Assembly (NCBI GenBank): GCA_012033355.1 | Contig: JAAUQZ010000022.1 | Span: 1 to 35,112 of the forward strand | DNA length: 35,112 bases | Direction: 5' to 3' | From: Leptolyngbyaceae cyanobacterium RM1_406_9 | Lineage (GTDB): Bacteria; Cyanobacteriota; Cyanobacteriia; Elainellales; Elainellaceae | Part shown: positions 1 to 35,112 of the stretch, piece after piece | How the letters are laid out: every line of letters begins with the position of its first letter | Position numbering within the stretch: position 1 is the first letter of the stretch | Translations under genes and position numbers: made by a program | The notes under the pieces: generated by a model | Database searches by the model: none | What the model saw: the letters and a program-made list of their open reading frames with translations, nothing else | Told to the model about the DNA's origin: nothing

Positions 1-213
1 AGAACAAAGCAAGGTGGCTTTGGAGTAAAATCTCACAAGCCATCCCGTTGCTACCTCAACGTGGTGGTCAGCTACCCCTGGCTGCTCGAACAGCCTTGGG
101 TAGCGCTGACTAGATCTTTGGGTGCCGTCGCCCGTCACAAATCGAACATAGGACGACTTAAGCGAACACAATACGGTACCTTGTCGGCAGAGTCAATAGA
201 TAGGGGTCTGTAG
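1..213 (+). CDS. C-terminal fragment of an unidentified reading frame at the window edge
   Basis: Frame 1 is open from the first base to a TAG at 211-213 (70 codons), while the other two forward frames stop within it. The translation has a protein-like composition, with a Trp/Pro-containing stretch (YPWLLEQPWVALTRSL) and a basic segment (RHKSNIGRLKRTQ). I do not recognise the family; a transposase or other mobile-element C-terminus is possible but not supported by a motif. Bases 67-110 can also fold into an imperfect hairpin (GTCAGC pairs with GCTGAC, TACCC with GGGTA), so a structured RNA or chance openness is an alternative. The start lies outside the window. Confidence 0.35.
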   Translation, partial: RTKQGGFGVKSHKPSRCYLNVVVSYPWLLEQPWVALTRSLGAVARHKSNIGRLKRTQYGTLSAESIDRGL

Positions 214-279
214 AATAGGTGAAGGGCGATCGCCCAGTTCTGTTCCTACCTATGTATCGTTTCTTGAAGCAGATCCTGC

Positions 280-363
280 ATCCATTTGAACGGATCTTAG
301 ATCCACTTGAACGGATCTAAGATCCATTTACGCGGATCTAAGATCCGCGTAAATGGATCTTAT
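280..363. repeat. Three 21-nt tandem repeats plus an inverted fourth copy
   Basis: Three consecutive 21-nt units begin at 280, 301 and 322, each of the form ATCCaytt..cGGATCTwAG. A fourth unit at 343-363 is in inverted orientation. Units three and four create a perfect palindrome with 21-bp arms (319-339 and 341-361) around one central A. The unit length is a multiple of three, and one frame reads as a heptapeptide close to IHLNGSK, interrupted by a stop in the first unit. No gene uses it here. It could form a strong cruciform or RNA hairpin. Confidence 0.85.
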
Positions 364-490
364 GGCTCAGGCTCGAATGATAGCGACTGCTTTTGAAGAA
401 GCTGTGTCTGCTTAAGTGGATCTTATGAATCTTTCGAGAAAAACGAGGCAGAGCCTTCTCAGCGTTACTAGCCAGGGTTCAGCATCTTTT

Positions 491-594
491 GTTGTCACTG
501 CGAAAGTTTCTGTGGTAGCGACAAAGTTTGTGTTGTCACCACAGAAGTTTCTGTCGTCACCACAGAAGTTTCTGTCGTGACAACACTAAAGTTT
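491..594. repeat. Second array of about five 21-nt tandem repeats
   Basis: Units start at 491, 512, 532, 553 and 574. All are 21 nt except the second, which is 20 nt. The two best copies (532-552 and 553-573) differ by one base. In one frame they read as the heptapeptide VVTTEVS. The 20-nt second unit shifts the frame, so a short frame opening with ATG at 425 changes phase inside the array and ends at 575-577. The sequence is unrelated to the 21-nt array at 280-363 but has the same period. I see no conventional gene; the array lies just downstream of the gcvT stop. Confidence 0.8.
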
Positions 595-707
595 TAGTTG
601 ATTTCTGGGTGGGCTGGTTGGGGTTCAGGTGGGAGGGCGATCGCTCCTGACAAAACCAGATGAGATGCCCATCCTACAAACAAGGTTGAGACACTTCACT
701 CACAGCT

Positions 708-1847
708 TCAAAGCCCAGGAATCGCCGTCGATTTGTAGAACGGTCGCTTCACAACGATCGCCCGATACGCCTTCTGCCGAATTTCAACATCCAATTCTTG
801 CCCCGTTTTAGCTAAGTGGGTCGGAACGTAGGCAAGGGCGATCGCCTTCCCCAAAGTCGGAGACAGCGTACCGCTGGTAACGATCCCAACCTTTTCCTGG
901 TTAAACAGCACTGGGTAGTCGTGACGGGCAATGTTGCGTCCTTCCATCTGTAGCCCAACTAGCTTTCGCGCTACGCCAAACTGTTTTTGCTCTTCGAGAA
1001 CTTTGCGACCGATAAAGTCGCCTTTGCGATCGAGGTGAACCAGCCAGCCTAGCCCTGCTTCGAGTGGTGTAGTGGTTTCGTCAATGTCTTGCCCGTAGAG
1101 CGCCATTGCTGCTTCGAGCCGTAGGGTGTCGCGTGCGCCCAAACCGCAAGGGGTGATGACATTGAGGAGCGATCGCCACAAATCAATTCCCGTTTGCGGA
1201 TCGACCATTACCTCAAAGCCATCCTCACCCGTGTAGCCCGTTCGCGCCAAGAATCCAGGCTGACCTAGAACGGTGCCTTCTAGATGTCCAAAGCGCTTGA
1301 CCTGCGACAAATCTTCCTGCACACAGGTTTGGAGTAAGCTAACCGCCTGTGGTCCCTGCACAGCCAACAAAACCTTCGTCGATGAAAGATCTTGAAAGTT
1401 CAAATTTGAACTCAGATTTGCCAGCAGCCAGTCTCGATCTTTTACCGTTGTGGCAGCATTGGCGATCAGCATTACCCGCTGATCGCCCTTTGCGTCTACG
1501 CCCTGGTAATAGACGATCAGGTCATCAATCATGCCTGCCTGAGCATTCAGCAAAACCGTGTATTGCGCTTCACCGGGCTGCAAGCGGCTCAGGTCAGAGG
1601 GAACGAGTTGCTGAAGCGAGTCAATCACATCTGCACCGCTGATCGCAAACTTGCCCATGTGGGAAATGTCAAACATCCCCGCCGCCTCCCGCACTGCCCG
1701 ATGTTCAGGCAAAATGCCGCTGTACTGCACGGGCATCTCCCAACCGGAGAAGGGAACGATACGTGCTTGGGCTTCACGATACAGGTCGTAAAGCGGGCTA
1801 CGAAATAGAGAGGCAATCGGCTGCATCTCTTCAGAGTGATTAGTCAA
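708..1847 (-). CDS. gcvT: Aminomethyltransferase, T protein of the glycine cleavage system
   Basis: The T protein moves the methylene group from the aminomethyl-lipoyl H protein to tetrahydrofolate and releases ammonia, a step of photorespiratory glycine breakdown in cyanobacteria. The 379-residue product has the usual length. It shows the GCV_T hallmarks: an N-terminal LYDLYREAQARIVPFSGWEMPVQYSG segment in overlapping form, then GMFDISHMGK, ARTGYTGEDGFE and GLGARDTLRLEAAMALYG, and the C-terminal barrel with VGIVTSGTLSPTLGKAIALAY. The start may be the second Met (residue 8); neither has a strong ribosome binding site. The other cleavage-system genes are not adjacent. A hairpin-forming stretch and a LysR relic lie upstream, and repeat arrays lie downstream. 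I see no glycine riboswitch in the leader. Confidence 0.96.
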   Translation of the reverse strand: MTNHSEEMQPIASLFRSPLYDLYREAQARIVPFSGWEMPVQYSGILPEHRAVREAAGMFDISHMGKFAISGADVIDSLQQLVPSDLSRLQPGEAQYTVLLNAQAGMIDDLIVYYQGVDAKGDQRVMLIANAATTVKDRDWLLANLSSNLNFQDLSSTKVLLAVQGPQAVSLLQTCVQEDLSQVKRFGHLEGTVLGQPGFLARTGYTGEDGFEVMVDPQTGIDLWRSLLNVITPCGLGARDTLRLEAAMALYGQDIDETTTPLEAGLGWLVHLDRKGDFIGRKVLEEQKQFGVARKLVGLQMEGRNIARHDYPVLFNQEKVGIVTSGTLSPTLGKAIALAYVPTHLAKTGQELDVEIRQKAYRAIVVKRPFYKSTAIPGL

Positions 1848-1899
1848 AATTTCAGTTCCTAAAATTTGCGCCTAATGTGAATTAGACCGCAGGGGTGCA

Positions 1900-1948
1900 G
1901 CATTCGGCAAATTTTATTTGCGATCGCTCCCGATTTTTGCCCGAATGC
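1900..1948. other. Imperfect inverted repeat upstream of gcvT
   Basis: GCATTCGGCAAA at 1900-1911 faces TTTGCCCGAATGC at 1936-1948, pairing over 12 bp with one bulged C. It lies between the stop of the LysR relic and the gcvT start and overlaps that stop codon. It may be a transcript end for the former LysR gene or a structure in the gcvT leader. A HIP1-like site sits in the loop. There is no T-run typical of an intrinsic terminator. Confidence 0.35.
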
Positions 1949-2137
1949 TACGCCCGGTAGATATTGAGTCGAACCCAGTGTTTGGAGCGCTCCAGCAGGC
2001 AAATTTCGAGGCGATCTTCCAGCGCTTGAATCTGTTTACTCAGGGCGGGTTGACTGAGGTGCAGTAACTCGGGCAGCACGACCAAAATGGAGGGCTTCAG
2101 CTACCGCGATAAAGCACTTGAGTTGACGCAATTCCAT
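1948..2137 (-). pseudogene. LysR-family regulator relic, frameshifted and truncated
   Basis: The ATG at 2135-2137 opens MELRQLKCFIAVAEALHFGRAA, the canonical LysR N-terminal winged-helix start. The frame then breaks near 2080. A second frame continues without gap as LHLSQPALSKQIQALEDRL and then LERSKHWVRLNIY, reaching a stop at 1948-1950. A LysR protein is about 300 residues with a ligand-binding domain after the HTH. Here only about 60 residues remain, so it is a remnant of the DNA-binding domain and not functional. The homology is clear from the two contiguous frames; what it once regulated is unknown. Confidence 0.85.
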
Positions 2138-2308
2138 ATCAGTCTGGTAATAACTCAAAACTATCAGATAATCACTGATTGGAAATAGTAACCCATTATT
2201 TTGCGTGTATCCTCCAGTTATCACATCGCTTTCTTTCGAGATCCTAGAGACAACATCCTGGAACTTTACCAAGACCTATGATGACTGAATGCAAAGGAGG
2301 TAGCACCG

Positions 2309-3016
2309 ATGAGCCGTATTCCTCAATCCAGCGATCGCCCATCCTCACCTGAAGCTAATCCCACCGATCAACATTTCTCAAACAGTCAAGAGAACACTAG
2401 AAGCACACAAAAGCAATCCAGCAGAATCATCACGATCGCCACGATTAGTTCTCTCGTGGCCATCATTGCAACTGTGTGGTTAACAAGTGAACGTAACGGA
2501 CCAGGATCGCAACTCCTGACCACAACCAACACTTACGCTACACCTATCGAAAGAGCAACGAACACACCAGCGGCAGCGGCAAGCAGCGAAGTTGCTCAAT
2601 CGAATACAACATCCAATCCGATTGCTAACTGTGTCGCCACAGAAACCATGCCGGGTGGAGATAACTTTTATGTGCCGAACGCTCCTCTGGTGCAAAATCT
2701 AGGTAGAGGATTGGTGGTGCAAGGAACGGTGAGAGAAGCAGAAAGCTGTGCACCTGTTCGCAATGCTCGAATTCAAATTTGGTTGAACACCGAACGAGGT
2801 GGCGAGGGAGAAGCCAGCAATCGAGGCAGTGTGATGACCGATGAAAATGGACGATATCGCCTGGAAACTTCACCCGTTGTTTCGCAGTTTGGGCAACCGC
2901 ACGTCCATATTGCCTATGATGATGGGGACTATCGTTCACTTTTCTTACGCGCGGTGATGGAAAGCGAAGATGTTTCAACGTTCACCGTAGATTTCATACT
3001 GGAGCCACGTCGATGA
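2309..3016 (+). CDS. Membrane-anchored intradiol ring-cleavage dioxygenase-like protein
   Basis: The 235-residue protein has a hydrophilic N-terminus, one membrane segment at about residues 39-58, a Ser/Thr/Ala-rich linker to about 105, then a domain resembling the C-terminal domain of intradiol dioxygenases: NFYVPNAP, LVVQGTVREAESCAPVRNARIQIW in overlapping form, TDENGRYRLET and PHVHI. The His pair (H198, H200) corresponds to the two His iron ligands. I cannot find Tyr at the places where the two Tyr ligands normally lie (after the IQIW strand and before the His pair), so catalysis is doubtful. A strong AAAGGAGGT precedes the start at the proper spacing. It overlaps the next gene by ATGA, so the two are translationally coupled. 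Likely extracytoplasmic. The family call is by motif, the activity is not. Confidence 0.72.
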   Translation: MSRIPQSSDRPSSPEANPTDQHFSNSQENTRSTQKQSSRIITIATISSLVAIIATVWLTSERNGPGSQLLTTTNTYATPIERATNTPAAAASSEVAQSNTTSNPIANCVATETMPGGDNFYVPNAPLVQNLGRGLVVQGTVREAESCAPVRNARIQIWLNTERGGEGEASNRGSVMTDENGRYRLETSPVVSQFGQPHVHIAYDDGDYRSLFLRAVMESEDVSTFTVDFILEPRR

Positions 3017-3600
3017 ACCGGTCTCTGCAATCCTGGCCGATGCGGGCAGTGTTACTCATCTTCGTCATGCTGCCCGCGCTATTAGCTGCCCTGAGTCCAC
3101 TCCAACACGGGCGCTCACCTCTCTGGATTTTAGGAACATTGGCAGGTGTGCTGTCTTTGAGCTTGATTGTAGTGCAGGTGTTGCTACCGACGGGATGGCT
3201 CAACTTTGGCATAGGTGAACAAAATTTTCGCTGGCATCGAGTTTTGGGTATCAGCATCACTCTACTTGTGGTTGCTCACATCCTCGGACTTTATCTTTAC
3301 AGTCCTGATGATGTTGGAGATGCCCTGGTTCTAGCTGCTCCTACTTATTCGCGGTTAGGAGTGCTTTCAGCAACCTGTCTGTTGATCTCTGTAGGACTGG
3401 CGCTCACCCGTTCTAAGCTGCCACTTACACCAGCGGATTGGCAGATTCTTCACAGTTTTCTGGCAGTGGCAGTTGTGGGGACTGCGATCGCCCACGCCTT
3501 CCTTCTACAGGGCACATTAGATGGATTTGCAGAAGGATTGCTGTGTGGCAGTGCGGTGGTTGCCGTCCTCATGGCGGTCATCTACTGGCATCTTCAGTAG
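3013..3600 (+). CDS. Ferric-reductase-like integral membrane protein
   Basis: The 195-residue protein has about six hydrophobic helices (roughly 11-30, 37-59, 77-97, 113-131, 147-166, 173-192). Two helices carry His pairs with identical spacing: H75 and H89, and H147 and H161. Paired His on two helices are the heme ligands of the ferric reductase/NOX-type transmembrane domain (PF01794), so two b-hemes can be inferred. It lacks the cytoplasmic FAD/NADPH-binding half, so any electron donor must be another protein. Its start overlaps the stop of the intradiol-like gene, and the pair probably forms a membrane redox unit. An uncharacterised cytochrome b561-like protein is the main alternative. Confidence 0.7.
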   Translation: MNRSLQSWPMRAVLLIFVMLPALLAALSPLQHGRSPLWILGTLAGVLSLSLIVVQVLLPTGWLNFGIGEQNFRWHRVLGISITLLVVAHILGLYLYSPDDVGDALVLAAPTYSRLGVLSATCLLISVGLALTRSKLPLTPADWQILHSFLAVAVVGTAIAHAFLLQGTLDGFAEGLLCGSAVVAVLMAVIYWHLQ

Positions 3601-3626
3601 ATCACAAAATTGTTGCCTTATTAGCC

Positions 3627-3745
3627 AAGCTCCGGCTTCCCAAATTGGTACAGCGGCTTCTCAATTACGGCGGTTCGTGGAATCCGTCGCCTTTGTCGCA
3701 AGGAAGCCGGAGCTTCCTCAATGGCATTGCCAGGCTGGAGCCTGG
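3627..3745. repeat. Intergenic palindromic repeat element
   Basis: AAGCTCCGGCTTCC at 3627-3640 is the perfect inverse of 3702-3715. It is followed at 3730-3745 by the palindrome CCAGGCTGGAGCCTGG. Such GC-rich palindromes are dispersed in cyanobacterial intergenic regions. This one sits 27 bp after the ferric-reductase-like gene and may act as its transcript end. I cannot tell copy number elsewhere in the genome. Confidence 0.7.
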
Positions 3746-3855
3746 CGACGAGATTAAATGGCTGGGGTCGTAGTAAAAACCCAGCATGAAACGACTTGCT
3801 ATATACTGATCTTTACATTTGTTAACTAACGGGCACTCCTGCGGAGCATTTAATC

Positions 3856-4284
3856 ATGACCCCTGAACCTTTTACAAATCCTCCTGTATTTACGCTGATT
3901 ATGGTAAGCAATTTTTTTGCGATCGCCTTTGGGTTCATTTTCAAAGACATTCTGGAATATCAGGTGGCTCAGTGGGATGCCAACCGCCAGTCTCAATCTA
4001 AGATTAACTACGCAACGCCCCATGCGATCGCCGCTTATTTGGGCTTGACCGTTTGTCTGGTAGTGTTTATGGCGGCTAGCTTTTCGGTGTTTAGCCTGGT
4101 CTGGTGGTTTGCGATTGGGCTGGCGGCGATCGTCGTGGTGCCCACTGCGCTGCTGATCTGGTTTCAACTGGGTTCAATGTTGGGTCTGTTGGTCAGAGGT
4201 GGCTCTCAGGCTGTAGACATTGATTCTTATGGCGCGGGTGCGGTGCTTGACTCTCAGGCGGCGAAGTCGAAGCCGATGGAGTGA
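3856..4284 (+). CDS. Conserved-looking small membrane protein, function unknown
   Basis: The 142-residue product has hydrophobic segments at about 10-32, 55-78 and 80-112, separated by a hydrophilic loop (DILEYQVAQWDANRQSQSK). A polar C-terminal tail ends in SKPME. Codon use and HIP1 sites match the neighbours, and a GGAG lies 9 nt before the ATG, so it is likely a real gene. I recognise no family. It stands alone between a repeat element and a heptamer repeat. Confidence 0.6.
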   Translation: MTPEPFTNPPVFTLIMVSNFFAIAFGFIFKDILEYQVAQWDANRQSQSKINYATPHAIAAYLGLTVCLVVFMAASFSVFSLVWWFAIGLAAIVVVPTALLIWFQLGSMLGLLVRGGSQAVDIDSYGAGAVLDSQAAKSKPME

Positions 4285-4292
4285 AGTAGGAA

Positions 4293-4320
4293 GGATGAGG
4301 GATGAGGGATGAGGGATGAG
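4293..4320. repeat. Heptanucleotide tandem repeat, four perfect GGATGAG units
   Basis: Four exact copies of GGATGAG lie immediately 3' of the 142-residue membrane protein gene. The reverse complement of the same heptamer occurs at 15880-15907, again just beyond a gene 3' end. Short tandemly repeated heptamers of this kind are known from filamentous cyanobacteria. Confidence 0.9.
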
Positions 4321-4379
4321 GCTTTGTTGCTTACTGCCTGCCCTGGACGAGCTTTGGGATGCGATGAGTTTTAGCTGCA

Positions 4380-4745
4380 CTATTTGGCCGTAGCTTTCTC
4401 CTCGACTGGTGTTGTTTTGCCGTCCGTTTTTCCGTTGGTGGTAGGCTTTCGCTGTGACTCAAACAGTTGATTGACTAGCGATCGCGCTGGCTCTGCTTGG
4501 GTCACGGCTTCACCATAGGCGGTGTGAGCTTCCATCAGTTTCCGCAAATTCTTTAGTCCATTGCGGAGTATGTTTTTCTGATCCTCATTCAGTGGATCAG
4601 GCTCAAACAACAAACTCACCGTTTGCAGCATTGGCTGTGCTTCAACCTGAGCATCCTGAAGTTTTATCTTGGCCTTTAACAGGGCTTCCAGTGATTCAAT
4701 TGCGGTCATTGCGTCATTATTGGCGGTCATATTGTTGGCGGTCAT
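4380..4745 (-). CDS. Hypothetical small helical protein
   Basis: The 121-residue product is mostly charged and helical by composition (AIESLEALLKAKIKLQDAQV, EDQKNILRNGLKNLRKLMEA) with a Lys/Thr-rich tail. Three ATG codons lie near the start because of a short repeated MTANN/MTA segment. The third (MTAIESLEAL) looks like the natural protein start, but no ribosome site decides. No family recognised. The gene is monocistronic as far as can be seen, reading toward the 142-residue gene. Confidence 0.55.
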   Translation of the reverse strand: MTANNMTANNDAMTAIESLEALLKAKIKLQDAQVEAQPMLQTVSLLFEPDPLNEDQKNILRNGLKNLRKLMEAHTAYGEAVTQAEPARSLVNQLFESQRKPTTNGKTDGKTTPVEEKATAK

Positions 4746-4830
4746 AGGTTTTCTCTAAGATGTTTCTCTAAGGTGGGTGTAGATGCGAAGGCGCACGGTA
4801 TTACTCATAACATACTAGCTTGCGGTTGCT

Positions 4831-5484
4831 TTAGATTGAGCCAAGACTGGGCGATCGCCGCTTTCCACTCACTTTTGCAGGTGGGGTCACGGCCCTCGAT
4901 TCTAAAGTGAATTCAGGAATCTCTCGCCGCTCGGACTCACTCAGGCTATATTGCTCACAAACTAAGCTGAGCCGATTGGTTGAACGGGTGACAGGGTTAA
5001 TTGAGTGTGTCAGGTCGCCCTGAAACCACAGCAATACATTGGTTTGGGGTCGAATTTGAGCAACCTGACGTTTACCCTTTTGCAAAACCAACTCACCTCC
5101 CTCTAAATCATCGGGCACTCGTACATACAAAACACTGACGACATTCGGAGGCTCAACCGTCTTGCAGTAGGAACGCAGCGACCGATCGATATGTGGATCG
5201 ACTCGTGAACCTGTTTTGAGCAACAGTGGATTGAGATAGAAGGCATTGCAGTCTGGTTGGAGGGCGATCGCCAAGTACTGCTTAAAGAAGGGAAACCGTC
5301 GCTCCACTTCTGCCAACCCAGAACGCTGAAACACCAGTGAAAATCCTTTCGTGTTAACAAAATCTCGATTCAAGTTATTGACTACAAAGTAAGGGCAGGC
5401 GTGGATTTGTCCCTCTAACTCACTTAAATATGTGACTGGGAAAGCAGGGTACTGTTGGCGGTAATAAGTACTCATTCGATTCAC
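4831..5484 (-). CDS. 2-oxoglutarate/Fe(II)-dependent oxygenase (prolyl-4-hydroxylase-like)
   Basis: The 217-residue product carries the double-stranded beta-helix iron site. H98 and D100 lie in DPHID, H160 in the GDLTHSI segment, and R171 (TNRLSL) is where the 2-oxoglutarate-binding Arg is expected. The EGGELVL segment at about 128-134 is typical of the P4H-like subgroup. Length fits a single-domain member. The substrate cannot be read from sequence; free amino acids, peptides or proteins are all possible. The start overlaps the stop of the upstream pseudouridine synthase by four bases, so the two are co-transcribed and probably coupled. A second Met lies at residue 4. Confidence 0.85.
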   Translation of the reverse strand: MNRMSTYYRQQYPAFPVTYLSELEGQIHACPYFVVNNLNRDFVNTKGFSLVFQRSGLAEVERRFPFFKQYLAIALQPDCNAFYLNPLLLKTGSRVDPHIDRSLRSYCKTVEPPNVVSVLYVRVPDDLEGGELVLQKGKRQVAQIRPQTNVLLWFQGDLTHSINPVTRSTNRLSLVCEQYSLSESERREIPEFTLESRAVTPPAKVSGKRRSPSLGSI

Positions 5485-6389
5485 TCAAGCAGGGCTGGGG
5501 GCGGATATACGTAGCTTACAGGTTGCCCCGTTATTGGATGAACAAAAGCTAACTGTAGCGCATGGAGGTGATAGCCGCAGTCTCCCGGTACAGCGCTACG
5601 GTCTGAGCAGGTGGCGGTAAGGGATAATGGAATGCCACCAACCCCGTAGAGCGGGTCGCCTACCAGGGGAAACCCACTTGCCGCCAGATGAATCCGAATT
5701 TGGTGAGGTCGTCCTGTAAGAATGGTGACTTCTACCAGTGTGTGGGTTTGGTTGCGTCTCAGGACATAGCACTCACTGTGAGCAGGCAGTCCCTCTGGGG
5801 TTGCGGCATAAAGGTAGCCCAACGGGGCATAGGAAACTTTGCCGATGGGCTGGGTAATGGTGAAATGGTCTGGCAGGGTCGTCCCGCTTACCAGGGCGCG
5901 ATAGGTTTTACGAATTTGGCGATCGCGCATCTGCTGACTCAAACTCGCTCGTGCGGCGGACGATCGCGCCAGCAGCATTAACCCTGAAGTTCCCCGTCCC
6001 AAGCGATGAATGGGTACGGGTGGCGACTCCGGATAGCGCTGCTGAAGTTGCCACAGCAGCGTGTTTTGCAGAAAGCCTCCTCCTGGCAAAACAGGCAAAC
6101 CCGATGGCTTGGCAATCACCACTAAATCTACATCCTCGTGCAGTACATTGAATTCTAGAGGAACCTCTGGTTCTTGCCAGGGTGGACGCTGATAGGTGAG
6201 TTGGTGTCCTGCTTTCAGGAGGACTGTAGCAGTGGTTGGCATTCCGTTTAACAACACCTGACCGCTGGCAATTCGCTGTTCCCAGTCGGCACGGCTGGAG
6301 TGTGGGTAGCGCTGCGTGTAGTAGTCCAGCACCGACAAATTGTGCGTTTTGTCAGTGATGCGATCGCAATATGTCCAGCCCTGGTTCAC
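5481..6389 (-). CDS. RluA-family RNA pseudouridine synthase, catalytic motif variant
   Basis: The 302-residue protein has an N-terminal S4-like RNA-binding region (about 18-68: RADWEQRIASGQVLLNG) followed by the RluA fold: VIAKPSGLPVLPGGG, HRLGRGTSGLMLLA at 128-141, TLVEVTILTGRPHQIRIHLA and DPLYG. In most RluA enzymes the motif is HRLDxxTSG and the Asp is catalytic. Here residue 131 is Gly and the later position is Gly too (codons GGA CGG GGA). I believe an HRLGRGTSG subgroup exists in plants and cyanobacteria, so this may be a conserved variant and not a lesion. The target base is unknown. The gene is first in a two-gene unit with the 2OG oxygenase and divergent from the exoprotein gene. Confidence 0.88.
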   Translation of the reverse strand: MNQGWTYCDRITDKTHNLSVLDYYTQRYPHSSRADWEQRIASGQVLLNGMPTTATVLLKAGHQLTYQRPPWQEPEVPLEFNVLHEDVDLVVIAKPSGLPVLPGGGFLQNTLLWQLQQRYPESPPVPIHRLGRGTSGLMLLARSSAARASLSQQMRDRQIRKTYRALVSGTTLPDHFTITQPIGKVSYAPLGYLYAATPEGLPAHSECYVLRRNQTHTLVEVTILTGRPHQIRIHLAASGFPLVGDPLYGVGGIPLSLTATCSDRSAVPGDCGYHLHALQLAFVHPITGQPVSYVYPPPALLE

Positions 6390-6579
6390 CTAACTCCCTC
6401 AGATTCAGCTTTGATCTTCCAGCAGTTCCATCATTATTTAACGCTTCAAGCTACCGAATTTCTCGCCTTGCCTATATTCTAATAGTCAGTGCGCCAGGGT
6501 TGGTTACATTAAACACCGTTGCTTTGAGGTTGCCAGAATGCGTCATCGCACTAGTAAAAAGAGTGAAAAACTAGAGTTT

Positions 6580-9500
6580 ATGCGTATTTTGACAATCGCC
6601 ACTAGCATCATTCTCTCCGTCGAAGGAATAGTGGGCGATCGCACCCTGGCTCAAATTACACCCGATAGAACCCTGGGCGCTGAAAATTCTCAGATGTTTC
6701 GCGATGCCTCTGGTCGGCTCGTGGACATTGGTGGAGGAGCAATTCGCGGCACAAACCTGTTCCACAGTTTTACAGAATTTAATGTAGGTGGGCAACAGCA
6801 AGTCTATTTCACCCATCCCGCTGGAATTGAAAATATCCTCAGTCGCGTCACCGGAGGCAACCCGTCCGAGATTCTAGGAACCCTGGGAGTCAACGGCAAC
6901 GCCAACCTGTTTTTGCTCAACCCCAACGGCATCCTGTTTGGACGAGATGCCCGTCTGGATGTTGCAGGTTCCTTTGTCGCGACCACCGCCGATCGCTTCT
7001 CCTTTAACAACGGTTTAGAGTTTAGCGCCGTTGACCCCGACTTACCGCCACTGCTCACCCTCACAATTAACCCAGGGGTACAGCCAGGTAGAGTTGTAGG
7101 CGGAACGATTACAAATCGGGGCAACCTCACCGCAGGACAAGATTTATCGCTGATTGCAAACACCTTGAACCTGAGTGGACGGCTTCAGGCAGGCAGAGCA
7201 TTAACTCTAAGGGCGCTGGATACGGTGCGGATACGCGATCGCTCCACTCACCCCTTCCTCGCCTCGGCGGGAGGAGATTTAAGGGTACAGGGCGATCGCC
7301 AGGTCAACATCTTTGCGCTAAACCATCCCAACAGCGGCTTGTTTGCGGGTGAAAATCTGGTGTTGCGCTCTGCCAATGGGGTGCAGGGAGACGCTCGCTA
7401 CACCGCAGGAGGCGATTTTCGGATTGAACAGTTAAACGGCAGGTTAGGAAGTTTATCCAGCCCCTACGACCCCATCATTCGGGCAAATGGGAATGTGAGT
7501 TTTACCCGTTACACAGGAGCCTCTCTACATATCTTTGCGGGCGGCGCAGTCAACATCGGCAGCATTGAAATTACAGGAACAGACGCGACTAATTCTATAA
7601 ATGAGACGGTGGTGCTCTCGGACGGTTCAACGCTGCGGGTGAATGGTGCAACACAACCCACACTGGATATTCGGGCAGGTACAACAGCAGTTGGAACGCC
7701 CTCTGGTGTAACCGGAACGCCCGCTCCTACTGGTTTAAGCCAATCGACTCCAACATCAGCCGATATCACGATTGGCGAAATCATTTTGAATCAACCGGAT
7801 GGATTGATTTTTCTCACAAATCAATATCAGCCAAACTCACTAAACGGCACTATTGAGCTTGGATTGGTGGATGCGATCGCCTCTCCCGTCGGTGGTTCCA
7901 TCATTCTAGATGCCCGCAATGGAATCACTTTAAACGACATTGTAGAGGTGTCTGGAGTCGATCTGGCCACAAACTTCATTACCGGAAATGGGGGGGATGT
8001 AACCTTACTGGCAGGCGGTGATATTCGCTTAAACGAAGGTGCCATTATCTCAGATGGGCTGTTAGGGGGAAATATTCGTCTCAATAGTGAGGGGTCGATC
8101 GCCATTCGTGGCACGGGCAACTCTACAGAATCTTCGATAGCCAGCAATACATTTACAGATACAGCGGGGGCAAGCAGTGGCAGTATTGAAATCACGGCCC
8201 GCTCACTCTCTAGCAGCAATGCTGGAAATATTGCCGCTATCACCTTTGGCAATGGAAATGCCGGAAATATTACGATCAGCGCCGATGACTTTATCTCGCT
8301 TGACAACAGTGAGATCGTCAATGTTGTAGAAGTGGGGGCAACAGGCAGCGGTGGTGATATTGATGTGACAACGCGATCGCTCTCCCTTGAGAATGTATCA
8401 GGAATACTGGCGCTCACCCTGGCTGACGGCGCAGCAGGCGATGTAAATCTCACTGCCCGTGAATCAGCCTCACTGAACGATAGCCAGGTGGCAAGTTTCG
8501 TAAACCTGGGAGCCGCAGGGCAGGGAGGCAATTTAAACCTCAGCACGTCCTCACTTTTAGTAACCAATGGCGCTCAGGTCAGTGCTAACACGCTGGGGTT
8601 GGGGAGTGCAGGTCAAGTCAGAATCAATGCAGCGGACTCCGTTATTTTAGACGGCATCAGTGATAACGGTATCGCGAGTGGTGTGTTCAGCAATGTTTTT
8701 AACCGCATTGACGCAGATGGGCTGATTATTGCAACAGAGGGAAACGGTGGCAACATTGATCTCACCACGCGATCGCTCTCTATCTTAAATGGCGCTCAAA
8801 TCAACGCCAGCACTGAAGGCATCGGAGATGCAGGGAATATTAACCTTAACGCTAATTCTGTCCGGGTTACGGGAACTGGATTTGATAGTTTTCAGAATAT
8901 CTTTTCGCCTAGCTCAATTGTAAGTGAAGTGTTATTTGACGCAGATGGCGCAGGGGGCAGCATCAGCCTGACCGCAGCCACCCTCGAAGTATCCGATGGC
9001 GCTCAAATTAGCGCTAGCACTGACGGTTTAGGCAACGCAGGAAATTTGGACTTAAACATTACCGATTCCGTCACGTTAACAGGAACAGCCAGTGGACTTT
9101 TTGCAGATACACTGACGGGTTCCAGCGGCAATGGCGGCAGTATTTTTCTCAGCAGCAATCAGGTTCTCATTCGAGATGAGGCAAGTATCGGAGTTGGCAG
9201 TGATGGGTTTGGCGTTGGTGGCAACATTCAAATCGATGGAGACTCACTATTTCTCGACAGCAGAGGTCTAATTTCTGCTCGAACCGCCAGCACTACAGGC
9301 GGTAATATCACGTTAAATTTGGCAAATACGATTGTGCTGCGCCGCGAAAGTGAGATCTCTACCACCGCAGGTACGGCGCAGGCGGGTGGCGATGGCGGCA
9401 ACGTTACAGTTGACACTAACTTTTTGGTGGCGGTGGAATCCGAAAATAGCGACATTACCGCTAATGCCTTTCAGGGACAAGGGGGAAACATCAGCATCAC

Positions 9501-10035
9501 GGCGATCGGCGTGTTTGGCATTGCCCCCCGTGAGGCACAAACTGAACTCAGTGACATCACCGCCAGCTCAGAGTTTGGCGTGGATGGCGTAATTGAAATT
9601 AATCGCCCTGACGTTGATCCCAGTCGCGGCACCGCAGAACTGCCTACGGATGTGGTAGATGCTTCTCGCCTGGTGGCGCAGGGTTGCTCAGCCGGAAATG
9701 AGGCGATCGCCAGTCAAATTGGTGAGTTTACCATCACCGGACGAGGTGGCTTACCTCCCAGCCCGACTGAGCAACTCAACGGTGACGCAATCCTGGCAGA
9801 CTGGGAACCGCTGGAAACACCCGCAGATGTCTCACAAGCCGATTCATCTGCCGATTTATCTGCCGACTCATCTATTGACACGACTGACACGACAATTGCT
9901 ATGGAGTCAGCACCCACTGAACTGGTTGAAGCTCAGGGATGGCGATCGCCCCCAACGGTCAACTCACCCTCATCGCCCAAGCCACCGCAACGCCACATTC
10001 TCCCTGGGCAACTTCCGCAACTTGTCATTAACTGA
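6580..10035 (+). CDS. Filamentous-hemagglutinin-type TPS exoprotein
   Basis: The start at 6580 gives MRILTIATSIILSVEGIVG, a signal peptide with likely cleavage before QITPD; the longer frame from 6538 adds a charged stretch unsuited to export. Residues about 30-250 form the TPS secretion domain, with the hallmark LFLLNPNGILFG near residue 110. The rest is a right-handed beta-helix of degenerate repeats (GGNIDLTTRSLSILNGAQIN and variants, GDAGNINL, GSISLTA). The C-terminal part has VAQGCSAGN and TGRGGLPPSP, which I associate with cyanobacterial members, then a low-complexity Asp/Ser/Thr stretch. At about 1150 residues it would be secreted through an outer-membrane TpsB partner (ShlB/FhaC type), which is not in this window. 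No CHAT or protease domain is fused. Adhesion or surface coating is the family role. Confidence 0.9.
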   Translation: MRILTIATSIILSVEGIVGDRTLAQITPDRTLGAENSQMFRDASGRLVDIGGGAIRGTNLFHSFTEFNVGGQQQVYFTHPAGIENILSRVTGGNPSEILGTLGVNGNANLFLLNPNGILFGRDARLDVAGSFVATTADRFSFNNGLEFSAVDPDLPPLLTLTINPGVQPGRVVGGTITNRGNLTAGQDLSLIANTLNLSGRLQAGRALTLRALDTVRIRDRSTHPFLASAGGDLRVQGDRQVNIFALNHPNSGLFAGENLVLRSANGVQGDARYTAGGDFRIEQLNGRLGSLSSPYDPIIRANGNVSFTRYTGASLHIFAGGAVNIGSIEITGTDATNSINETVVLSDGSTLRVNGATQPTLDIRAGTTAVGTPSGVTGTPAPTGLSQSTPTSADITIGEIILNQPDGLIFLTNQYQPNSLNGTIELGLVDAIASPVGGSIILDARNGITLNDIVEVSGVDLATNFITGNGGDVTLLAGGDIRLNEGAIISDGLLGGNIRLNSEGSIAIRGTGNSTESSIASNTFTDTAGASSGSIEITARSLSSSNAGNIAAITFGNGNAGNITISADDFISLDNSEIVNVVEVGATGSGGDIDVTTRSLSLENVSGILALTLADGAAGDVNLTARESASLNDSQVASFVNLGAAGQGGNLNLSTSSLLVTNGAQVSANTLGLGSAGQVRINAADSVILDGISDNGIASGVFSNVFNRIDADGLIIATEGNGGNIDLTTRSLSILNGAQINASTEGIGDAGNINLNANSVRVTGTGFDSFQNIFSPSSIVSEVLFDADGAGGSISLTAATLEVSDGAQISASTDGLGNAGNLDLNITDSVTLTGTASGLFADTLTGSSGNGGSIFLSSNQVLIRDEASIGVGSDGFGVGGNIQIDGDSLFLDSRGLISARTASTTGGNITLNLANTIVLRRESEISTTAGTAQAGGDGGNVTVDTNFLVAVESENSDITANAFQGQGGNISITAIGVFGIAPREAQTELSDITASSEFGVDGVIEINRPDVDPSRGTAELPTDVVDASRLVAQGCSAGNEAIASQIGEFTITGRGGLPPSPTEQLNGDAILADWEPLETPADVSQADSSADLSADSSIDTTDTTIAMESAPTELVEAQGWRSPPTVNSPSSPKPPQRHILPGQLPQLVIN

Positions 10036-10053
10036 TCAATAAAACGAGCGCTA

Positions 10054-10086
10054 AGATCTGCGACTTCTTCGAGAAGTCGCAGATCT
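10054..10086. terminator. Perfect hairpin between two convergent genes
   Basis: AGATCTGCGACTTCT (10054-10068) and its exact complement (10072-10086) flank a 3-nt loop, between the converging ends of the exoprotein and ABC exporter genes. It lacks a T-run, so it may be a dispersed palindromic repeat acting as a bidirectional transcript end. Confidence 0.65.
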
Positions 10087-10109
10087 AAACCGCCTTTCAA
10101 GAACTGGTG

Positions 10110-11927
10110 TTAGACCAGCAGTTCACCTGTTTCTTGCAGCGCGTGAAGACGGTGATAGATACCGCCGTGCTGCAATAGCTCGTCGTGACTGCCAACCTCA
10201 ACAATTTCGCCCTGATCCAGCACCACAATCTTGTCTGCCTCACGCACGGTGCTGAGGCGGTGAGCAATGATAATCGTAGTGCGAGTACCAAGAATGCTTT
10301 TCATCGCCAGTTGAATCGATCGCTCTGATTCATAGTCCAGGCTAGAAGTCGCCTCATCAAACACCAGCACATCAGGATTCATCAGCAAAGCTCTGGCAAT
10401 TCCCAAGCGTTGCCTTTGCCCACCCGACAGCCGCACCCCCCGCTCACCCACAGTTGTGTAATAGCGCTTGGGAAATAGGTGAATGAACTCATCGACTCTG
10501 GCGACGCGGCAGGCAAAGTCCACTTCCTCTAACGAGGCGTTGGGGTTGCCGTAGGTGAGGTTGTCCAGCAGCGTTCCGTTAAACACATCCACCTCCTGGT
10601 GAACGATCGCCAGTCGCTTGCGATAGCCCGCCACATCCAGCTTGCGAATATCCTGTCCGTCAATTAAGATTTGCCCCCGCTGCGGCTCAAAATAGCGAAA
10701 CAGCAGCTTCACCAAAGTAGACTTACCGGAACCGGAACGCCCAACCAGCGCCACCGTTTGATATTGCTCAATCAGCAGATTGATATTCCTGAGTACAGGT
10801 CGATTGGAGTCATAGCCAAAGGTGACATGAGAGAAATCGACCTTACCTGTGAACTGGTAGTGCTGAACGGCATCAGCTTCCTTCACCAAACTGGCAGCAT
10901 CGGAACCCGTCGGAAGCTGCATAAACTCATGCAGACTAATCATAGATGCATAGCGGCGGGCAAAGATTTCAGCAAGCTGACCAATGGGGTCTAGCTCAGA
11001 GTACGCCATGCTAGAAACAGTGAGAATGGTGACAAAGTGCCCCAGAGAAACCTGTCCCCGCAGAGTTGCAATCAGGGTAAACGCCAGCACCAGAAATACA
11101 CAGATTTGCACGATCGTGCGCTGCGTCACACCCAGCTTGATATAGCCGCGATGAATCCGGTAGTCAATCACCTGAAACTCGCGGTTAAATCGGGTGCTTT
11201 GCCGCTTTAACTCATGGGATTCGGTGGCAAAAGCCTTCACCGTTTTGATGTTAGTAATGATCTCAGAGGTGCGGCTTTCAGTATTCTCCTCGTGTCTTTC
11301 GATCGCCCGCTCTCGAGCAACCAGTTGTTTTAGCTTGTACAGACTGAGCGTAAGAATGAGGATAAACGACAGCAGAAAAGCGATCGCAATTCGCCATTCG
11401 ATAAACCAGATCAGAATGAAAATGCCCAGCACCCGCGCCAGTTTGGGAATTAGCTGTCCGGCGATTTCGGGGTAAGTCCAGGTGTGGTTAGATAGCCCTC
11501 TGGCTACCCGTCCGGCAATTCGTCCGGGGTTGTTTTCGTCGTAAAACTCTAGCGGCAGGGTGAGAATTTTTTGAAGTACCTGCTTGGCATGATCCCGACG
11601 AGAGCGCAGAGCAATATCCCAGTGAAACCAGGCTCCTACCCAGGGCTGAATCGGCGCACGGACAACGGTTGTGATAAAGATCAGTCCGAGCAGAACGGCG
11701 ATCGCCATTTCCTGGCTTGACGGTAGATTAACCCAATTGGCTAGCGCCTCAATGCTGCGCTGAAGCAGTGCGTCTACGGGCTGGTTAGACAGCACATTCA
11801 GAATTTGCCCGATTGCGTAGGGAACAACGAGATCAATTATTTCAAATAGGCTACTAGCAGCAATGCTGAAGGCGGCGATCGCTGCATACGGTCGGTAGTA
11901 GCGGAGAATATCGGAAAACTTTGCCAT
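10110..11927 (-). CDS. ABC exporter, fused permease and ATPase (MsbA/multidrug type)
   Basis: This half-transporter has six membrane helices and a nucleotide-binding domain, and works as a dimer in the cytoplasmic membrane. Counting from the Met at 11942, Walker A GRSGSGKST is at 401-409, Q-loop Q449, signature LSGGQ at 505-509, Walker B VLVFDEA at 525-531 and H-loop H561. The membrane domain spans about 20-320 and includes the conserved coupling region EFYDENNPGRIAGRV. I prefer the start at 11927 (MAKFSDILRYY) because GAGG lies 9 nt before it, while the Met at 11942 is encoded across that ribosome site. Substrate cannot be assigned; lipids, drugs and peptides are all possible. It is monocistronic. 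Confidence 0.92.
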   Translation of the reverse strand: MAKFSDILRYYRPYAAIAAFSIAASSLFEIIDLVVPYAIGQILNVLSNQPVDALLQRSIEALANWVNLPSSQEMAIAVLLGLIFITTVVRAPIQPWVGAWFHWDIALRSRRDHAKQVLQKILTLPLEFYDENNPGRIAGRVARGLSNHTWTYPEIAGQLIPKLARVLGIFILIWFIEWRIAIAFLLSFILILTLSLYKLKQLVARERAIERHEENTESRTSEIITNIKTVKAFATESHELKRQSTRFNREFQVIDYRIHRGYIKLGVTQRTIVQICVFLVLAFTLIATLRGQVSLGHFVTILTVSSMAYSELDPIGQLAEIFARRYASMISLHEFMQLPTGSDAASLVKEADAVQHYQFTGKVDFSHVTFGYDSNRPVLRNINLLIEQYQTVALVGRSGSGKSTLVKLLFRYFEPQRGQILIDGQDIRKLDVAGYRKRLAIVHQEVDVFNGTLLDNLTYGNPNASLEEVDFACRVARVDEFIHLFPKRYYTTVGERGVRLSGGQRQRLGIARALLMNPDVLVFDEATSSLDYESERSIQLAMKSILGTRTTIIIAHRLSTVREADKIVVLDQGEIVEVGSHDELLQHGGIYHRLHALQETGELLV

Positions 11928-12030
11928 GATGTTTGACCTCACTGCTGCCCTGAGTCGGTTAAAGCAGTTGAGCAGAACCCAAATGCTTTAAGACTACAGA
12001 TTGTAGCATTAATGTATTATTTGGCAAAAG

Positions 12031-12063
12031 AAGAGGGAGGAGAGCTAAACCCTCCTCCCTCTT
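12031..12063 (-). terminator. Intrinsic terminator-like hairpin
   Basis: AAGAGGGAGGAG (12031-12042) pairs perfectly with CTCCTCCCTCTT (12052-12063) across a 9-nt loop, flanked by T-rich sequence on either strand. It follows the small membrane protein gene on the minus strand and precedes the ABC exporter gene, so it probably isolates the two transcripts. Confidence 0.7.
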
Positions 12064-12079
12064 TTTGTTGAGAAACTCT

Positions 12080-12107
12080 GTAAGGGCAAACGGCTCTTTG
12101 CCCTTAC
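12080..12107. repeat. 11-bp inverted repeat, second hairpin after the small gene
   Basis: GTAAGGGCAAA at 12080-12090 is the exact inverse of 12097-12107, with a 6-nt loop. It resembles the 'genome-wide palindrome' type of cyanobacterial intergenic repeat. Confidence 0.75.
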
Positions 12108-12201
12108 AAAGGTATGGCAGTACAAAGATTCAGTTAGGACAGGCAGCAAGCGACAAAGCTTTGATGAATCGAGTTCGGACTCATCCTTCCCACCACAACA
12201 C

Positions 12202-12233
12202 CTTGACCATGCCTAATCTTGACCATGCCTAAT
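12202..12233. repeat. Perfect 16-bp direct duplication
   Basis: CTTGACCATGCCTAAT occurs twice in a row at 12202-12217 and 12218-12233. The second copy contains the stop codon of the reconstructed small membrane protein gene, so this is a recent tandem duplication at its 3' end. Confidence 0.9.
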
Positions 12234-12367
12234 TGAGAGCGTAAGCAGACTGCAATGCCCACAAAATTAGAAGAACGATAGAGCCTAAGAGCAGCGTGGA
12301 AAAAGGCGATCGCCACTGGGCTATCGGCTCCCTTAAATTTCATGATCCCTCGATTCAAATCTGTCAT
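12229..12367 (-). pseudogene. Small single-pass membrane protein, split by a one-base frameshift
   Basis: An AGGAGG lies 10 nt before the ATG at 12365-12367, an unusually good ribosome site. The frame starts MTDLNRGIMKFKGADSPVAI and then, in its own phase, becomes non-membrane filler up to 12134. If one T is removed from the T5 run (AAAAA at 12300-12304 on +), it reads instead through a clear hydrophobic helix (TLLLGSIVLLILWALQSAYA) and stops two codons later at 12229-12231, giving about 45 residues. The second reading is far more plausible. So the sequence shows either a real mutation, a sequencing error in a homopolymer, or slippage. I do not recognise the protein; small membrane proteins of this size are common in cyanobacterial photosynthetic complexes, but no such link is shown. 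Confidence 0.65.
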
Positions 12368-12590
12368 AAATGTGTGTCCTCCTCTTGGAAATTTTCAGGG
12401 TTAAAGACAGAATGGACTGGCTTGAAGACGCGATAGGAAAATTGCCTGAGCCGAACCTGCCTCGATTTTATCCAGACTCTCAAAGCCTTTGATGTCAAAT
12501 TGAGGGGGGAAAGCTTAAATCTGTCTTGAGATTAAGCAAAGTAAAACGAGCCGTTGGGTCATGACTACGCACTGTGAACGAGGGAGTTAC

Positions 12591-13544
12591 ATGAAGGTTG
12601 CTTTAATTGCTTTGGCGATCATCGTCGGATTGGTTCTACTGACTGAAGTGAGTTTGCGGATTTTGTTTGGCTTTGGCAATCCGCTGACTTACATTGCGGA
12701 TGAGCAAATTGGCTATTTGCTTGCACCCAGTCAGAAAACTCGCAGGTTTGGCAACCGCATCCGCATTAACCAGTACTCTATGCGTAGTCCAGAAGTTTCA
12801 CCCTCTCGACCTGAAAAAACGCTACGGCTACTGCTGCTGGGAGATTCTGTAGCCAATGGCGGCTGGTGGACCGATCAGAATGACACGATTTCAGCCATGC
12901 TTCAGCAACAGCTACAGGCTTCGCTGGGAGCCACTGCCTTTGAACAGCTAGAAGTACTGAATGCCTCGGCGAACTCCTGGAGTCCACGCAATGAGCTAGC
13001 CTATCTGCGGCGATTTGGCAGCTTTGAGGCACAGGCTGTTGTGCTGCTGATCAACACAGACGATCTGTTTGGCACCGCTCCTACGTCTCTTCCGGTGGGG
13101 CGCGATCGCAACTACCCTGATCGCAAACCGCCTTTTGCCCTGGCTGAACTGGTGAACCGCTACTTGCTTAAACAGCAGCCTATTCCAGGAATGGATGAAG
13201 TGATGTCAGAAGGGGGCGATCGCGTTGGCTTTAACTTAGAGGCAATTCAGCAAGTTAACCAACGGGTCAGCCAATCCAACGGGCAACTCATTCTAGCCAT
13301 GACTCCCCTACTGCGAGAAATTGGCACTCCTGGTTCACGCGATTATGAAATCAAAGCCCGTCAGCGGCTAAAGGATTTCACCGAGAACACACAAATTCTC
13401 TATCTGGATTTTTTGCCTATCTTCAATCGTGCAGAGTCGCCCAAAACCCTTTACCGTGACCACATTCACCTGAGTCCTCAAGGAAATCAGGTCGTTAGCG
13501 AACACTTGGTCAAAGATTTAATAGATCTGATCCAACTTCAATAA
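12591..13544 (+). CDS. Membrane-anchored SGNH/GDSL-type hydrolase
   Basis: The start at 12591 (MKVALIALAIIVGLVLLTEV) gives an N-terminal signal anchor and is preceded by GAGGGAG; the Met at 12561 would add ten polar residues ahead of it. The SGNH blocks are visible: LLLGDSVANGG with the nucleophile Ser about residue 86, Asn in LNASANSWSP, and the C-terminal catalytic DHIHLSPQGN with Asp and His three apart. Members are esterases, lipases or acyltransferase-like enzymes acting on acyl or acetyl esters, often of envelope polysaccharides. The anchor suggests the periplasmic side. The 3' end overlaps the convergent amidohydrolase gene by 27 bp. Confidence 0.85.
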   Translation: MKVALIALAIIVGLVLLTEVSLRILFGFGNPLTYIADEQIGYLLAPSQKTRRFGNRIRINQYSMRSPEVSPSRPEKTLRLLLLGDSVANGGWWTDQNDTISAMLQQQLQASLGATAFEQLEVLNASANSWSPRNELAYLRRFGSFEAQAVVLLINTDDLFGTAPTSLPVGRDRNYPDRKPPFALAELVNRYLLKQQPIPGMDEVMSEGGDRVGFNLEAIQQVNQRVSQSNGQLILAMTPLLREIGTPGSRDYEIKARQRLKDFTENTQILYLDFLPIFNRAESPKTLYRDHIHLSPQGNQVVSEHLVKDLIDLIQLQ

Positions 13545-14756
13545 GGTGTGAAGCAAGACGTTTGCGCCCTGAACGCACTGCTGGGGAGAGGTATATTCAG
13601 CTTCAGAATGGCTGACTCCCGACTGGCTGGGCACAAAGATCATACCCATGTCAGTGATGCGTCCAACCTCCAGGGCATCGTGCCCGGCGCGGCTGGGCAG
13701 GTGGCAATAGCTGAGTCCTAGCTCCTGGCAGGCTGATTGGATGGTGTCTTGAATCTGGGGTGCAGCGGGTGTCGGTTCGACGCTGAGCAGTGGCGTGATT
13801 TGGATGTCGGTTTGGGTAGCAGTGGCGATCGCCCCCACCGCTTGTTTCAACTGGCTTCGCATCTCATCCAGACAGTCTTTCGATAAATCGCGCATATCCA
13901 CTGTTAGCTCCACTTGACCCGGCACAATATTGACCGCATTGGGGGCAACCGTCAGATAGCCAACGGTGGCAACGGGCTGACTGGGCATTTGTCGGGCAAT
14001 GTCCTGGACGGCTAAAACAACCTGAGCAGCAGCAACAAGAGCGTCCTGCCGCATATTCATAGGGGTCGTGCCTGCGTGGTTTGCCTGACCTGTGATGGCG
14101 ATCGCCTCACGCACCATTCCCACAACGCCCTGCACAATCCCCACTTTAGTCTGAGCATTCTCTAAAACTGCGCCTTGTTCAACGTGCAGTTCTACAAAAG
14201 CGGCCAGGTCTGCACGGCTACGTTTGGCGGTGAGTAGGTCGTCCCAGTTGCCGCCCAGGGTTTCTAGACAGGTCTGAATCGATTTGCCGACTTTGGGCTG
14301 ATATTGTTCAGGCGCGTTGAGCAGAGCGGTTCCGGCGATCGCCTGACAGCCAATCATGCTGCTTTCCTCATCGGTGAAAACGATCACCTGAATGGGATGG
14401 CTTAACCGCAAGTCGTTCTCTCGCAAGGTTCGCACGGCTTCGATTCCAGCTAGGACACCCAATACGCCATCAAAACGTCCACCAGAGGGAACGGTATCAA
14501 TGTGAGAACCCGTTGCCAGTGCAGGTGCATTCACCTTTCCAGGATAGGTGCCAATCAGGTTCCCGGCTGCGTCGGTTTTGACGCTCATGCCTGCTTCGAC
14601 CATCCACTGCTGCACTAAGTAGCGGGCCTGCAAGTCTTCTGGCGTAAAGGCGAGGCGGCAAATGCTGCCAGTGGGCTGTTTGCCGATTCGGGCTAAGCGG
14701 TTGATGCTGTCGTTGAGGCGATCGCCATTGATGGTAAGAACTGAGGAAGTGAGCAT
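13518..14756 (-). CDS. M20-family amidohydrolase: N-carbamoyl-amino-acid hydrolase / allantoate amidohydrolase type
   Basis: The 412-residue protein matches the hydantoinase/carbamoylase family in length and motifs. ATGSHIDTVPSGGRFDGVLG carries metal-binding H85 and bridging D96. VFTDEESSMIG holds the catalytic Glu and metal ligand about 130-131. ELHVEQG supplies a further His near 192, and SRAGHDA the last His near 372. These enzymes hydrolyse the carbamoyl group of N-carbamoyl amino acids, ureidoglycine or allantoate to ammonia and CO2. Sequence alone does not decide the substrate. The racemase upstream on the same strand (209-bp gap) argues for hydantoin or allantoin turnover. No hydantoinase or allantoinase is in the window. 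Confidence 0.9.
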   Translation of the reverse strand: MLTSSVLTINGDRLNDSINRLARIGKQPTGSICRLAFTPEDLQARYLVQQWMVEAGMSVKTDAAGNLIGTYPGKVNAPALATGSHIDTVPSGGRFDGVLGVLAGIEAVRTLRENDLRLSHPIQVIVFTDEESSMIGCQAIAGTALLNAPEQYQPKVGKSIQTCLETLGGNWDDLLTAKRSRADLAAFVELHVEQGAVLENAQTKVGIVQGVVGMVREAIAITGQANHAGTTPMNMRQDALVAAAQVVLAVQDIARQMPSQPVATVGYLTVAPNAVNIVPGQVELTVDMRDLSKDCLDEMRSQLKQAVGAIATATQTDIQITPLLSVEPTPAAPQIQDTIQSACQELGLSYCHLPSRAGHDALEVGRITDMGMIFVPSQSGVSHSEAEYTSPQQCVQGANVLLHTLLKLDQIY

Positions 14757-14839
14757 AGGTGTTAAGTATTATCGCGTTACAAAGATTGGTTAGGGATTGA
14801 TACTAAGGATCACGAATTTATTGAAGTGCAATCTCCTGG

Positions 14840-14868
14840 GTAGGGACATGGCAATGCCATGTCCCTAC
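14840..14868. repeat. 29-bp perfect palindromic repeat
   Basis: Arms of 14 bp (14840-14853 and 14855-14868; GTAGGGACATGGCA and its inverse) surround one central A. It lies between the racemase and amidohydrolase genes and belongs to the kind of palindrome dispersed in many filamentous cyanobacteria. It could weaken transcription from one gene to the other. Confidence 0.85.
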
Positions 14869-14965
14869 GAAAATTCTGGTTTTCAAGTTATTTAATTCAC
14901 GATCCTAAGACAGACGGTAAGCGGCATAGCTTCGATAAACAAGGTTTGGTTTCCTCCTTCCTCTC

Positions 14966-15715
14966 TCATCCTTCCTCCCTCCTGCTAGTTGGGGTAAAGG
15001 TGGAGAGCATTCCCGTGTAGGGTTTGGCGATCGGGTATGCCAAATCGCCAACTTTGCTAGTGGTTAGCTTTAAGCTGACCAGGGCCTCTACAAATTTTAC
15101 GGCTGCGCCTACACCGTCAATGACTGGGATGCCAAGCTCGGCGCTGATCTCGGTTGCCAAATCAGCCATGCCGCTACAGCCGAGGGCGATCGCCCCACAG
15201 TCATCTTCTTTCAGCGCAATCCGGCACTCATTTAAGATCATTTTTTTGGCGAATGAATCTGCTTCCAAACTGAGAACGGGCAGATCAATCGCTCGAATTT
15301 TGCGGCAAAAGTGAGTCATGCCATAGCGCTCAACTAGATGTTGGGCAATGATTTGAGTGCGGCTTAACGTTGTCACAATTGAGAAACCCGTCGCAACAAA
15401 AGTTGCAGTGTGCATGGCGGCTTCAGCAATTCCCAAAACTGGGCCCCTAGCCAACTCACGCGCCGCTAGCAGCCCCGGATCGCCAAAACAGGCAATCACG
15501 TAGCCATCAACCCCGTCTGCTTCTCCTTTGCGAATCTCCTCCAAAATTCCTACTACGCTCAAGGCTTCATCATAGTGACCTTCAATCGAAACAGGGCCCA
15601 TTGTCGGATTGCAGGCAATAATCTCGGTGTCAGAACTCGCAACCCTCCGAGCCGCAATGCCAATCTTGTCGGTCATACTGGCGGTGGTGTTGGGGTTAAT
15701 CACTTTGAGTTTCAT
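14966..15715 (-). CDS. Asp/Glu/hydantoin racemase family protein
   Basis: From the Met at 15713-15715 the product is 249 residues, the usual size of the HyuE/HpxA group. It opens MKLKVINPNTTASMTDKI, the typical N-terminus. The two catalytic Cys of the cofactor-independent racemases are C76 (IACFGDP) and C180 (LGCSGMADL). The Met 18 bp upstream would add MLRSPP, which does not fit the family start. Likely reaction: racemisation of 5-substituted hydantoins or allantoin so that a stereoselective hydrolase can use both isomers. It is followed on the same strand by the M20 carbamoylase-like gene, consistent with one pathway. Confidence 0.9.
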   Translation of the reverse strand: MKLKVINPNTTASMTDKIGIAARRVASSDTEIIACNPTMGPVSIEGHYDEALSVVGILEEIRKGEADGVDGYVIACFGDPGLLAARELARGPVLGIAEAAMHTATFVATGFSIVTTLSRTQIIAQHLVERYGMTHFCRKIRAIDLPVLSLEADSFAKKMILNECRIALKEDDCGAIALGCSGMADLATEISAELGIPVIDGVGAAVKFVEALVSLKLTTSKVGDLAYPIAKPYTGMLSTFTPTSRREEG

Positions 15716-15879
15716 GGGTGGCGATCGCAGCACAAAACGAATGGTGACTCATTTAGTGTCTAGCTCATTCAAGCTTAATTTAGAAAGAGTAATTCCTCTC
15801 ACCCTAAAAATCGGCATTTAGCAAGACCACTCAAAATCTCTTCTTCTGATATGGTGTCGTCCTTGCAGTTGACAAACTC

Positions 15880-15907
15880 CTCATCCCCCATCCCTCATCC
15901 CTCATCC
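15880..15907. repeat. Heptanucleotide tandem repeat, CTCATCC type
   Basis: Four heptamers, one with a substitution (CTCATCC, CCCATCC, CTCATCC, CTCATCC), the reverse complement of the repeat at 4293-4320. The array ends 15 bp beyond the stop of the TetR gene. Confidence 0.85.
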
Positions 15908-15921
15908 CCCTATCTCTCCCA

Positions 15922-16554
15922 CTACACCTGATAGGTTTGCAAATACGCTGCAATCAACGTCTTAGTTTCAGCTATCACTTGCTCACGAAAAGGGCGATCG
16001 CGTGTCAAGGAAAGCCACAACAGTTCACTTACCGTTTTCAATAACAGAGTGGCGATCAGTTCACACTTTGCCTGACCCAAAGATGAGTTTCGTCGTCTGA
16101 AGAAGTGAGTTAACTCATTGAGAATCTGCTGATCATACTCATCTAAAGTGCTGATCTCGGCGGCTGACATTAGGTTGATGAGTTGCTCTAATACAGCACG
16201 ATAGCCAGGATGGTTAGTCGCAAACTGGTCAAAAGCATCTACCATGCGATCGACATAAACAACAATTGGAGCATCTGCCGACTCACCATGCAGCCTCACA
16301 AACAGGTGGTATTGCTGCTCAAAGTAGCGATTTGCTAACGCTTTTAGAATGGCTTCTTTATCGGGAAAAAACTGATAAAGCGACCCGATTGGAACTTGGG
16401 CACGAGTGGCGATCGCCCGTGTTGTAACCGCATCATAGCCCAGTTCAATAAACAGTTGCTCAGTGACATCGAGAATGTGATGTACCCGCTCCTGACTACG
16501 CGCCTGCTTGGGTCGCCGTCGCATGGCTGACGTTTTTTGAGGATCAGTTGCCAT
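15922..16554 (-). CDS. TetR-family transcriptional regulator
   Basis: The 210-residue protein has the TetR DNA-binding domain at about residues 21-70: ILDVTEQLFIELGYDAVTTR, then IATRAQVPIGSLYQFFPDKEAI in overlapping form, with the recognition helix VPIGSLYQFF. The remaining two thirds are helical ligand-binding sequence with no specific motif. It is divergently oriented from the Coq4-family gene with 103 bp between. A palindrome there overlaps the promoter of that gene, so it is very likely the repressor of the pair and of itself. The inducer is unknown. Confidence 0.92.
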   Translation of the reverse strand: MATDPQKTSAMRRRPKQARSQERVHHILDVTEQLFIELGYDAVTTRAIATRAQVPIGSLYQFFPDKEAILKALANRYFEQQYHLFVRLHGESADAPIVVYVDRMVDAFDQFATNHPGYRAVLEQLINLMSAAEISTLDEYDQQILNELTHFFRRRNSSLGQAKCELIATLLLKTVSELLWLSLTRDRPFREQVIAETKTLIAAYLQTYQV

Positions 16555-16569
16555 TACTCAAAATCATCC

Positions 16570-16599
16570 TTGACAAAACATGAGCAGTGTTCATATATT
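16570..16599 (+). promoter_or_regulatory. Sigma70-type promoter for the Coq4-family gene
   Basis: TTGACA at 16570-16575 and TATATT at 16594-16599 are separated by 18 bp, upstream of the Coq4-family start at 16658. The -10 element lies inside the operator palindrome. Confidence 0.6.
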
Positions 16600-16611
16600 T
16601 GAAATATGAAC
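16589..16611. promoter_or_regulatory. Probable TetR operator palindrome
   Basis: GTTCATAT (16589-16596) and its exact inverse ATATGAAC (16604-16611) flank a 7-bp centre. A 23-bp palindrome in the short divergent space and over the -10 element is the expected place for a TetR repressor site. Binding by this regulator is inferred. Confidence 0.72.
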
Positions 16612-16657
16612 TTTGTTCGCATTTTACTCTATCTCCACTTCACACTGAGGAAATCTT

Positions 16658-17389
16658 ATGCAGCTAACTAATTCTCAAAGGCAATCTGCTAACCCTCTGG
16701 CTAAACAACCCCCTTCCAATGAACCCCAATCAACGATACAAAACCTGCTGCGGGCATTCACTGGCACAAAAGCTTTCCTGACGCTGCTTTTTGACGAAAG
16801 CGGCAGTTTAACAGCAGTGGGAGAGTTGAGTACAAGCCTGGTGAATACTCCTGCTTTCCGACTGGCGGTTGAGGAGATGAAATCCGTGCCAGAAGTGGCA
16901 GATATCATCGCCGAGCGATACATGGCTCCTGCTCACGACCTGGACGCTCTGTTGCAATATCCCCAAGACTCACTAGCATACGTCTACGCCAGCAGAATGA
17001 AACAGGCAGGGTTTCAAACACTAGCGGCTGAAGTCGAAGTTGACTCAGAGGTGAGCTACGTCGAGAATCGCTGGCAGCAAACTCACGATATTTGGCACAT
17101 TATGACGGGGTTTGACACCAGCGAAATGGGAGAAATTGCCCTGCAAGCCTTTTATCTGGCTCAGTTTCGGCTACCGCTTGCGAGTATGCTAATCGCCAAC
17201 GCCCTAATTGCAACAACCCTCTGGGAACCTGAGTCGTTGTCTGCTCTGTTGGAGGCGATCGCCCAAGGCTGGGAAATGGGACACATCGCCAAACCTCTGA
17301 TTGCTCAAAAATGGGAAGAAGCCTGGGAAAAACCCGTAGCAGTATGGCAATCAGAACTTAACATTCTCCCTGTCCGTACAGGTCAGTAG
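16658..17389 (+). CDS. Coq4-family protein
   Basis: The 243-residue protein contains the Coq4 signature HDxxH-x11-E exactly: H143, D144, H147 and E159 in the RWQQTHDIWHIMTGFDTSEMG region (split here as RWQQTHDIWH and IMTGFDTSEMG). The N-terminal 30 residues are polar and low in conservation. In eukaryotes Coq4 binds metal and organises or acts in ubiquinone biosynthesis. Cyanobacteria make plastoquinone and phylloquinone and no ubiquinone, so the role here must differ, perhaps with another quinone, prenyl lipid or carotenoid. It is single-gene, driven by a promoter overlapped by a TetR operator, so expression is probably inducible. Confidence 0.85.
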   Translation: MQLTNSQRQSANPLAKQPPSNEPQSTIQNLLRAFTGTKAFLTLLFDESGSLTAVGELSTSLVNTPAFRLAVEEMKSVPEVADIIAERYMAPAHDLDALLQYPQDSLAYVYASRMKQAGFQTLAAEVEVDSEVSYVENRWQQTHDIWHIMTGFDTSEMGEIALQAFYLAQFRLPLASMLIANALIATTLWEPESLSALLEAIAQGWEMGHIAKPLIAQKWEEAWEKPVAVWQSELNILPVRTGQ

Positions 17390-18483
17390 CTTTGGGTACT
17401 GTGTCCTTACCACCACGTTGAGTTTTCCCCTAGTCCTATGCTTACAGCGTCTTTGGGATAAGTAAACCACAGTGTAGGGGTGAAGGGCTATTCGCCCATA
17501 CCAAAATTTGCGGTCTATGTAAGTGAAAGTAAGTGAAAACCGCTGTAAGCCATTGTTATATTTTGGCATTGTATGGCGATCGCAGAATTAACATCGAACT
17601 GTCATAAGTTCATAAAAGCTATCCCCTCTGGTAGGATATGCCGACAACCTCCACCCACTGCGAACCTGGCAGCAATGCTATATGAACAATTGATGAAAGT
17701 CGCTAAGACATCTTGCTGATGAAGAGAAAGGCGAAATACAATGTAGTTGGGGTGCAAGATATGTCTTATGTACTTCAGCAAAGTAAAGATGTACAGCACA
17801 TATGCCTAGCGCGATTCAGCAGCTACTCCCTCGAAATTCAGCAGAGTGTAGCGGCAGGCTGTCATTAGGCAATCGTTCTACTTTACATAAAGAGTCATTT
17901 GCTGAATGTTAGCAACTCATTACAGCACGGCAACTCATTTTCAAACATTCCCTTAGACTTAAAAACAAGTATTTCTACGACCAGTACGACATCAGGTTAT
18001 CAGGTTGCCATTGAGCTAGCCTAGACGAACTATTTTTCTGAACTTCTTCAAGGTTTAGAGGAGCTTTGCAGTCATTCGCGTATTAAGTTACAGAGCGATT
18101 TTTCTCACCAATTCTTTTAGCTTTCTTTCTAATTTACAAACGTAGCTAATTTCATCAAAAAAGCATCCTGATGATAGGCCATTTCCCAGTAATTATTGAT
18201 AGGGCAAGCTGAGCGATGCTAGTTCAACTTATATCGATTTGAGTTTAAACAAAATAGATCCCAGAGGACAAGAAGAATAAACCCTAGGTTGAGAGTAGCT
18301 TCGCATAGAACTGGTATTAGAACGAAGCTTCTATCATCTTAATTTTGGGATAAAGCGCTACCATGTCAGAGAATTTGAACACCTCAATGTGTAGGTAAAC
18401 CATCAATTCATTTGTAGAACTAAACATGAGAATTTGTTTCCTTACCAACTTCCTCACTAATAGGTTCCCCGGATAAAGAAAAA
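17390..18483. other. Gene-poor intergenic stretch
   Basis: About 1.1 kb with frequent stops in all frames, lower GC than its surroundings and few HIP1 sites. Short open frames here lack ribosome sites and protein-like composition. I see no tRNA, no clear terminator and no recognised RNA. Given the chemoreceptor remnant that follows, it probably holds further decayed sequence. Confidence 0.6.
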
Positions 18484-18700
18484 CTGAGTAAACTCTTTTT
18501 TAAAGTAGCGGATACCATAAGTAACGTGGTTGTAAGTAACCAACAAATCTTGCTAAATCTAAAACAGCAACTAGATGGCATTCAGTAAGTTGTTCAAGTG
18601 GATGAAAGTAGTTGACCAGGGTGCAAAGGAAACTGCTGCGGGTTCAACTCAAACCAAAGTAGGCATTTCCTAATGCTTTAGTTTTGAAGGAAATGGCATA
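18484..18700 (+). pseudogene. Decayed 3' end of a methyl-accepting chemotaxis protein gene
   Basis: The stretch translates, with in-frame stops and one frameshift, to a close relative of the C-terminus of the intact receptor downstream. [20 protein letters not shown] matches [20 protein letters not shown] of the intact gene. After a stop, a phase change near 18600 gives VDQGAKETAAGSTQTKVG against [21 protein letters not shown] similarity is also evident. The rest of this copy is missing or unrecognisable. It ends about 85 bp before the intact gene, so it looks like the remnant of a tandem duplicate or of a recombination event. Confidence 0.85.
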
Positions 18701-18783
18701 GCTCTGATGCTCAACTATAAAACAGAGCTACTCATCGTGTCAGTTTAGTGCGGTAGAAATTTTGGGAGTAACTGGGAGTAACA

Positions 18784-20235
18784 ATGAAGAACTTCGGTAG
18801 TCTAAAAATCAGAACTCGTATTTTTTTGGGGTATATGCCTCCTTTGGTTCTGCTGTTTATCTTGGGTGGATTTACTTATTCAAATGTAGTGAGTCGAGAA
18901 AAAATAAACGAAGAAATAGAAGCTTCGTATACCAAGATCAATCAAGTCACTCAGTTAGCACTCGGTTTAGGCAGAATGGTTAGGGCGAGTAGAGCGCCAG
19001 TAATCAATCCTGAAAATACTGATGCTTTCCAGGCTGCTTACGAGGATGGACTTCAGCGCTATCAGCAGGCATCCACAGGCATCCTGGATCTACTAGATGA
19101 TGCCGAAAGTCGAGAGAAGATGCAGGTTGTGCTAGCGGATGGTGAAAGCTTTGTGGCGGCTGGGGAGAGAGTATTTGATCTGGTGAGAGCAGGTCAAGTT
19201 GAGCAGGCTACTCAGCTTATAGAAGAATTAAGGACACCTACTCTAGATTCAACAACAGATGAAATTTTGCAAACCGAACTGGCTCGTTTGGATGAGAAAA
19301 AGCTTCAAGCGGCGTCCGCTGCAAATGCTTTGCTCTTGCTGGTAACGGCTGGCACTCTCCTAGCTTCGGCGCTAACTATACTTTCGGGTGCATTAATTAC
19401 AGCGGGAATTAGCCGGACATTGCAAAAATCGGTTGGTTACATCACGACTTCCTCTAACGAGATTGCCACAACTGTAGAGGAGCAGGAGCGCGTTGCCCAT
19501 CAGCAGGCGGCTTCAGTTAACGAAACGACGACGACGATGGATGAGCTAGAGGCATCTTTCCGGCAATCGGCAGAGCAAGCTAAAGCAGCGGCGGCAGCAG
19601 CACGTCAGGCACTTGGCTTAACAGAGAGTGGGACTCAAGCCGTCGGAGAGAATATGGAGGGTATGTTTGCTCTGGAAAAGAAGGTTGGAACTATTGCTGA
19701 ACAAATGCTGCAACTGAGTGAGCAGGCCAATCAGATTGGTAGTATTTCACAACTTGTGTCTGATATCGCCAGCCAGACTAATATGTTGGCACTCAATTCT
19801 TCGGTGGAAGCAGTTCGTGCGGGCGAACACGGCAAAGGGTTCACCGTAGTCGCCAACGAGATTCGCAAGTTGGCTGATCAAAGTCAACGATCTGCTGACA
19901 AGATTAACGAACTGGTGTCTCAGATTCAAAACGCGATTAACTCAACCGTAATGGTGACTGAGGAAGGAACAAAAACTGTCTCAACGGGTGTAGAAATTGC
20001 CAGGAGAACTGAGCAAGCCTTTGTAGGAGCAGCAGAAGCGGTTAACCAGGTCGTTTTGAACAATCAGCAAATTTCATTGAATCTGAAGCAACAGTTGGAC
20101 GGTATTCAGCAGGTGGTACAGGCGATGGAAACCATTAATCAGGGAGCCAAGGAAACGGCTAGTGGCATCACTCAAGCTAAAGTTGGAACTCAGCAACTTA
20201 ATGAAACGGCTATGGAGCTTAAACAATTGATGTAA
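18784..20235 (+). CDS. Methyl-accepting chemotaxis protein (chemoreceptor) without an evident HAMP domain
   Basis: The 483-residue receptor has TM1 at about 15-36, a helical periplasmic sensor (about 37-180, four-helix-bundle size), TM2 at about 181-209, and a cytoplasmic coiled-coil signalling domain. The conserved hairpin tip is [20 protein letters not shown] (331-350) followed by [17 protein letters not shown], where CheA and CheW dock. Between TM2 and the signalling helices I see no HAMP domain of about 50 residues; the helices start almost at once. There is no C-terminal pentapeptide tether for CheR/CheB. GGGAG lies shortly before the ATG. It is the first gene of the chemosensory cluster and the likely input to the CheA hybrid. 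Confidence 0.93.
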
Positions 20236-20261
20236 TTTCAGTTGTTTATGAAACTACCTTT

Positions 20262-20285
20262 AACAAGGGGCTGAAGCCCCTTGTT
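20262..20285. terminator. Palindromic repeat after the chemoreceptor gene
   Basis: AACAAGGGGCT and its exact inverse (20262-20272, 20275-20285) with a 2-nt loop lie 27 bp after the receptor stop. A near copy occurs at 28398-28415. Probably a dispersed palindrome that also acts as a transcript end or attenuator. Confidence 0.6.
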
Positions 20286-20373
20286 GCAGTTCTATATTAG
20301 ACCAGGGGTTAGCTCCTGATTATGCAAGGAGCGATTCTATTTCTCAATAAAACTGCTAGCTGCACCGAGTTGA

Positions 20374-20506
20374 TTGACTGACAAATCCTCTGATATAGGT
20401 TGGGTAGGACAACGTGAAATTTAATACCTGCCTGACTTTTGTTGGATTCTACTTTGCTTCACTCAACTTATGGTATATCAACGGGTTTAGGAGTTTTGTC
20501 AGTCAA
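20374..20506. repeat. 12-bp inverted repeat flanking about 110 bp upstream of the CheA hybrid
   Basis: TTGACTGACAAA (20374-20385) is the exact inverse of 20495-20506. GATATAGG occurs inside the left part and again just beyond the right arm. The arrangement resembles a miniature mobile element or a long-range stem. It lies in the 344-bp gap that must hold the promoter of the CheA gene. No coding frame inside. Confidence 0.5.
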
Positions 20507-20579
20507 CCAGATATAGGGACAGATTCCAGTCAGAGAGCATCTCACTTTTGATCGCCAATGGCATGAGCAGTGACAAACT

Positions 20580-23500
20580 ATGAAGATAGATGATGAAGAG
20601 CTTCGAGATCTATATGAACTCTCCAGCCAAGAGCGATTACGGCGACTGGAGGCGGGTTTGTTGCACCTGCAAACGCACCCAGAGGATGAAGCTGTTTTAG
20701 AGGAACTGCGGCGAGACGCTCATAGCCTCAAAGGGGATTCCAGAAGTGTGGGTGTGGAAACGGTTGAATCGATTATTCAACAGGTTGAAGCAATTTTAAA
20801 GACGATTCAGGCTAAGCGAGTTTTACCTTCAATGGTGAGCGATCGCCTCCACCAGGGATTCAAAGCCATCGGTCAGTTAGTCCACGAAGCAGTAACGGGG
20901 CAGCCCAGCGCAATAGACATCACCCACTTCGTTGAATTATTAATGGCGGCTCATCAGGAGTTAGAAACGCTACAGTCTATCACGCCTGCTGAAGTCGCTC
21001 AAACCGACCCAACTGGTTTATCTAGCTTTATTGAAGATGAGGAACTACGAAACCTGTATGAGTTTTCTAGCCGCGATCGCCTGGAGAAACTCAAAGCAGG
21101 GTTACAGTATCTTCAGGAGCATCCTGCTGATGCGGCTACCCTTGAAGATCTGCGACGGGAAGCCCACAGCCTGAAAGGAGATTCCAGAAGTGTTGGTGTT
21201 GAAGACATTGAAGTGTTAATCCAACAGATTGAGGAGATTCTGAAGAACGTTCAGTCGAGGCGGTGTGCTTTAAATGCTTTAGTGGGCGATCGCATTCATC
21301 AAGGGTTAGAGGCGATCGAGCAACTCGTCCACGAAGCTGTAACAGGACAGCCCAACACTGCCGATGTGACTCAGATCTTAGATCAACTGGTGCAGGTTGT
21401 TGACCACCCAGAGGAATTCTTACCCGATCATACTATCGCTCCATCAAGCTTCATTGAAGACGAAGAGCTACGTCACCTCTATGATATTTCTAGCCAACAC
21501 CATCTACATAAACTAGAGGAAGGGCTGCAATATCTGAGACAGCATCCCAACGATGTGTCAACCCTTGAAGAGCTACAGCGAGAAACTCATAGTCTTAAAG
21601 GTGACTCTAGAGGGGTAGGGGCTGATGCGGTAGAAACGCTGACCCACCAGGTTGAAGAGATTCTTGAGGCTGTTCAATCGGGCAGTATTGTGTTTGACTC
21701 ATTTGTGGGCGATCGCCTGAATCAAGGACTAGAATCTATCCACAAGTTAGTTTGCGAAACAGTAACAGGTCAACCTAGCGAAGTAGATGTGCTTCAGGCA
21801 ATTGACCTCTTGTTATCGACGCTTGAAGAAGCAGAAGCACCAGCACAGTTCTTGTCAGAGCCAGAGATAGCCCTGGCAACGGTTTCAACAGTAAACCCGG
21901 AAACATTAACCTCAGAAACAGTAACCCCGGAAATAGAGAATTTAATCGCTCCACGCGCCGCAACCTTTATTGAAGATGACGAACTGCGGGAAATTTATAA
22001 GATTTCCTGTCGAGAGCGGCTACAGCGGCTGGAAGCAGGTTTGCTGCGACTGGAAAAGCATCCAGAGGACGAAGCTACTCTAGAGCAGTTGTTGCGGGAA
22101 TCCCATAGTCTAAAAGGGGACTCTAGAAGTGTGGGGGTGGACCCTGTAGAAACGCTGATTCACCAGATTGAAGAAACTTTGGGAGGAGTCAAGCGAAAAC
22201 AGATTGCCCTGACCCCAGAGGTGGGCGATCGCCTTTACCAGGGATTAGATGCGATCGGCAAACTGGTTCACGAAGCAGTCACCGGACAGAGCGGACAGGT
22301 TGATACATCTCAAGTCCTCAGTTCTCTAACCGAAATCACACCACCCGTTAACGACCAGGACTCGTTACCCCCCACTCCGGAAAAAGTCACTACCCAAACT
22401 CTCGCTCCTACCGAACAAAAACTACTTTCTCCTTCCCCTGAAATTGATGAACTCTATCGCATTGATACCATTCGCGTTCAAACTCGCGATCTCGATGCTT
22501 TAATGACCCAAGCGGAAGAACTCACCGTCACGAAGACCAATGTGGTTCAAATTGCTGCGGTCATTGAGGAAATGGCTAACCTCTGGAGGGATTGGAAGAG
22601 CAGCAGCAGAAACCAGGGACTAGCTTCTAAATCCTCCTCCAAAGCCCTTGCGTATCAAGAACAGCTAGAGAGCTTGATTAGCTCTCTCAGAACCTCTACT
22701 CAAGACAGCAGCACCCGACTTGACAAGATCTCCGGAGAACTCAGGGAAAAAATTCGCACCCTGCGACTGCTGCCTCTCTCTACGGTGTTTCAGACTCTTC
22801 CTCGAACCGTAAGAGATTTAGCCAAACAGCAGTCCAAAGATGTAGAGCTAATTATCGAAGGAGGGGACACCACCGCAGACAAAAGCATTCTTGAAGAAAT
22901 CAAGGATTCTTTGATGCACATGGTTCGCAATGCGATCGATCATGGCATTGAGACTCCCAATGAACGACAGGCGATCGGCAAACCTGCTACTGCAAAAATC
23001 TGGTTAAAAGGCTATCAAACCGACAACAAAATCGTCATTGAGATTGCTGATGATGGGCGCGGGCTAGATCTGGAGAAAATCAAACAAACTGCTCTAAAAC
23101 GTGGACTGTATGACTCAGAAGAGCTAGCAGTTATGTCTCCAAGTCAGATCCAATCACTCATCTTTGCCCCTGGTTTTTCAACTCGCAGCTTCATCACAGA
23201 AATCTCTGGAAGAGGAATTGGGTTAGATGTCGTCAGAACCAACATTGAGCGGTTAAAGGGAGAAATTCAAATTGAGTCAAATCCTGGAGAGGGCTGTACC
23301 TTCCGAATTCAACTTAACACGAGTCTAACGACCGTCAACACAGTACTCTTAGACGTGCAGGGATTAATTCACGCTTTGCCCATTGAGTTTTTAGAAACCA
23401 CACTTTTAATATCCGAAAACCAAATTTCTACCACCGAAGACAAGGCAACCATTACCTGGAATGGACAGGAAATTCCGGTTGCAGATTTGGCCGAATTGTT

Positions 23501-24173
23501 GAAGCTGTGGGACTCACACGCTTACACTCCTCCTGCGACTACTCCTCAACGAAAAAGTAACTTACAGCAATGCATCCTGGTCAAAGTTGGAGAAGAGCGA
23601 GCTGGATTCTTCATCAATCGTCTGTTTGATGCACAGGAAATTGTAATTAAACCTCAGAGCCAAGTCTTGAAGCGGGTACGCAACGTTGTAGGAGCAACTA
23701 TCCTACCAACAGGAGAAGTTTGTACCATTCTCAATGCTCCTGATTTGATTAAGTCGTTACAGGCGCAAACTACACCCGCTATCCCCATTCGCTCCAAAGC
23801 CGTTCAGCGAAAACCCACCATTTTGCTTGTAGAAGACTCCGTGCCAGTGCGTACTCAGGAAAAGCGACTTTTGGAACGAGCAGGATACGAAGTTGTCATT
23901 GCTGTTGATGGACTGGACGGCTACGAGAAGCTGCAAACTCGTCCATTCGATGCGGTGCTATCTGACGTGGAAATGCCCAATTTAGATGGTTTGTCTCTCA
24001 CTGCCAAGATTCGTCAACATCAAGAGTACAGGAATCTACCCATTATCCTGGTGACAACTTTAGATTCAGATGCAGACAAAAAGAGGGGTGCTGATGCAGG
24101 CGCTGACGCTTACGTAATCAAAGGAAGGTTTAATCAGGATGTTCTTTTAGAAATTCTAGGAAGATTAGTTTAA
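20580..24173 (+). CDS. cheA: CheA-type hybrid histidine kinase with four Hpt domains and a C-terminal receiver
   Basis: The 1197-residue protein starts with four Hpt domains, each with the phospho-acceptor motif HSLKGDSR: H48, H196, H337 and H509. They share about 110 residues each (FIEDEELR at the start, VTGQP near the end), so they arose by internal duplication. Then comes a CheA core: P3-like helices about 625-745, the HATPase with N box HMVRNAIDHG (780-789), DDGRG (824-828), the FAPGFSTR lid (862-869) and GRGIGLDVV, and a CheW-like domain about 915-1062. The C-terminus is a receiver about 1079-1197 with phospho-acceptor D1129 and K1181. There is no P2 CheY-binding domain. Phosphate can pass from the kinase to any Hpt and to the attached receiver or CheB. 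The fused receiver may be a sink or output. Confidence 0.95.
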   Translation: MKIDDEELRDLYELSSQERLRRLEAGLLHLQTHPEDEAVLEELRRDAHSLKGDSRSVGVETVESIIQQVEAILKTIQAKRVLPSMVSDRLHQGFKAIGQLVHEAVTGQPSAIDITHFVELLMAAHQELETLQSITPAEVAQTDPTGLSSFIEDEELRNLYEFSSRDRLEKLKAGLQYLQEHPADAATLEDLRREAHSLKGDSRSVGVEDIEVLIQQIEEILKNVQSRRCALNALVGDRIHQGLEAIEQLVHEAVTGQPNTADVTQILDQLVQVVDHPEEFLPDHTIAPSSFIEDEELRHLYDISSQHHLHKLEEGLQYLRQHPNDVSTLEELQRETHSLKGDSRGVGADAVETLTHQVEEILEAVQSGSIVFDSFVGDRLNQGLESIHKLVCETVTGQPSEVDVLQAIDLLLSTLEEAEAPAQFLSEPEIALATVSTVNPETLTSETVTPEIENLIAPRAATFIEDDELREIYKISCRERLQRLEAGLLRLEKHPEDEATLEQLLRESHSLKGDSRSVGVDPVETLIHQIEETLGGVKRKQIALTPEVGDRLYQGLDAIGKLVHEAVTGQSGQVDTSQVLSSLTEITPPVNDQDSLPPTPEKVTTQTLAPTEQKLLSPSPEIDELYRIDTIRVQTRDLDALMTQAEELTVTKTNVVQIAAVIEEMANLWRDWKSSSRNQGLASKSSSKALAYQEQLESLISSLRTSTQDSSTRLDKISGELREKIRTLRLLPLSTVFQTLPRTVRDLAKQQSKDVELIIEGGDTTADKSILEEIKDSLMHMVRNAIDHGIETPNERQAIGKPATAKIWLKGYQTDNKIVIEIADDGRGLDLEKIKQTALKRGLYDSEELAVMSPSQIQSLIFAPGFSTRSFITEISGRGIGLDVVRTNIERLKGEIQIESNPGEGCTFRIQLNTSLTTVNTVLLDVQGLIHALPIEFLETTLLISENQISTTEDKATITWNGQEIPVADLAELLKLWDSHAYTPPATTPQRKSNLQQCILVKVGEERAGFFINRLFDAQEIVIKPQSQVLKRVRNVVGATILPTGEVCTILNAPDLIKSLQAQTTPAIPIRSKAVQRKPTILLVEDSVPVRTQEKRLLERAGYEVVIAVDGLDGYEKLQTRPFDAVLSDVEMPNLDGLSLTAKIRQHQEYRNLPIILVTTLDSDADKKRGADAGADAYVIKGRFNQDVLLEILGRLV

Positions 24174-24225
24174 TAGATTGATTTACAGTTTACGACTGTA
24201 ATTTGCGACTATGCAAGTAATAGAA

Positions 24226-24268
24226 GGTGCATTTTTCATGGGGTGCAACAGCAATAGCGCAATGCACC
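24226..24268. repeat. Inverted repeat between the CheA hybrid and cheB
   Basis: GGTGCATT (24226-24233) faces AATGCACC (24261-24268). Cyanobacterial intergenic palindromes often begin GGTGCRTT. It lies in the 185-bp gap between the two genes, and may separate transcription levels. Confidence 0.5.
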
Positions 24269-24358
24269 GAAAAGCGGCGGGTGATGCGTTCGCTACCTAA
24301 CGTATTCTACCTATCTACCATCTATTATTCACCTATGATGCGCTATCTGTGACAGCTA

Positions 24359-25447
24359 ATGCCCATTCGAGTTTTGTTGGTTGAAGATTCTCAAATTGCT
24401 CTTACTATCCTAAAACGAATTTTAAGCTCATCTCCTCAAATTGAGGTTGTAGGGGAAGCTCAATCGGGTTTGGAAGCTTTGGCTTTGATTCCTGAAGTAC
24501 AGCCTGATGTAATTTGTACAGACCTTCATATGCCTAAGATGGACGGTCTAACGTTTACGTCTGAGGTGATGGCGCTTTATCCACGCCCGATTTTGGTAAT
24601 CAGCGCGTCAGTTCAAGAAGAGGACACTCATCAAGTTTTTCAGCTTTTAGAAGCAGGAGCAGTCGATATTTTCCCAAAACCACTTTCTGGTTTAACTGTT
24701 GAAAATCACGCTTTTGGGAAAGAATTAGTTAACAAAATTCAGATTCTCTCTGGCGTTAAGGTGTTAACCAAACGACGAAGATCGACCCAAAAAACTAAGA
24801 AATCCGAACCTATTCAAGTTCCTACTTTTATTTCAAATTACTATCATAAACCTAAGATTGTCGTGGTAGGGGCATCAACAGGTGGGCCCCAAGCACTTTA
24901 CGACGTATTTACTCAATTGCCACACGATTTTCCGCTTCCGATCATTTGCATTCAGCATATTTGTCTTGGTTTTTTGCAAGGTTTGATTGACTGGCTTGCT
25001 AACAGTTGCCCTCTACCCATTCAAATTGCTCAACCGGGAGAGATGCCAAAGCCAGGAAAAATTTATTTTCCCCCTGAGCAGCGACATTTAGAACTAGACA
25101 ATAGAGGGCGTTTTGTTTGCTCTGATGCTTTGCCATTAGGAGGGCATCGCCCTTCAGTTACCGTTACTTTTGTCTCAGTTGCTAAGACTTACGGAAAATC
25201 AGCGGTGGGAATATTGTTGACGGGAATGGGCAGAGATGGTGCAGATGGGATGCAGGCGATCGCCGAAGCAGGTGGTTTTACCATTGCTCAAGATGAGGCA
25301 ACTTCTGTTGTATTTGGAATGCCTAAAGAAGCGATTAATCTAGGGGCAGCAAAACAGGTTTTACCGATTCAGGCGATCGCCCCCGTATTATTATCTCTAC
25401 TCAAATCAGATTCCTCTGATTTAGCCAACCGTGAAAATCGAAGATAG
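24359..25447 (+). CDS. cheB: Chemoreceptor glutamate methylesterase/deamidase CheB
   Basis: The 362-residue protein has an N-terminal receiver (about 3-120, phospho-acceptor D55 in CTDLHMPKMDG, K107 in FPKPLSG), a basic linker (KRRRSTQKTKK), and the methylesterase domain. The catalytic triad is visible: S173 in VVVGASTGGPQAL, H200 in CIQHI, D293 in LTGMGRDGADGM. It removes methyl groups from receptor glutamates and is activated by phosphorylation from CheA. There is no good ribosome site before the ATG. Together with CheR just downstream it gives the pathway a methylation-based adaptation branch. Confidence 0.96.
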   Translation: MPIRVLLVEDSQIALTILKRILSSSPQIEVVGEAQSGLEALALIPEVQPDVICTDLHMPKMDGLTFTSEVMALYPRPILVISASVQEEDTHQVFQLLEAGAVDIFPKPLSGLTVENHAFGKELVNKIQILSGVKVLTKRRRSTQKTKKSEPIQVPTFISNYYHKPKIVVVGASTGGPQALYDVFTQLPHDFPLPIICIQHICLGFLQGLIDWLANSCPLPIQIAQPGEMPKPGKIYFPPEQRHLELDNRGRFVCSDALPLGGHRPSVTVTFVSVAKTYGKSAVGILLTGMGRDGADGMQAIAEAGGFTIAQDEATSVVFGMPKEAINLGAAKQVLPIQAIAPVLLSLLKSDSSDLANRENRR

Positions 25448-25459
25448 CAAAGATTATCG

Positions 25460-26629
25460 ATGAATGCCGTAGATCAATCTTGTAAAAATCCGATGAGGAG
25501 CATCAGGAAACTTAACGTGTCAACCATAGAACCTTTGAGTGCGGAGCGAAAAGAGGCCTTTATCCAACTCATCGCTAAGCACACTGGCATAGAAATTAGG
25601 GAAAGAGATCAAGCGAGTCTGGGCGCAAAAATCTTTTCACGGATGAACGTCCTTAAGTTAAATTCGTCAATCGCTTATTATCAACTACTAGAATCTTCTA
25701 CTGCTGATAGTCACCAGGAATGGTTAGACCTGGTGACACTGTTGACTAATGGTGAAAGCTATTTCTTTCGCGACAAAGAACAGTTCTCGCTTTTGCGAAA
25801 TCACATCCTGCCAGAACTAATTCAGCGTAAGCAAGATAGTAAGACGATTCGTATTTGTAGCGCTGGCTGTTCATCAGGAGAGGAGCCTTATTCGATCGCT
25901 ATCCTTCTACAAGAACTCATCCCTGATTTAGAGCAGTGGAATTTACTAATTTTAGGGGTAGATATTAATCAAGCTGCTTTAGAAAAAGCAAGAGACGGAG
26001 TTTATAGTTCATGGTCATTTAGAAGCGTTGATCCTAATATCAAGCAGCAATACTTTACATTAAACAATGATCGATACAAAATTGATCAAACTATTAAAGA
26101 AATGGTGCGTTTTCAAATCTTAAATTTGATTAAAGATGAGCTTCCTCAACAGGATTCTGATTTGAGGGATATGGATCTGATTATTTGTCGTAATGTCTTC
26201 ATTTATTTTGAAAGGTTGGCGATCGCCAAAGTTCTAAATAAGTTCTACCACACCCTTCAGCCGTCAGGCTATCTGCTTACTGGACACGCTGAACTCTCTA
26301 ACCAAAATCTTAATCTATTTCAGATTAAAGTATTTTCAGAGTCACTAGTATATCAGCGTGCAGAAAAGGATTCAGCCAGTGCATCATCTTCCCTAAGATT
26401 AGACGATTTTGAAGACTGTTATCCAGAAAACTTATCCCATGATGCAAATCACGACACCGACAGCGATCCTCACACTCGAAGAAACATCAGGATGCAGCAA
26501 ATTGCGCTCAATCTTCTGAGACAGCTTCCGCCTGACATGACCATTCAAAAGCTAGGCAACCTGACTGCCGCTGAACTGATTTTACAGCTAGAAACAGAGT
26601 TAAAAATTATCGACCAGGAACTATCATGA
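25460..26629 (+). CDS. cheR: Chemoreceptor methyltransferase CheR
   Basis: The 389-residue protein has the CheR N-terminal helical domain (about 30-100, with the TNGESYFFRD segment) and the SAM-binding domain: RICSAGCSSGEEPYSIA for SAM binding, GVDINQAALEKAR, and DLIICRNVFIYF. It transfers methyl groups from SAM to receptor glutamates. An extra C-terminal region of about 90 residues follows, without TPR repeats; its end (LGNLTAAELILQLETELK) is helical. The first 25 residues are unlike the family, so the Met at residue 12 could be the true start. It lies 12 bp after cheB, and its stop overlaps the cheW start by ATGA. Confidence 0.95.
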   Translation: MNAVDQSCKNPMRSIRKLNVSTIEPLSAERKEAFIQLIAKHTGIEIRERDQASLGAKIFSRMNVLKLNSSIAYYQLLESSTADSHQEWLDLVTLLTNGESYFFRDKEQFSLLRNHILPELIQRKQDSKTIRICSAGCSSGEEPYSIAILLQELIPDLEQWNLLILGVDINQAALEKARDGVYSSWSFRSVDPNIKQQYFTLNNDRYKIDQTIKEMVRFQILNLIKDELPQQDSDLRDMDLIICRNVFIYFERLAIAKVLNKFYHTLQPSGYLLTGHAELSNQNLNLFQIKVFSESLVYQRAEKDSASASSSLRLDDFEDCYPENLSHDANHDTDSDPHTRRNIRMQQIALNLLRQLPPDMTIQKLGNLTAAELILQLETELKIIDQELS

Positions 26630-27723
26630 GCGAACAATCTTATTTCATCTTTAGCGTTAATCAACATCGCTATGGCATTGACACCATTTATGTCGAAGAG
26701 GTATTTGCTCTTCCTGAGTTAACGCCGACTCCAAAAGCCTCTCGCGACATCGTTGGTATTCTCGATTTTCGAGGAGAGAGCGTGCCAGTCATGAATCTGA
26801 GTATTACACTGGGACAACCCTCACTAAACTACCGACTAACGGATAATTTAGTGGTTTTAAAGTGGGAAGATTTGCGTATCGGGATCATTGTGAATCAGGT
26901 TCACGATGTTAAAACTATTTCTTCTAACGAAATTAAGACAGAAATTTCTCATGAGCAGGAGTGGACGGGCGTTGAGCGGAAGAAGATTATTGCGGGAAAA
27001 GTTAGCAATGAGAATATTCTCATTCTTAGCAATCCAGGAAATTGGCTCTGGTATGCAGAGATACAAGAACTGATATCGGTCAAAGATTCCTCAGCAGCGA
27101 CTCAAGCCCACTCTCCTTTCAATCAACAGTCGATTAGTGGGTTTGAGTCAACCCTGACGGAGCAGCCAACCCTGTTTCCCAATGCGACTTCCCAGGAAAG
27201 AGAAATTTTCCGAAAACGCGCTGATAACTTGAAGGCTTCAGTTCAACGACAAGACTTAAAAGACTTAAAGCCCTTAACAGTGGTTGCTTTGGGCGATGAC
27301 TTTTTTGGGGTTGATGTAGAAGCCGTGCGCGAGTTTGTAGACGTGCGAAAAGTAACGCCTATCCCTTGTTGCCCTAGCTACATTATTGGAAACATGAATC
27401 TACGTGGTGAGATTCTGACTCTGATTGATTTGCGTGAGTTTTTGGAACCTTCTAAGCGATCGACTCAAACCATTGAAGGTGCCAAAGCGATGGTGATTGA
27501 AGTCAGAAATGTGGTTGTTGGAGTAATGGTCAAAGCGATTGGCGATACGATGTTTCTCTTAGACCAGCGGGAAGTGATGACCAGCCCTAACATCAGCGAC
27601 TCGATTAATCTGAACAAGAAATATCTTCAGGGAATTGCTTCCTATCATGAGAAAGTGATGACCATTCTGGATATCCAAAAAATCTTTTTTAACAGTGGGC
27701 TAATCATTGATGAAGTAATTTGA
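26626..27723 (+). CDS. cheW: Double CheW-domain coupling protein
   Basis: Two CheW-like domains lie in tandem: about residues 4-148 (YFIFSVNQHRYGIDTIYVEE, DIVGILDFRGESVPVMNL) and about 212-358 (LTVVALGDDFFGVDVEAV, YIIGNMNLRGEILTLIDLRE), joined by a polar linker. CheW bridges receptor tips and the CheA regulatory domain; tandem forms can carry two docking faces. It is the last gene of the cluster, with ATGA overlap to cheR, so it is translated with it. No separate CheY follows; the next gene is on the opposite strand. Confidence 0.93.
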   Translation: MSEQSYFIFSVNQHRYGIDTIYVEEVFALPELTPTPKASRDIVGILDFRGESVPVMNLSITLGQPSLNYRLTDNLVVLKWEDLRIGIIVNQVHDVKTISSNEIKTEISHEQEWTGVERKKIIAGKVSNENILILSNPGNWLWYAEIQELISVKDSSAATQAHSPFNQQSISGFESTLTEQPTLFPNATSQEREIFRKRADNLKASVQRQDLKDLKPLTVVALGDDFFGVDVEAVREFVDVRKVTPIPCCPSYIIGNMNLRGEILTLIDLREFLEPSKRSTQTIEGAKAMVIEVRNVVVGVMVKAIGDTMFLLDQREVMTSPNISDSINLNKKYLQGIASYHEKVMTILDIQKIFFNSGLIIDEVI

Positions 27724-27760
27724 TTTGAGGTCATCACCTGTCTACTGTTTCTGATACCCG

Positions 27761-28321
27761 TTAGTCTATCGATATTCCCGCAAACTGCTTGGCTGGAATG
27801 TAGTTGTATCGTTCCAGTTCAGCAATAACCTTATCTACACTCTCATCCAGACTTTCTTTCGCTGTACAGCAGACTACTTCAGGATGGAGCGGCGCTTCAT
27901 AGGGGTCATCAATACCCGTGAAATTTTTGATTTGACCTGCTCGCGCTTTAGCATACAAACCTTTAATGTCCCGCTCTTCACAAATTGCCAGCGGGGCATC
28001 CACATACACTTCTACAAAGTTCTCTGTCATTTGACGAATTTCATCTCGAACAGAACGGTATGGACTGATAGCTGCCGCGATCGCAATTACACCATTGCGA
28101 CTAAGCAAGTTAGCAACAAACCCAATTCGCCGGATATTGATGTCGCGGTCTTCTCGACTAAAAGTCAAACCCTTCGACAGGTTGGTTCGCACGATATCCC
28201 CATCTAGCATTTCAACTTTACAGTTACGGTTTCTGAGTTCTCGTTCAACGGCTTTTGCAATGGTTGTTTTGCCTGAGCCGCTCAAGCCTGTAAACCACAG
28301 CGTGACTCCCTGGTGTTGCAT
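27761..28321 (-). CDS. cysC: Adenylylsulfate kinase (APS kinase)
   Basis: CysC phosphorylates APS to PAPS with ATP in the cytoplasm. The 186-residue protein has the full family set: P-loop GLSGSGKTT (about 13-21), DGDIVRTNLSKGL, FSREDRDINIRRIGFVA, the ISPYRSVRD active-site Ser segment and the lid KGLYAKAR followed by FTGIDDPYEAP. It lies downstream of sat on the same strand, after a palindromic repeat. Because the CysH in this block looks like an APS reductase, the PAPS made here probably feeds sulfation, for example by the sulfotransferase at the head of the block. Confidence 0.96.
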   Translation of the reverse strand: MQHQGVTLWFTGLSGSGKTTIAKAVERELRNRNCKVEMLDGDIVRTNLSKGLTFSREDRDINIRRIGFVANLLSRNGVIAIAAAISPYRSVRDEIRQMTENFVEVYVDAPLAICEERDIKGLYAKARAGQIKNFTGIDDPYEAPLHPEVVCCTAKESLDESVDKVIAELERYNYIPAKQFAGISID

Positions 28322-28397
28322 GATTAATAACCTCTAAGTTCATTGAAAAGATGAATAGGTAGTGATACAGGCAGGACTTACGCATTTCCTGTGGAAC

Positions 28398-28415
28398 AAG
28401 GGGCTTAAGCCCCTT
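28398..28415. repeat. 18-bp perfect palindrome between sat and cysC
   Basis: AAGGGGCTTAAGCCCCTT, a near copy of the hairpin at 20262-20285 (AAGGGGCT-GA-AGCCCCTT). Two members of one palindrome family in this window. Confidence 0.85.
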
Positions 28416-28445
28416 ATTAGCATGGCGATCGCACGACTGTGCGTT

Positions 28446-29626
28446 CTATTTTGCCACTGTAACTTTGGCTGATCTCATGGCTGCAACCAAAATTTCGGCA
28501 ATTTCTGGGCGCGTAAATTCTGCGGGAGGAACTTGCCCTCGATGCAGCATTTCGCGCACTTTAGTCCCAGATAGATGGATTCGTTCTTCAACAGTACTCG
28601 GACTCGTTTTACTAGTCGCCATTGATTGAGTACGAGTGCAGTAAAAGGCGTGTTCAAATTTTATAGGTGTAATTTCAACTCACTTGATCCAAAGCGATCA
28701 AAAATGTGCTGAGCGTCATAGGTTCCATAGTAGGAACCGACCCCGGCATGATCTCGACCAATGATAAAGTGAGTGCAACCATAGTTTTGACGGGCGATCG
28801 CGTGCATGATCGCCTCTCGTGGTCCTGCATAACGCATCGCAGCAGGAAATACCCCTAGCAAGATCCGATCTTTGGGATAGTACTTGTCAATCAGAGTTTC
28901 GTAGCACTTCATTCGCACTGGGGCTGGAATATCGTCAGATTTTGTCATACCCACCAGCGGGTTAATAAATAATCCATCCACAATCTCCAGGGCAATTTTT
29001 GTGATGTATTCATGAGCGCGATGGATCGGATTGCGCGTTTGGAAGGCAACCACTGTATCCCATTGACGCTTAGCAAATTCAGCACGGGTAGTCACCGGAG
29101 TTAAGCGATAGTCTTGAAAATCGCTGTATGGAATTACGTTAACCAGAGTGATGGGCCCTCCAAGATAGACTTCGCCCTCAGCACGCATTGCCTTAACACC
29201 TGGGTGAGCTTCTTCGGTTGTGAGATAAATCTTCTCAGACTCCTCGTTCTGATTCGGTTTAAACTTACTCGTAACGGTCATTACCGCTAAAATCTCACCA
29301 TTCGGATGTTCCAATGCAATTTCAGAGTCAAGCCTACACTTTGCAGCCAATGCTTCAGGCACCTGTAAAGTAACCGGAATACTCCAGGCAAGACCATTGC
29401 TCAAATGCATTTCGTTGACAATGCTATAGTATTCCTCCTCTTCAACGAAACCTTCAAGCGGACTATAAATTCCTGTGGCAATACATTCGATATCAGCAAG
29501 ATTACGTTGAGAAAGCGTCAAACGAGGCAAAGCATGAGCATTCTCAAAAGCTGTTTGACGCTCTATTCCTTTCAAAGTGCGGTCAATGAGATGACCCCCA
29601 TGAGGCTGAATCAGAGCTTTGGACAT
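28446..29626 (-). CDS. sat: Sulfate adenylyltransferase (ATP sulfurylase), frameshifted near the 3' end
   Basis: Sat makes APS and pyrophosphate from ATP and sulfate. Start chosen at 29624-29626 ([18 protein letters not shown]) with AGGAGG 7 nt before it; an upstream Met at 29719 adds unrelated sequence. Active-site motifs are intact: [12 protein letters not shown] and [16 protein letters not shown]. The frame then ends at 28661 after SSELKLHL. In the next frame the family C-terminus continues exactly: [54 protein letters not shown], with a stop at 28446-28448. Restoring one A in the AAA run (28673-28675) gives [11 protein letters not shown] and about 393 residues, the normal length. So a single base is missing in the sequence: error, mutation or slippage. 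If real, the C-terminal domain is lost. Confidence 0.9.
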
Positions 29627-29735
29627 GACTTTTCCTCCTAAGTTATTTGCTGCAAAAAACCAACAAACGTGAGTTCCCCAATAATCTCCAAAACCACCTC
29701 GGTGTCTAATCAAACTCAATGCAGATAGGAAAAGT

Positions 29736-29770
29736 CTCTAGAAGGTTGTTTCTCCACAACCCTCCTAGAG
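29736..29770 (-). terminator. Hairpin after the SLC13 permease gene
   Basis: CTCTAG at 29736-29741 and CTAGAG at 29765-29770 close a stem that continues as GGTTGT pairing with ACAACC, with small bulges. On the minus strand it begins 7 bp after the permease stop and is followed by ACTTTTCC, consistent with an intrinsic terminator between the permease and sat. Confidence 0.65.
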
Positions 29771-29776
29771 ATAAAT

Positions 29777-31567
29777 CTACAGTCCATACAGCAAAATGAT
29801 AAGTGGAGGAACGACTAGCATCATCAGTAGGTTAAGGGGCGCTCCAATCCGCACGAAATCCAGAAATTTATAGCCACCTGGACCATAAACCATCGTGTTT
29901 GTTTGATAACCGATGGGGGTCATGAAGCTATTGGATGCTGCAAAAGTGACCGCAAACATGAAGGCATAGGGGTTAAGGTCAAGTGTTTCTGCCACCTTAG
30001 CAGCAATGGGTAAAAGAAGAACGACCGAAGCATTGTTAGAAAGAATCTCTGTAATGAGAGACGTGATTACGAAAAAGAACGTTAGAATCCAGTATCCCGA
30101 CAGATCGCTTCCTAACCCTACAAGGCTATCCGCTAGCCATTGAGTTGCGCCTGATTTGTCCATTGCTATTCCTAAAGGAATTAGACCCGCTAACAGGAAA
30201 ATGATATTCCAGCGCACGGCTTCATACAGTTCACCTGGCTTTAGACAGCCCGTTAGGATAATCAGCACAACTCCAACCAGGGCGCTCTGCAAAATAGGCA
30301 TCCAGTTGAAAGCCGCAGCCAGGACAACTCCAAGCCCGATGGCGATCGCAATCCCAGCTTTATCTCGTCGCAAGGTTTCTAAAGGACGCTGCTCAATTAC
30401 CAGCAGATCTCGGCTCGTTTGAATTCCCAAAAGGCTCTGCTCTGGACCTTGAACCAGCAGGACATCACCAAACCGTAAAGGAATTTTACTGAGCCGTTCG
30501 CGCAGAAACTCTTGCCCTCGACGAATTGCCAACACAGTAGCGTTATAGCGTTGCCGAAAGTGCATCTCTTCGAGAGTAGAGCCAATCAAACTAGAATTAG
30601 AGACAACTAAAACCTCAGCAATCCCCTCTTCTCCGGAACTCAGCTCAGCTTCTAGAGAGTCACGCCCAAATCTTACGTCGGGTAGAATGTCGATCCCCTC
30701 ATCATCTTTGATTTTGAGAAGATCTTCTCGACTGCCACGTACAATCAAAATATCTCCTGCCTGTAGCACCTTGTCTGCTAAGGGTTGCGGAAAGTGAGAG
30801 CCACTATGAATCAGTTCCAATACATCTACGTCAAATTTGCGTCGGAGTCCACTAGCCTGCAAAGTCTGCCCAATTAGATGAGAACGCGGTCTTACCACAA
30901 CTTCGCTCACATAGTCCTTGAGTCCATATTCCTGACTCACCACATCAGCATTTGGGTCTTTCCGATCTGGCAGTAGTCGAGGTGCAGCAAAGGCTAGATA
31001 GGCTAAACCGACGGTGGCACTGAGCAAACCCAATTTCGTGAATTGGAACAAGTTAAACGCTCCATACCCCAACTGTTCCGACAAGCCACTTGCCAAAACA
31101 TTTGTTGAGGTGCCGATTACAGTGATCATGCCTCCTAAAATAGTGACATAAGACAATGGAATGAGCAGCTTAGATGGAGAAATTCCCTGCCTTTTGCACC
31201 AGTCCTCCACAATTGGCAAAAACACCGCAACCACAGCAGTATTATTGATAAATGCTGAAATTGGAGCAACGATTGCCCCCATAGCGAAAATCTGCTGAGT
31301 CGAATGTTTCCCCCCCCACCTCCGCAGAAGGTCACTAACGATCTGAACTGCACCTGTGCGTTCAATACCAGCACTCAGGATGAACATAGCCATCACGGTG
31401 ATGGTAGCAGAATTACCAAAGCCAGAGATTCCTTCTTCTGGTGTTACTAGCCCCAATACCATCAGCAGAACCATGATTGTGATCGCTGTGATATCAATGG
31501 GCAGCCACTCCCCCACAAAACAGACTAGAGCCAGCGCTACAACGCCCAGAGTGAGAAAAATCGTCAT
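29777..31567 (-). CDS. SLC13-family permease with two RCK_C (TrkA-C) domains, probable sulfate transporter
   Basis: The 596-residue protein has two membrane halves flanking a soluble insert. The first half (about 1-205) contains SAFINNTAVVAVFLPIVEDW and GTSTNVLASG; the second (about 400-596) has the matching SNNASVVLLLPIAAKV and MTPIGYQTNTMVYGPGGY. These are the paired re-entrant hairpin motifs that bind sodium and anion. The insert holds two RCK_C domains (about 215-300 and 310-390), each ending in a GDxLLVxG-like strand (GDILIVRGSRED, GDVLLVQGPEQS). This architecture occurs in sulfate transporters of algae and cyanobacteria. Its place between cysH and sat makes sulfate the likely substrate. 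Confidence 0.88.
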   Translation of the reverse strand: MTIFLTLGVVALALVCFVGEWLPIDITAITIMVLLMVLGLVTPEEGISGFGNSATITVMAMFILSAGIERTGAVQIVSDLLRRWGGKHSTQQIFAMGAIVAPISAFINNTAVVAVFLPIVEDWCKRQGISPSKLLIPLSYVTILGGMITVIGTSTNVLASGLSEQLGYGAFNLFQFTKLGLLSATVGLAYLAFAAPRLLPDRKDPNADVVSQEYGLKDYVSEVVVRPRSHLIGQTLQASGLRRKFDVDVLELIHSGSHFPQPLADKVLQAGDILIVRGSREDLLKIKDDEGIDILPDVRFGRDSLEAELSSGEEGIAEVLVVSNSSLIGSTLEEMHFRQRYNATVLAIRRGQEFLRERLSKIPLRFGDVLLVQGPEQSLLGIQTSRDLLVIEQRPLETLRRDKAGIAIAIGLGVVLAAAFNWMPILQSALVGVVLIILTGCLKPGELYEAVRWNIIFLLAGLIPLGIAMDKSGATQWLADSLVGLGSDLSGYWILTFFFVITSLITEILSNNASVVLLLPIAAKVAETLDLNPYAFMFAVTFAASNSFMTPIGYQTNTMVYGPGGYKFLDFVRIGAPLNLLMMLVVPPLIILLYGL

Positions 31568-31792
31568 AAAGCAGAAGCATCCTCACGAAGCAGAAATACC
31601 TTTGCAGAAGGCTATGTTTACATTCAACCAAACCCTCAAGCGAATCACCTGCGGCACTGGAAACAATGGCAATTTCTCGTTCAAGCTAAGCCCTTTCCAA
31701 ATCTCCAAAAGGTTGTAGAAGAAAGGCTTCAAGAGATAGTGTAACCCTCCAAAATTGCATGGAAGAGCATCACTTTGATGGTTCTGTACTAG

Positions 31793-32125
31793 CTAGATGA
31801 AGCTAAGATCAGGGTTTTGAGCCATAATCTCAGCAATCTCGTCGTCCTCAGAAACCTCTTGATTGAAAATCTCTTTGAGAAAGAGAAAATATGTGGTGTA
31901 AACGCGAGTTGAGTCTCCCTCTTCCACGATAAAGAAAGGAGCTGCGTCTACATTGTGCTTCAGTGCTAAAGCAATGCCCTGGCTTGTCGGCTCATGCTCT
32001 TCGGCAGCAACAAATTCATCAATCTGATCGATTAGTCCTAACCTGTTCAAGTCGTCGATAACATTTGCCGACTTACGGCAGAGGGTGCCGTCTGCCTTCA
32101 TCTTTTTGACAACAGTAATCTTCAT
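31793..32125 (-). CDS. Thioredoxin-fold protein with a CxxS site, coupled to cysH
   Basis: The 110-residue protein opens with a beta strand ([13 protein letters not shown]) and then LCRKSANV, a CxxS arrangement where thioredoxins have CxxC and at the start of the first helix. NVDAAPFFIVE has the Pro of the conserved cis-Pro loop before a strand. This pattern is that of a monothiol thioredoxin/glutaredoxin-like fold. The start codon shares one base with the cysH stop (TGATG), so translation is coupled. APS reductases need a thiol donor for each cycle, so a role in reducing or docking CysH is a reasonable inference. It is unlike classical TrxA, and a regulatory role is possible. Confidence 0.65.
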   Translation of the reverse strand: MKITVVKKMKADGTLCRKSANVIDDLNRLGLIDQIDEFVAAEEHEPTSQGIALALKHNVDAAPFFIVEEGDSTRVYTTYFLFLKEIFNQEVSEDDEIAEIMAQNPDLSFI

Positions 32126-32865
32126 CAGCGGGCTACCCCTGATTCGTTCCTTACAAGATTAGCTTTATGGAAACCACACTCTTTATCAACTGCTTCTTCC
32201 CACCACCAGCGAGCTTCTCGCTCGTGCTGGTTTGGCAGCACCGTCCTAGTGCAGGGTTCACAGCCGATGCTGATGAAGCCTTTTGTGTGAAGAGTGTTGT
32301 AAGGCACTTTGTTGACAACGATGTACTGCCACACCTGGGCGGAACTCCAGTTGGCCAGTGGATTAAACTTAATGATCTTGTGGTTGCTGGTTGAAAACCC
32401 TGCATCGATTTGGACAACAGGGATAGTGGCACGAGTGCTGGGACTCTGATCTTTGCGCTGACCCGTAATCCAGGCATCAAGAGTAGCAAGTTTGCGACGC
32501 AGAGGACGCACTTTCCGGATGCCACAACACTCCTGGTGACCATCTCGATAGAAGCTGAATAGCCCTTTCTCTTTGACTAGCGTTTCGACCTCTGAGGACT
32601 CTGGAAAAACGATCTCCAGTGGAATTCCATAATGTTCTCTAACTTGGTCAAGCAACTGATAGGTTTCGGGGTGTAAGCGACCTGTATCAATTGAAAAGAC
32701 ATTGAAATCTGCTTTGATTTTCGATGCCATGTCAATTAAAATTACGTCCTCAGCACCACTGAAGGAAATTGAAATACGGTCGAACTTATCTAAGGCGAGC
32801 TTGAGAATCTCTTGGGGGTCTTTATTCTCGTACTCCAGTGCTAGATGGGTGATGTCAAGTTGCAT
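32125..32865 (-). CDS. cysH: Assimilatory adenylylsulfate (APS-type) reductase
   Basis: The enzyme reduces sulfonucleotide to sulfite and AMP or PAP. The 246-residue protein has the nucleotide PP-loop [28 protein letters not shown], and the C-terminal catalytic Cys C230 in ECGFHK. It also has C113, C114 (QECCGIRKV) and C202, C205 (GCEPCTR). This CC-x(n)-CxxC set binds the [4Fe-4S] cluster of APS reductases and is absent from PAPS reductases of the E. coli type. So APS is the likely substrate and CysC is not needed for reduction. The gene is the second of the minus-strand sulfur block, overlapped by the CxxS gene. Confidence 0.94.
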
Positions 32866-33010
32866 CCTGGTTGTTCCCTTATAGAGCGATCGCTACTTTA
32901 CGCTGTTTGGGCTTTCCTCGAAAGGGCAAGCTAAACTGCCAGAACCAAAGCATTAACAGATAGGCATCGCTTTAAGTTCTTTGCTCACCCTCTATCGAGC
33001 AAACGCTGAA

Positions 33011-34105
33011 CTAAACCGTTTGTTGAACCTTATCGTGCTTGTGCAAAACTTTAGCTTGATCTTGCAACAACCGCCCCTTCAGCATCTCAAGATAGGTGGC
33101 TCTAAACTTTCTCAACTGGTAGTCCTGTGGAGCCTTCATCTTCAGATCTATCCACGCTTGCTGCTTTTGCAACTCACTCTTCTCCTGGGCTTTGGCGATT
33201 GTATCGTTATCAATTCTAGCTTTGGCTGGTGTCATCTTTTCATAGCCATAGTAATCCATGTAGTCTCCAGCGAGTGTCTCGATAATTTCGATCTCCTCCA
33301 TGCTCATGGATTTTTTAAATTTATCGATGTTAGCAGGCAGCGGTTGACAACTGTTCGTCTCCCAGAGAGCGGACATGGTTGAGATACTTTGCGCTTCCTT
33401 AGACGCAGAAATATCAAGCATTGAGTCTAGGAACTCGATTCCAAAAAACTGACAAATTCTGCGAAGAACAGCTTCCTGATTAGTCAGGAAGTCCTCATAT
33501 CTAATGGTTAAAACCTTATCAGGATATTTCAAAGCTAAAGATTGAGCTTTGTCATAAGCCTGCACCCATCTTTGGGCATTTAACAGGGTATCAAAATCAT
33601 GAATGATAGCGCGATTGATACTACACACCTGAGCGCGTGGATCGCGAACTACATTCAAAAACAACATATCGTCAAACAGAGTAATCAAGTCCTCAGCATA
33701 GTACACGTTGTCAAGGGACTTATCCATCACTACTTTAGCGTCATGCCGTTGTCCAGCCTGAAATAGCATTTCCCAGGCAATGGAATGTACATTACGTGGA
33801 CGTTCTTTAACGGCCTGGAAGATAGTGATTGGGTCTAGCGCAACGTTTTCCCACTTAACCATCGTGGCATTCTGCAAGCCAATCAGATCGATAGCTAATT
33901 GAAAGTACGTATAGTCGTCTGAGAGATCTCCGTAAAGCTCCACAAGCGGCATGAAATCAACAATATGCAAAGGATATGGAGAGTAAAAATCCGGGCTGAA
34001 GTTTAATCGGAGGCGGAGTGCATGACTTCCACAACGCCGGATCGGAATCATCAAAATTGGCTTAGGTCTTTGAGAAGCCTGATCGGTATCTGCACTTGTT
34101 TGCAT
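33011..34105 (-). CDS. Sulfotransferase family protein
   Basis: The 364-residue protein has the two PAPS-binding elements of sulfotransferases: IPIRRCGSHALRLRL near residue 20-34 (5'-phosphosulfate loop, with Gly-Ser-His in place of the usual Gly-Thr/Ser pattern) and LNVVRDPRAQVCSINR at about 149-164 (3'-phosphate-binding RDPR). MVKWENV and LTIRYEDFLTNQEAVLRRIC are common family segments. A charged helical tail of about 80 residues follows the domain. The acceptor is unknown; exopolysaccharide or lipid sulfation is usual for bacterial members. The adjoining cysC provides the donor PAPS. There are 145 bp between it and cysH, so co-transcription is possible. Confidence 0.86.
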   Translation of the reverse strand: MQTSADTDQASQRPKPILMIPIRRCGSHALRLRLNFSPDFYSPYPLHIVDFMPLVELYGDLSDDYTYFQLAIDLIGLQNATMVKWENVALDPITIFQAVKERPRNVHSIAWEMLFQAGQRHDAKVVMDKSLDNVYYAEDLITLFDDMLFLNVVRDPRAQVCSINRAIIHDFDTLLNAQRWVQAYDKAQSLALKYPDKVLTIRYEDFLTNQEAVLRRICQFFGIEFLDSMLDISASKEAQSISTMSALWETNSCQPLPANIDKFKKSMSMEEIEIIETLAGDYMDYYGYEKMTPAKARIDNDTIAKAQEKSELQKQQAWIDLKMKAPQDYQLRKFRATYLEMLKGRLLQDQAKVLHKHDKVQQTV

Positions 34106-34702
34106 AAAAAAAACTCCAGCTTAACGATCGCTGACTACACACCATTGGCTAGGCAAAAGTTAAATCATCTAGCACTCTTCAGAGTATCAGAAAAACCAAA
34201 TAATCCAGGAATTCCTCAATTCTTCCAACACTTTCAAACAGAAAGGTAGACAATTGACCTCCCAAATTCAAACATTTTCCAAACGAACCTTCTTAAACCC
34301 GAACGGATACGTAGAAACCCATGACACAAAGCGTCAACGCCCAGGGAGATGGAAAAGTGAATGACGTTTCAGGAAAATGAGCCAGTAAATTAGCCGTTAG
34401 CCTCACCCCTCACATACTACTAAAACTACTAGTAGTAACTGGAGTATCCTAACCTTAGACTATCTGATGAAAACCCCTGCTACACAAAGGTTCCAACTAG
34501 TTGATGCCATATTAGTGCATCTCTTAAAAAAAGAAAAGTCTAAATGTATACTGTTTTGTTATCCCCCGAAAAGAGAAGAATAAAATATTTGCACTGACTC
34601 AGGCTTCAGCTACTAGTGTTTAATAAATCCTAGCTTATGAGGAACTTATGCTGATTCCCTTCGTCTAGCGATGTTTATCCTATCTGATTCATAAGAAGGA
34701 TC
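34106..34702. other. Gene-free region upstream of the sulfotransferase gene
   Basis: About 600 bp with no supported gene on either strand, AT-rich, few HIP1 sites. It must contain the minus-strand promoter of the sulfotransferase gene. The only structure I see is the small palindrome ACTACTAGTAGT near 34428. Confidence 0.55.
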
Positions 34703-34848
34703 GTTTGTAAAAGCATACCCTTTTACAAACAGTTTGAGATTGCTATAGCGATCCTAAATGGCTCGTGAAAGTGTCTGCCCTTCGGACAGCACTTTCACAA
34801 ATCATCTTTTTCACAAATCAAAGAGGATTGCTATAGCAATCCTAAATG
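34703..34848. repeat. Cluster of hairpins and a 23-bp direct repeat next to the transposase
   Basis: 34703-34730 is a hairpin with 11-bp perfect arms (GTTTGTAAAAG). 34765-34798 is a hairpin with arms GTGAAAGTG/CACTTTCAC. Flanking the second are two direct copies of GATTGCTATAGCRATCCTAA (34738-34760 and 34826-34848, each 23 bp with the following ATG, one mismatch), and each is itself a near-perfect palindrome. The cluster ends 44 bp before the transposase start and may be the outer end of the insertion element or a structured repeat it landed in. Confidence 0.75.
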
Positions 34849-34892
34849 ATATGTGAGAATGGGAGGAAGAGAACAGCGAGCAATTTCGAGCG

Positions 34893-35112
34893 ATGACATT
34901 AGAGGATCTTGAGGCATTTATCCAATCCAACCCTGACCCGCGTGAGATGAAACGAGCTGTGGCCGCGAAGATGTTTTTAGAGGGTTACCGACACTGGCAG
35001 ATTCAGGAAATCTTGGGAGTCAGTTCCGGCTTCATCAGTAAATGGAGTCAGATGTATGAACTGCTGGGTGCAGCAGGATTGAGGCTAGCGCATCAGGGTT
35101 CGGTGGGGTACT
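34893..35112 (+). CDS. IS630-like transposase, N-terminal part, cut by the window edge
   Basis: From ATG at 34893-34895 the frame stays open to the window end (73 codons). It starts MTLEDLEAFIQSNPDPREMK and includes the helix-turn-helix WQIQEILGVSSGFISKWSQM (about residues 34-53), the DNA-binding N-terminus of IS630-type transposases of cyanobacteria. The catalytic DDE part would lie outside. Whether the element is complete cannot be seen. Confidence 0.8.
   Translation, partial: MTLEDLEAFIQSNPDPREMKRAVAAKMFLEGYRHWQIQEILGVSSGFISKWSQMYELLGAAGLRLAHQGSVGY

Follow-up and report, generated by a model that had tools for sequence, protein, structure and literature searches.

CheA kinases with at least two histidine phosphotransfer (Hpt) domains account for 18% of all CheAs, with a maximum of 14 copies, and of these multi-Hpt kinases >90% carry a receiver and about 93% belong to the ACF and Tfp classes (PMC10782961). 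That most CheA proteins have one P1, as a preliminary description of the locus studied here had pointed out, is true, yet the multi-Hpt type is a well-described one. For ChpA of Pseudomonas aeruginosa, a review describes unequal tasks along the array: Hpt4–6 are charged by the kinase (autophosphorylation), the receiver exchanges phosphate with Hpt2–6, and PilG/PilH obtain their phosphate mainly from Hpt2–3 (PMC5812489). The role of several Hpts has nevertheless been called poorly understood for ChpA (PMC12632253), and the reason for their presence in many CheAs is a standing question.

The window analysed here, a stretch of 35,112 nucleotides comprising a whole contig of a Leptolyngbya-like cyanobacterium (genome assembly of 5.47 Mb, 83% complete), encodes on its forward strand a CheA-REC hybrid kinase of 1,197 aa (20580..24173; Pfam, AlphaFold model), which is 96–99% identical to a protein of Leptolyngbyaceae SM1_4_3 and represents a new example of the already known multi-Hpt CheAs. 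Its four Hpt repeats are located at 20586..20972 (R1, His48, codon 20721–20723), 21027..21422 (R2, His196, codon 21165–21167), 21450..21833 (R3, His337, codon 21588–21590) and 21966..22337 (R4, His509, codon 22104–22106, kinase-proximal), and are followed by the P3 dimerisation helices (22467..22769), the P4 ATP-binding kinase domain (22770..23324), the CheW-like regulatory domain P5 (23340..23765) and a C-terminal receiver with the phospho-Asp site D1129 (23814..24167), all on the forward strand. Four Hpt domains (whole-protein E 4e-42), HATPase_c, CheW and Response_reg scored above the Pfam cut-offs; H-kinase_dim gave a partial match just below threshold (21.9 bits versus a cut-off of 23), and the AlphaFold model shows two long helices at 635–678 and 687–729, i.e., extended dimerisation helices of about 95 aa. 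By sequence, P4 and the receiver are intact; N784 of the N-box and the glycine-rich loops in the former and D1129, E1085/D1086, T1159 and K1181 in the latter are invariant in the alignment of relatives. A P2 domain was not matched by Pfam within the open reading frame, and the NCBIfam search assigned the kinase to no specific CheA subfamily. On domain predictions, the single chain thus combines the Hpt, dimerisation, HATPase_c and CheW modules of a CheA, and with at least two Hpts and a C-terminal receiver it counts among the multi-Hpt hybrids.

The surrounding cluster reads MCP-cheA-cheB-cheR-cheW(x2) on the same strand. System input is provided by an MCP-type chemoreceptor of 483 aa (18784..20235, MCPsignal E 2e-37), an orthologue of which sits immediately upstream of cheA in most relatives. 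Downstream follow CheB with receiver and methylesterase (24359..25447; Pfam, NCBIfam above the subfamily cut-offs), the methyltransferase CheR (25460..26629; Pfam) and a double CheW coupling protein (26626..27723; two CheW stretches in Pfam). The kinase belongs to a chemosensory system that is competent for adaptation through CheB and CheR. A decayed remnant of an MCP C-terminus with stops and a frame change (18481–18664, forward strand) lies immediately before the intact MCP gene; strain FACHB-471 has two intact tandem MCPs at this position.

With the Tfp-class ChpA, the window CheA shares the tandem N-terminal Hpts, the lack of P2, the order P3-P4-P5 and the C-terminal REC (PMC12632253), as well as MCP, CheB, CheR and CheW homologues encoded alongside. 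However, ChpA carries eight or nine Xpt domains, and several have no His (Ser/Thr variants), whereas the window CheA has four Hpts, all with His, and the separate CheYs PilG and PilH of the ChpA system contrast with the absence of cheY from the chemosensory cluster of the window. Judged by Xpt count, the window CheA therefore does not appear to be an orthologue of ChpA. The traits of Tfp-class CheAs (no P2, REC, extended dimerisation, multiple Hpts) are all predicted, although ACF-class CheAs can share them. The host genome encodes PilT, and gene neighbourhood together with class resemblance suggests that the system probably steers type IV pili or related surface behaviour. Cyanobacterial tax/pix/hmp CheAs (PixL, Hmp, Tax3 type) resemble the locus in the accompanying MCP and CheW and, where relatives of the window are concerned, in a PATAN-REC regulator, whereas counterparts of the CheB and CheR that the window cluster possesses do not appear in the described pix set (PixG, H, I, J, L).

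The preliminary description had placed the four histidines in nearly identical motifs of intact domains. This stands, as Pfam recovers four domains and the octapeptide HSLKGDSR is fully identical at His48, His196, His337 and His509; the whole repeats, however, share only 47–57% pairwise identity over 136–155 columns. Each repeat matches the Hpt model individually, which excludes chance as their source, and each is predicted by AlphaFold as a five-helix bundle (spans 6–130, 154–275, 295–417 and 467–584) with the phospho-His on helix 2 (pLDDT mostly about 80–94; the placement of domains relative to each other is unreliable at a pTM of 0.31). Spacing is uneven: loops of about 20 aa connect R1, R2 and R3, while R4 is flanked by about 50 aa on both sides. 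Synonymous sites between the repeats are near saturation (pS 0.62–0.85) and the duplications are therefore old. This divergence and a tree that pairs R1 with R1, R2 with R2 and so on led to the rejection of a recent duplication and of gene conversion. An assembly duplication was likewise rejected, because independent genomes share the four-copy array and the copies pair by position: four copies at matching positions are found in the independent assembly of FACHB-471 and in a diverged paralogue of another metagenome-assembled genome (MAG; contig C395 of G002).

Across about 50 cyanobacterial relatives, one, two, three, four or five Hpt copies per CheA occur, and an Hpt profile search finds the type in many cyanobacteria, patchily within families; plasmid relatives (Azospirillum and others) gave only weak matches of 28–37%. 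In quick trees of the kinase core, a single clade (SH-aLRT 99) unites the HSLKGDSR-type proteins with three to five copies, and one three-copy protein, L084, falls outside it. Four copies were found only in the genus of the window, where all three sampled members have them: the window CheA, its FACHB-471 counterpart and the paralogue on C395 of G002. The Hpt tree groups R4 with the C-terminal copies of three-copy relatives (98/91), while R1–R3 form a genus-specific clade (95/94) whose positions pair across the three proteins; at the level of sequence relationships, this shows that R1–R3 arose via further duplication within the genus. Two-copy arrays had separate origins in several other lineages, and the position of the two-copy relatives with a lost His beside the poly-Hpt clade is not firm, the neighbouring forks being partly open. 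A frameshifted contig nearly identical to the window (L037, G002 C627) was excluded from the trees; its CheA is split over three frames at a MAG coverage of 4x, which may be a sequencing error, and the same MAG carries the diverged, intact four-Hpt paralogue on C395.

Are all four copies under selection, as the preliminary description had suggested from the intact histidines? Between the window and FACHB-471, dN/dS amounts to 0.083, 0.072, 0.085 and 0.105 for R1 to R4, compared to 0.28–0.46 for the linkers and 0.03–0.09 for P3, P4, P5 and REC, values which are approximate because synonymous divergence is about 1.1–1.4. As far as such ratios reach, they show all four repeats to be held by similar purifying selection in the lineage of the window. 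Read per alignment column, no phospho-His is missing from any of the three four-copy proteins, nor from 14 of the 15 members of the 3-5-copy clade. The exception is the three-copy protein L131 (G391:C239), which has lost the His in two of three Hpts and kept it in the third. This protein has a long branch, its open frame stops after P4, and its first and second Hpt are separated by degenerate LFQE-type repeats that span about 590 aa.

Outside the clade, the second His is replaced by Glu or Gln in six of the seven proteins in one set of two-copy relatives (L095, L096, L109, L112, L113 and L114, with L094 as the one retaining it), and copy 1 of L110 has Ser instead. Glu in place of the phospho-His could mimic the charged state. 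Because the His is lost in some relatives, its retention is no structural necessity and a kept His is informative. These losses would fit extra copies that are redundant and persist through drift or serve as structural spacers, with R4 alone mattering for phosphotransfer, as one canonical copy is enough in the two-copy relatives, L110 and L131. We consider this very unlikely for the window, since every protein of the 3-5-copy clade except the decayed L131 keeps all its histidines and the extra repeats have dN/dS values as low as R4, several-fold under those of the linkers. A variable number of His-less repeats in orthologues, which the preliminary description had named as evidence against selection for all copies, was thus found in part (one to five copies, some without His), and its claim holds for this lineage (dN/dS 0.07–0.11, His kept in 14/15) rather than as a general rule.

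The copies nevertheless do not look alike at the active site. R4 aligns without gaps to P1 of Thermotoga maritima CheA (1TQG), so that positions +3, +19 and +22 after the phospho-His match the Lys, His and Glu that are conserved in the P1 site; position +19 is His67 of E. coli CheA. The active-site Glu of CheA hydrogen-bonds the phospho-His (PMC3904827). All four repeats keep the His, K+3, G+4 and E+22, and Lys (or Arg), Gly and Glu are retained in nearly all Hpt copies of the 3-5-copy clade. R4 has the complete canonical site (H, K+3, G+4, H+19, E+22), whereas position +19 is Gln in R1 and R2. In R3 it is His, in the window as well as in FACHB-471, and R1–R3 are therefore not uniformly altered. 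Single-copy Hpts have the +19 His in 19 of 19 cases; single-Hpt orthologues, e.g., from Trichocoleus (L041) and Pantanalinema (L045), share the Hpt family, kinase core, REC and similar neighbour genes with the window CheA, and differ in having a single Hpt, whose active site is invariably the canonical HKGHE, instead of four. Among copies of the 3-5-copy clade, 13/13 C-terminal (kinase-proximal) ones have the +19 His versus 7/31 N-ward ones, the remainder of which mostly have Gln or Glu (Fisher p 1.5e-6, with copies counted without correction for kinship and the pattern spotted post hoc in one sample). At least 11 changes at +19 are required on the whole Hpt tree, N-ward Gln occurs outside the clade too (L084, L089, L090), and at least one canonical copy is kept in every protein examined. 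L089 and L090 belong to a set of two-Hpt CheAs (L087–L090) with about 130–370 aa between the Hpts, a stretch without Pfam match in L087 and L089.

The difference at +19 makes the four sites look unequal and suggests, as far as residues can tell, that the kinase-proximal copy is the main substrate and the other copies are modified helpers. We therefore propose, with a probability of roughly one half, a division of labour comparable to that of ChpA, in which R4 would be the main ATP-charged site and R1–R3 a secondary pool. The preliminary description had named buffering of phosphate and a wider dynamic range among the possible uses of four acceptors; read as equivalent acceptors, all four Hpts would be charged by P4 and simply enlarge the phosphoryl pool. 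The residues common to all four repeats, their similar dN/dS and a copy number that differs freely from relative to relative, which a dose effect would predict, are consistent with this idea, which is weakened, however, because the copies differ systematically at +19 with their place in the chain. As longer linkers also set R4 apart and the Hpts of ChpA, the measured precedent, are unequal, we regard four equal acceptors as possible, but rather doubtful.

In the proposed division of labour, the main target of the MCP-controlled P4 would be R4 of the other subunit in the dimer, while R1–R3 could serve as a tethered secondary pool that takes longer to fill, whether P4 charges it directly or phosphate returns to it via the C-terminal REC. 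From there, phosphate may be passed to CheB and a PATAN (PatA/PixG-type) response regulator, whose gene is found nearby in relatives. Each receptor array would then have a bigger phosphoryl pool with a different timing, and its donors would be tuned to more than a single receiver, as measurements on P. aeruginosa ChpA have shown for that kinase. A regulator of about 400 aa with a C-terminal receiver (PATAN type) adjoins the cluster or lies near it in relatives, those in the genus of the window included; in L109 its N-terminus is recognisable as DUF4388 (PATAN-like), and the protein shares 40% identity with the regulator of FACHB-471. The gene is absent from the window, which as a whole contig ends before the place the gene has in relatives, and no close orthologue was found in the 83%-complete host genome; the near-identical contig G002 C627 begins such a gene beyond the end point of the window.

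Such partners also bring up the option that each Hpt is tuned to its own regulator (REC, CheB, the PATAN regulator and perhaps orphan CheYs). R1–R4 are distinct orthologous lineages that predate the split of the three genus members and show no homogenisation, and the genome encodes many receiver domains, both of which would fit. The operon, however, has two receivers only, CheY-less clusters with three or four Hpt copies are the rule in the 3-5-copy clade, and single-copy relatives serve similar partners via one Hpt, all of which renders strictly receiver-specific donors unlikely.

Beyond this locus, multi-Hpt CheAs might, rather doubtfully, follow a common rule, in which phosphate from ATP enters at one canonical Hpt, usually the kinase-proximal one, and repeated tandem duplicates keep the phospho-His, swap the +19 His for Gln or Glu and act as receiver-charged or slow stores. 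If this were true, the sequence of an array would predict phosphate flow. As far as the literature could be searched, no description of the copy-number series or of the +19 pattern was found. The family offers a natural series of one, two, three, four and five copies in one orthologous kinase, including lineages without the extra His, together with a specific swap residue, and the question of why CheAs have several Hpts thereby becomes testable in proteins much smaller than ChpA.

Apart from the chemosensory genes, the window contains a convergent sulfate-assimilation cluster after cheW (27761–34105, reverse strand), which encodes an APS kinase, an ATP sulfurylase, a CitMHS/TrkA-C transporter, a PAPS reductase and a sulfotransferase.
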